Positions 1 to 46,248 of a stretch of DNA of 46,248 nucleotides are shown here, piece by piece. Below the pieces are notes generated by a model. That model was not told the origin of the DNA. It saw nothing but the letters and a program-made list of their open reading frames with translations, and made no database searches. Source of the stretch: an uncultured Methanomicrobiales archaeon (GTDB taxonomy: Archaea; Halobacteriota; Methanomicrobia; Methanomicrobiales; Methanospirillaceae); NCBI GenBank assembly GCA_903819595.1, contig CAIJED010000377.1, positions 1 through 46,248 on the forward strand, read 5' to 3'. The position numbers and the translations under genes are program-made. How positions within the stretch are numbered: position 1 is the first letter of the stretch; the number at the start of each line of letters is the position of its first letter.

Positions 1-536
1 AGAATTGTATCCGCATCGAGGAGATCGAGTTCCAGGAGGAAGTCATGGTAAGATCTGATAATGAGATCGATCTGGCTGCTCTTTGAACTCTCAAGATCGA
101 GGAGGCACTCAGGGAACACAATCTTCCGCGTGGTGATGACACTGATAAACCGGCGAAGGTCGTCGATGGTCCCGGGAGAAGGACGGTTCCTTGTTATAAA
201 GGCCGGAATTTCGGCTTTGTTCTCGGTAAGAACCCGCTTCAGGAGGAGGCCTGACTCTCCATTAGTGAGGAGCCGGGAAGTTGTCCGGTGTTCATCGAAG
301 TAGTTTTGGCAGAGATCAGATAATGTACAGATGCGGGAGGGGATGATGGGCATACCTGCACTGGCCTGTTGGTCCAGGACCTGCCGGACGAGCCGGTTCG
401 TCGGGAAGATCAGCCACGTCCCAAAAGGATCTGCAGCGGCCGCAACAGAGAACTTCCGAATATAATCATTCAACCCATCGCCGGGAAGCCCGCGATATAT
501 AGTCGTGCGTTCCGGGAGATCCGGTTCGGGAGGCAT
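1..536 (-). CDS. AddB/RexB-like PD-(D/E)XK nuclease-helicase family protein, N-terminal part (runs off window edge)
   Basis: Reading the minus strand from an ATG at 536 gives an open frame of 178 codons to the window edge with no stop. After about 35 residues there is TWLIFPTNRLVRQVL, then SRICTLSDLCQNYF and RLLTNGESGLLLKRVL. This is the pattern of the inactivated helicase domain at the start of AddB/RexB-type proteins, in which a strand ending in PTNRL and a 'TLSDL' segment follow the degenerate P-loop. Such proteins end in a PD-(D/E)XK nuclease domain, which would lie outside the window. It has the same direction as rad50 and mre11, also DNA-end-processing genes, but a 249-base gap separates it from them. 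No good ribosome site precedes the ATG, and an open frame continues upstream, so the start is uncertain. The family call rests on pattern recognition of the N-terminus only. Confidence 0.6.
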   Translation of the reverse strand, partial: MPPEPDLPERTTIYRGLPGDGLNDYIRKFSVAAAADPFGTWLIFPTNRLVRQVLDQQASAGMPIIPSRICTLSDLCQNYFDEHRTTSRLLTNGESGLLLKRVLTENKAEIPAFITRNRPSPGTIDDLRRFISVITTRKIVFPECLLDLESSKSSQIDLIIRSYHDFLLELDLLDADTI

Positions 537-713
537 GATTATACGATTGACGAGCAGGAGAGAAAAATGATGTGCATTAATCCGTGAATGTATCCAGAGG
601 TAACGGTCGCAGGAACAATCATTTTATGATATTCGTAAGTCTACCGCCAACATTTGCTAGTCAGCTGCCAGGGAAGGGCTCATGATGTACCATGGTGGTT
701 GAACAGTGAACTC

Positions 714-719
714 AAAAAA
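714..719 (-). terminator. T-run terminator downstream of the mre11-rad50 unit
   Basis: On the minus strand there is a run of six T about 67 bases after the rad50 stop, in a gene-free stretch. Archaeal RNA polymerase stops at such T-runs without needing a stem. I saw no hairpin. The rest of 537-785 shows nothing else I can name. Confidence 0.35.
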
Positions 720-785
720 GTTCCTTTTCGATCATCACATTAACCTGGTGTCATTCATATAATCTTTGAAAATTTCCAGGAAATA

Positions 786-3700
786 TCATCGGCTGCACGA
801 AGAACAACCCGGACCAAAAAGCCGGCTCCTGCCGCCGGTAATCTTTTCAACGACAATTTGCGTAGAAATGCGTTCCTTGAGAGCGGGAACGTGGGAGATT
901 ACCCCGATAATTTTTCCCTCCTGGTGAAGGCTAGATAGGGAATCAAGTGCGACTTCGAGTGTCTCATTATCGAGCGTCCCGAATCCCTCATCGAGGAAAA
1001 GGGAGTCGATCTGGACATTCCGGCTCGCCATCCCGGAAAGCCCGAGTGCAAGGGCGAGGCTGACGATAAAGCTCTCACCACCGGAGAGATTTTTTGTAGA
1101 CCTGACCTCTCCCGCCTGGTAGTCATCCAGGATATCAAGATCTAATGGTGAATTTTTATTCCTGACAAGGAGATACCGGTCGCTCATCCGTCGGAGATGC
1201 TGGTTTGCATGTGAGACCAGTGATTGGAACGTGAGCCCCTGGGCAAATACCCTGAATTTTTTCCCATCAGCGGACCCAATCAGGTCATGGAGCTTCTCCC
1301 ACCGTAAACATTCAATCTCCTGTTTTTCGAGGGATTCGATCAGTCCCTTTTTGGTTGTCAATAAATCCTCGTTCTGTTTCAACCTTTCACGGATGCTTCC
1401 AATCTCCTGGTGGAGTATTCCAATCTGATTATCAAAAATTATGATCTTCTCCTCCAACTCTTCCAGGGGATCGGATATCAGCACCTTTGCCCGTTCTTCT
1501 TCAAGAATCACATTATTCTCCACAATCCGTGTTGAAATCTCATTCCCTTCGATAAGAAGCTCCTTTTCAAGATTTTCAAGGGTTTCAATTTGTTCTCCGG
1601 GGAGGCGGGAAGAAAAAAAATCTTCTTCTGACAGGAATCCAGCATACGTGGTCTCTTTCCGGAACATATCCTCCATTTTCCTGATAGTTTCAGAAAATTC
1701 CTCTATCTTGGATCTTGTCAGGGAGATCTGGCCATCCAAAGAAGTGATCTCGGATTCAAGCTTCGTTTTCTTTTCCGATACCTCCTGAAATTCTTTTTCT
1801 GCTAAATCAACGAGAAGGGCAATCCTTTTTTCTTCGGTGCCCGGATCTTTTTGACCGTACTGGTCCTCTCTCTCTTCGGCTAATTTCTTTATCTGGCTGT
1901 TTTTCTCGTAAATTACTTTCAGGAGTAATTGTAACGAATTGTCAACCTCGCCAATAAGACCCATGTATCGCTGAATATCGTTAGAGAATTGTTCTCTCTC
2001 TTTCAGAATCGCTGTCTGCTGATCCCGCATACGTTCATAATCACCTTTACGCTGCTGAAGGGAGGTAATAATAGTATCAACTGTCTCTGGAGAAAGAGAA
2101 TTAATGCCAAATTCTTTCAGGTCGGATAGAAGGGCTTCGGATAGCGGGTTACAATCCTGTAATAATCCAGTAATGGCATCATGAGAAACGTCAATATTTT
2201 TCAACACATTATTCCGCTCATATTCCGCTTCCTTAAATGCTGTCGAAAGCCCTGCAATGGTATCTTTCAATGACCCGGCTGCAATCATGGTTTCCCTGAG
2301 TCTTTTCTCCATTTCGTTGCCTGATTCGCAGATATCCCGGCACCAGAAGTAATGTTCCTCGCATAAATGGAACGCATTGAGGATAATCTCTTTCAGGGGG
2401 CATGTGTTGAAAACAGAGATGACATCATTGAATCCCATACCCACAGAGTCAAGCAATTCCCGGATTTGGATCTCTCTCTCTCTCTGGGCCTCGATATTAG
2501 CCCGGATATCTGTCTCGTGAACTGCAACCGTATTTTCCCTGATACGGATTTTTACTAAAATCTCCTGAAGTGCATCTTTCTTTTTTGTGTATTCTGATTC
2601 ATCTGTGTCGGGTAGGGTGTGGTTCACTTCGATATAGGGATGAGTGAGGGATCCACATAACGGACAGGGTTTCCCATCTTCGAGGTGCGTACGTTCCTCT
2701 TCGAGACTTTTCACCTTGCGGGAGAGAAAAAGGTTCTCTTCGGATGTTTTCAGAATTTCTTCTGTCAGTCTTTGTTTCTCTCGCAATCCTGAAAGAATCT
2801 CATAGTTTTGTGCAAGATCTTCAACCAGGCCGGTGTGAATATTTTTAAGTTCCTGGATCTTTGACTCCTGTCGCTCAACGGCTTCGAAGATCCCCAGACT
2901 CCACTCCAACCGGGATTTTCGATCTTTTAACCTGGATTCACAATGAATCCAGAATTCAAGATTGCGATTGTCGAGAACCTGATTGAACTCCTCCTCTGCC
3001 CTGTTATTTGTTGTTATCAATAACTGGTATTCCAGTTCCCGTTCTGCAAGAAATTTTTTCTTTCCTGCAAGGTTGTCTTCAATTTTCTCAAGGGTTGTTT
3101 TGTCTGCCTTCAGTTTTTTCTGGTTCGTCTCAATGATGTCACATATCCTGGAATATTGCCGGAGCCGCTGCTCAAGACCTGAAAGGTGTTCTGACAATAT
3201 GCTGTCGGATTTATGACTGTCCAGATAGGAGACCGCTTTTGCAAGTAGTTCTGTTTTCCCTGCCTGGTTTAACTCAATTTTATCAATGCTTTCTTGATAG
3301 TCAATTCGTTTCACTTTTAATTTTTTCAATTCCAGGTCTTTCTCTTCACATTGCTGCCGGAATTCTTTGATGCGGGTATCCAGTTCCCTGACATGGATAA
3401 GAATTTTATTTTCTTGTTCCTTCAGGGATTTTGCAGATTTATATTTCTCTCCTGCCGTAACAAACAACGGGAGACAATCCTCAATTGATCTCTTTCGTGC
3501 ATCTGATGTCTCCTGATTATCCTTAATCTCCTGTTTGTATGCTTCTGCAAGATGCCTTGCAGATTCCAGTTTCGCATATACTGTCTCAAGCAAAAGGGCT
3601 TTTTTCGCACGGGAGAGTAGGTCCAGGTCCTTTGAGGCATTCACTTTTCTTTCTTCCAGATTGATCCTTCTTTTTTCGAGTTCCTCAATTTCTTTTTCGA

Positions 3701-4469
3701 GCCTCTCCATTTTTTTCGCCCGATCGACTGCTTCCTTAAGTTGTGTTTGTTGTATGGCGGTAGATTTTACTTCCAGTTCCTTTCGGGAAAAGGTATCTGT
3801 CAGTTTGTTCTCCTGTTCAGGGGTAAGAACCTCCACCTCTCCTATTTTGGCTTTCAATTCTGAACGTTTTTCCACTTCAGCAGCGTTTCGTTCATGAACT
3901 TTCTTCGATATGGTACTGTAGATGGTTGTGCCGGTAATCTTTTCAAGAATCGGTGCCCGTTCATCAGCATTCGCATTAAGGAACGTCGCAAAATCCCCCT
4001 GGGCCAGCATCATCGATCTGGTAAACTGGAGATAATCGAGCCCTGTTGCTTCGATTACTTTCGCAGGCACACGGCTTAGTTTTTCTTCAATAATTTTCTT
4101 TGAATTAAAATCTGCAATTTCATGCCTTGGTGCCTGCAGTTCACCATCAGGTTTGTGATGTGCTTTGCGCTGGCTCCATGTGCAGATAAACTGACCCTTT
4201 TGGGATTCAAAAACAACCTCTGCAAGACATTCTCCCGTATTCCTGCTCATCACCTCATTCGTGCTCTTTGAGATCTTGTCGAGCCGGGGGGTCTGTCCAT
4301 ACAGGGCAAGACAAATGGCATCAAGGATCGTGGTTTTTCCGGCCCCGGTTGACCCAGTGATCGCGAAGATTCCATCTGATACATACTGCGGATGAGTGAA
4401 GTCAATGCACCATTCACCCACAAGGGAGTTCAGGTTCCTGAATCGTAGTTGTTTTATCCTCATCGGCAC
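786..4469 (-). CDS. rad50: Rad50/SbcC DNA double-strand-break repair ATPase
   Basis: This is an SMC-like ATPase that partners the Mre11 nuclease in resecting DNA ends and opening hairpins. The N-terminal half-site has the Walker A loop GSTGAGKTT at residues 39-47. A long, charged heptad-rich coiled coil follows on either side of a zinc hook CPLC near residue 603, the site where two molecules join through one zinc ion. The C-terminal half-site has the signature LSGGESF near residue 1128 and Walker B LFLDEGFGTLD near 1155, so both halves of the ATPase are complete. At 1,227 residues it is longer than typical archaeal Rad50 (about 850-1,000) and nearer bacterial SbcC. The start lies three bases after the mre11 stop, so the two are surely one transcript. 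The C-terminus ends in an unusual Cys-rich tail, CSSCSR. Confidence 0.96.
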   Translation of the reverse strand: MPMRIKQLRFRNLNSLVGEWCIDFTHPQYVSDGIFAITGSTGAGKTTILDAICLALYGQTPRLDKISKSTNEVMSRNTGECLAEVVFESQKGQFICTWSQRKAHHKPDGELQAPRHEIADFNSKKIIEEKLSRVPAKVIEATGLDYLQFTRSMMLAQGDFATFLNANADERAPILEKITGTTIYSTISKKVHERNAAEVEKRSELKAKIGEVEVLTPEQENKLTDTFSRKELEVKSTAIQQTQLKEAVDRAKKMERLEKEIEELEKRRINLEERKVNASKDLDLLSRAKKALLLETVYAKLESARHLAEAYKQEIKDNQETSDARKRSIEDCLPLFVTAGEKYKSAKSLKEQENKILIHVRELDTRIKEFRQQCEEKDLELKKLKVKRIDYQESIDKIELNQAGKTELLAKAVSYLDSHKSDSILSEHLSGLEQRLRQYSRICDIIETNQKKLKADKTTLEKIEDNLAGKKKFLAERELEYQLLITTNNRAEEEFNQVLDNRNLEFWIHCESRLKDRKSRLEWSLGIFEAVERQESKIQELKNIHTGLVEDLAQNYEILSGLREKQRLTEEILKTSEENLFLSRKVKSLEEERTHLEDGKPCPLCGSLTHPYIEVNHTLPDTDESEYTKKKDALQEILVKIRIRENTVAVHETDIRANIEAQREREIQIRELLDSVGMGFNDVISVFNTCPLKEIILNAFHLCEEHYFWCRDICESGNEMEKRLRETMIAAGSLKDTIAGLSTAFKEAEYERNNVLKNIDVSHDAITGLLQDCNPLSEALLSDLKEFGINSLSPETVDTIITSLQQRKGDYERMRDQQTAILKEREQFSNDIQRYMGLIGEVDNSLQLLLKVIYEKNSQIKKLAEEREDQYGQKDPGTEEKRIALLVDLAEKEFQEVSEKKTKLESEITSLDGQISLTRSKIEEFSETIRKMEDMFRKETTYAGFLSEEDFFSSRLPGEQIETLENLEKELLIEGNEISTRIVENNVILEEERAKVLISDPLEELEEKIIIFDNQIGILHQEIGSIRERLKQNEDLLTTKKGLIESLEKQEIECLRWEKLHDLIGSADGKKFRVFAQGLTFQSLVSHANQHLRRMSDRYLLVRNKNSPLDLDILDDYQAGEVRSTKNLSGGESFIVSLALALGLSGMASRNVQIDSLFLDEGFGTLDNETLEVALDSLSSLHQEGKIIGVISHVPALKERISTQIVVEKITGGRSRLFGPGCSSCSR

Positions 4470-4472
4470 TCC

Positions 4473-5702
4473 TCAGTGGGCTTGCATGTCCTCTTCATGA
4501 ACCGACGCCAGGATTTCGGAATATGCATCGAAGAGATCCTTCCTCTCTCCTTCCGATATCTTGTGTTCTTCAAGGCAACGTAAAAATACATCCATCTCAT
4601 CGAGGTCAGTCAGGGTTTCCTCTGGATCAGACATCTTTTCATCGTCAATAGAGTATCTTCTCCTGATTTTTACGATGTCGACCTGGGTATGTTCAACCTG
4701 TTCACGAAATTGAGCCTGGATCAATGGTGTAACTAACTCTGATTCAACTATTAATTCTACCATAAAGGGACGATTTGCGAGGCAAAGATTACTCAAATCT
4801 TCTTTGATAGATTTGATATCACCCTGTATTATTTTTAGCTCGCGGGAAATTGCGACAGAAATTTCACTCACCGATAGAGGGCAGTTATTCTGGAATTCAA
4901 TAAGGACGACCTGTTTTTTCTGCCCTGCCTCTCCAAAACCCATTGGCAATGGGGACCCCGAATAGCGTTGGTGTGTGTTCCCCCGGATCACCTCGGGTCT
5001 ATGCAGGTGCCCAAGTGCGAGATAATCAAATCCCTGGCCAATCATCTCCGCCTCGATGCATGCCAGGTTTCCGATGTGTAAACTTCTCACCCCATCATCG
5101 CCGGTAGTCACGCAACCGTCCGCGAACAGGTGACCCATCGCAATAATCGGAATATTCACGCCGAGTTCAAGTCGTTTTTTTTCGGCAAGTCTCCATACCT
5201 TCCGGTAATGTTCACAAATGCCCTCCCGCATTTTCCTGGCTTTTTCTTCGATACTCTCACCAGGTTCGGTTTGCCGGATATCCCTGTCACGAAGATAAGG
5301 TACCGCACAAATGATGAGCGAAATATGTCCCTGTGAATCACGGAGAAGAAGAATCTCATCCTCCAGATCATCGGTAACGGTCCCGATCACGTGGATGTGG
5401 AGTGTCCTGAGAAGACCTTTCGGAGCGTTCAGTAGCGATGGGGAATCATGATTACCGGCAGTGATCACGACCTGAAGACCTGCGATTGACGAAGCATTGT
5501 GCAGGAACTGGTAATAGAGTTCCTGTGCCCGGTTACTTGGTGTAACCGTGTCGAAAATATCGCCTGCCACAATCAGGACATCAATATTCTCGTTGCCCAG
5601 AAGGTGTATAAGCCATTTCAGGAATTGTTCATGCTCATCATACCTCTTCCTTTCGTGGAGCAAACCCCCAAGATGCCAGTCTGAGGTATGGAGGACTTTC
5701 AT
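4473..5702 (-). CDS. mre11: Mre11/SbcD DNA double-strand-break repair nuclease
   Basis: A Mn-dependent phosphoesterase with 3'-5' exonuclease and endonuclease activity, which works with Rad50. All the metal-binding motifs of the calcineurin-like fold are present in order: SDWHLGG (from residue 7), GDIFD (about 47), GNHDSP (about 83), GHLFADG (about 190) and GHLHRP (about 230). The 409 residues leave about 150 after the catalytic domain for the capping domain and the Rad50-binding segment. The gene leads the mre11-rad50 operon, with three bases between it and rad50. A T/A-rich box lies about 26 bases before the ATG and there is no ribosome-binding site, so the message may be leaderless. Confidence 0.95.
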   Translation of the reverse strand: MKVLHTSDWHLGGLLHERKRYDEHEQFLKWLIHLLGNENIDVLIVAGDIFDTVTPSNRAQELYYQFLHNASSIAGLQVVITAGNHDSPSLLNAPKGLLRTLHIHVIGTVTDDLEDEILLLRDSQGHISLIICAVPYLRDRDIRQTEPGESIEEKARKMREGICEHYRKVWRLAEKKRLELGVNIPIIAMGHLFADGCVTTGDDGVRSLHIGNLACIEAEMIGQGFDYLALGHLHRPEVIRGNTHQRYSGSPLPMGFGEAGQKKQVVLIEFQNNCPLSVSEISVAISRELKIIQGDIKSIKEDLSNLCLANRPFMVELIVESELVTPLIQAQFREQVEHTQVDIVKIRRRYSIDDEKMSDPEETLTDLDEMDVFLRCLEEHKISEGERKDLFDAYSEILASVHEEDMQAH

Positions 5703-5721
5703 ACTATCTGTCTTTATTTCG

Positions 5722-5733
5722 TTTAATATTATA
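5722..5733 (-). promoter_or_regulatory. mre11: TATA box for mre11-rad50
   Basis: On the minus strand the sequence TATAATATTAAA is centred about 26 bases before the mre11 ATG. With the usual archaeal spacing, transcription would begin at or within a few bases of the start codon, giving a leaderless message. This fits the absence of a Shine-Dalgarno sequence. Confidence 0.5.
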
Positions 5734-5835
5734 GTGTATGATTGGTGCGGAATTGTCAGGGATCCCCTCCCACACCATGAGAGTCGGGCAATCGGGAAAA
5801 ATTTCTAAGCAATCTTTATTGGACGACGAGGGTAG

Positions 5836-6074
5836 ATATTCGGTGTTGGTCTCGATGTGGCAGCCCAGCAGCCAAAGACCATCTACCCGGAAGTCCTCGT
5901 CCAGATCAATACCTTCGTCGTCATGGCCTTGGGAACCGGGGCGAAGCCATCATCAGCACGATCGATATACCGTTCCCGGTTGGCACCCGCATCCACCGGT
6001 TCGAGGATTACATTACCGAACCCAACCGCGAGAAAAAGGCGAGGATAACCGACGGGCCCGATACCGGGTTCTGA
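5836..6074 (+). pseudogene. Frameshifted ORF remnant upstream of the Imm-5-like gene
   Basis: Two adjacent frames each give protein-like sequence that joins at about 5936. The first frame (5836 onward, possible GTG at 5857) reads KTIYPEVLVQINTFVVMALG. The next frame continues RGEAIISTIDIPFPVGTRIH and then RFEDYITEPNREKKARITDG, and ends at TGA 6072-6074. Read through the join it is about 79 residues, preceded by TAG at 5833. The composition (alternating hydrophobic strands, few rare residues) looks like real protein, but I do not recognise a family. It may be a decayed gene, the truncated 3' end of one, or an intact short gene with a sequencing error at the run of G near 5930-5940. Its relation to the downstream gene is unknown. 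Confidence 0.3.
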
Positions 6075-6118
6075 AAACACAGTTGCAATTCACAAAGCAT
6101 TGGGAGACAACGGCAGAA

Positions 6119-6574
6119 ATGCGGGATCGAAAATTCGTTGCAGAACATCGGGGTGGACCGCTGAAAAAACAACAGCACTACCAGCTGATGCAATGGGCCA
6201 TTGGCTGTTCGGAGCATGTATTACATCTCTTCGGTGACATACCGGATGTTCGGCTGACAAATGCACTAAATGTGGCAAAAGAGTGGCAACAGGGAAATGT
6301 TCCGGCAGGCGACGCGATGAAGGCTTCGTTAGTCGCACATGCTGTGGCAAGAGAATCCTCTAATCCGGCTTCAATAGCGGTAGCCCGGTCTGTTGGCCAG
6401 GCTGTTGCAACTGCTCATATGGCAGACCATTCATTAGGTGCAGCGTGGTATGCCCTGAAAGCCGTGAAAAATGCAGGTAAACCAGAAGATGCGGAACGAA
6501 GGTGGCAGGATGAACAATTGCCGCGGGAAATTGAGGGTCTTGTCCTGACCGCAAGAAAAATAAAAAACATGTAA
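6119..6574 (+). CDS. Imm-5-like putative immunity protein
   Basis: The protein is 151 residues, begins MRDRKFVAEHRGGPL, and contains AHAVARESSNPASIAVARSV, QAVATAHMADHSLGAAWYAL and KAVKNAG. I recognise this as the all-helical family annotated 'putative immunity protein' (Imm-5-like domain), found scattered in bacteria and archaea. Its proposed link to toxin immunity comes from polymorphic-toxin surveys, not from biochemistry known to me. The same frame stays open back to 5738, but the extra residues are Arg/Ser/Pro-rich and unlike protein. The family's conserved start supports the ATG at 6119, which has GGAG about 13 bases upstream. No toxin gene is visible next to it, so this is an orphan, and its role here is unknown. 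Confidence 0.72.
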   Translation: MRDRKFVAEHRGGPLKKQQHYQLMQWAIGCSEHVLHLFGDIPDVRLTNALNVAKEWQQGNVPAGDAMKASLVAHAVARESSNPASIAVARSVGQAVATAHMADHSLGAAWYALKAVKNAGKPEDAERRWQDEQLPREIEGLVLTARKIKNM

Positions 6575-6847
6575 GAAGACAGGCTTTTTTGAAACTCCGC
6601 ATGTTTACAGTAAATCAGAAATACGTAGAGACCGGATGAGGTTTTCCCCTGATACGATATTGTTGGGCGGGATAATGAAAAACTCCATGGATCGGGTGAT
6701 CGTTCCTTCCCCGGCAGGGGTCGTCTAACCGGCAGGCCGTGAGCCCCGGGAGCGTGATATATTCTCAGTGAAATACGAATCCCCGGAATAGATTCCAGAG
6801 GATTCTGCAAAACAGATAAATCTGGTAAAATCGGGCTTAAGAAAGGA

Positions 6848-7381
6848 TTATTCTTGTTTTGAAGAATCCTTTTTGGTCTCAATTTTTTTGGGTACCCTTT
6901 TGATCGAGATACAATTCACGACCGGCTCACCGGTGAAAATGTAACGCTGAATGATCGTTCCCAGCACCTCAACCACGTCATCCTTTTTGATCGTCTCTTC
7001 CGGACTGGTGAACATCTTCACTGATATTTCACCTGACCGATCACCGATAAGGAATTGCGGGCGGTTTAGGAACTGGAAATAGGTGCGTTCCACGACACCT
7101 TCGAAGCTGACGACCTGCCCCATCATACTCTTGTTAATCATTTTTATCCGGACCGGTCTTGCCACCCGTTCATACTCCGGGATGAGTTCCATGTACTGCT
7201 TCTGGCTCATATAATTGAGTGCCATCGGTATCACGAGGAGGAGTACCACCCCGGGAATGCCAAATAACAGCAGCGTTATCTCACGTGAACTGTAATAGGC
7301 AAAAAATAAAAGAATTGCGAAGAGAACGACCACCACAAGCGCGACGATCGATATCTTCACAGTGATATTTCCGATTTTCAT
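6848..7381 (-). CDS. Membrane-anchored OB-fold protein
   Basis: The protein is 177 residues. Two membrane segments lie near residues 10-29 and 33-53, separated by a short YYSSRE turn, so both ends should face the cytoplasm. A soluble domain follows, with the strand pattern VVSFEGVVERTYFQFLNRPQ, then FLIGDRSGEISVKMF and DDVVEVLGTI, which resembles a nucleic-acid-binding (OB) fold of the tRNA_anti/RPA kind. The C-terminus is Lys-rich. Only 11 bases separate its ATG from the fdhC stop, so it is probably cotranscribed with the formate transporter. A direct role in formate uptake is not evident. The OB reading is inference from strand spacing, and the specific family is not known to me. Confidence 0.7.
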   Translation of the reverse strand: MKIGNITVKISIVALVVVVLFAILLFFAYYSSREITLLLFGIPGVVLLLVIPMALNYMSQKQYMELIPEYERVARPVRIKMINKSMMGQVVSFEGVVERTYFQFLNRPQFLIGDRSGEISVKMFTSPEETIKKDDVVEVLGTIIQRYIFTGEPVVNCISIKRVPKKIETKKDSSKQE

Positions 7382-7392
7382 CCGGGTTTACT

Positions 7393-8283
7393 CTACTTTA
7401 ATGCGGCGATCTCTTTTCTGAACGCAACCCAGAAGATTACACCGACGAAGAACATTCCACCGACGATGTTTCCGATTGTGACGATAATAATATTATTCGT
7501 CCACATGGTGACCCAGTTCAGCCCGGCATTCACCGCAGCAGGGTCTCCCAATGCCTGGGTCATAATCCCGGCAGGGATGAAATACATGTTCGCGACAGAG
7601 TGTTCGAAACCGCTCGAAACGAAGGCCATGATCGGGAACCAGATCCCAAAGAATTTGCCTACCATGTCATCTGAACAGATTCCAAGGAGGATAGCGAGGT
7701 TGACAAGCCAGTTACAGGCGATACCCTTCAGGAATGCGGACCACATACCCGCGACTCCTACATAACTGACCTTAGCTGACGCGATAGCTATCGCCCGTGT
7801 ACCGAACGCCGTTACTGTTGCAGCTCCGGCGGCATTCCAGGACGTGAAGGGGCCGTATGCCATGATGTAGGCGAATACCAGGGATCCAATAAGGTTGCCG
7901 ATATAGACAAGAACCCACAGTTTGATGACCTGTGCCCAGGTGACCTTGTGGATAAATGCTGCCATCGGAGCGAGCATTGCGTCACCGGTGAAGAGTTCAG
8001 CACCCGTTAACACGGTGATAATCAGCCCGACTGGGAACACGGCACCAAGAATGAGCTGTGTCATACCCGCTGATGCGAAACCACCTGGAACGGCACCCGC
8101 TGTAATTTGTGCTGCAGAATAAGCAATACCTGTACTGCACACCGTTGCAAGGGCTGCCCCCATAGCGATGTAAGCCCCTGACATGAAACCACGTAATACC
8201 ATGTTCCATGCAGGAAGACCTACTTTGTACTTACCAGCGTCACCGGCTTTCGCAGTGATTGCCACTGGTGGATGAAATACCAT
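7393..8283 (-). CDS. fdhC: Formate transporter FdhC (FNT family)
   Basis: A 296-residue integral membrane protein of the formate/nitrite transporter family, which forms pentamers of six-helix channels and brings formate in for FdhAB. Typical features are a hydrophobic helix rich in small residues near residue 30 (MSGAYIAMGAALATV), the segment TGAELFTGDAML around 113-124, the GIACNWLVNLAILLG signature near 187, and AFVSSGFEHSVANM (the central FNT His) near 217. A strong ribosome site, GGAGAGGTG, stands about eight bases before the ATG. It lies about 22 kb from fdhAB in this window rather than beside it, and the downstream OB-fold gene probably shares its transcript. Confidence 0.93.
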   Translation of the reverse strand: MVFHPPVAITAKAGDAGKYKVGLPAWNMVLRGFMSGAYIAMGAALATVCSTGIAYSAAQITAGAVPGGFASAGMTQLILGAVFPVGLIITVLTGAELFTGDAMLAPMAAFIHKVTWAQVIKLWVLVYIGNLIGSLVFAYIMAYGPFTSWNAAGAATVTAFGTRAIAIASAKVSYVGVAGMWSAFLKGIACNWLVNLAILLGICSDDMVGKFFGIWFPIMAFVSSGFEHSVANMYFIPAGIMTQALGDPAAVNAGLNWVTMWTNNIIIVTIGNIVGGMFFVGVIFWVAFRKEIAALK

Positions 8284-8500
8284 TTTTTTACACCTCTCCG
8301 ATTGTCATACCTATACTCACCTAAGGAATTCGTCTTTTGTATAGGTTCAAATTAAAATCCTTTGTGGTTTTATTAATAACTTTCTTTTTGAATTTCGGGC
8401 TTAAATTGAAAAAATAATTACAATTGCGTATTTTGGGGTATTACAATCCATACGAAGCGGTAAACATTGGAGATAGTCAAACAGACCTAATTAAAGAGCC
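8284..8500 (-). promoter_or_regulatory. fdhC: fdhC promoter and leader region
   Basis: This 217-base stretch between pyrK and fdhC is markedly AT-rich at 8350-8440. On the minus strand, TTATTAATAAAA at about 8369-8380 is the best TATA box, with a second candidate at about 8350-8358. Either predicts an untranslated leader of roughly 40-65 bases, longer than for most genes here, ending in the strong site GGAGAGGTG. I see no clear operator or hairpin. Confidence 0.4.
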
Positions 8501-9265
8501 TCAAATCATCCTCTTTCTGCCACTCCCGTCACGCGAATAGTGTCCGAATTCACTGTCGCGGATTAATTCCCCTGAAAAAACCGGGCCGTCCTTACATACC
8601 TGTAATCCGGATGGATCAATACAGCAGGACCCGCAAACGCCGCAGCCACATTTCATGTACCGGTGCAGGCTGAATTTCCCGCGCTCTTCGATACCTGCAT
8701 TGATGAGGCGCAGGAGAACTGCGGACATCATCTTCTCCGGTCCGCATACGCATACCTGGGAATACGAATCAAGTGAGATGTCATCCATACCCTGCACTGC
8801 AAACCCCATCTTACCCGAAGAGCCATCATCGGTCATTATTACGAGGTCTGTTATCTTTTCCAGTCTCTTCTGAAAGAGGAGTTCACCGGCGGTACGCGCC
8901 CCCAGAATAAATGTAGATACCACTCCTGTCATCGCAAGGGGGAGGAGCGGCGCTGCTCCGACACCCCCCGCAATCGCGAGTGTGGCATCCTTCGGCGTGA
9001 ACCCGTTTCCTAACGGGCCCCTGATCCCAATCATCTCACCTTCCTTCAGAGAAAGGAGGGCCGTTGTCGCGTCGCCGGCTATCTGGACGGTAATGGAAGA
9101 TGCTGATGACAGTGCCATCGGGACCTCGTCAATACCCGGGATCCAGACCATGACGAACTGCCCGGGGTTGAATGAGAATCGGTGGTCAAACCAGAGGGTC
9201 GAGACTGAGGGTGTCTCCTTCACCACCTCCGAAATCCGCACCCCTGTCGGAAGATGATCAATCAT
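8501..9265 (-). CDS. pyrK: Dihydroorotate dehydrogenase electron-transfer subunit PyrK
   Basis: An FAD- and [2Fe-2S]-containing subunit that passes electrons from PyrD-bound FMN to the external acceptor in type 1B dihydroorotate dehydrogenase (pyrimidine synthesis). The FAD-binding domain has FNPGQFVMVWIPG and the NAD-type domain has LAIAGGVGAAPLLPLA. Near the C-terminus CGCGVCGSC, followed by VCKDGPVF, supplies the four cluster Cys residues. I place the start at ATG 9265 (MIDHLPTGVRISE, 254 residues), which overlaps the pyrD stop by eight bases. An open frame continues 120 bases further upstream, but entirely inside pyrD. Confidence 0.92.
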   Translation of the reverse strand: MIDHLPTGVRISEVVKETPSVSTLWFDHRFSFNPGQFVMVWIPGIDEVPMALSSASSITVQIAGDATTALLSLKEGEMIGIRGPLGNGFTPKDATLAIAGGVGAAPLLPLAMTGVVSTFILGARTAGELLFQKRLEKITDLVIMTDDGSSGKMGFAVQGMDDISLDSYSQVCVCGPEKMMSAVLLRLINAGIEERGKFSLHRYMKCGCGVCGSCCIDPSGLQVCKDGPVFSGELIRDSEFGHYSRDGSGRKRMI

Positions 9266-10145
9266 GTGCGCACCCCAGTATCTCAACAGGGGAGACGCCG
9301 TCAGCGGCATAGAGCGAATCCCGTATCGATCCGAAAATATCACGGTCGTGCACAACTGCACTCCCGATCTGTACTGCAGAGGCACCGGCCATCATCATCT
9401 CGACCACATCGCGGGCTGATGAGACCCCGCCACACCCGATAACCGGGATACTGCATGCCTCATAGAGCTCATAGACGCACCTGACAGCGATGGGGAATAT
9501 CGCCGGACCCGACAACCCACCATATCGGTTTCCAAGGACCGGACGCCGGAGATCGGTAGAGATCCGCATAGCCTTCACGGTATTAATTGCGACGATCCCA
9601 TCGGCCCCCCCCCGTTCGGCGGCGAGACCACATTCAGTAATGTCCGTAACGTTTGGTGTTAATTTCACCCACACGGGCATGCCCAGTGATTTTACCGCTT
9701 TTGTACATGCCTCGACCATGCCGGGATCACTCCCGATGGCCGCTCCATATCCTTTGGCATGCGGGCAGCTGAGGTTCAACTCGATCCCAGACACCCTTCC
9801 TCTGAACCATGAAGCGACTTCGCGGAATTCCGATGGATTCCCACCAAATACGCTTACAATAACCGTCTTCTCTTTCACCGGGGCTAATTCAGTTAAGAAT
9901 TCCTTTGAAGGGTTGGGGAGGCCCATCGCATTGAGCAGGCCTCCATTGACCTCGGCAAAACAGGGGCCGGGATGCCCTTCATGAGGGTAGGGCCCGATCG
10001 ATTTGGTGACCACGGCTCCTGCCCCTGTTGACAGAATACGGGCAAGTGACGCCCCTGTTGTCCCGAGGACTCCGGCTGCAAGGATCAGATGGTTGTCCAT
10101 CCGGACACCACCTGCCGTCACTCCTCCATCTTTCAACCGGATCAT
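9258..10145 (-). CDS. pyrD: Dihydroorotate dehydrogenase catalytic subunit PyrD (type 1B)
   Basis: An FMN-dependent TIM-barrel enzyme that oxidises dihydroorotate to orotate. Class 1 motifs are visible: LAAGVLGTTGASL near the N-terminus, KSIGPYPHEGHPGP, NAMGLPNPS, and the substrate loop ELNLSCPHAKGYGA, whose Cys is the catalytic base of class 1 enzymes. The FMN-phosphate loops PVIGCGGVSSARDVVEMMMAGASA and VQIGSAV close the barrel. At 295 residues it matches the family's usual 300. It overlaps pyrK and forms a two-gene operon with it, as expected for the heteromeric 1B enzyme. No ribosome site precedes the ATG at 10145, and the TATA box lies 31 bases upstream, so it is probably leaderless. Confidence 0.94.
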   Translation of the reverse strand: MIRLKDGGVTAGGVRMDNHLILAAGVLGTTGASLARILSTGAGAVVTKSIGPYPHEGHPGPCFAEVNGGLLNAMGLPNPSKEFLTELAPVKEKTVIVSVFGGNPSEFREVASWFRGRVSGIELNLSCPHAKGYGAAIGSDPGMVEACTKAVKSLGMPVWVKLTPNVTDITECGLAAERGGADGIVAINTVKAMRISTDLRRPVLGNRYGGLSGPAIFPIAVRCVYELYEACSIPVIGCGGVSSARDVVEMMMAGASAVQIGSAVVHDRDIFGSIRDSLYAADGVSPVEILGCAHD

Positions 10146-10170
10146 CAGGAAGAAAGAGTGTTTTGATTGT

Positions 10171-10180
10171 AATTATTTAT
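10171..10180. promoter_or_regulatory. Shared TATA-like box between pyrD and mdh
   Basis: The 61-base gap between the divergent starts holds one obvious AT box, AATTATTTAT. Its centre is about 31 bases from each start codon, pyrD on the left and mdh on the right. Its reverse complement, ATAAATAATT, is also a plausible TATA. With usual archaeal spacing both genes would start transcription within about five bases of their ATG. Confidence 0.4.
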
Positions 10181-10206
10181 TCTCTTGAACACCAATACTA
10201 GAAGTC

Positions 10207-11073
10207 ATGACATGCCTTTCGGTACTGGGGGCAGGAAAGATTGGGGGCGAAGTGGCGTACCTTGCATCTGTGCTCGGCATCATCGATAAACTGATCATCT
10301 ATGATGTAAATAAGCCATTTCTCCGTGCTCAGGTGCTGGACCTTATGCATGCCGGTCTCGATATCGAGATCAGTACTGATCCCTGGACCGCCAAAGAATC
10401 GGATATTTGTGTGTTTGCTGCAGGTTTTCCAAGGGACCCCTCGGTAAAAACAAGGGCTGACCTCCTCCGTGTGAACCTGCCTGTGGCGGAGATGTGCAGC
10501 AGGCCACTCCATGATTATGACGGTGTCCTGATCACGGTGACAAACCCGATGGATGTGAATAACTATTTCTTCGCCGAAGAAACCGGCATTGATCCCAGGC
10601 GGTGTATCGGTTTTGGCGGACAGCTGGACAGTGCACGGTATTCAGTTGCCCTGAAGAACCGGGAGATCCCCGGGCAGGCATGGGTCATTGGTGACCATGG
10701 CGAACACCAGGTACCAGTCTTTTCGACTCTTCCGGTTGCAGTCCCGGAAACTACCAGGGAAGAGGTGCTCGCCGAACTACGAGTTGCAAGCATGGAGGTC
10801 ATCCAGGGCAAAGGTGGTACCGTGTTCGGACCTGCAAGGCATATTACCAACCTGATCAGGATGATTTCCAGCGACAGCCGTTCACTTGTAACCTGTTCAT
10901 GTATCCTTTCCGGGGAATATGGAATCGAGGACTGTTCACTCGGTGTCCCTGCACGGGTTGGAAGAAACGGAGTTTATAAGATCGAGGAATGGAAACTCGA
11001 CAACTGGGAGCAGGCCCATTTCCAGGCTGCTGCTGAAACTACAAGGGAATTCTGCAGGAGAGTGGATGACTGA
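10207..11073 (+). CDS. mdh: Lactate/malate dehydrogenase family protein
   Basis: An NAD(P)-dependent 2-hydroxyacid dehydrogenase, most likely interconverting malate and oxaloacetate. It has the Rossmann loop GAGKIGGEVAYLA at residues 8-20, the substrate/active-loop region FPRDPSVKTRADL near 77-89, the NPMDVNN segment near 112, QLDSARY with the catalytic-relay Asp and Arg near 138, and the catalytic His in GDHGEH near 161-166. The last motif is usually GEHGDS, so Asp and Glu are exchanged here. At 288 residues it is slightly short for the family. The reading frame overlaps polB by eight bases, so the two are translationally coupled. Malate versus lactate specificity cannot be settled from sequence by eye. 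Confidence 0.85.
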   Translation: MTCLSVLGAGKIGGEVAYLASVLGIIDKLIIYDVNKPFLRAQVLDLMHAGLDIEISTDPWTAKESDICVFAAGFPRDPSVKTRADLLRVNLPVAEMCSRPLHDYDGVLITVTNPMDVNNYFFAEETGIDPRRCIGFGGQLDSARYSVALKNREIPGQAWVIGDHGEHQVPVFSTLPVAVPETTREEVLAELRVASMEVIQGKGGTVFGPARHITNLIRMISSDSRSLVTCSCILSGEYGIEDCSLGVPARVGRNGVYKIEEWKLDNWEQAHFQAAAETTREFCRRVDD

Positions 11074-13540
11074 ACAGGTAGAATCAGCTCCGCAGTCAGA
11101 CAGCCATCCAGGGCAGGAAGCAGCCCGGCTTTCGGGTACCATGAAAATCGGAATAAACCAGGTGGAATACAGTAATACTCCTGAAGGACCACTGATCCAC
11201 ATATTCGGCCGGGATGAGAGCGGGCAGGCACTTCACCTCCAGATAACCGGATTTAAGCCATATTTTTATGTCCCGGCGGGTGAGGCGGACGGGAAAACGC
11301 TTGCGCAATCGATCACCGCTGACTGGGAGAACACCTATTATTCGATCCACCGTGAACCGTTGAGAAGGCTCTATACCCTCCGTCCGGGAGACGTTCGTGA
11401 ACTACGTGAAAAATACCACCATTGCGAGGCAGATATCCCGTTTGCAACTCGTTTCCTGATTGATACAGGCCTCACCGGAGGTGTGGAGGCCCCCTCCCCG
11501 GTTGCAGACTACCGGGACCTGGAAAAGTCGGAGGTGCATTCCCCTGCTCGGGTCTGCATGGTTGATATCGAGTGTGAGGACGAGCGGGGTTTTCCTGAAC
11601 CGGAACGTGACAGGATCATCTGCCTTACCGCCTGGGACTCGTTCGAGGATCATTACACTACGTTTGTTTCAAGTCCATCAGGGGCAGCGTACGACTTTTC
11701 TTCCCGGGTGGCGGGTGGAGGCCTGAAAAACGGTTGTTTCGCGAATGACCGGCACACGATCTGCACCTATGCCGATGAAAAGGCGATGCTCAGTGGGTTT
11801 ATTGATTACATCAGGAAAATGGACCCTGACATACTCTCGGGATGGAATTTCGTCGATTTCGACATGCCATATATCAACGGGAGAATGGGAGCAATCGGGC
11901 TCAATGCCACATTTTTATCCCGGTTGCCAGGACAGACAGAACGAAATGCTGTCCGGGGGCGTGCGCTTTTTGACCTGCTGTCCGGGTATAAAAAAATGCA
12001 ACTGGCCGAGAGAGAGTCCTACCGGCTTGATGCAATTGCGGAAGCAGAACTGGGTGATGCAAAAGTCCGATATAAAGGCGGGGTGAGTGATCTCTGGAAG
12101 AGCGACCCTGAGCTTCTCGTTGAATATAACTTCAAGGACGTGGAACTATGCGTCCGGATCAACCAGAAGAACCGGATTATTGAGTTTTATCGTGAGATTT
12201 CCCGGTATGTGGGGTGTCCGCTCGACCGGACCCTGAATTCATCGAATGTTATCGACATTTATATCCTCAGGAAGGCACATGGCCGCTATGTCCTTCCGTC
12301 CAAGGGTTTCGCTGCAGCGAACGAATTTGAAGGGGCCACTGTTTTCGACCCAAGCCGCGGTCTGCGTTCGAATGTCGTGGTCCTCGACTTAAAATCGCTC
12401 TATCCGATGGCGATGATGACGATCAATGCCTCCCCTGAAACAAAAGACCCGTCCGGGGAACTCCGTGCGCCAAACGGGATCCGGTTCCGCAAGGAACCGG
12501 ACGGGCTGACACGGAGTATCATCGCGGAACTCCTCGGGGAACGGGATGAGAAAAAACGTCAGCGTAACCTCTATGAATTTGGTTCACCCGAATATGTGCT
12601 CCTCGACCTCCAGCAGAATGTCCTGAAGGTAATTATGAACACCTACTACGGGGTCAGCGGGTACACCAGGTTCCGGCTCTATGACCGGGAGATCGGTTCA
12701 GCGGTCACGTCGGTGGGACGGGCGATTATCGAACATACGAGAACGGTGATTGAAAAATCAGGGTATCGTGTGATTTATGGAGATACAGATTCCTGTATGG
12801 TCCAATTACCTGTCGGGGAGATGGAGGAAACAATCGCGATGGCCCGGGGGATTGAAAAGGAGCTGAACGCAAGTTACGGGGATTTTGCGAAACGGGAACT
12901 GAATGCCGGTACTCACTTCTTTTCGATCAAATTCGAAAAAATCTATGGCAGTTTCTTCCAGGCCGGGAAGAAAAAAAGGTATGCAGGCCACCTTACGTGG
13001 AAGGAAGGGAAAATAGTCGATGAGATCGACATCGTCGGGTTTGAGATCAGGAGGTCCGATTATCCCCAGATTACGAAACGTGTCCAGATGAAGGTGATGG
13101 AGATGATCCTTCATGGTGAGCCCTTCGAGGGGACCCGGAACTATCTTGGTACCATTATCAGGGACTACCGGGGGGGCCGTTATTCTCTTGATGAGATAGG
13201 GATCCCTGGTGGAATTGGCAAGAAACTTGCAGATTATGAAATTGACGATGCGCACATACGTGGGGCAAAATATGCAAATGAATACCTTGGCATGGAGTTT
13301 TCAAAAGGCAGCAAGCCGAAACGGGTCTATATCAAGGGGGTGAAATCGAAATACCCTAAGACTGATGTCCTCTGTTTCGAATACGGTGACCAGGTACCGC
13401 CTGAATTCACAATTGATTACGAGATGATGCTTGACAAAACCATCAAGCAGCCCATCTCGCGAATTATTGAAGCCCTTGGATGGGACTGGGCAAGTATCGA
13501 TCCATCAAGGACAACGCTTGCACAGTTTGGGTTGGGATGA
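11066..13540 (+). CDS. polB: Family B DNA-directed DNA polymerase
   Basis: A replicative or repair polymerase with proofreading. The 3'-5' exonuclease motifs are intact: VDIECEDE (Exo I), SGWNFVDFDMPYI (Exo II) and YNFKDVEL (Exo III). Polymerase motif A is DLKSLYPMAMM, motif B is LKVIMNTYYGVSG, and motif C is YGDTDSC, containing the two catalytic Asp. I choose ATG 11066 (MTEQVESAPQ), which has AGGAG five bases upstream and gives 824 residues. The open frame extends 147 bases further upstream but lies inside mdh. No intein interrupts the motifs, which is worth noting because archaeal polB genes often carry one. Confidence 0.95.
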   Translation: MTEQVESAPQSDSHPGQEAARLSGTMKIGINQVEYSNTPEGPLIHIFGRDESGQALHLQITGFKPYFYVPAGEADGKTLAQSITADWENTYYSIHREPLRRLYTLRPGDVRELREKYHHCEADIPFATRFLIDTGLTGGVEAPSPVADYRDLEKSEVHSPARVCMVDIECEDERGFPEPERDRIICLTAWDSFEDHYTTFVSSPSGAAYDFSSRVAGGGLKNGCFANDRHTICTYADEKAMLSGFIDYIRKMDPDILSGWNFVDFDMPYINGRMGAIGLNATFLSRLPGQTERNAVRGRALFDLLSGYKKMQLAERESYRLDAIAEAELGDAKVRYKGGVSDLWKSDPELLVEYNFKDVELCVRINQKNRIIEFYREISRYVGCPLDRTLNSSNVIDIYILRKAHGRYVLPSKGFAAANEFEGATVFDPSRGLRSNVVVLDLKSLYPMAMMTINASPETKDPSGELRAPNGIRFRKEPDGLTRSIIAELLGERDEKKRQRNLYEFGSPEYVLLDLQQNVLKVIMNTYYGVSGYTRFRLYDREIGSAVTSVGRAIIEHTRTVIEKSGYRVIYGDTDSCMVQLPVGEMEETIAMARGIEKELNASYGDFAKRELNAGTHFFSIKFEKIYGSFFQAGKKKRYAGHLTWKEGKIVDEIDIVGFEIRRSDYPQITKRVQMKVMEMILHGEPFEGTRNYLGTIIRDYRGGRYSLDEIGIPGGIGKKLADYEIDDAHIRGAKYANEYLGMEFSKGSKPKRVYIKGVKSKYPKTDVLCFEYGDQVPPEFTIDYEMMLDKTIKQPISRIIEALGWDWASIDPSRTTLAQFGLG

Positions 13541-13572
13541 GGTTAGGGGTCTCTGACCGGGCCCTTCTTCCC

Positions 13573-13578
13573 TTTTTT
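13573..13578 (+). terminator. T-run terminator after polB
   Basis: Six consecutive T lie about 33 bases after the polB stop, preceded by a pyrimidine-rich stretch (CCCTTCTTCCC). The position before a convergent gene fits transcript ending for mdh-polB. Confidence 0.4.
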
Positions 13579-13631
13579 GGAAAAATGACCCGGTGGGAAA
13601 CGATCAGCACTCAAATCTCCCGCCAGGGTGT

Positions 13632-14096
13632 TCAGGGCCGGGCCGTTGCATTCAATGATAGCGGCGTGGTAAAGAAAGTGGCATTTGAGCCATACCACGT
13701 AGTATTGCCCGTATAAACAATGCTGTTTCTTTTGTCGGAAATCATCATCGTCATGGTATACGTGCCATTATCAGACTTTTTCATGGCAATTTCTATCGGG
13801 TTGTCGGGTGTTACAGATCCGAAGATTTTTTTATCGCTAAAGAGTGTACTGGTCTCATTTTTTGCCTGGTACATGGCTGTGACGGGTCCGGTCATTGAAA
13901 CTGAAGGAATATAGCGGAATGTCAAATAATTTCCACCCGATACTACTTCTACCCTGAAGATATGATTTGAAGTGTCTGCCTGATCGCCGGGTTGTACTAC
14001 GGCTGAAAACATCAGGCCATTCATGTAGGAAAGTCCGAGGGCGATCGTGACGATGATGACAACGACGCCGATGAATACTGCATTTTGTTTTTCCAT
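13632..14096 (-). CDS. Small membrane-anchored surface protein, archaeal pilin-like N-terminus
   Basis: The 154-residue protein has one hydrophobic segment at about residues 7-28 (FIGVVVIIVTIALGLSYMNG) after a short charged start. A strand-rich outer domain follows, with several Asn-x-Ser/Thr sites (KNETS, DNGTYT, GNTTWYGSNATF). This resembles archaeal type IV pilin-like or DUF1628-type proteins, but the canonical class III peptidase site is not clear. The ATG is preceded by CAGGAG about nine bases upstream, and a T/A-rich box (TTCTTTTAAG) stands about 50 bases before it. It is convergent with polB. The function is unknown. Confidence 0.7.
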   Translation of the reverse strand: MEKQNAVFIGVVVIIVTIALGLSYMNGLMFSAVVQPGDQADTSNHIFRVEVVSGGNYLTFRYIPSVSMTGPVTAMYQAKNETSTLFSDKKIFGSVTPDNPIEIAMKKSDNGTYTMTMMISDKRNSIVYTGNTTWYGSNATFFTTPLSLNATARP

Positions 14097-14379
14097 AACC
14101 TTGCTCCTGAATTTCTCAATACGTTATTCTGGTGTTGGCTTAAAAGAATTAACTACCTTCACCCGGACATGGGCACTCCCGGCGACGAAATAGTTCAGGA
14201 TTGGTCCTCTTCGGTACAGGATACAGCCCTTCGATAACACAATCATCTGGAAGTCAAGCCCTGATGATTTTATGTACGTGTGCGTCAAACCATCTGGTAG
14301 AAGACCATTCGTTATCCAACCCGGGTGTCATTTCCTCGCGTGGATTTTCAAAAACTTCCTGACCAGGTGAGAATAGTTC

Positions 14380-15717
14380 GTGAGTAGTAACCTTCCGGTT
14401 CCAAGGATCCTTATTGCAGGGACACATAGCGGATGTGGCAAAACAACCATTGCACGCGGACTGATGGAGGCCTTCACATCGGAGGGGCTCATCGTACAGC
14501 CTTTCAAAGTGGGACCGGATTTCATTGATCCTACGTATCATACCGCCATATGCGGGAGGGATTCGAGAAACCTTGACCCATTTATGATGGGTGAAAACGG
14601 GGTTAGGGAAACCTTCGTCCGGGCATCAAGGGGTGCGGACATTGCCGTGATTGAAGGCGTCATGGGGATGTTCGACGGCCTTGACGGGACACTGGAAGCC
14701 AGTACGGCACATGTTGCTGATCTTCTGTCCACTCCTGTCATCCTCGTCGTCGATGTAAAAGGGATGTCACGGAGTGCCCATGCGATTGTCAACGGGTTTA
14801 CCGGTTTTCCAGGTGGCGAACGAATAACCGGGGTGATTTTCAACCGCCTTGGCAGTGACCGCCACAGATCGCTGATAGAACGGTCAGCTGAAACGAATAT
14901 AGTAGGATGGATGAAAAGGAGAACCGGGCTTGAGGTGATGAGTCGCCACCTTGGACTCGTCATGGCATCTGAACTTGATCTGGATGGGGCCGCGGGGGAT
15001 GCGGTCAGAGAAGACTGCGATATCGAGGCTATCCTTGATATCGCACGTAAAACCCGCCCGCTTCCGGTCGTGGGACCACTTCCGGAAGTGACCGGAGACC
15101 GGCCAGTTATCGGGGTGGCCCGTGATGAGGCCTTCTGCTTTTATTACAAGGACAACCTTGACCTTCTTGTTGCTTCGGGTGCGGAACTTGTGTTTTTCAG
15201 CCCGATTCATGATCCTCTCCCAGAAACCAATGCCCTCTATCTTGGGGGTGGATATCCCGAACTCCATGCCGGGGCGCTTGAAGCATCAGCCGTCACGAAA
15301 GAAGTCCGAGTGGCGTCGGACCGTGGTATGCCTATCTACGCAGAATGCGGTGGCCTGCTTTATCTTACCCGGGGAATTTCTTCGGACCGTGAGTACCGGA
15401 TGGCAGGCGTCCTTCCGGCATGCGCGGAGATGACACGTTCTGTCCAGGCGCTCGGGTACTCCGATGGCAGTGCCTGCGGAAATAATTCGTTCATCCGCAC
15501 GGGATTGAGCATAAAAGGTCATGAGTTCCATTATTCCCATATTGATTGTACGTCCGACGCACGGTTTATTGTCGATCTCTCGCGGGGCAAAGGCATTTTT
15601 AATGGCAAAGACGGGTTATCAGAGCATGAAACCACCGGAAGTTACACCCACAGTTACTTTACCAGGAAATTTTCGGATTCATTTGTTCACGCAGCCCGGA
15701 TGTTTAAAAACCTGTAA
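14380..15717 (+). CDS. cbiA: Cobyrinate / Ni-sirohydrochlorin a,c-diamide synthase (CbiA/CfbB family)
   Basis: An ATP- and glutamine-dependent amidotransferase that converts the a and c acetate side chains of a tetrapyrrole to amides. The synthetase domain starts with the P-loop AGTHSGCGKTTIARGLM near residue 12, followed by FKVGPDFIDPTYH and VIEGVMGMFDG. The C-terminal type-I glutaminase-like domain has YLGGGYPELHA and the nucleophile region MPIYAECGGLLYL near residue 320, with GHEFHYSH providing the His. At 445 residues it has typical length. Methanogens often have two relatives, one for cobalamin and one (CfbB) for coenzyme F430, and I cannot assign this one. The start is GTG 14380, with no strong ribosome site. 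No other tetrapyrrole gene lies nearby. Confidence 0.88.
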   Translation: MSSNLPVPRILIAGTHSGCGKTTIARGLMEAFTSEGLIVQPFKVGPDFIDPTYHTAICGRDSRNLDPFMMGENGVRETFVRASRGADIAVIEGVMGMFDGLDGTLEASTAHVADLLSTPVILVVDVKGMSRSAHAIVNGFTGFPGGERITGVIFNRLGSDRHRSLIERSAETNIVGWMKRRTGLEVMSRHLGLVMASELDLDGAAGDAVREDCDIEAILDIARKTRPLPVVGPLPEVTGDRPVIGVARDEAFCFYYKDNLDLLVASGAELVFFSPIHDPLPETNALYLGGGYPELHAGALEASAVTKEVRVASDRGMPIYAECGGLLYLTRGISSDREYRMAGVLPACAEMTRSVQALGYSDGSACGNNSFIRTGLSIKGHEFHYSHIDCTSDARFIVDLSRGKGIFNGKDGLSEHETTGSYTHSYFTRKFSDSFVHAARMFKNL

Positions 15718-15788
15718 TGACTGCCTGGGTCAACAAAGGGATATAAACCTCAGGGCACATAATCACCGGTAGGAAAGAGGTTTTTCGT

Positions 15789-17444
15789 ATGCGGAGTGAT
15801 GATGTTAAATCCGGGTACCAGCGGGCACCAAATCGTTCGCTACTCAGGTCACTCGGAGTGACCGACCGGGAAATGGGGCTTCCTTTTATCGGGATCGCCA
15901 ATGCATACAACACGATTGTCCCCGGGCACGTACACCTCCGGACCCTGACCGACAAGGTAAAAGAGGGCATCATTGCAGCCGGGGGGGTACCGTTCGAATT
16001 TGGTGTCATCGGGATTTGCGATGGAATTGCGATGGGCCATGAGGGGATGCGGTATTCGCTCCCATCGAGAGAGAACATCGCGGACTCGATAGAACTGATG
16101 ACAGAAGCCCACCGGTTTGATGGGCTCGTCTGCGTGGGTACCTGTGATAAAATAGTTCCCGGGATGCTGATGGCTGCCGCACGCTGCAATATCCCGTCGT
16201 TGATGCTGACAGGAGGGCCGATGCTGTCCGGTTACCTGGCCGGGAAGGAATTGTCCCTGATCGACATTTTTGAGGGAGTAGGGAAAGTTGCTGCCGGAAC
16301 GATGAGTGAATCTGACCTGCAGGAGCTCGAATGTTGTGCAATGCCCGGTTGCGGCAGTTGCCAGGGGCTGTACACGGCAAACACGATGGCATGTGTGACA
16401 GAGGCGATGGGAATGTCACTCCCGGGTTGCGCTGCAATCCCCGCGGTGGATGCCGGTAAACTTCGTATTGCACGAGAAAGCGGGGAAAGAGTGGTTGACC
16501 TTGTTCGAAGTAATGTCAGACCGCGGGATATTATTACCATTGACAGCCTGATCAACGCGATCAGGGTCGATATGGCCCTTGGGGGATCGACGAATACCGT
16601 CCTCCACCTGATGGCCATCGCCCTTGAAGCGGAGGTACCGTTTGACCTTGGCCAGTTCAACCTCATTGGAGAAACAACCCCGCACATCTGCCATATGCAG
16701 CCAGGGGGGCCACATTCAATGCAGGCACTCTACCGGGCAGGAGGTATACCTGCCGTGTTATCTGAACTTTCAGCGTTGCTTGCCGATGCCCCGACAGTAT
16801 CGGGATTGAGCATCCGGCAGATTGCAAAAGCCGCGGTTGTACGCGATGCAAATATCATCAGGAGTGTTCACTCTCCGGTCAGCCCGGCAGGAGGCCTGAA
16901 AATTCTCACCGGGTCACTGGCCCCCGACGGGGCCGTCGTAAAATGTGCGGCAGTTCCGAAAGGGATGTGGGTCCATCAGGGCCCTGCGAGGGTTTACGAT
17001 GGAGAAACAGCAGCAATGAAAGCGATCCTTGCCAGGGAGATTAAGGAGGGGGACGTTGTTGTTATCCGGTACGAGGGGCCACGAGGCGCTCCCGGGATGC
17101 CCGAGATGCTCTCACCGACCTCAGCGTTGATGGGGCTTGGTTATACCCGTGTTGCCCTTATTACTGATGGTCGTTTCTCGGGAGGGACCCGTGGCCCGTG
17201 TATTGGGCATATCGCGCCGGAAGCGGCGATAGGAGGCCCGATCGCACTCGTACGAAACGGGGATCTGATAGCGTTAGACCTCTTTAAAAGAACACTTGAC
17301 CTCCTGGTGCCCGATATTGAACTGGGCACCCGGAGAAACGAATGGAAACCCCGGATGAAACCGCTGACAGGCGTGCTATCACGGTATGCAGCAACGGTCA
17401 GCCAGGCCAACCAGGGTGCCGTGCAGAAACTCCAGACCGGATAA
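15789..17444 (+). CDS. ilvD: Dihydroxy-acid dehydratase IlvD
   Basis: An Fe-S dehydratase in branched-chain amino-acid and pantothenate synthesis, converting 2,3-dihydroxy-isovalerate and its homologue to 2-keto acids. The N-terminus ([20 protein letters not shown]) and [16 protein letters not shown] are typical. Cluster and Mg ligands are seen in [18 protein letters not shown] and [42 protein letters not shown] and [20 protein letters not shown] complete the pattern. At 551 residues it is the expected length. It is 71 bases downstream of the CbiA-type gene and may share its transcript. Its own ribosome site is GGAAAGAGG. Confidence 0.96.
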
Positions 17445-17474
17445 TTGGTCCGGGAGGGTCGGACCCAATACCAG

Positions 17475-17481
17475 TTTTTTT
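17475..17481 (+). terminator. T-run terminator after ilvD
   Basis: Seven consecutive T lie 30 bases after the ilvD stop and before the next small gene. No stem is apparent. Confidence 0.4.
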
Positions 17482-17531
17482 CATGTCTGCCTGACAGAAA
17501 CCTTACTGGTTTCTATCATCCGGGGTCATCG

Positions 17532-17723
17532 ATGTCAAATTCATCCACAACTTATTGTAGCGTAGTCTGCTCGCACTGTGAAGGTGAAGGCTGCCTGTAC
17601 TGTAACAAGACCGGGCACGTACTGGTAAAAGAGCCTGCATGCAGGTGCAAAGCCTGTGACGGGGATGGCTGCATCTATTGCGGCTTTACGGGATGGGCGG
17701 GACTGAAAGGAAAGTATGACTGA
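17532..17723 (+). CDS. Small zinc-knuckle protein with two CxxCxGxGC modules
   Basis: The 63-residue protein carries two near-repeats, CSHCEGEGCLYCNKTG (from residue 13) and CKACDGDGCIYCGFTG (from residue 38). Each has two CxxC pairs, as in the DnaJ-type zinc-binding CxxCxGxG repeat. There are 12 Cys in 63 residues and no other domain. I prefer ATG 17532 to the upstream open frame because the added residues look non-coding. The next gene, a SemiSWEET-like transporter, starts 11 bases after the stop, so they probably share a transcript. A role as a small chaperone or metal-binding adaptor is conceivable, but nothing proves it. Confidence 0.72.
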   Translation: MSNSSTTYCSVVCSHCEGEGCLYCNKTGHVLVKEPACRCKACDGDGCIYCGFTGWAGLKGKYD

Positions 17724-17734
17724 TAAAAAATCCT

Positions 17735-18010
17735 GTGGATACCGGTGAATCGTCTGTGGATTTTATTCCTGTACTTGGATATATCGCCGGGTTCTGCACG
17801 ACTGTTGCGTTCCTCCCCCAGGTGTACCGTGCGTGGCGGACGAAGTCATGTAAAGACCTTTCACCCGGCATGCTCATTTTATTCGCCTCCGGAATCCTGC
17901 TCTGGCTCGTGTACGGGATTCTGATACAGGAACTACCCATTGTCATCGCAAACGGGGCAACATTTTTACTTGTCATCCTGATCGTGTTCCTCAAGTTCAG
18001 ATTTGATTAA
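17735..18010 (+). CDS. SemiSWEET / PQ-loop small transporter
   Basis: The 91-residue protein has three hydrophobic helices (about residues 13-29, 44-62 and 67-86), the triple-helix bundle of SemiSWEET sugar transporters, which work as dimers. The PQ motif is in TVAFLPQVYRAWRTKSCKDLS, and GILLWLVYGILIQ plus IVIANGATFLLV match the second and third helices. The start is GTG 17735; a second GTG at 17756 would give an 84-residue form that also covers all helices. The substrate is unknown. Sugars are the substrate in characterised relatives, but few methanogens are known to use sugars. Confidence 0.82.
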   Translation: MDTGESSVDFIPVLGYIAGFCTTVAFLPQVYRAWRTKSCKDLSPGMLILFASGILLWLVYGILIQELPIVIANGATFLLVILIVFLKFRFD

Positions 18011-18141
18011 CAACGGCACACCATGGAATTGTGGGGATCCGGTACACCCGGGCATGGCCGCTGTTATTGCCCGGTTATTCTCTGTTTTCCTGATATACTG
18101 GTCAGTTAACGAAAAAAGAAAGAAATCGGGATGATTAACGC

Positions 18142-18148
18142 AAAAAAA
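18142..18148 (-). terminator. T-run terminator for the RDD-domain gene
   Basis: On the minus strand there is a run of seven T, 21 bases after the RDD-gene stop, followed by a second run of six T about 30 bases further on. No hairpin is evident. Confidence 0.4.
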
Positions 18149-18169
18149 GGAGAAAGAGTGGGGGGATGT

Positions 18170-18784
18170 TTAGTATTGCTGGTACATCAGGCAACCGGCG
18201 ATGATATCGTGCAGGCCCTGTTTCTGCCGGGTGAAGGCGATAATGATGAACCCGATAAAGAAGGTGAGGACAGAGAGCACTTTGGCGAAAAAGCGGAGAG
18301 TCGCCCGCGAAAACGTGATCCGGTTTCCTCGCAGATCTGTCACTGCGATACGTACCGCAATTTTTCCGAGGGTGGCCTGGTTCTTCGAGCTCTCGAGAAT
18401 TGCATAATATAACCAGGGGACGAGGATCAGGAGTACCGTGATCGCATAGATGACCGGTGTTGGTACCATGGTGTATACCACATCACCATACCGGTCGGTC
18501 ATCGGGTACCCGCGCAGGAACTGGTATATCATCCGCACGCCTTCATTAAGACCCGCCAGGCTCATGATGAAGATATCCAGGACCAGGATGAAAACAAGAT
18601 CAATAATCCACCCCAGGAACCTCTGCCAAAAACCGGCGTAATTTTCAGTGTAAATTCCAGAAGACTTCTTTTTAAGAAGAAGTTTTGGTGCCGGTGACGG
18701 TGGCGCAACTCTCACTTCTGCCCCACACCACTGGCAGTATTTTCCGGAATCGTCGGTCTTTTTACCGCACTTCGAACAAAACAT
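18170..18784 (-). CDS. Zinc-ribbon RDD-domain membrane protein
   Basis: The 204-residue protein starts with a zinc ribbon, MFCSKCGKKT...YCQWCGAEV (two CxxC pairs, residues 3-26). A Pro/Lys linker follows, then an RDD domain. The domain's Arg is in GFWQRFLGWIIDLVFILVLD, and the Asp residues are in IDL and the LHDIIAG motif near the end. Membrane helices lie near residues 55-75, 110-132 and 160-182. I choose ATG 18784 because AGGAGAAAGAG stands directly before it and the zinc ribbon begins there. The frame does extend 16 codons upstream. RDD proteins are proposed transporters or ion exchangers; the role here is unknown. The gene is alone. Confidence 0.82.
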   Translation of the reverse strand: MFCSKCGKKTDDSGKYCQWCGAEVRVAPPSPAPKLLLKKKSSGIYTENYAGFWQRFLGWIIDLVFILVLDIFIMSLAGLNEGVRMIYQFLRGYPMTDRYGDVVYTMVPTPVIYAITVLLILVPWLYYAILESSKNQATLGKIAVRIAVTDLRGNRITFSRATLRFFAKVLSVLTFFIGFIIIAFTRQKQGLHDIIAGCLMYQQY

Positions 18785-18976
18785 TACTCTTTCTCCTGCT
18801 TTACGTAACACATTGTTAATCTTGTTCTTCAATGTATCGAATGGTTTTTATGTTTAGGTGTATCATCCGATTCAGCAACAAGGTGATCAACCGTTCAGGG
18901 AGTTCGGTGGTACGGTCTCACCCACGATCAAAAAACCTGATACCTGTCAATAGCAGATCTATAGTTAGGCGAGACC

Positions 18977-19510
18977 ATGATCCACATATCTTCTAATGTC
19001 ATTATTGCAGCCTTAATAATTCTTATTTTCTGTTCCGGTTGTATTAGTCAGCCATCGGCACCGTCACCGGGAGACAAGGGTGTCACCGGACTGGTAACGC
19101 CAGTTGAGTCTGCCACCGCACCTCAGGCCACCCCGCCGGTACTGACTGGGACTCCAATCCCGACAACCGTGATCCAAATGGTCAATGACCAATTTCCGCA
19201 GGATGTGACGAACCTGCCCGCCCCTAACGCGATTGATATCGGGATCGATAAAGACCGGGTGTACAATACAATAACCGTGACGTTTATCGGTGGCCCGGGG
19301 CAGATCCTTGTAAAGAATATCCTGGTAAGGGTTACCACTTCCGATGGGAACGTGCAGGAGAAAATCTTTCCAATCATAAACCAGGTCGCAACCGGGGCAT
19401 CTGTCGATATGAAAGGGACACAGGGATCCGACAGGGTCGAGGTCTTTGTGACCCTTAATGGGGTTATATACAAGGTAAAAGATCAAAATATGGTGTACGG
19501 GTATTACTAA
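18977..19510 (+). CDS. Predicted lipoprotein of unknown function
   Basis: The 177-residue protein has a signal segment (IIAALIILIFCSGC) ending in a lipobox-like CSGC, so Cys22 or Cys25 may be lipid-modified and anchor it outside the membrane. A Pro/Thr-rich linker at about 27-65 follows. A strand-rich domain of about 100 residues (TITVTFIGGPGQILVKNILV and so on) ends in YKVKDQNMVYGYY. Similar short lipoproteins are common in Methanomicrobiales. I cannot name a family or partner. It is divergent from the RDD gene across a 192-base gap that should hold both promoters. Confidence 0.72.
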   Translation: MIHISSNVIIAALIILIFCSGCISQPSAPSPGDKGVTGLVTPVESATAPQATPPVLTGTPIPTTVIQMVNDQFPQDVTNLPAPNAIDIGIDKDRVYNTITVTFIGGPGQILVKNILVRVTTSDGNVQEKIFPIINQVATGASVDMKGTQGSDRVEVFVTLNGVIYKVKDQNMVYGYY

Positions 19511-19781
19511 CAGGATATTTCGGTAATATCGGAGGTTTCCCTTTCCGCCTGTGATTTTTTTGATGATCTACCGGGGAATGATCTCTTCAAATGGCGGTCG
19601 GGATCCTGTGGTTGCATCGTATCCCATGGCACAAGTGAAGGCAAATCCGGAAAAGAATCTGTTCGGCAGCAGGGTCGGACACCTGTTCCATTCCGGTGTA
19701 GTAGTTTTTTGGAGTCTCCCAGGGAAGTGGCACCAGGTAATGATCCCGGGCCTGATACTCCCTGATAATCCGTTACCTTTC

Positions 19782-20861
19782 TCATCGGGGTGCCTGGTTG
19801 ATCCTCATTGACTTTTCTGCGTAGCGGTTTGTCGCGACAGAGAGGACCAATACAACTGCGATGATCAGGCCCAGTACCAACCATTGTTCCGGTCCGGCGG
19901 ATCCCGTGGAAAGTTTTGCAATTAGGTTCATCGGGTTATCAGGTAATGCCAGGGAGAATAACATCAGCACAACGATGGCAGTCGAATAGACAAACTGGGC
20001 GGCAGTCCGTTCACGGTAATACAGAGCCGTGATCGACGCAACAAGGATCAACACCATCGCGAGCAACGTGACATAGAGAAGGATCTGGGGTGCATTCACC
20101 ACCGTGATCCCGTTCAGTACCAGGAGAAACAGCCACGTCCCTGCCTGGAGAGGGACGAGTACCAGTGCAGCAGCAACTTTTCCCCAGAAAATTTCGTTTG
20201 CGCTGATCGGGGCTGACAGCAGGGTTTCGAGGGTGTTGTTCTGGTATTCTTCTGTAATCAGGTCGATAACCAATGCAGATGAGATAATCGCAGGCATAAT
20301 GACGAGAAGTGGGATCAGGAGCCCGTATACAAATTCATAGAAATCATTGCCACCGGTATTTTTCGGGATCTCGAGTGGTACTGGTTCTGCGTCAATACGT
20401 TCTGCCCTGATCTGCCTCAGTTCCCCCTCGTACTTCACGAACTGCTCCTTCAGCTTCACATCGACGACCGCTGCCTGCAGGTCATTTTTGATCGTATACA
20501 GGGTGATCTTGACCGGGTCTGCTGCATCGGGTTTTGTATCGGGTACATACACGACTGCGGCAACCTTCCGCTCTTTCAGGGTCTGGAGAGCAGGGGCAAG
20601 GTCCATATTATAGACCCTGAGGCTGTTATCCGATACAAGAAGGTTCCGAAGGCCTGAATCTGATCCACTGTATGCGATATGATAGTGGATTGGCGAATTT
20701 TTTGAAAGCGCGGCCGGGTCATACATCGAGGTCAGACCGACCATCAGAAATGACGAGAACAATGCGATAAAGAGCTGTAGGAGAATAGCGAGCAGGATTG
20801 TCCGTTCATGCCCAAGTCCTCTCAAGTCCTTTTTCATGATCAGGCCGATATTTTTTGCCAT
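19782..20861 (-). CDS. ABC-2 type transporter permease (NatB/YhaP-like)
   Basis: The 359-residue permease has one N-terminal helix (ILLAILLQLFIALFSSFLMV), a large outer loop (about residues 50-170) and five further helices from about 175 to the end. This is the layout of the ABC2_membrane_3 (NatB) family. The segment SALVIDLITEEYQNNTLETL followed by LLSAPIS is the typical conserved cytoplasmic loop (EYxxNTLExLLSxP). Its ATG at 20861 shares its A with the TGA stop of the upstream permease, so translation is coupled. With the neighbouring permease and the divergently encoded ATPase it probably forms one exporter. The substrate is unknown. Confidence 0.85.
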   Translation of the reverse strand: MAKNIGLIMKKDLRGLGHERTILLAILLQLFIALFSSFLMVGLTSMYDPAALSKNSPIHYHIAYSGSDSGLRNLLVSDNSLRVYNMDLAPALQTLKERKVAAVVYVPDTKPDAADPVKITLYTIKNDLQAAVVDVKLKEQFVKYEGELRQIRAERIDAEPVPLEIPKNTGGNDFYEFVYGLLIPLLVIMPAIISSALVIDLITEEYQNNTLETLLSAPISANEIFWGKVAAALVLVPLQAGTWLFLLVLNGITVVNAPQILLYVTLLAMVLILVASITALYYRERTAAQFVYSTAIVVLMLFSLALPDNPMNLIAKLSTGSAGPEQWLVLGLIIAVVLVLSVATNRYAEKSMRINQAPR

Positions 20862-22678
20862 CAAGAAAACCACCCAAGGATAAGATACATATTATAGATG
20901 CAGTGAATAGCCACCGCTGTAAGGAGCCCGATACCATAACCGATCTCTCCCCCTTTTTTAATTGACGCTGCGATGATGAGGACACATGAAAAATGGAGAA
21001 GGAAGGGCATCCATAAGACCCCGATACTGGTGAAAAGTATGCTTCCGAAGACTGAGTCTGTGATTTGCGAGAGCGTAACAAACAGGAGAAGTTTCTCACC
21101 AAAGAGAAAACCGAGTGCTGTGACAAGGGATGCGCCTGCTATCACCGGCCATGTGAAAAATGCCGGGGCTTTTCTGATCATGGAGTAGATCCCAAGAGAT
21201 TTCGCAATCTCTTCGACAAACGCCGCACCTACGAGGAGTAAAATAAGGGAGAGCGGCATCGGGAGATTGAAAAACAGGACCAGCAGCATCAGCTGGACCA
21301 TGAACACGAATGGGATAAGGAAGGCGTTAAACAGGAACAGAGAGAGATATGGCCGTTTAAACGAGAGCGTGGAGGCAATGAAATCACTGGTCTTTGCAAA
21401 CAAGTCAGACTGTGAAAAGAGACGCTCTTCCCTGAAATTTACCACCCCTACGTAAAAGAGCACGGCTGCAGAAAGCCAGAATAACGAGGTTGAGTATAGA
21501 TAGTCAGTCACCGTAATGGCAGTCCCCTGAAGCGTAAGGATAATCAGGGTAAGCGGGGAAATCAGGCTTACTACGTGGATATTTGCAAAGATACTCGGGA
21601 AGAAGAGATAGGAGGTGGCAATCGTTGAGAAAAATATCGAAATAAATGAGAGTTCCTTGAAACTTCGTGATATCATGCCGATCAGGAGTGCCACCGCGAG
21701 GAAAAAGAGGATGACCGGGATAAGCGGCAGGACAATGAATGGGGACGCCTGTATCCAAAGCGTAAGTACGGCCGAAATTCCCACCATTCCTATGAAATAC
21801 GGGAGTGCCTTGCCGAGGATTATTGCAGACGGCTTCGCAGGGGTCGAAAGTAGGAGCTCACCACGGCGTCCCACGCGTTCGTTCATGATACTCATCATAT
21901 AAAACTGGGACATGAAATAGAGGGGGAAGATAAACAGGAAGACGAGAATAATCGAATCGAAGGGCAATGGCGGGGAGAGCTGGTCCGGGGTCTTGTACGT
22001 ACCAAGGGGATTTCCCGAACCCGAAAACATGTCAGTGTAACGGGAGATCTGGCTGTTCCGGGACGTCGACTGCTGGAGATCGGCCCTAAGTTCATCGCTC
22101 GATACACCGATTGATGCTTCAGGCAGGACAACTGGTTCTACCGGTCCCGTTGGTTGCGGTGGCTGGCTGGATCTGGGTCGTAACGATATCTGCTGGCCGG
22201 ACTGCGTAGCGGCAAAATCGAGTTCCGATTTGACGTACTGTTCATCAATCCAGAGCGGGTATGCGGCAAACAGGTCAGACTGCTGGTTATACACATTAGA
22301 CCTGTATTTTGTATAGTCCCGATCCATCGTCTTCGCAGCGGCCCTGCCGCGATCGGTATCGTGGACGTATACCACATGGTTAAAAATTATCAGGTCGAAA
22401 GAATCCTGGTTGTGTGTGATAGTCCCTGTATCAGCGAGGTTCACAGAAAAGCGTGTATCTCCTGAGAACAAGGAAGCGAACTCCGGATCGTTGGTACCGA
22501 CCTTGTAAATTCCGTCCTGCAGATGGAGACCATTCTTTGCGGTAAACCCGGTTACGGCGATAAGCAGGACTATCAGGATGAGGGCAACCGGAAGTACATT
22601 TTTCCCCATGGTCCCGACAGACCGTTTTATTTCCCATTTTGCGATCGTGAGGATGTCCCGGGTATACCCCATCTCCAC
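20861..22678 (-). CDS. ABC-2 permease fused to a PrsW-like intramembrane protease domain
   Basis: The 605-residue protein has two parts. The first, about residues 1-420, is an ABC-2 permease: an N-terminal helix, an outer loop to about 235, then helices with MNERVGRRGELLLSTPAK, the family's cytoplasmic loop. The second, about 440-605, has several helices with FVEEIAKSLGIY (E489, E490, K493), GFLFGEK (E528), FLLHF (H562) and IHCIYN (H592, N596). This order, EExxK, then a helix with E, then H, then HxxxN, is that of PrsW-type membrane metalloproteases of the CPBP superfamily. The metal ligands appear intact, so activity is possible. The fusion suggests processing of a substrate peptide or a partner during export, but that is inference. 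It is coupled to the downstream permease by TGATG. Confidence 0.8.
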   Translation of the reverse strand: MEMGYTRDILTIAKWEIKRSVGTMGKNVLPVALILIVLLIAVTGFTAKNGLHLQDGIYKVGTNDPEFASLFSGDTRFSVNLADTGTITHNQDSFDLIIFNHVVYVHDTDRGRAAAKTMDRDYTKYRSNVYNQQSDLFAAYPLWIDEQYVKSELDFAATQSGQQISLRPRSSQPPQPTGPVEPVVLPEASIGVSSDELRADLQQSTSRNSQISRYTDMFSGSGNPLGTYKTPDQLSPPLPFDSIILVFLFIFPLYFMSQFYMMSIMNERVGRRGELLLSTPAKPSAIILGKALPYFIGMVGISAVLTLWIQASPFIVLPLIPVILFFLAVALLIGMISRSFKELSFISIFFSTIATSYLFFPSIFANIHVVSLISPLTLIILTLQGTAITVTDYLYSTSLFWLSAAVLFYVGVVNFREERLFSQSDLFAKTSDFIASTLSFKRPYLSLFLFNAFLIPFVFMVQLMLLVLFFNLPMPLSLILLLVGAAFVEEIAKSLGIYSMIRKAPAFFTWPVIAGASLVTALGFLFGEKLLLFVTLSQITDSVFGSILFTSIGVLWMPFLLHFSCVLIIAASIKKGGEIGYGIGLLTAVAIHCIYNMYLILGWFS

Positions 22679-22758
22679 CTCTCAAATATCAGAATGGTAT
22701 GTTCATTATCTATAATACAGTAAAGGTAGAGGACTGTTAAGCCAGAGGACCAATCCAG

Positions 22759-23646
22759 ATGATCGCTGCCCGAGAACTCACAAAGATTTACACAAAGGAA
22801 CCGGCACTCGACCATATCACCTTCGATTTTAAAGAGGGCGAGATCGTCGGGGTAATCGGGCATAACGGCGCAGGCAAGACCACGTTACTCAAAATATTAT
22901 CAGGTCTCATCTCCCCCACATCAGGCGAGCTGACCGTGAATGATATTGACATGGTCAGGGACCCGGATAGTATCAAGGCAGCCCTTGGTTACCTGTCGGA
23001 AGAATCCCGGCTCTATGAAACGATGACGGTTGATGATTACCTCCGGTTCTTCGGTGAAATCTATGGTCTGGACCAGGGGACGATTACCCGACGCAGAACC
23101 CGGCTTCTGGCAGCCCTCTCGCTCGAATCGGACGGGAAAAAGATTGGGGAATTTTCAAAAGGGATGAAACGGAAAGTAGCCATTGCCAGGTCCCTTATGC
23201 ATAACCCGTCTGTCCTGGTTTACGACGAACCGACATCCGGGCTCGATCCGATGACCTCGCGATATATTATCGGGTTTTTACGAGACCTCCGGAACGAGAA
23301 GAAAACCATCATCCTTTCGGCGCACAACCTCTTCCAGGTCGAAACAATCTGTGATAAAGTGATGATCCTCAGGAGGGGGAAGATGGTCGCCATGGGGACC
23401 ATGGATGAGCTCCGTGAGATGTTCGGGTCGATCAGTTACACCATTATGTTCAGAACCGGCGATATTCTCGCGATCAAGGAGTACAGGGAATATACCTTCG
23501 AGGGTGGTCTCTACAAGATCGCGGTTGATTCAATTGACGAACTGAATACCTGTACTGGTATCATTACCACAGGAGGAGGCCGGGTAGAAAGGATTGAATC
23601 ACACTATCCAAGCCTCGAAGAAATGCTTGTAAAAGTTGGTAAATAG
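22759..23646 (+). CDS. ABC transporter ATP-binding protein
   Basis: The 295-residue ATPase has Walker A GHNGAGKTT near residue 34, a Q-loop region at LGYLSEES near 77, signature FSKGMKRKVAIARSL near 133, Walker B VLVYDEP near 153 followed by TSGLDP, and the switch His in ILSAHNL. It also has a C-terminal extension of about 80 residues, as in NatA/CcmA-type exporters. The gene faces away from the two ABC-2 permeases, 80 bases from the first. An ABC-2 exporter needs exactly this subunit, so I infer one transporter driven from a shared divergent promoter region (22679-22758), where AT-rich TATCTATAATAC is the best TATA candidate. Confidence 0.93.
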   Translation: MIAARELTKIYTKEPALDHITFDFKEGEIVGVIGHNGAGKTTLLKILSGLISPTSGELTVNDIDMVRDPDSIKAALGYLSEESRLYETMTVDDYLRFFGEIYGLDQGTITRRRTRLLAALSLESDGKKIGEFSKGMKRKVAIARSLMHNPSVLVYDEPTSGLDPMTSRYIIGFLRDLRNEKKTIILSAHNLFQVETICDKVMILRRGKMVAMGTMDELREMFGSISYTIMFRTGDILAIKEYREYTFEGGLYKIAVDSIDELNTCTGIITTGGGRVERIESHYPSLEEMLVKVGK

Positions 23647-23701
23647 TGGCCAATCCGTCAATATCGGGTGACCCCCTGTTTTTAATCTGACCTGGCCTGG
23701 G

Positions 23702-23708
23702 AAAAAAA
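23702..23708 (-). terminator. T-run terminator after rpiA
   Basis: On the minus strand, seven T start five bases after the rpiA stop codon. Confidence 0.4.
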
Positions 23709-23713
23709 GAGTC

Positions 23714-24436
23714 TTACCTGGTGAGGATGCGGACGCCCGTCATATCCCCAACAATAACCGTTGTCTTTTGGGTAAATCCACAAAATAATCCGCAGGAAAG
23801 TACACCCGGGATAGTGGTCAGGGAGATTTCAAGTTGTCCGGGTTGATCGATCGGTCCAAACCCGCAGTCGATGATCATGTTACCATTATCTGTAATAACA
23901 GGGCCGTCTTTTTTTTGTCCCTCACGGAGGACCGGGTCTCCACCAAGATTTCTCAATGAAGTAAGTACCGGGGTGACTGCAAACGGCAATACCTCGAGCG
24001 GCACCGCTGCGTCGAGTACCGGGACAATTTTCCCGGGGTCCGCAACGATAATGAACCGCCCTGCGGCCGCGGCAACACATTTCTCCCGTACATGTGCGGC
24101 ACCACGTCCCTTAATCACCCGGAATAACGGGTCGACCTGGTCTGCCCCATCTATCGCAAGATCGAGAACGGGATGGTCATCAAGGGTCGTAAGTGGAATA
24201 CCCAGTTCCCTGGCCCTTATCGCTGCCTGGAACGAGGTCGGGACACCGGTGATGTCAAGGCCTTCCTTAACCTTGAGGGAGAGCTGCTGCATGGCGAAGA
24301 GAACGGTTGAACCCGTGCCAAGTCCGATAGCCATGCCGTCCCTGACCATCCCCGCCGCATGGATCCCTGCTGCCTGTTTTGCCATGTCCGGTCCAAGTTC
24401 ATCCATGATAATCCGGTTATCTCTCATGCTATCCAT
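23714..24436 (-). CDS. rpiA: Ribose-5-phosphate isomerase A
   Basis: Interconverts ribose 5-phosphate and ribulose 5-phosphate, in methanogens chiefly for nucleotide sugar supply. RpiA motifs are clear: GLGTGSTVLFAMQQL (phosphate loop), GVPTSFQAAI, LAIDGADQVDP (catalytic Asp region), KGRGAAHVREKCVAAAA (catalytic Lys and Glu nearby) and GNMIIDCGFGPI. At 240 residues it has the family's usual length. The first of several N-terminal Met residues is assumed to be the start; MDELGPDMAK, 10 codons in, is an alternative. It is monocistronic and divergent from the PEGA gene. Confidence 0.95.
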   Translation of the reverse strand: MDSMRDNRIIMDELGPDMAKQAAGIHAAGMVRDGMAIGLGTGSTVLFAMQQLSLKVKEGLDITGVPTSFQAAIRARELGIPLTTLDDHPVLDLAIDGADQVDPLFRVIKGRGAAHVREKCVAAAAGRFIIVADPGKIVPVLDAAVPLEVLPFAVTPVLTSLRNLGGDPVLREGQKKDGPVITDNGNMIIDCGFGPIDQPGQLEISLTTIPGVLSCGLFCGFTQKTTVIVGDMTGVRILTR

Positions 24437-24519
24437 ATGTTTTGACCGGGGTTAAGACGAAATCAATAACAGGTAACAAAGTCAGCGATTGCCGCACGAG
24501 TACCTCCGCCAAATGTGTA

Positions 24520-24529
24520 GGTATATAAG
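24520..24529 (+). promoter_or_regulatory. TATA box for the PEGA surface protein gene
   Basis: GGTATATAAG is an excellent archaeal TATA sequence. It predicts a start near 24548-24552 and a leader of about 40 bases before the ATG at 24590. A weaker AT box (ATAATTTTAATC, about 24559-24570) lies closer to the gene and could be used instead. Confidence 0.55.
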
Positions 24530-24589
24530 CAGATCGGGTATCAGGTCTTGCTGGTACCATAATTTTAATCAATTCATGGGCTGACGTTC

Positions 24590-26647
24590 ATGATGATGCC
24601 CGGAACCGGACCCCGCCACCCTGGAATAAAGCACGACCTGCTCTTTGTCCTGGTTGTTCTGCTTCTGATATCCTCATGGTCTGTTCCTTGTGTGACCGCC
24701 GAAGTCCCTGTCAATCCGGCCAGCAACGTGGTTGATCAGTTTGGAAAACCTGCATGTCCCGATCTTCCGGCCGCTGATCAACAGCTGGTCTTCGTGCAGG
24801 GAAACGGTACGGAAAATATCTGGCATATCACCTGGGTTAACGGACCTGTCGGGCTGGTCAGGGATCTGTTTTCAGCAGTGCAGCGCAACAGTAAAGAACT
24901 ACTGGAAGTAGCAGGTTCCGGAATAACAAGGAGCCTTAACCAGACCCGGGACGCGGGGCAATATGCCGTTCCCGCCAATAATGAACCTGGATTCGGTTCA
25001 GACTCTGCCGAACGGGACGGGGGTGGATTTTCCACGATCAAAGGCCGCATGTTTGATCTGGCAGAGATTGCAGGGCGCGGGTTAAAAAACAGCGTGAACC
25101 AGACGCTCCATGCCGATGAACATTCCCATCTTAAGGCCCCCGGGCCCGTTGTCCCCGGTGACACCGTTTTGGAAAGAGGGGAAGAGGTACCTGCACCAAA
25201 TATCCTGCGGCTCACCTATGCCAATATCATCCGGAGTGTCCGTCAGGTTATTGATATCATCCCCCGGGCCATTACGAAAAGTATCAGGAATAATTCAGCA
25301 GAAAATATGTCGGCCTGGGCCAACCGGTCTGCCGATGATATGGCCGCTCCCGTACTGTATGTATCGGACCCCTATGAGCAGTTCATGCCGGAGCCGGTGA
25401 TCCCAGTCCCCAGCCTGATAAAGAACGGGACCCCAAACTCCTCGTTACTGTTGACAACCACTCCCACGATAATGGTACCGGTCCAGCCTACGCCTACCCC
25501 TGTACCGGTCCCTGTATTCAACCTCACTGTTGATTCAGACCCCCCAGGGGCGCTTATTGTGCTGAACGGCAACCGTACCGGGACAACCCCGTACATGATG
25601 ACGGGACTCGAAAAAAAGACCTATACCCTGACTCTCACCCGTGCGGGGTATCTTGCCTATGGAGATGCCGTGACCCTTGACACGGATAAAACACTCGATA
25701 TTCCACTCACACCCGCTATGGATGCATTATTTGTAACCCCTGGGAAATCGACCAGGGTGAACAAGTACGGTGGAATGTATGTAAGTTCGTACCCCGAAAA
25801 CCTTGGCCTCTCCATTGACGGTGTGCAGGCCCTGGGTAAGACACCGTTCCTTTACTACGGGTTCCCGGAAGGGCTCCACACCATCAGGGTAACTCGAGCC
25901 GATAAACAAAGTGGCCCGGTCACATATACGCGGAATGTATGGGTGTATCACGATGCACTGACAACATTCAATGTCGATACTGAGGAGGTCCTCTTAAGTA
26001 AGATCGTCTCAATTATGCCCGGATCATATTCCGGGGCTGAATTTACCATTAACGGCAGGTTCCCGCCAGGCCGGCTCCCCGCAACAATAAGTACCGGTTG
26101 TCCGGGTTCGTTCATCGGTGTCCGCCAAGGTGATTCATACACTTCGTTCCTTATCCCGTGCACGGACCAGGACACCGTGGATATGGAGCTGACAAATAAT
26201 CATGGCCCTCATCCGCCACTGCAGATCAATTCTGTCCCTGATGGTGCAGAAATCTTTATTGATGGTTTTCGGACTGGTTATACGACACCCCATACATTTA
26301 CCGAAGTATCGGGTGGACTTCACCGGGTCATGCTGTCAAAACCGGGATTATACCCGACTGAGAAGATAACGACCGTCGAGATCAGGGGCGCCAACACGAC
26401 CCCCCAGAAGGTCTTCTTCGCCATGGAGAATTACGGTGAAGGAACGATCGTGGTCGACAGTCTTCCGGCAGGTGCGACCATCTACTTAAACAGCTGGTCC
26501 CCCGGAGAGAGTACTCCGCATACATTTGACCACATGAAAATTGGATTTTACGAAGTTATTGTCCAGATGGGACAAAAGCCATGGATTGAACAATTTGAGT
26601 TAATCCCTTCAAAGGTCAGTAAGGTGGTAGCTGATTTTGAGATCTGA
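24590..26647 (+). CDS. Secreted PEGA-domain surface protein
   Basis: The 685-residue protein has a signal sequence at about residues 17-38 (LFVLVVLLLISSWSVPCVTA). A low-complexity, probably non-globular region up to about 300 includes two similar stretches (residues near 105 and 165: GSGITRSLNQT / GRGLKNSVNQT) and a Pro/Thr tract (VPVQPTPTPVPVPVF). Four PEGA-like modules follow, near 313-352, 395-440, 543-590 and 620-663, with the typical SDPPGALIVLNGNRTGTTP, SVPDGAEIFIDGFRTGYTTP and SLPAGATIYLNSWSPGESTP. Such proteins sit in or on the archaeal envelope. There is no C-terminal membrane anchor, so it may be secreted or held by partners. The first of two adjacent ATG codons is used. Confidence 0.85.
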   Translation: MMMPGTGPRHPGIKHDLLFVLVVLLLISSWSVPCVTAEVPVNPASNVVDQFGKPACPDLPAADQQLVFVQGNGTENIWHITWVNGPVGLVRDLFSAVQRNSKELLEVAGSGITRSLNQTRDAGQYAVPANNEPGFGSDSAERDGGGFSTIKGRMFDLAEIAGRGLKNSVNQTLHADEHSHLKAPGPVVPGDTVLERGEEVPAPNILRLTYANIIRSVRQVIDIIPRAITKSIRNNSAENMSAWANRSADDMAAPVLYVSDPYEQFMPEPVIPVPSLIKNGTPNSSLLLTTTPTIMVPVQPTPTPVPVPVFNLTVDSDPPGALIVLNGNRTGTTPYMMTGLEKKTYTLTLTRAGYLAYGDAVTLDTDKTLDIPLTPAMDALFVTPGKSTRVNKYGGMYVSSYPENLGLSIDGVQALGKTPFLYYGFPEGLHTIRVTRADKQSGPVTYTRNVWVYHDALTTFNVDTEEVLLSKIVSIMPGSYSGAEFTINGRFPPGRLPATISTGCPGSFIGVRQGDSYTSFLIPCTDQDTVDMELTNNHGPHPPLQINSVPDGAEIFIDGFRTGYTTPHTFTEVSGGLHRVMLSKPGLYPTEKITTVEIRGANTTPQKVFFAMENYGEGTIVVDSLPAGATIYLNSWSPGESTPHTFDHMKIGFYEVIVQMGQKPWIEQFELIPSKVSKVVADFEI

Positions 26648-26654
26648 ACAAGGT

Positions 26655-26694
26655 AAAAAAAATCTACCCGCAGGGAGGAGACAGAAATCCCTGC
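26655..26694 (-). terminator. Stem-loop plus T-run terminator after surE
   Basis: On the minus strand GCAGGGA and TCCCTGC (26670-26676 and 26688-26694) can form a 7-base-pair stem with an 11-base loop. A run of eight T (26655-26662) follows seven bases later. The arrangement lies directly after the surE stop. Confidence 0.55.
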
Positions 26695-26705
26695 TCTCAC
26701 TTTCC

Positions 26706-27488
26706 CTACGCGCAGAAAAGGGACCCCAATTCCTTCAAAGCATCAACGGCCGTGCAATCAAGTGTGATCGGAGTGATTGAAATATTGCCTTTCCGTATTG
26801 AGTGAACATCGGTCCCTTCTTCGGCATCTTCAAGGAGCGGTCCGTTTATCCAGTAATAAGGTCTTCCTCTTGGATCAAGGCGCTTCTCCACACCGGTCAG
26901 AAAGAGTTTTCTTGCAAGGCGGGTGACCTCGTACCCCCCTCTCACATGTGAAGGAATATTTACATTAATTACATCTGCGTGTTCAGGGAAGCCTTGACGA
27001 AGTACCTTCATGGAGACATCTCTCACCGTGTGCTTCGCTTCGTCGAAACTCTGGGCGTGGTGACTCGGGTCGTCAAACTTGTCCCCCTGGTCCTCTACTT
27101 GGAGTGAGAATGCAATCGCCTTCGTCCCCTGGTTGGAGGCTTCCAGCGCTGCCCCGACGGTACCGGAAGTCATGATGGATTCAAAAGAAAGGTTCTCTCC
27201 GATGTTAATCCCGCTGACTACAAGGTCTGGCTTGAGATCGAGGGCATAGAGCCCGATGATTACCGAATCTGTTGGCTTTCCGCCGACAGAGTATGCCCTG
27301 ACCCCGTTCATCATGACCCGGTTTGCCCTGATGGGTTCAAAAATTGATATCGAACGCCCTACCGCACTCTGCTGTGTAGAAGGCGCGACAATTGTCACAT
27401 CGGCAACGGGGGACAACGCCTCATATGCCGCCCAAAGGCCGGCCGATGTTATTCCGTCATCGTTTGTCAGAAGGATACGCGGTTTCAT
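26706..27488 (-). CDS. surE: 5'/3'-nucleotidase SurE
   Basis: A metal-dependent nucleotidase/polyphosphatase. The N-terminal metal site is MKPRILLTNDDGITSAGL (DD at residues 10-11). VTIVAPSTQQSAVGRSIS has the Ser/Asn region, VVSGINIGENLSFESIMTSGTVGAALEA carries the GxNxG metal ligands, and VINVNIP is near residue 180. I place the start at ATG 27488 (260 residues), where homologues begin. The open frame continues 30 codons upstream with sequence that does not look coding. It is divergent from mfnD across 163 bases. Confidence 0.95.
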   Translation of the reverse strand: MKPRILLTNDDGITSAGLWAAYEALSPVADVTIVAPSTQQSAVGRSISIFEPIRANRVMMNGVRAYSVGGKPTDSVIIGLYALDLKPDLVVSGINIGENLSFESIMTSGTVGAALEASNQGTKAIAFSLQVEDQGDKFDDPSHHAQSFDEAKHTVRDVSMKVLRQGFPEHADVINVNIPSHVRGGYEVTRLARKLFLTGVEKRLDPRGRPYYWINGPLLEDAEEGTDVHSIRKGNISITPITLDCTAVDALKELGSLFCA

Positions 27489-27651
27489 CACCAATCCGGT
27501 TAGTGGCGTTTGATGAAATAGCTGTGCTATGGCAAGTCCGCACGATGAGCCCGACCCGGGGATATTTCCCTGGGCCAAAGAAAGTCCCCCTGATTCCGGC
27601 AGATCTCACTATCGTCAGGGTAATCACCATCAGCACCCAACGTAGTACAGG

Positions 27652-28575
27652 ATGAAGGTCCTTATCGCAGAATATTCCATGTTCCATGATCCCGTCCTGG
27701 CATCTGAAGGCAGGGCGATGTTTATTTCACTTTCAGCCAGCTTTTCAAGATGCGGGCATGAGGTTGTGACCCCAGGACAGGGAGATTTTTGTGAAGAAAT
27801 AAAAAGACTGGCACCGGGTTGTGATGCAGGGCTCGTCATTGCACCGGATCACCTGCTCTCGCGTTTCACCCTCGCCATGGAGACCTGTACCCACAACCTC
27901 GGGTGTGGAAGTATGAATGTTGCCATCTGTGCAAACAAGCAACGGACAGCAACGATACTGGCATCACATGGGATCGCCGTACCTGAAGAACAGGAACAAG
28001 GTTTCCGCATCGTAAAACCTGTGACCGGATGTGGAGCCCAGGGAGTCAGGCTCACCCGTGGTCCGGCCGGATTTGGGGAATTTGGCCAGAGGTACATTGA
28101 AGGAGAGAATTACTCTGTAAGTGTGGTCGGAAGCAGGATTGTTGGTGAAGCGTGCCTCTATTTCACCGGGGAACCACCGGTCGTGCTCGCCCTTAACCGG
28201 CAGCAGCTCGAAATTGACTCGGAAGGGATATTTCATTACCGGGGTGGGGAGACGCCGGCCCATCATCTGAAAGAACAGGAGATCAGGGAGACCGCGATTA
28301 ATGCGGTCAGGATCCTCGGTTGCCAGGGATATGCCGGGGTTGACGTGGTCGTTGCTGACCGTGTCTACGTTGTGGACGTAAACCCACGCATCACCACGAG
28401 CATTGTGGGGATTACTGCGGGTATGAACGAAGAGATCGCAGAGATTCTTATCCGGGCGTCAAAGGGGCTGCCTGTCGGGGAGCTACACTATTCATGCCAT
28501 ACCAGTTTTGATACCTCCGGAAATATTATCAGCCAATATTCCAACGATACGATGGGGTCCGGGGGATTCAAATGA
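27652..28575 (+). CDS. mfnD: Tyramine-L-glutamate ligase MfnD (ATP-grasp)
   Basis: An ATP-grasp ligase that joins tyramine to the gamma-carboxyl of glutamate to make gamma-glutamyltyramine in methanofuran synthesis. The 307-residue protein has the methanogen-type start MKVLIAEYSMFHDPVLASEG, the ATP-grasp lid region FRIVKPVTGCGAQGVRL near residue 123, RYIEGENYSVSVVG near 148, and the Mg-binding end GYAGVDVVVADRVYVVDVNPRIT near 225-250. It overlaps the following mfnF gene by four bases (ATGA), and the two act in the same pathway, which supports this assignment over a generic ATP-grasp call. Confidence 0.87.
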   Translation: MKVLIAEYSMFHDPVLASEGRAMFISLSASFSRCGHEVVTPGQGDFCEEIKRLAPGCDAGLVIAPDHLLSRFTLAMETCTHNLGCGSMNVAICANKQRTATILASHGIAVPEEQEQGFRIVKPVTGCGAQGVRLTRGPAGFGEFGQRYIEGENYSVSVVGSRIVGEACLYFTGEPPVVLALNRQQLEIDSEGIFHYRGGETPAHHLKEQEIRETAINAVRILGCQGYAGVDVVVADRVYVVDVNPRITTSIVGITAGMNEEIAEILIRASKGLPVGELHYSCHTSFDTSGNIISQYSNDTMGSGGFK

Positions 28576-29534
28576 ACGGGAGTACGGGGAATTCCTCCGA
28601 GAGGGTTGGTATTGATGTCGGTGGTGCACACCTAAAGGTTGTTGACCGCAACGGTGTCCATATCCATTACTGCCCATTATGGAAAGGTGCCCCACTCAAA
28701 GAACTTCTCGGTCTCTATAATAAAGAGACCACATCCGCCGCTGTCGTAATGTCCGGCGAACTTGCAGATTGTTTTTCATCGAAGGTCGAGGGGATCGGTT
28801 TCATTGTTGACAGCGTGAAGGCCGCATTCCCGGATGCACTCTTTTACGGGACCGATGCAGCGTTTCACCGGGATATCGTCCCACAACTTGCTGCCTCCAA
28901 CTGGCTCGTTTCAGTTGATTACCTGCGAGAACTCTATCCTTGTGCAGTATTCGTGGATATGGGGAGTACTACGACCGATATCATTCCAGTCGGCCGGTTC
29001 GAGGCGCTGAAAGGTCTTACCGATCTTGATCGTCTCCAGCTGGGATACCTGATCTATACCGGGGTGCTCCGCACGAGTGTCCCCTGCCTCATCAGATCAG
29101 TTCTGCTTGACGGAGTCCCGACACCGGTAAGCAGTGAATATTTTGCCTGTTCTGGAGATGTCCATCTTGTCCTTGGGCATATAAAGGGAAGCCAGTATAC
29201 ATCTGATCCCCCGGATGGAGGCGAACGTACTGTTGATGCCGCTCTCCGGAGACTCGCGCGGGTCGTGTGTGCTGACCTTGATGAGATAGGGGAGCAGGGT
29301 GCAAAAATGATTGCGGAAACATTCTGGAGTGCCCAGAAAGACCTCATTATCTCCGGTGTTGAGGATATATGCCGGAAATCCGGTACAAACGAGGTTATTT
29401 TTGCCGGGATCGGATCGGGGCTGATTGCGAAAAAGTTCGGGGGCACTAATCTATCGGGAGCACTGGGACCGGTTGTAGATGCGCTTCCTGCATTTGCAGT
29501 TCGGGAGGTAGCGGTACGAGATTCCCAGTCATAA
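28572..29534 (+). CDS. mfnF: MfnF, methanofuran-synthesis enzyme (hydantoinase/oxoprolinase-like)
   Basis: This enzyme joins gamma-glutamyltyramine (the MfnD product) to the activated aminomethylfuran, building the methanofuran core. It belongs to an ASKHA-fold family long annotated as 'H4MPT-linked C1 transfer pathway protein'. It has the phosphate-1 loop VGIDVGGAHLKVVD near residue 12, AVFVDMGSTTTDIIPV near 130-145, and IFAGIGSGLIAKKF near 278. At 320 residues it matches the family. The ATG shares the mfnD stop (ATGA), so translation is coupled. Confidence 0.88.
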   Translation: MNGSTGNSSERVGIDVGGAHLKVVDRNGVHIHYCPLWKGAPLKELLGLYNKETTSAAVVMSGELADCFSSKVEGIGFIVDSVKAAFPDALFYGTDAAFHRDIVPQLAASNWLVSVDYLRELYPCAVFVDMGSTTTDIIPVGRFEALKGLTDLDRLQLGYLIYTGVLRTSVPCLIRSVLLDGVPTPVSSEYFACSGDVHLVLGHIKGSQYTSDPPDGGERTVDAALRRLARVVCADLDEIGEQGAKMIAETFWSAQKDLIISGVEDICRKSGTNEVIFAGIGSGLIAKKFGGTNLSGALGPVVDALPAFAVREVAVRDSQS

Positions 29535-29545
29535 GTATCCTTCTC

Positions 29546-29752
29546 ATGGCAGTCTCGCTTGGACTGACGGTCACCGCATTGTTATTCCAATGGCCTTTTT
29601 TCTTTTTTTTCCTGTTCATCCCGGTTGTTCCGTTCCTCCAGCGGCAGACGGTGTGGAAATGCCCGGCCTGTGGCTGGACGACCCGTGGGAGTGAACATTT
29701 CTGTCCCCGTGACGGGTCCCGGCTGGAAGGATCCCGGGGTGAACATCGTTAA
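29546..29752 (+). CDS. Small membrane protein with C-terminal zinc ribbon
   Basis: The 68-residue protein has one hydrophobic stretch (residues 4-31, with FFFFFLFIPVVPF) followed by a zinc ribbon, KCPACGWTTRGSEHFCPRDGSRL (CxxC at 39-42, then CP-DG with His). The ribbon is convincing because the second knuckle has the CPxDGxxL form common in archaeal small proteins. It starts 11 bases after mfnF and in the same direction, so it is probably the third gene of that transcript. From 29582 onward it is encoded opposite the 3' part of a converging gene. The function is unknown. Confidence 0.6.
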   Translation: MAVSLGLTVTALLFQWPFFFFFLFIPVVPFLQRQTVWKCPACGWTTRGSEHFCPRDGSRLEGSRGEHR

Positions 29753-30220
29753 GGAGATGATTGACACCGGGAGCAGGAACCCAAAGAACTCAGTTGCCTG
29801 GGGCGTTGCAAAAGCACGCGAAGCGTAGTTTCTGACGGTCCCCCGATCAATAACAATACCAAGGGCATTGATGATTTTTGCTGCATGTGAAGAGTTTATC
29901 TCCTGCGAAAGTGTCACGCAGAGGTCGACGATAGGGGCGCCGATGCGGGTGTCCGGGTAAAATGGTGCAACCGCAGGACTCACCATGTTACACGCCCTGC
30001 ATCTGAACCTTCTGACGAAAACAAAAATATCACGGTCACCACCTGGTTCGGCCAGGGTGATGAAAAATCGTTGTTTCGTATCATATCCTGCGAGGGCCCC
30101 CCCACAGGAAGGGCATGCATCAAGCGATGTGAAGTTTTGTCCTTCAAGGTTCGCAATACCTGCCTGGATAACTGTTGGAAGCATTGGATGGACTAGTATT
30201 TTTCTTTTCATCCGGCGCAC
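29582..30220 (-). CDS. Zinc-finger protein of unknown function (transposase-like N-terminus)
   Basis: The 212-residue protein begins MRRMKRKILVHPMLPTVIQA. It has a zinc finger made of CPSCGG (near residue 36) and CRAC (near 73). This is followed by SPAVAPFYPDTRIGAPIVDL and a helical segment ending in ALGIVIDRGTVRNYA, reminiscent of the HTH-like part of zinc-ribbon transposase-related proteins that recur in Methanomicrobiales. The first 165 residues or so look coding. The last 57 lie opposite the mfnF-linked zinc-ribbon gene and are Pro/Arg/Glu-rich, so they are doubtful as conserved sequence. It may be a domesticated or decaying element-derived gene. No terminal repeats were found. Confidence 0.6.
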   Translation of the reverse strand: MRRMKRKILVHPMLPTVIQAGIANLEGQNFTSLDACPSCGGALAGYDTKQRFFITLAEPGGDRDIFVFVRRFRCRACNMVSPAVAPFYPDTRIGAPIVDLCVTLSQEINSSHAAKIINALGIVIDRGTVRNYASRAFATPQATEFFGFLLPVSIISLTMFTPGSFQPGPVTGTEMFTPTGRPATGRAFPHRLPLEERNNRDEQEKKEKRPLE

Positions 30221-30360
30221 ACATCACAACTCCCGGAAAACGGTACCAGATCATCGATCAATGGGATATTTGAGATATCCCGTACCTGTAACATGGTCCT
30301 GTTATACCCAGAAGATCATTTGCCCACCACTAATAATCAAATTATCGCGAGTAAATGACT

Positions 30361-30374
30361 ATTATTAAATATTG
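30361..30374 (+). promoter_or_regulatory. fdhA: fdhAB promoter (TATA) and ribosome site
   Basis: The 100 bases before fdhA are very AT-rich. ATTATTAAATATTG (30361-30374) is the best TATA, predicting transcript start near 30393 and a leader of about 17 bases. GAGGT at 30398-30402, seven bases before the ATG, is the ribosome site. A second AT run at 30384-30395 is too close to the start codon to be the TATA. Confidence 0.45.
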
Positions 30375-30409
30375 TTAACCAAGAAATATTTTTATTAGAG
30401 GTTTCAAGA

Positions 30410-32479
30410 ATGGACATTAACTATGTACAGACAACCTGTCCCTATTGTGGGACGGGATGCTCGTTCAACCTCGTGGTGAAAGACAAGAAGGTAATCGGGG
30501 TAGCACCCTATCACCGATCACCTGTCAACGAAGGTAAGCTCTGCCCCAAAGGCAACTACGCCCACGAGTTCATTAACAGCCCAGACCGACTTACAACTCC
30601 CCTCATCAAGAAAAATGGCAAGTTTGAACCTGCCACTTGGGATGAGGCCTATGATCTGATTGCAAAGAAGTTCAAGTCCTATAAGCCCGACGAGATGGCA
30701 TGTCTCGCATCAGCCCGTGTCTCCAACGAGGAGAACTACGCGATGATGAAGTTCGCCCGTGGGGTACTAAAGACCCGGCATATCGACCACTGCGCACGGC
30801 TCTGCCATGCATCAACGGTCGCCGGTCTTGCCGCATCATTCGGCTCAGGTGCAATGACCAACTCTATTGGTGATATTGCACAGTCAAAATGCGTATTCGT
30901 CCTTGGGAGCAATACCTTCGAACAGCACCCGCTCATCGGACGCAGGATAGTCCAGGCGCATGAAAATGGTGCAAAGCTTATTGTCGCAGACCCCAGGTTT
31001 ACACCGACCGCAAAACAGGCAGACCTGTATATGGCCTTTGTATCCGGATCAGACGTTGCGATTCTGAACGGTATGATGCAGGAGATCATCAGGAATGGCT
31101 GGGAGGACAAGGAGTTCATCAAGACCCGGACCAAGGACTATGAGAAACTGAAAGAAGTTGTCATGAAGGACGCCTACAGTCTCGAAAACGTCTCAAAGAT
31201 CTCAAAAATACCTGTTGCCCAGCTCAAGACTGCCGCAGAATGGTTTGCAAAAGCAGAATCAGCATGTATCTGTTATTCGATGGGTATCACCCAGCACACT
31301 GTTGGTGTTGACAACGTCAAATCAACGGCAAATATCCAGATGCTGACCGGGAACCTCGGTAAAGCCGGGGGCGGTGTGAATGCACTCCGTGGCCAGAATA
31401 ATGTGCAGGGTGCCTGCGACATGGGAGCACTCCCCGTTGTGTTCACCGGGTACCAGAAAGTCATTGACGAAGCGGCACACAAGAAATTCTCTGATGCATG
31501 GGGATTCCCTGACGGTATCTGCGAGGCAAAGAACGGCTATGAAGTCACGACCATGATGGACGTGCTCGCCGACAAGCCCGGAGAACTTAAGGCAATGTAC
31601 ATCATGGGCGAAAACCCGATGATCTCTGACCCGGACCTCCACCACGTTGAGAAGGCATTAAAGACCCTCGATTTCCTCGTCGTTCAGGATATCTTCATGA
31701 CCGAGACCGCGGAACTGGCCGATGTAGTCCTGCCAGCTGCATGCTATGCAGAAAGAGATGGTACTCAGACCAGCACCGAGCGCCGTGTCCAGATGTGGAG
31801 AGTAGCACAGGCACCGCCGGGAGAAGCAAAAGTCGACTGGCAGATCTTCTGTGAACTTGCGGCAAAGATGGGCTATGCAAAGCAGTTCCCGTGGAAGTCA
31901 GCAGAGGATATCTTCACCGAGATTGCAAAGGTCACCCCGTCCTACGGTGGGATGAACTATGCACGCCTGAACAGGCCGGAAGCCCTGCACTGGCCCTGCC
32001 CGACTGTTGAACACCCCGGCTCGCCTATCCTGCATATCGGTAGGTTCTCTCATCCTGATGGAATCGGAGTATTTACACCGATTGAGTGGAAACCACCGGC
32101 AGAAGTACCTGATGCAGAGTACCCCTATGTCCTCACAACCGGACGCTGTCTCTGGCATTGGCATACCGGGACGATGACCCGCCGGTCTGACAGCCTTGAA
32201 CGGGAAGAACCAACCGGCTGGATCGAGATGAACCCGGAAGACGCCAAGGCCCTTGATATCAAGGACCATGAGATGGTACGGGCAATGACACGCCGCGGCC
32301 AGGTGAATGTTCCGGCACGTGTGACAAAAGATATCATGAAGGGCGTCATGTTCATGCCGTTCCACTTCAAGGAATGTGCTGCAAACGTCCTGACCAACAA
32401 CGCCCTTGATCCAGTGGCAAAGATCCCGGAGTTCAAGGCCTGTTCTGTCAAGGTCGAGAAAATAAAGGAGGGGAAGTAG
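30410..32479 (+). CDS. fdhA: Formate dehydrogenase catalytic subunit FdhA
   Basis: A molybdenum- or tungsten-dependent enzyme with bis-MGD cofactor that oxidises formate to CO2, passing electrons to FdhB and F420. The N-terminal [4Fe-4S] site is formed by Cys10, Cys13, Cys17 and Cys45 (CPYCGTGC and KLCPKGNY). The active-site metal ligand is Cys132 followed by His133 in HCARLCHASTV. This is a Cys form, since no TGA codon is read here. Further cofactor segments are VLGSNTFEQHPLIGRR, GMGITQHTVG-like (SMGITQHTVGVDNV), GNLGKAGGGVNALRGQNNVQGACDMG, and near the end TGRCLWHWHTGTMTRRS. At 689 residues it is the usual methanogen size. It is the first gene of fdhAB, one base from fdhB. Confidence 0.97.
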   Translation: MDINYVQTTCPYCGTGCSFNLVVKDKKVIGVAPYHRSPVNEGKLCPKGNYAHEFINSPDRLTTPLIKKNGKFEPATWDEAYDLIAKKFKSYKPDEMACLASARVSNEENYAMMKFARGVLKTRHIDHCARLCHASTVAGLAASFGSGAMTNSIGDIAQSKCVFVLGSNTFEQHPLIGRRIVQAHENGAKLIVADPRFTPTAKQADLYMAFVSGSDVAILNGMMQEIIRNGWEDKEFIKTRTKDYEKLKEVVMKDAYSLENVSKISKIPVAQLKTAAEWFAKAESACICYSMGITQHTVGVDNVKSTANIQMLTGNLGKAGGGVNALRGQNNVQGACDMGALPVVFTGYQKVIDEAAHKKFSDAWGFPDGICEAKNGYEVTTMMDVLADKPGELKAMYIMGENPMISDPDLHHVEKALKTLDFLVVQDIFMTETAELADVVLPAACYAERDGTQTSTERRVQMWRVAQAPPGEAKVDWQIFCELAAKMGYAKQFPWKSAEDIFTEIAKVTPSYGGMNYARLNRPEALHWPCPTVEHPGSPILHIGRFSHPDGIGVFTPIEWKPPAEVPDAEYPYVLTTGRCLWHWHTGTMTRRSDSLEREEPTGWIEMNPEDAKALDIKDHEMVRAMTRRGQVNVPARVTKDIMKGVMFMPFHFKECAANVLTNNALDPVAKIPEFKACSVKVEKIKEGK

Positions 32480-32480
32480 A

Positions 32481-33719
32481 ATGGCAGCGAAAGGTGACAT
32501 GGTCTATGCATGGACCACTGACAAGGAGATTGCAGATAAGGCAGAGCTCGGTGGCGCTGTAACCGGGCTCCTCAAGTTTGCACTTGAAAAGAAAATTGTT
32601 GATGCAGTCCTTGTTGTGAAGAAGGGCCAGGATATTTATGATGCCGTACCTACCCTGGTTACGAACCCTGCGGACCTCAAAAACACCGCGGGGTCTCTCC
32701 ACTGCGGTACGCTGCTCCTCTCGAAACTGGTCAAGAAGTACCTCGAAGGTGCCGAGCATATGAAGATCGGGATCACCGTCAAAGGTTGTGACATGATGGG
32801 GCTGTACGAACTGGCAAAGCGCCAGCAGGTCAACCTCGACAACATTGTCATGATCGGTGTCAACTGCGGTGGCTCTGTCAGCCCGGTCATGGCCAGAAAA
32901 ATGATCAAGGAAAAGTTCGAGATCGACCCGGACAAGGTAACCAAAGAAGAGATCGACAAGGGACAGTTCATTGTCGAGTATGAGGGAGGCCACAAGGGTA
33001 TCTCCATGGACGAGCTCGAGGAGCAGGGTTATGGCCGGCGAACAAACTGCCGCCGCTGCAAGTTGAAAGTCCCGCGCGGTGCTGACCTTGCCTGCGGGAA
33101 CTGGGGAGTAATCGGTGACAAGGCAGGAAAGGCCACCTTTGTTGAAGTATGCAGCCAGAAGGGTGCAGACCTGTTGTCACAAGCCGAGAAAGCAGGGGTC
33201 CTCAAGACCGAAAAGGCCAATCCGAAGGGCATTGAGATCCGCGGAAAGGTCGAAGGTGCCATGCTGAAACTTGGTGACAAGTGGCGTGCAAAAGACTTTT
33301 CCAACCTCGGAGATGGAAGAAAACGTCTTGAGACAATTGTCAAACAGACCTCAAAATGTATCAAGTGCTACTCCTGCATTGAAGCATGTCCAATCTGCTA
33401 CTGTGTTGAGTGCAGTACCCGCAAGCCCTACCTTGTCACACCCGGGCAGGTTCCACCGAACTTTATGTTCCACCTGATCAGGTTCTCGCATATCTCGGAC
33501 AGTTGTATCAACTGCGGCCAGTGCCAGGAACTCTGCCCCATGGACATTCCGAACGCACTCTTCATGCACGCACAGCAGGTTGAGATGGAGAAGATGTTCG
33601 GGCATACACCAGGTGTCAGCATGGAATTACCTGTTCTTGGTTTCGCAGAAGAGAAGACCGAACGGGAACGGCTTTCTGCAACAGGAAGCGACCAGATATT
33701 CGATATCTTCAAGGCCTGA
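32481..33719 (+). CDS. fdhB: Formate dehydrogenase F420-reducing subunit FdhB
   Basis: An FrhB-family flavoprotein that takes electrons from FdhA through Fe-S clusters and reduces coenzyme F420 at its FAD. The 412-residue protein begins with the FrhB N-terminal domain (AGSLHCGTLLLSKLVKKYLE). The middle domain has VKGCDMMGLYELAKR and IGVNCGGSVSPVMARKM, with NCRRCKLKVPRGADLACGNWG binding a further cluster. Two ferredoxin-like sites follow: CIKCYSCIEACPICYCVEC and CINCGQCQELCPMDIP. A strong ribosome site, GGAGGGG, overlaps the end of fdhA. Confidence 0.96.
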   Translation: MAAKGDMVYAWTTDKEIADKAELGGAVTGLLKFALEKKIVDAVLVVKKGQDIYDAVPTLVTNPADLKNTAGSLHCGTLLLSKLVKKYLEGAEHMKIGITVKGCDMMGLYELAKRQQVNLDNIVMIGVNCGGSVSPVMARKMIKEKFEIDPDKVTKEEIDKGQFIVEYEGGHKGISMDELEEQGYGRRTNCRRCKLKVPRGADLACGNWGVIGDKAGKATFVEVCSQKGADLLSQAEKAGVLKTEKANPKGIEIRGKVEGAMLKLGDKWRAKDFSNLGDGRKRLETIVKQTSKCIKCYSCIEACPICYCVECSTRKPYLVTPGQVPPNFMFHLIRFSHISDSCINCGQCQELCPMDIPNALFMHAQQVEMEKMFGHTPGVSMELPVLGFAEEKTERERLSATGSDQIFDIFKA

Positions 33720-33739
33720 TATTTCCGGCCAATCATTCC

Positions 33740-33747
33740 TTTTTTTT
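33740..33747 (+). terminator. T-run terminator after fdhAB
   Basis: Eight consecutive T lie 21 bases after the fdhB stop. The following 270 bases, up to the next gene end at 34020, contain an AT-rich stretch (33955-33985) and, on the minus strand, a run of six T just after that gene's stop, but no gene I can support. Confidence 0.5.
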
Positions 33748-34019
33748 ATCCCATTCCAGGTACCATAATTTCCCTCATGGCACATTGGCACTCAATAGAA
33801 ATGCCAGGAATCAATAGTAGTTTGACTGGGTTTTCGTATGATACTGCGGTTCTAACAATTCCCAAAGGGTCACACAGTCATTCTGAACTCCAATGTAAAT
33901 ATAATTCAGAACTTTGAGTAGTACATGACTGGCATGAGCCTGACTCAAAGTTTGGATAAAAAAATATTATTATTTCAGATATTAGAAAATGGTACGGGGG
34001 AAATCACCCAAAAAAGGAG

Positions 34020-34514
34020 TTACCAGATACTATTTGTAATGTGCCAGCCCTGTGCCCTGAGATCGGCATCGGTTGCAAACGGGTCAAGGTGATAATTGTT
34101 GATTCGGGACGGGTCTATCAGGCTGTACCTGAATGAGACTGGTTGTTGTACTGACCAGTTTGAATTCATGAAACGAGAGTCTGACATTGGCGTGTAATTC
34201 GGCACTTTCCAGGCAGAAGAGGAAAAACCTGGGTCCGCCATTGGTGTATAGTTCGGCATTTTCCAGCTGGGCGAGAGTAACCCAGGGTCTGATATTGGCG
34301 TATAGGCCGGCACTTTCCAATCAGGCGATAAGAATGCAGGGTCTGACATTGGCGTATAGGTTGGGACTTTCCAGTCAGGCGATAAGAAATCTGGTTCATG
34401 ACCCGATCCCGGGTTCCAGGTGCTGGTGGCGGCCGCAACCACCGACACCCCACCCGCCATTCCAAAAACAAGGAGGGTAACGATTAGTAATAGTTTCATG
34501 CGTCGTATATCCAT
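34020..34514 (-). CDS. Secreted tandem-repeat protein of unknown function
   Basis: The protein is 164 residues from ATG 34514. A signal sequence at about residues 6-29 (MKLLLIVTLLVFGMAGGVSV, cut near AAAT) leads to four full 18-residue repeats plus a partial fifth, residues 41-123. The consensus is D-P-x-F-L-S-P-x-W-K-V-P-x-Y-T-P-M-S. A 41-residue unique tail ends in GWHITNSIW. Each repeat has one conserved Trp, one Tyr and two or three Pro, which suggests an extended or surface-binding structure. A TATA-like TATTTAATT stands about 30 bases before ATG 34514, favouring it over ATG 34499. No family is known to me. Confidence 0.78.
   Translation of the reverse strand: MDIRRMKLLLIVTLLVFGMAGGVSVVAAATSTWNPGSGHEPDFLSPDWKVPTYTPMSDPAFLSPDWKVPAYTPISDPGLLSPSWKMPNYTPMADPGFSSSAWKVPNYTPMSDSRFMNSNWSVQQPVSFRYSLIDPSRINNYHLDPFATDADLRAQGWHITNSIW
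34146..34394 (-). repeat. 54-bp in-frame tandem repeat, about 4.6 copies
   Basis: The DNA encoding residues 41-123 of the secreted protein repeats with a period of 54 bases. Copies are close in sequence (for example, the stretch ending in TCTGACATTGGCGTATAG recurs) but diverge most towards the 3' end of the gene. The period is a whole number of codons, so copy-number change would keep the frame. Confidence 0.8.
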
Positions 34515-34540
34515 AGTTCTCAATTCATTTCTATGAATTA

Positions 34541-34549
34541 AATACCTTA
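34541..34549 (-). promoter_or_regulatory. TATA box for the tandem-repeat protein
   Basis: On the minus strand TATTTAATT lies about 30 bases before the ATG at 34514, giving a predicted leader of only a few bases. Confidence 0.35.
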
Positions 34550-34658
34550 TCCTGCCGACAGCACGCGAGAGCGAATAAGAGAATGTATATGTTGCCTGAT
34601 TGCCAATCTAATGTCAAAGAGCTTCATAAAGGGGATTCAAGGGAGAGATGCATGTTCC

Positions 34659-35879
34659 ATGGAACTGAAATCATGTAAAAAATTATATAATTCAGAGACA
34701 CAACGGACAATTCCCCCAGAGGAAACACTTCTAAAGGTAGAAGCGCTCCTCCCGGTAGCAGGTATCACAAGAGTCGCTGATATCACAAGTCTTGACCGCA
34801 TCGGGATCCCCGTTTTTTCAAGCATCCGCCCGATGGCTAAGGACGGGGCGATATCAGTCTATAATGGGAAAGGTGCGACACCAGTTGAGGCGAAGGTGTC
34901 GGCCATGATGGAAGGTATCGAACGTTGTTCCGCAGAACCATCCATTCGTGAGACGGTGAATGCCGCATACGGGGCCCTTCCAATGGGAATGCGTGCAGTT
35001 GACCCGAAGGATCTGATCCTGCCTGAAGGTGTGGATGCATCGGCAATGATCCCATGGGTGGAAGGATATGATATCGCGAGTAACCGGGAGACCTGGGTCC
35101 CGGTACATGCAGTATTCCATCCGCTCCCCCGGTTTACTCTTCCCCTTTTCCGTACCAATACGAATGGCCTGGCATCAGGAAATACCCGCGAAGAGGCAAT
35201 ATTCCATGCATTGATGGAATTGATCGAGCGGGATGCCTGGTCTCTTGCAGAGATCACAAGAAGGACTGGAAAACGGGTTGTGAATGTTCGTTCCGGGCTG
35301 GAACGCGAATTACTTGATAAATTTACCAATGCCGGCGTGGAAGTCATCATCAAGGATATTACCAGCGATATCGGGATCCCGACGATCGCCGCGGTATCGG
35401 ATGATGTCCGGTTGAAAGACCCGACACTCCTGACTATCGGGATGGGGACTCATACCAATGCTAAAATTGCCCTCCTCCGGGCGTTGACTGAAACAGCCCA
35501 GAGCAGGTTGACCCAGATCCACGGTGCAAGGGAAGATACTGAAGTCGCAGATTTCAGGAGGAAAATAGGGTACGAAAGGACGAGAAGACTGAACCGGTAC
35601 TGGTTCGAATCTGACAGTGAAGCAGACTTCTCTTCTATCCCTTCAAGTGATACCGATGATTTCCTCACTGATATCCGGAATGTAATCGATGCCCTTGGGA
35701 ATGCAGGACTCAATAATGTGATCGTAGTAGACCTCACCCGTCCTGATATCGGTGTGCCGGTGGTGCGGGTCATTGTCCCGGGACTTGAAGTATTTGCAAT
35801 GGATGGGGAACGTTCCGGGAGGCGATGTAATGAGGCGCGAACTCGTCGTGTTCCTCGGGCCGAGTCTTCCCCTGCGTGA
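34659..35879 (+). CDS. ycaO: YcaO-type thioamidation enzyme (McrA-glycine thioamidation, probable)
   Basis: YcaO enzymes use ATP to activate a peptide backbone amide. With TfuA as sulfur-delivery partner they make thioglycine in the McrA subunit of methyl-coenzyme M reductase. The protein has the ATP/Mg segments EGIERCSAEPSIRETV, GLASGNTREEAIFHALMELIERDAW and TIGMGTHTNAKIALLRALTETAQSR, which carry the Glu and Arg residues of the family. I choose ATG 34659 (MELKSCKKLY, 406 residues) because GGGAGAG stands 11 bases upstream and homologues start near there. ATG 34611 would add 16 residues and could be leaderless from a TATATG box at about 34580. It overlaps tfuA by 50 bases. Confidence 0.9.
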   Translation: MELKSCKKLYNSETQRTIPPEETLLKVEALLPVAGITRVADITSLDRIGIPVFSSIRPMAKDGAISVYNGKGATPVEAKVSAMMEGIERCSAEPSIRETVNAAYGALPMGMRAVDPKDLILPEGVDASAMIPWVEGYDIASNRETWVPVHAVFHPLPRFTLPLFRTNTNGLASGNTREEAIFHALMELIERDAWSLAEITRRTGKRVVNVRSGLERELLDKFTNAGVEVIIKDITSDIGIPTIAAVSDDVRLKDPTLLTIGMGTHTNAKIALLRALTETAQSRLTQIHGAREDTEVADFRRKIGYERTRRLNRYWFESDSEADFSSIPSSDTDDFLTDIRNVIDALGNAGLNNVIVVDLTRPDIGVPVVRVIVPGLEVFAMDGERSGRRCNEARTRRVPRAESSPA

Positions 35880-36489
35880 TGCGGAACAGATCCTCCCTGC
35901 CACCTATCTTCCACCTGCCAGGCGTGGGGATATTCCCCTTGCAGTCCGACAGGGTGCCAGGGTCATCTGCCTCATTGACGGCGTATTTTTTCAGGACTGT
36001 TCGGTAGGGCACCGGGAGATACTTGCCGCAATTGAAAACAAGGTACGGATGATCGGGTCCTCGAGTATGGGAGCACTCCGTGCGGCAGAGCTCGATACCC
36101 TTGGTATGGAAGGCGTTGGGGAAGTATACCACCTGTACAAAAATGGTGATGTCGAATCTGATGATGAAGTGGCGTTGATCTTCGATCCTGAATCCGGCAC
36201 CGCCCTTTCAGTCCCGCTCGTCAATATCAGGTATATCCTGAAACTAGCAGCAGAACAGGGCATTATCACCGGTGAACAGAAGGAACACCTGTTCAGGACC
36301 GCACAACTATTATATTTCCCGGAACGTACCTGGGACCGGATCCGGGAACTGGCGAGTGAAAAAATTCCTGTCCGGACGCTTGAAAAATTCATGCAGTACG
36401 CAGAGAACGGACCCGACCTGAAGCGTGAAGATGCAATCCGGGCATTGAACTATACGCGGGTTATTGCAGAAGAGCTGGGCATTCTTTGA
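35830..36489 (+). CDS. tfuA: TfuA-related protein, partner of YcaO
   Basis: TfuA proteins help YcaO form thioamides, probably by handling the sulfur donor. The 219-residue protein begins MRRELVVFLGPSLPLRDAE and has the conserved RGDIPLAVRQGARVICLIDG, VFFQDCSVGHREILAAI and IGSSSMGALRAAEL segments. The gene lies in the +1 frame relative to the end of ycaO and overlaps it by 50 bases, so translation is presumably coupled. The open frame extends 26 codons further upstream. ATG 35830 is chosen because homologues begin at about RRELVVFLGPSL. The pairing with ycaO supports the McrA thioglycine role in a methanogen. Confidence 0.9.
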   Translation: MRRELVVFLGPSLPLRDAEQILPATYLPPARRGDIPLAVRQGARVICLIDGVFFQDCSVGHREILAAIENKVRMIGSSSMGALRAAELDTLGMEGVGEVYHLYKNGDVESDDEVALIFDPESGTALSVPLVNIRYILKLAAEQGIITGEQKEHLFRTAQLLYFPERTWDRIRELASEKIPVRTLEKFMQYAENGPDLKREDAIRALNYTRVIAEELGIL

Positions 36490-36700
36490 TCCTATCATAT
36501 TTCAGAGAGGAAACATTTCCCATCAGATTTGTTATCGTATTGGCTGGAATAAAACCGGCCAGCACACTGATTTTCACAATTCGCGTGATCGAGGGAATGA
36601 TAGGCATGTGATTTCCAGGTGCCTTCAATCAACAATGATTGGAACCTGAAACAAAGGCCATGATGGTTGAAATCCCGGTCATGCAATAATACTCGATAAC

Positions 36701-37609
36701 CTACATGATGGCAAGCATGCGTTCGATTGAATTCCGGGCATTTGATGCGATATCCTTTGGTACCGTAACCAGGGGCGACAGGTTTTCCAGAGACTGAAGG
36801 ACCAGGGAAAGATTGGTCTTTTTCATATTGGAACAGACTGCCCTGCCTGAAAGTGGATAACAGGATTTATCGGGACACTCTTTTTGCATCCGGTACAGGA
36901 TCCCGATTTCTGTCCCAATGATATAGGAGGATTTGTTTCCGGCACAAACATGGCGGATCATACCTGAGGTGCTGTAGACATAATCCGCCGCATCGATCAC
37001 TTCAGGCCGGCATTCGGGGTGCACGATTACCTCTGTCCCGGGATGATCCTGGTTCGCCGTGGTCACATCTTCAACTGTGATCAGGTCATGAACGATGCAA
37101 TAGCCTTCCCAGGGGAGGACCTCCTTATTTGTGAACCGGGCAACGTATCGGGCGAGGTTCCTGTCCGGGACAAAGAGCACCTGGTCTTCCTGAACTGAAT
37201 TGACTACCTTCACCGCATTTGCCGAGGTGCAGCAGATGTCGCTTTCCGCCTTTACCCCGGCTGATGTGTTTACGTATGCCACAACGGCAGCATCGGGAAA
37301 CCGCATCCTTGCAGACCTGATCTCCTCTGCCGTAACCATTTCTGCCATCGGGCAACAGGCGTCGTGGGCTGGCAGGATGACTTTTTTTTCCGGAGATAAA
37401 ATTGCGGCAGTCTCTGCCATGAAATCGACACCACAAAATACAATTACACTCCCTTCAAGGGAAGCAGCAGCCCTTGAGAGCTCCAGCGAGTCACCGATCA
37501 GGTCTGCTACGTCCTGCACGGGTCCTGCCTGGTAATTGTGGGCAAGGATAATCGCGTCCTTTTCTTCCTTTAATGCGATAATTTTTTCAATAAGTGCAGA
37601 GTCATCCAT
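36701..37609 (-). CDS. nadA: Quinolinate synthase NadA
   Basis: A [4Fe-4S] enzyme that condenses iminoaspartate with dihydroxyacetone phosphate to make quinolinate for NAD. It has ILAHNYQ near residue 21, ADLIGDSLELSRAAA, and three Cys-containing sites for the cluster: VIVFCGVDFMAETA (near 58), SDICCTSANAVKVV (near 125), and CPDKSCYPLSGRAVCSNMKK near the C-terminus. Other conserved parts are VIVHPECRPEVIDAADYVYSTSGMI. At 302 residues it has the usual archaeal length. No nadB or nadC gene is adjacent, and it stands alone. The 211-base gap on its 3' side (36490-36700) shows nothing I can name. Confidence 0.96.
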   Translation of the reverse strand: MDDSALIEKIIALKEEKDAIILAHNYQAGPVQDVADLIGDSLELSRAAASLEGSVIVFCGVDFMAETAAILSPEKKVILPAHDACCPMAEMVTAEEIRSARMRFPDAAVVAYVNTSAGVKAESDICCTSANAVKVVNSVQEDQVLFVPDRNLARYVARFTNKEVLPWEGYCIVHDLITVEDVTTANQDHPGTEVIVHPECRPEVIDAADYVYSTSGMIRHVCAGNKSSYIIGTEIGILYRMQKECPDKSCYPLSGRAVCSNMKKTNLSLVLQSLENLSPLVTVPKDIASNARNSIERMLAIM

Positions 37610-37827
37610 GAATCCGGCCCTCTTATCCCCTTTGTTGAAAGGGAGTCCAGGTTAAACTCCATCCCAGACGTGCAGAAAATGCAGACCGCCCGTTGGCATT
37701 TTCTTATTCATTTGTATGTTCGGGAAAAAAGTCCTGTCGGTTACATAGAGGGTACAACGGTCGTGCTCTTTGTGTATACTCCCTGTCCGAAACGATATGT
37801 TGAGGTGGGAACGAGATAGACTTAAGT

Positions 37828-37838
37828 ACCATATATGG
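37828..37838 (+). promoter_or_regulatory. TATA-like box before the ubiquitin-like/TtuA operon
   Basis: The sequence ACCATATATGG is partly symmetrical and lies about 36 bases before the ATG at 37869. It would give a leader of about 10 bases that includes the GGTG possible ribosome site. Confidence 0.4.
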
Positions 37839-37868
37839 ACGGATCATCCAATAGGGTGTGAACCACTG

Positions 37869-38063
37869 ATGCGACTGCAATTACCTAATGGTACTACGCG
37901 TGAAGTCAACGGCGATCCAAGAACTGTGGCTGCATTGCTTACCGGATGTGACATTAACCCCCTGGAAGTGATTGTCACGAAAAACGGCAGGCTGATCCCT
38001 GAAGATGCGACCGTATCGGGAAATGATGAGATCCGGGTATTTCTCGTTGCGCACGGGGGGTGA
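37869..38063 (+). CDS. Ubiquitin-like sulfur-carrier protein (ThiS/MoaD/TtuB family)
   Basis: The 64-residue beta-grasp protein begins MRLQLPNGTTREVNGDPRTV and ends in the Gly-Gly tail AHGG, which is adenylated and thiocarboxylated by an E1-like enzyme. Its stop overlaps the GTG start of the TtuA-like tRNA thiolase by four bases (GTGA). In other archaea and bacteria such a pair (TtuB/SAMP2 with TtuA/NcsA) makes 2-thiouridine in tRNA. No E1 gene is adjacent; the one at 43110 probably serves. The open frame continues 33 codons upstream without looking coding. Confidence 0.87.
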   Translation: MRLQLPNGTTREVNGDPRTVAALLTGCDINPLEVIVTKNGRLIPEDATVSGNDEIRVFLVAHGG

Positions 38064-39007
38064 ACCCGGTTAGTGCAGGTGCAGGGGAGAGAGAAACTAT
38101 TCCCTACTGCGATAATTGCGATGATCCCGCGGTATACTTCGACCCCCGCCTGCAGCGCCACCTGTGTGAGGTGCACCTCAGCCAGGACGTCGAACGCCGG
38201 GTGATCGACCGCCTGGCCAGACACGGGATGATCCATGACGGAGATCGGATTGCGATTGGTCTTTCCGGGGGAAAAGACAGTTCCGTCCTCCTTTCCATCC
38301 TGTCCCGTGTCATCCGGGAACGTTGGGATGCAGAACTTATCGCCATCACCGTAGACGAAGGGATTGCGGGGTACCGCGAGGAAACGATACAATCTGCGGT
38401 GTCACTGACGAAACGACTGGGAATATCCCACCATATCGTCTCCTTCCAGTCACTTTTTGGGACAACCCTGGATTTTCTTCTTACTGCCCATCCGCTCAGG
38501 GCATGTACCGCTTGTGGGATCCTTCGTAAAAAAGCCCTTTCTGACGCAGCAAGAGATATTTCGGCAGACAGTATCGCAACCGGCCATAACCTTTCTGACG
38601 CAGCACAGTCAGTCCTGATGAATTACCTCAGGGGAGATTTTGAGCGCCTCCTGCGGGACAGCAGCAGGCGGGAAGACCGGGGTTTTATCCGGAGGATCAA
38701 GCCTCTCCTTGATGTGCATGAAAAAGAGATCACGCTCTATAGCATGGTCAATGGAATAACCGGCATGCTACCTGAATGTCCGTATGCTACAACCGCATTC
38801 AGGGCTGAAGTAAGGACCCTGCAGGCAGGGATCGAGTACCATTACCCTGGTGCATCGCTCCGTATTATCGAAGGCCAGGAGTCACTCAGCAAACAGGCAA
38901 AGAAAACAGTCCGTCCTGGTACTGTCGGTTACTGTGCCTCCTGTGGGGATCCATGTAGCGGCCATGTCTGCCAGGCATGCGGGTTACTACAAAACCTCAA
39001 CAAATAA
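38060..39007 (+). CDS. ttuA: tRNA 2-thiolation protein, TtuA/NcsA-like
   Basis: An ATP-pyrophosphatase that activates a tRNA uridine and transfers sulfur from a ubiquitin-like carrier. The N-terminal zinc finger is YCDNC...CEVH (residues 16-40). The PP-loop SGGKDSSVLLSIL is near 70. The cluster Cys pair is CTACGILRKKAL near 150, with a third conserved Cys in LPECPYATTAF near 235. A C-terminal zinc finger, YCASCGDPC...CQACG, closes the protein. The layout of two zinc fingers around a PP-loop with three Cys that may bind [4Fe-4S] is that of TtuA. It overlaps the carrier gene by four bases and starts with GTG. Confidence 0.92.
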   Translation: MNPVSAGAGERETIPYCDNCDDPAVYFDPRLQRHLCEVHLSQDVERRVIDRLARHGMIHDGDRIAIGLSGGKDSSVLLSILSRVIRERWDAELIAITVDEGIAGYREETIQSAVSLTKRLGISHHIVSFQSLFGTTLDFLLTAHPLRACTACGILRKKALSDAARDISADSIATGHNLSDAAQSVLMNYLRGDFERLLRDSSRREDRGFIRRIKPLLDVHEKEITLYSMVNGITGMLPECPYATTAFRAEVRTLQAGIEYHYPGASLRIIEGQESLSKQAKKTVRPGTVGYCASCGDPCSGHVCQACGLLQNLNK

Positions 39008-39174
39008 GTTGATCGGGCCGGAGTTTTTCCGGTTACAATCCGCTGATCAGAATGGGTGCGATCATGAGGATTCACTGGCGAAAGTTATTGGAGGGAGTGG
39101 GGATATCAATCTCGTCCAATAATTATGCAGCATCACCCGTTCCCCGCGTGGAGCCACTGTTCCTGGACAGATTT

Positions 39175-39945
39175 TCATGTGTCCGGCTGGACCGCGGACC
39201 CACGGACCCGTTCCGGGTGGGTGTAGATATTCATCTGGTCGCTTCTGGCAAATCCAATGATCGTAAGGCCTGTCTTTCCAGCTATTTCCACGGCAAGGCT
39301 CGTCGTCGCACTCCGGGATACGATGACCGGTATTCCCGCAATGAGGCATTTTCTGATCATTTCTGATGACACTCTTCCTGAACTGACGGCAAATGTATTC
39401 GAGAATGAAATATTGTTCAGCAGTCCGTAACCGATCACACGGTCAAGAGCGTTGTGACGGCCGATATCCTCTGCAATGCAGACCACTCCGCCAGGTGAAA
39501 AAAGTCCCACGATGTGTACCCCGCCGGTCTTTGCATGAAGGTCCGACTGGAGTGTCTGTTTCATACCGGTCCTGATATCTGCCACGTCTACGACGAGGTC
39601 TGATGTTATTTCCGGTAGCTTTGCCACGTCGAGGAAGGAGGAAGAACCCCCGCATCCGGAGAGAACCGTTTTCTTGGAGATGAGAATTTTGAAGGGGTTT
39701 TTTGTCAGGACACTGACCCGGTCAGGTTCTACCTGGATTGATTCGATCTCATCAGGTCCATGGATGATACGCTCGGTATAAAGGATCCCGATAACCAATT
39801 CCCTGACCATCACCGGGCTTGTCATCACCGTGAGTGCATGCCGGCCATTGACGCTAATGGTAAGCGGGACTTCCAGGACCACTTCATGCTCAGATTCCGT
39901 AAATATGCCCGATTTTTCCCTGGTGCAACGAACGACCCTGTACAT
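39175..39945 (-). CDS. fdhD: Formate dehydrogenase sulfurtransferase FdhD
   Basis: FdhD moves sulfur from a cysteine desulfurase to the molybdenum/tungsten-bisMGD of formate dehydrogenase, which FdhA needs to be active. The 256-residue protein has VLSGCGGSSSFLDVAK near residue 92, where bacterial enzymes have a CxxC pair, but only one Cys remains here. It also has HIVGLFSPGGVVCIAEDIGRHNALDRVIGYGL near 140-170, FAVSSGRVSSEMIRK, and VSRSATTSLAVEIA. The gene's ATG abuts the stop codon of the upstream desulfurase with no bases between, which points to a dedicated sulfur-delivery pair. Confidence 0.92.
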   Translation of the reverse strand: MYRVVRCTREKSGIFTESEHEVVLEVPLTISVNGRHALTVMTSPVMVRELVIGILYTERIIHGPDEIESIQVEPDRVSVLTKNPFKILISKKTVLSGCGGSSSFLDVAKLPEITSDLVVDVADIRTGMKQTLQSDLHAKTGGVHIVGLFSPGGVVCIAEDIGRHNALDRVIGYGLLNNISFSNTFAVSSGRVSSEMIRKCLIAGIPVIVSRSATTSLAVEIAGKTGLTIIGFARSDQMNIYTHPERVRGSAVQPDT

Positions 39946-41130
39946 TCATACCATCCGTGAGATCTCTTCCACCGTCACTATGAGTTGTTCAACGTCATCT
40001 GCATTGTTATACAGGTGCAGACTTGCCCTGACGGTACCGTTATCTGCGCCGATATGGTGCATCAGCGGGATACAGCAGTGTTCTCCTGATCTGACCATAA
40101 TACCTGCAGCCTCATCAAGGATATGCGCAACCTCATGAGGGTGCAAATCCTTCACGGTGAACGAAACTACCCCGATTCGGTTTTTTCCTGGCGGAGGCCC
40201 GTACACCGTCACGCCCTTCACTGATGAAAGTCCGTCTATCATCCGGGTGGTAAGTGCCTGTTCATGGTTCATGACCCGGTCCATACCGATACCCTCCAGG
40301 TAATCAACGGCTTTTCCAAGGCCAATGCAACTACCCACCGGTGGAGTACCGGCTTCGTACCGCATGTACCCGCCGGACTCTGTATAGTGGTCGGCTGTAA
40401 CATCACTGATCATGCCACCTCCGACAAGGAGTGGGGAGAGGTCGGGAGATTTCATCCATAATACCCCGGTACCGGAAGGTCCAAGCATTTTGTGGCCAGA
40501 AAAGCAGAGATAATCGCATCCGGCTTTTTTGACATCCACGGGAATGTGAGGGACCGACTGGGCCCCGTCGACAAGGAGACGACTGTCATGTGCCCTGCAA
40601 AGTGCCGCGATCTTGTTCACCGGTGTGACCGAGCCGAGGACATTCGATGCGTGGCTGACTGCCACGAGTTTCGTTGCATCATCAATCGTATCCTCAAACA
40701 GGGACAGATCAAACGTCCCATCGGGTCCTGGAGGTACGACAGAGAGATTGATACCGTGTTTCTCATGAAGGCGGACCCAGGGAAGATAATTGGAGTGGTG
40801 CTCGAGCGTGGTTGTCACAATTCGGTCCCCTTTGTGCCATTCCATCCCGCATGCGACTATGTTGATCGCTTCGGTAGTATTTTTCGTAATGACTGTCTGG
40901 CCTTCTGTTGCCCCGATAAAGGATGCGATTTTTTTATGTGCATCGGCATATTTCTGTGTTGCCACTAATGCGAGCCTGTGAACACCCCGCCCCACGTTGG
41001 CACGGTACCGGAGCTCGTACTCATCCATGGCTTTGATGACCGGGATGGGGGAGAGACTTGTTGCAGCACTGTCCATGTAAATTAAATCCTTCATAATCGG
41101 GAAATCATCCCTGGCATCCTCGATCCTCAC
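39946..41130 (-). CDS. sufS: SufS-type (group II) cysteine desulfurase
   Basis: A PLP-dependent enzyme that takes sulfur from cysteine and holds it as persulfide. It has ALVATQKYADAHKKIA, TLEHHSNYLPW, LLVDGAQSVPH, the PLP lysine in CFSGHKMLGPSGTGVLW, and the group II persulfide Cys in VRSGEHCCIPLMHHI. I choose the GTG at 41130 (VRIEDARDDFPIM, 394 residues), which has GGTGA seven bases upstream. A TTG start at 41151 would be poorer. The gene runs straight into fdhD, so its main client is probably FdhD. A second, group I desulfurase lies divergent at 41432. The 301 bases between the two starts hold their promoters; AT-rich CTCTTAAAAGATC (about 41390-41402) is a candidate for the rightward one. 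Confidence 0.92.
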   Translation of the reverse strand: MRIEDARDDFPIMKDLIYMDSAATSLSPIPVIKAMDEYELRYRANVGRGVHRLALVATQKYADAHKKIASFIGATEGQTVITKNTTEAINIVACGMEWHKGDRIVTTTLEHHSNYLPWVRLHEKHGINLSVVPPGPDGTFDLSLFEDTIDDATKLVAVSHASNVLGSVTPVNKIAALCRAHDSRLLVDGAQSVPHIPVDVKKAGCDYLCFSGHKMLGPSGTGVLWMKSPDLSPLLVGGGMISDVTADHYTESGGYMRYEAGTPPVGSCIGLGKAVDYLEGIGMDRVMNHEQALTTRMIDGLSSVKGVTVYGPPPGKNRIGVVSFTVKDLHPHEVAHILDEAAGIMVRSGEHCCIPLMHHIGADNGTVRASLHLYNNADDVEQLIVTVEEISRMV

Positions 41131-41431
41131 GCTTCGTTCACCAACTAACAAATCAATAGGAATACCGGGAGATAAATATCATTGCTTTAATAAGTGGTTT
41201 TGCCAACCTCAAGGCCGGTTACCAATGAAGGGTGGACGATCATTTGGGTATTCAGTGGATAGAAGAGGTGGACTTTATCGGCAGTTCACATCCCTGATGA
41301 ATTGGATTTTCAGAACAACACACACTTCCCAGGACCAGGAGACCGTTTTGATTGATCAACTGACGTTCGCTGGGATCGGAGGGATAATCCTCTTAAAAGA
41401 TCAACACCTGTAACGAATATCCTGGTGGAGC

Positions 41432-42610
41432 ATGGAAGAACAGCAACTGGTATACATGGACCACGCGGCTACGACCGCTGTGCACCCCGAAGTAGTAGAG
41501 GCAATGATTCCCTACCTTCATGGTCATTACGGAAACCCGTCTTCAATCTATTCCATTGCGCAGGAGGCTAAAGAGGCAGTTGGATCTGCGCGGGTCTCTC
41601 TTGCCACTGCACTCGGGGCTGATGTGGATGAAATCTATTTCACATCCGGGGGGACTGAGTCCGACAACTGGGCAATCAAGGGGGTCACGTATGCCAACAG
41701 GAAGCGGGGGGATCATATCATCACCTCGAAAATCGAGCACCATGCCATCCTCCACACCTGCCAGTACCTTGAAAAACAGGGGTTCAAAATTACCTATCTC
41801 CCTGTTGACCAGTATGGGCTGGTTGACCCTGGTGACCTGGAACGTTCAATAACCGATAAGACGATTCTGGTCTCCGTGATGTATGCCAATAACGAGATTG
41901 GGACGATTGAGCCGGTGCAGGAACTGGCTTCAATTACCCATGAACACGGGGTGTATTTCCATACCGACGCAGTCCAGGCAGTCGGCCATGTCCCGGTGTC
42001 AGTCAGGAGTACGGGTATTGACCTCCTCTCATTGTCCGGCCATAAATTCAACGGGCCAAAAGGTACCGGAGCGCTTTTTATCCGGAAAGGGGTCAGGATT
42101 GATAACATACTCCATGGTGGCGCCCAGGAACGGAACCGGAGGGCAGGAACGGAAAACCTTGCAGGAATTGTGGGCACCGGGAAGGCGATTGAACTTGCCA
42201 CAACCGGGATCGAGGAGAAAGGGGTACGGATACGGACGATGCGGGACCGGTTGTTAAGGGGTATCCAGGACTCAATTCAGAATACACGGTTAAATGGGCA
42301 CCCCTTAAAACGGCTCCCTGGTAACCTGAACGTCAGCTTTGATTATATCGAGGGTGAATCCATGCTCCTGCTGCTGGATAGTTTCGGTATCTGTGCCTCA
42401 ACGGGAAGCGCCTGCACGTCGGGTTCTCTCGAACCCTCGCACGTGCTCCTTGCAACTGGTCTGCCCGCGGAGACTGCGCATGGCTCGTTACGGCTGACCG
42501 TTGATACGGATAACACCAATGAAGAGGTTGATTATGTTCTGTCGACCCTTCCCAGGGTGGTCAGTCGTCTCCGTGAAATGTCTCCACTTGGAAAACAAGT
42601 AACCTCATAG
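41432..42610 (+). CDS. iscS: IscS/NifS (group I) cysteine desulfurase
   Basis: The 392-residue PLP enzyme has YMDHAATTAVHPEVVEAM, TSGGTESDNWAIKG, KIEHHAILHTC, FHTDAVQAVGHVP, the PLP lysine in LSGHKFNGPKGTGALFIRKG, and the persulfide Cys loop ICASTGSACTSGSLEPSHVL. It supplies sulfur to the scaffold IscU, whose gene starts 11 bases later. GGTGG stands before the ATG. The difference in catalytic-Cys loop (SACTSG here, EHCC in the divergent gene) shows the two desulfurases belong to different groups and are not a recent duplication. Confidence 0.95.
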   Translation: MEEQQLVYMDHAATTAVHPEVVEAMIPYLHGHYGNPSSIYSIAQEAKEAVGSARVSLATALGADVDEIYFTSGGTESDNWAIKGVTYANRKRGDHIITSKIEHHAILHTCQYLEKQGFKITYLPVDQYGLVDPGDLERSITDKTILVSVMYANNEIGTIEPVQELASITHEHGVYFHTDAVQAVGHVPVSVRSTGIDLLSLSGHKFNGPKGTGALFIRKGVRIDNILHGGAQERNRRAGTENLAGIVGTGKAIELATTGIEEKGVRIRTMRDRLLRGIQDSIQNTRLNGHPLKRLPGNLNVSFDYIEGESMLLLLDSFGICASTGSACTSGSLEPSHVLLATGLPAETAHGSLRLTVDTDNTNEEVDYVLSTLPRVVSRLREMSPLGKQVTS

Positions 42611-42621
42611 AAAAGGCTGTG

Positions 42622-43068
42622 ATGTATAGCAAAACGGTAATGGATCATTTTATGAATCCCCGGAATGTCGGTGAAATAAAAAATCCTGGTGGTGTCGGGG
42701 AAGTAGGGAATCCGGTTTGTGGGGATATCATGAAGATCTTCTTAAAAATCGGGGATAACCGGATCACCGATGCAAAATTCAAGACTTTCGGCTGCGGTGC
42801 TGCGATTGCACCGGGCAGTATGGCCACTGAACTGATCAAGGGAAAGTCCATGGAAGAAGCGTGGGAGGTGACGAACAAGGCCGTGGCCGAAGCTCTCAAA
42901 GGCCGTCCCCCAATCAGGATGCATTGTTCAGTGCTTGCCGAAGAAGGGATCCACAAGGTGATCAACGCGTACCGGGTCAGCCATAACCTCGGTCCCTGGG
43001 AAGAAAAGGCTCATTCTCACCATGAGGAAAAGGACAATGGCGGGTGCAAAACCTGTTACTCCGGGTGA
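42622..43068 (+). CDS. iscU: Fe-S cluster scaffold IscU/NifU-like
   Basis: A scaffold on which [2Fe-2S] and [4Fe-4S] clusters are built using IscS sulfur. The three ligand Cys are present in NPVCGD (near residue 32), FGCGAAIAPGS (near 58) and MHCSVLAEEG (near 102), with the Asp of CGD that aids cluster transfer. The protein starts MYSKTVMDHFMNPRNVGEI. Its C-terminal tail carries a His-rich HSHHEE and a CxxC (GGCKTCYSG), absent from the classical IscU core. I use ATG 42622; a GTG directly before it is also possible. It is part of an iscS-iscU-E1-carrier operon. Confidence 0.95.
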   Translation: MYSKTVMDHFMNPRNVGEIKNPGGVGEVGNPVCGDIMKIFLKIGDNRITDAKFKTFGCGAAIAPGSMATELIKGKSMEEAWEVTNKAVAEALKGRPPIRMHCSVLAEEGIHKVINAYRVSHNLGPWEEKAHSHHEEKDNGGCKTCYSG

Positions 43069-43109
43069 GGACAACCTGGTAGCAGGACCCTAAGGGTGCA
43101 GGCATTCAG

Positions 43110-43907
43110 ATGAGGAAATCCATTCAACACGGAGCCAAGATACCACCGATGTTAACCAGGAGCGAACAAGACCGGTACCATCGCCAGATATTACTTATCG
43201 GTGAGGAGGGACAGGAGAAACTGAAATCTGCACGGGTGGTCATCGCCGGTGCCGGGGGGCTCGGGTGTCCGGTGGCCACCTATCTCGCTGTTGCCGGTGT
43301 AGGCCATATACGGATCATTGACCATGACACGGTCGATCGTTCGAATCTGAACCGTCAGATCCTTTTCTGGGACAAGGATATCGGGTTGGCAAAAACCTGG
43401 TCCGCAGGTGAAAAACTTAAATCGATCAATCCCGATATCGAAATCGATGCGGTCCAGGCGACCATCGATGATAAAACTGCACCCGGACTTGTCAGAGATG
43501 TGGATGCAATCGTTGATGCGATGGACAATTACCCTGCCCGGTACCTTCTGAATCATCTTGCCTGTACATTCGGTATACCTTTGTTCCATGGGGCGATAAG
43601 GGGGTTCGACGGACAGGTGACTTCAATTATACCGGGAAAGACCGCCTGCCTGGCCTGTATATTCCCGGAAGCCCCCCCAATAGAAATATCCCCTGTCATC
43701 GGGGTCACACCAGGTCTCATTGGTATGATACAGGCAAATGAAGTGATCAAATACCTGCTCGGTACGGGTGAACTGCTCACAAACAGGCTTTTAATTTGGG
43801 ATGGGCTGCGTTCATCTATTGAGACGATCCAGGTTGAACGAGATCCGTACTGCAGAGAATGCAGCCATCTATACAATGACGGGGTTATGAGGGAGAAATT
43901 GAAATGA
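43110..43907 (+). CDS. E1-like adenylyltransferase (ThiF/MoeB/UbaA family)
   Basis: This enzyme adenylates the C-terminal glycine of ubiquitin-like sulfur carriers. The core is MLTRSEQDRYHRQILLIG, the nucleotide loop VVIAGAGGLGCPVATYLAVAG, DHDTVDRSNLNRQILF and DAMDNYPARYLLN. A zinc site is made of CLAC in PGKTACLACIF and CREC near the end. By eye, the position of the MoeB/UbaA Cys that can receive the carrier (before the xxxVxxPxxG helix) is Ile here (PIEISPVIGVTPGLIG). It overlaps the following carrier gene by four bases (ATGA). The start is ATG 43110; ATG 43149 would remove 13 residues and fits the core better, but no ribosome site favours it. Confidence 0.88.
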   Translation: MRKSIQHGAKIPPMLTRSEQDRYHRQILLIGEEGQEKLKSARVVIAGAGGLGCPVATYLAVAGVGHIRIIDHDTVDRSNLNRQILFWDKDIGLAKTWSAGEKLKSINPDIEIDAVQATIDDKTAPGLVRDVDAIVDAMDNYPARYLLNHLACTFGIPLFHGAIRGFDGQVTSIIPGKTACLACIFPEAPPIEISPVIGVTPGLIGMIQANEVIKYLLGTGELLTNRLLIWDGLRSSIETIQVERDPYCRECSHLYNDGVMREKLK

Positions 43908-44182
43908 ACGTCCGTGTTAAGGCATTTGCAAGGTTTCGAGAGATAATAGGGAGTGAAAACACCCTTCAACTTAATGAAGGCACCCCGGTAATCGATGCGC
44001 TGAAAACCCTTTCAGCGGGTTCATTGGATTTCAGGGATGCCTGTTTTGACAAGGAGGGAAATGTTGCGTCCCATGTGGTGCTGATGATCAACGGGAAACG
44101 GATAAGCAGCAAGGACCGGGAGAAGGTTGTGCTCCATGATGGCGACGAGCTTGCCGTCTTCCCGCCTGTCGCGGGTGGGTAG
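43904..44182 (+). CDS. MoaD/SAMP-like ubiquitin-type sulfur carrier
   Basis: The 92-residue beta-grasp protein begins MNVRVKAFARFREIIGSEN and ends DGDELAVFPPVAGG, with the diglycine tail needed for adenylation. The FPPVAGG end is the form found in MoaD and SAMP1. It overlaps the E1 gene by four bases, so the enzyme and its substrate are made together. It is directly followed by remains of moaE. MoaD and MoaE together form molybdopterin synthase, so this carrier once, and perhaps still, served molybdopterin synthesis. Confidence 0.9.
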   Translation: MNVRVKAFARFREIIGSENTLQLNEGTPVIDALKTLSAGSLDFRDACFDKEGNVASHVVLMINGKRISSKDREKVVLHDGDELAVFPPVAGG

Positions 44183-44192
44183 TTGAACAACG

Positions 44193-44540
44193 GTTGGAGA
44201 TTTCCTGGTCAGGATACAGCAGGATGATTTGGTATCAGGACACCGGGAAATAAGACAAAATCAGGAGGAACAGGTGCTATTTTCACATTTACCAGTATCG
44301 TCCATGATGATGGGATAGAATCCATGGAGATCGAGGTATACCGTGACGTAGCAGAATGGGGAATCAGCCTGTTTTCATGGATGAGGCGATGGAAATTTCC
44401 GCTTACACCGTGTTGATGGTATCCGCCAGACAGGCCTGCTCCGGGTGGGGGCCATACTGTATTGATGGTTGTCTGTGTCGGACAACGTAAAGAAGCGTTT
44501 CCCGGTCGCGAGTTTATTGTTATTGCCCCAATTGCCACCT
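44193..44540 (+). pseudogene. moaE: Degraded moaE (molybdopterin synthase large subunit)
   Basis: No single frame is open, but the three forward frames give MoaE segments in the right order. GDFLVRIQQDDLVSG (from about 44196) matches the family's start. Then GGTGAIFTFTSIVHDDGIES (from 44264), continuing MEIEVYRDVAE, matches the segment around 'GAIVTFxGxVRxxDGxxAMEIExYxxMA'. MDEAMEI (44377, another frame) and IRQTGLLRVGA (44421, third frame) resemble the 'HRxGLLxVG' region. VLMVVCVGQRKEAFPGREFI (44459) matches 'VxVVVxxxHRKEAFxAxxFI'. A TGA at about 44415 stops the middle frame. At least three shifts are needed to join the pieces. It follows the MoaD-like gene directly. It is either a true decayed gene or a cluster of sequencing errors in this stretch. 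Confidence 0.72.
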
Positions 44541-44856
44541 GCTCCCTACCACAATCTGTGTCGCACAATGGTGCCGTGGTTTGAGCATGGGGTATTTCCC
44601 AATTTTATCGTGGGACCAGATATCAAATTAAAGGGCAAACGACGAAAAGGGAAAGAAATTCAGAATTCTATCTAGTAAACTGTGCATTCAGCGGCGTTGC
44701 AGGCAAAAAAAGACCGTTTATATTTTCACTTTGGATCTGCGTGATGCCATAAGATATGATGGATGTCTCTTGTTTATCCCTGTCATATAAGAACGCGGCT
44801 GGCAGATTTCCAGGTCGATAAAAAAGTGGGTACAACCTGGATGCAGGGTCAAAAAA
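44541..44856. other. Gene-free stretch between the moaE remnant and the COG1361-type gene
   Basis: No protein-like frame is convincing here. It contains an AT-rich, A-run-bearing segment (44624-44660) and, on the minus strand, two T-runs (about 44851-44856 and 44818-44825) just after the converging gene's stop that would end that transcript. Part of it may be the 3' end of the broken moaE. Confidence 0.4.
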
Positions 44857-46152
44857 TTATGGTAATGAATTCTTCTTACGGTAGATGAATGCGTAATACA
44901 GTACCCCGATGACCCCTGCAATGATAATTGTCACGAGGATTGGATTGGAGACAACGAGCCCGATTCCCGAACGGTTAATTACATTGATCTTCACCTTCAT
45001 CGTATCAGAAATATGCGTGTTATCCATTGCATCCCGGTAGCGTATCTCTGAGTCGAGCCCATATTCTTTTGCTGTTGCCGCCTTGTCAACACTCAGCTGA
45101 AACCGGGCAGTGGCACGGTCACCGGGTTTCAGGTCACCCAAAAATGCAATATCATCCGCACTCGTGAATGGGTCGAGCGTGCTGATCCTTGCCTGTGCAC
45201 TATATATCGTCGCTGCACCCGTATTCTCATATTCTACATTGAATACGCCACCAGTTCCCGGATAGACTGTAATTGGATCTGATACGATGGCCAGGTCCAC
45301 CTTTCCACCTACCGGGACACCGATGGTCACCGGGTCTGATGTCACCGTGTCGCCATCCCGGTTCTCATAGACGACAATCATATTTACAGGATAGGTTTTT
45401 TCACCGGCATCTTTTGTGACCGTTACCTTGTAATGGGCAGTTACCGTGCTGTTCGGGGAAAAATCACCGATGAAGACGCTGCTGTCAACCGGGATTACGG
45501 GGCTTGAATTGTCTCTGATGATCTTAATCACCGCATTCTTCCCGCTCTCATAGCCCTTGTTTTTAATGATAAGATTCAGGTACCCGTCATTTCCGGCATT
45601 CAGGTGGTCCGGTTCAACATTCAACACTTCTAACGTGACCAGTGGTTTGATTTTTACGGGCAACTGGAATATCTCCGATGTCTGCCGGTAGTGATAGATG
45701 ATGCTGTCACTTCCAACCTGTTCCGCATTACTAAGATACGTGTAATTCAGTTCCAATGGGAGCATATATTCACCGGGTGGTGCGTCATTGCTAATCCGGG
45801 CGATAAATGGAACAGGTATTGACGCCCCGCCAACGATATCTCCCACCATCTGTGGGTCAGATTTAATCACCAGCGGTGCCGTGCCGCTTCTGAGACTGAC
45901 GGTCGCAAGCTTGGCGGTATTCGGTTGGTCGGCAGGACTCACAAGCGTTGACTGGATAATTTTTATATCGTTCAACCCTTTATTCTGGATGATAACCGTG
46001 ATTGTTGCGTCTTTTCCCTGGCTGAACTCATTGATCCCGGATATTGTTGCCGAGAGATCTGGTGAGCCGGACAAATATTTTGTCTCAGCCAATACCGGGC
46101 TCGTGAAAAAGGCCAGCAGAACAATGAATATTAAAATATACTTAGTTTTCAT
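44857..46152 (-). CDS. COG1361-type S-layer / surface protein
   Basis: The 431-residue protein has a signal sequence (residues 1-22, KTKYILIFIVLLAFFTSPVLA), about four Ig-like or CARDB-type strand-rich modules, and a C-terminal membrane helix (about 403-422, VTIIIAGVIGVLYYAFIY) followed by the basic end RKKNSLP. The modules contain DATITVIIQNKGLNDIKI, NDGYLNLIIKNKGYESGKNA and GGVFNVEYENTGAATIYSAQ. The N-K-G / N-T-G turn in each is typical of COG1361 proteins of the methanogen envelope. It should be anchored with most of the chain outside. In some methanogens COG1361 proteins neighbour ABC exporters; no such neighbour is visible here. Confidence 0.85.
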   Translation of the reverse strand: MKTKYILIFIVLLAFFTSPVLAETKYLSGSPDLSATISGINEFSQGKDATITVIIQNKGLNDIKIIQSTLVSPADQPNTAKLATVSLRSGTAPLVIKSDPQMVGDIVGGASIPVPFIARISNDAPPGEYMLPLELNYTYLSNAEQVGSDSIIYHYRQTSEIFQLPVKIKPLVTLEVLNVEPDHLNAGNDGYLNLIIKNKGYESGKNAVIKIIRDNSSPVIPVDSSVFIGDFSPNSTVTAHYKVTVTKDAGEKTYPVNMIVVYENRDGDTVTSDPVTIGVPVGGKVDLAIVSDPITVYPGTGGVFNVEYENTGAATIYSAQARISTLDPFTSADDIAFLGDLKPGDRATARFQLSVDKAATAKEYGLDSEIRYRDAMDNTHISDTMKVKINVINRSGIGLVVSNPILVTIIIAGVIGVLYYAFIYRKKNSLP

Positions 46153-46172
46153 GCGATATCACTTGTTGTTCT

Positions 46173-46185
46173 TGTTGTAACAACA
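46173..46185. promoter_or_regulatory. Perfect 13-base odd palindrome upstream of the COG1361-type gene
   Basis: TGTTGTAACAACA has perfectly complementary arms (TGTTGT / ACAACA) around a central A. It lies 21-33 bases before the ATG at 46152, between the start codon and a TATA-like TATTAATATC at about 46199-46208, where an operator could act. Confidence 0.3.
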
Positions 46186-46248
46186 TTTGTTTGCAGAAGA
46201 TATTAATACCTTGTTTTCCGTCAGGCTGATCTGATGAGGCGGTATATA

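Follow-up and report, generated by a model that had tools for sequence, protein, structure and literature searches.

Xenologous gene displacement, in which an acquired homologue replaces a native gene and the native copy decays, is a known process. In methanogens, the YcaO/TfuA pair has been linked to thioamidation of McrA, and in Haloferax one E1, UbaA, serves both types of sulfur carrier. Archaeal ubiquitin-like proteins are versatile (PMC2948915, PMC4443979), and in Haloferax volcanii the function of MoaE needs K240, the equivalent of Escherichia coli K119 (PMC4443979). For Mycobacterium tuberculosis, several moaD/moaE sets (moaD1/D2, moaE1/E2, moaX; PMC4326299) and a Moco pathway described as horizontally acquired (PMC5720804) have been reported. 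Among the titles returned by literature searches for moaE pseudogenes, for horizontal transfer of moaE and for iscS/moaE in archaea, none concerned moaE displacement in methanogens.

Results

A moaE remnant behind an intact moaD

The stretch of DNA analysed here (the window; 46,248 nucleotides) is contig C377 of the draft genome of an uncultured Methanomicrobiales archaeon (G000; 3.15 Mb, 401 contigs, 96.8% complete, 1.6% contamination), in which genome-wide checks were made by protein-family and DNA searches. Its nearest relatives, uncultured Methanoregulaceae of the same genus, are G001 (CAIKOD010000009, Alinen sediment bin-0030), G002 (JALOPT010000017, Prado136) and G003 (JAPKXR010000232, a Lake Pavin MAG). 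Towards the end of the window, csdB on the reverse strand is followed on the forward strand by iscS, encoding a cysteine desulfurase (41432–42610; PF00266, 285 bits), iscU, encoding a NifU_N scaffold (42619–43068; PF01592, 150.6 bits), a moeB/ubaA-type gene for an E1 activating enzyme (43110–43907; PF00899, 252 bits), moaD (43904–44182; PF02597, 48.4 bits) and a moaE-like stretch. A reverse-strand gene for a CARDB/NEW3-domain surface protein (44857–46152) marks the end of the syntenic block in each of the four species. The iscS and iscU copies are native; the former is of the genus type, grouping with its congeners with support of 100/99.

The original prediction placed a broken moaE at 44193–44540, directly behind an intact moaD. 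The sulfur carrier gene is indeed whole, combining its beta-grasp match with a C-terminal GG (the protein ends in PPVAGG), and the sequence behind it is genuine moaE, with a recognisable extent narrower than proposed (44205–44521, forward strand). In the frameshift-aware DNA-to-protein alignment that had been suggested as a check, the remnant matched MoaE (PF02391) along the domain with a score of 225 over 44195–44521, 59 of 110 positions being identical to the G001 MoaE; the nearest-relative MoaE proteins scored 225 and 214, compared with an average of 27.5 and a highest score of 39 for 60 base shuffles, and 24 for the reverse strand. A tblastn search of the whole genome with the intact MoaE described below also matched 44255–44521 (E 1.7e-8), with one internal TGA.

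As predicted, the MoaE-like segments lie in the correct order, in three forward frames and across a stop. There is no single open reading frame, only five segments (44205–44228, 44249–44368, 44374–44391, 44394–44450 and 44453–44521) in frames 1-0-2-1-0, separated by four frame changes (near 44228–44249, 44368–44374, 44391–44394 and 44450–44453); an in-frame TGA separates the second and last segments, which share frame 0. The ATG of the congeners is replaced by CTG at 44205. Similarity ends at 44521, short of the congeners' RLKQTVPIWKKE stretch, which, judged by a seven-residue spacing, holds the pair of lysines that correspond to E. coli K119 and K126. The C-terminal catalytic-lysine region is thus unrecognisable, and the remnant has no recognisable equivalent of E. 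coli K119 or H. volcanii K240.

A second, intact moaE in trans

One explanation offered by the original prediction was that another moaE exists, and the genome-wide search that it called for shows that this is so. Exactly one MoaE match over the cut-off was found, on contig C327 (14140–14463, within 14107–14562), behind a second iscS–iscU pair. The match scores 109.8 bits and spans positions 1–113 of the 114 in profile PF02391, and the catalytic lysines are kept as the lysine pair of IKKGVPIWKKE. The last 244 bases of C327 overlap contig C161 (98% identity), which continues with cysE and cysK, so that the block reads iscS-iscU-moaE//pdxS-cysE-cysK, with pdxS on the opposite strand. The moeB–moaD pair is absent from this block as assembled.

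The block is Methanoregula-like. In trees, its iscS, iscU and moaE fall with Methanoregula-type sequences (genus g5/g12), whereas the iscS and iscU of the window fall with those of the congeners. The C327 MoaE is up to 83% identical to Methanoregula proteins and ∼56% identical to those of the congeners, and the PdxS encoded beside it is 88–89% identical to Methanoregula copies, compared with 79% to the native second PdxS of this genome, which is itself 96–97% identical to its congeners. Methanoregula sp. PtaB.Bin085 (G076) has the same order, iscS-iscU-moaE-pdxS-cysE-cysK, with no moeB–moaD in between (L103, G076:C39); its moeB–moaD pair is detached, ∼3 kb beyond cysK (L206, 2075–3102), and a full operon is also present on its contig C51. 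By analogy, a moeB–moaD pair could lie in a gap beyond C161. Compared with the sampled Methanoregula, the C327 genes approach saturation in dS, and the donor therefore lies outside that sample. Older vertical retention of the C327 moaE, rather than acquisition, is still conceivable.

We consider it unlikely that the block is a contaminant derived from a co-occurring Methanoregula, or that C327 is a chimeric contig, with the organism's own moaE unassembled or lacking. Such an origin would account for the Methanoregula-like iscS, iscU, moaE and pdxS, and in this draft genome the junction on C327 is known from the assembly alone. Against it, about 5 kb of the same contig (7320–12423) is colinear with G001 contig C181 at 74–80% DNA identity, the level expected within the genus, and this left part of C327 is therefore genus-native. 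The break also falls in the promoter region that iscS shares with a divergent regulator, the acquired block beginning ∼40 bases before iscS, after base 12423. Furthermore, MoaC and four PF00384 matches are present in the genome, and some MoaE is therefore expected in this organism. In G001 (L067, G001:C181, 9237–11274) the regulator beside larE faces a SepCysS-like gene, so named from its sequence; in G000 and in Methanoregula it faces iscS.

The moaE slot in related genomes

Two of the three congeners (G001 and G002) have an intact moaE in the orthologous slot of the same block. In the third, G003 (L038, G003:C191, 6925–8659), moeB and moaD are intact, iscS is a remnant in two frames, and moaE carries two indels and a nonsense codon near its end; no iscU was found anywhere in the draft. 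The indels do not coincide with the lesions in the window, and the two inactivations therefore look independent. The three genes damaged in G003 are exactly those duplicated by the C327 block of G000.

No second moaE was found in the G003 draft, a point against the displacement account. A cassette-type contig was also sought there, and none of the tested C327 flank was found. Because iscU and pdxS were not found in the draft either, the simplest reading is that a contig is missing from it. Native moaE appears to have been lost more than once in this genus (in G000 and, through different lesions, in G003) while moeB–moaD persisted; it is nevertheless very unlikely that G003 makes molybdopterin through an unrecognised MoaE substitute or uses MoeB–MoaD in some other sulfur-transfer role.

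Decay of moaE after duplication is recurrent, as illustrated in another genus of the family (L208, G071:C104, 4892–5458), where an iscS remnant and a two-frame moaE remnant lie together and an intact moeB-linked moaE is found on contig C103. An apparent further broken moaE, in G085, was rejected because the gap consists of assembly N.

Carriers, their E1 and selection

The window moeB-type gene is the sole ThiF-domain (E1) gene found genome-wide. ThiS-type carriers gave two matches, MoaD and a SAMP2/Urm1-like protein (37755–38063, forward; PF21965, 33.1 bits); no other MoaD-type gene was found in the family search of the genome. The SAMP2-like gene overlaps by 4 bases a gene for an NcsA/TtuA-type PP-loop ATPase with a zinc ribbon, a candidate for tRNA thiolation (38060–39007, forward; PF01171, 53.3 bits; PF16503, 25.5 bits, below cut-off), and the two are likely a tRNA thiolation pair. 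The SAMP2-like carrier would then serve tRNA thiolation, and the single E1 would serve both carriers. YcaO and TfuA genes, adjacent and overlapping, are also found in the window (34611–36489).

That the window encodes a molybdopterin-dependent formate dehydrogenase was correctly recognised (30410–33719, forward): an FdhA-type molybdopterin oxidoreductase (30410–32479; PF00384, PF01568, PF04879), which needs molybdopterin, is followed by an FdhB/FrhB-type F420 subunit (32481–33719; PF04432, PF04422). The FdhD/NarQ gene, for formate dehydrogenase sulfur insertion, is at 39175–39945 on the reverse strand (PF02634, 235.9 bits).

Both moeB and moaD are under purifying selection. Against the three congeners, dN/dS was 0.14–0.17 for moeB and 0.10–0.15 for moaD, the same as among the congeners save for one moaD pair with low dS; csdB against G002 and iscS against G003 were left out as wrong-paralogue pairs. 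Relative-rate counts showed no difference for the window iscS, moeB or moaD. At the protein level the window iscU evolves faster than that of G001, with 12 unique changes to one (with three of the five outgroups p is 0.003, before any correction, and the signal is weaker when G002 is the comparison), which may reflect relaxed constraint, the C327 block carrying a second iscU.

It had also been proposed that the carrier has switched to tRNA or protein thiolation. We find no need for this, because a separate SAMP2-like carrier abuts the NcsA-type gene and an intact MoaE is available to MoaD in trans. The death of the adjacent moaE and the versatility of archaeal ubiquitin-like proteins might suggest that MoaD no longer serves molybdopterin synthesis; nevertheless, tRNA thiolation is better assigned to the SAMP2-like protein as a candidate, no second MoaD-type gene was found, and MoaD is as constrained here as in congeners in which the neighbouring moaE is intact. 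A switch in the function of MoaD is accordingly most improbable.

The remnant itself has diverged in the manner of an old pseudogene. Over 96 in-frame codons compared with G001, pN was 0.228 and pS 0.473, whereas for the intact moaE of G001 and G002 the values were 0.089 and 0.477 (Fisher p 1.7e-5 for the pN excess, on rounded counts). Because nonsynonymous divergence is raised ∼3-fold while silent divergence is unchanged, we conclude that the remnant is the product of old decay and reject sequencing error, the last of the proposed explanations: although this is a draft genome of 401 contigs, it is scarcely credible that moaE is truly intact at this site, since the four frame changes, the loss of both the ATG and the C-terminal end, and the raised divergence all fall within 320 bases, between moeB and moaD on one side and the CARDB gene on the other, none of which shows a lesion, in keeping with the earlier argument that intact neighbours speak against generally poor sequence.

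Discussion

We believe that the window most probably holds the native-moaE pseudogene of a sulfur-relay operon, displaced by the Methanoregula-like copy on C327, with native MoaD and acquired MoaE forming the working synthase. The remnant would be the last gene of a native iscS-iscU-moeB-moaD-moaE operon. An ancestor would have gained the Methanoregula-like iscS-iscU-moaE//pdxS-cysE-cysK block beside the native larE–regulator pair, making the native moaE redundant and leading to its decay; this order of events is what the arrangement of the two loci suggests.

MoeB and MoaD would still be supplied only by the window operon. Because the C327 block lacks moeB–moaD, and purifying selection acts on the sole E1 gene and the sole MoaD-type gene found, those of the window, the working molybdopterin synthase is likely, on this genomic evidence, to pair native MoaD with acquired MoaE. 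MoeB would adenylate MoaD, with a cysteine desulfurase providing the sulfur, and thiocarboxylated MoaD would pass this to the acquired MoaE, yielding molybdopterin for the formate and formylmethanofuran dehydrogenases.

A puzzling broken gene in the essential molybdenum/tungsten cofactor pathway is thereby explained without a new mechanism. Since another contig of the genome holds a working moaE that seems to come from a related genus, the case is one of ordinary gene replacement, with no new pathway involved. It also lets nature test whether subunits can be exchanged between lineages, because native MoaD presumably functions here with an acquired MoaE sharing only ∼56% identity with the congeners' own MoaE. 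It is also a warning for annotation, in that a missing neighbour is a poor ground for inferring a changed function of MoaD.

The window order iscS-iscU-moeB-moaD is that of the Methanoregulaceae larE-reg//iscS-iscU-moeB-moaD-moaE operon, which is intact in full in G001, G002 and Methanoregula. The locus differs from that operon in the decay of its moaE and in the second copy being without moeB–moaD, as in Methanoregula sp. PtaB.Bin085. It resembles M. tuberculosis in having more than one moaE locus per genome; unlike the coexisting sets described there, one of the two moaE genes is dead and moaD is single. The likeness is closest to xenologous gene displacement: trees and synteny place the intact, phylogenetically foreign moaE with another genus and the decayed native orthologue in its ancestral slot, and the acquired gene would have replaced the native one in function. 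In contrast to the usual xenologous displacement, only one subunit of a two-subunit enzyme has been exchanged, and, because the acquired block as assembled lacks moeB–moaD, the resulting synthase would be a mosaic of native and foreign parts.
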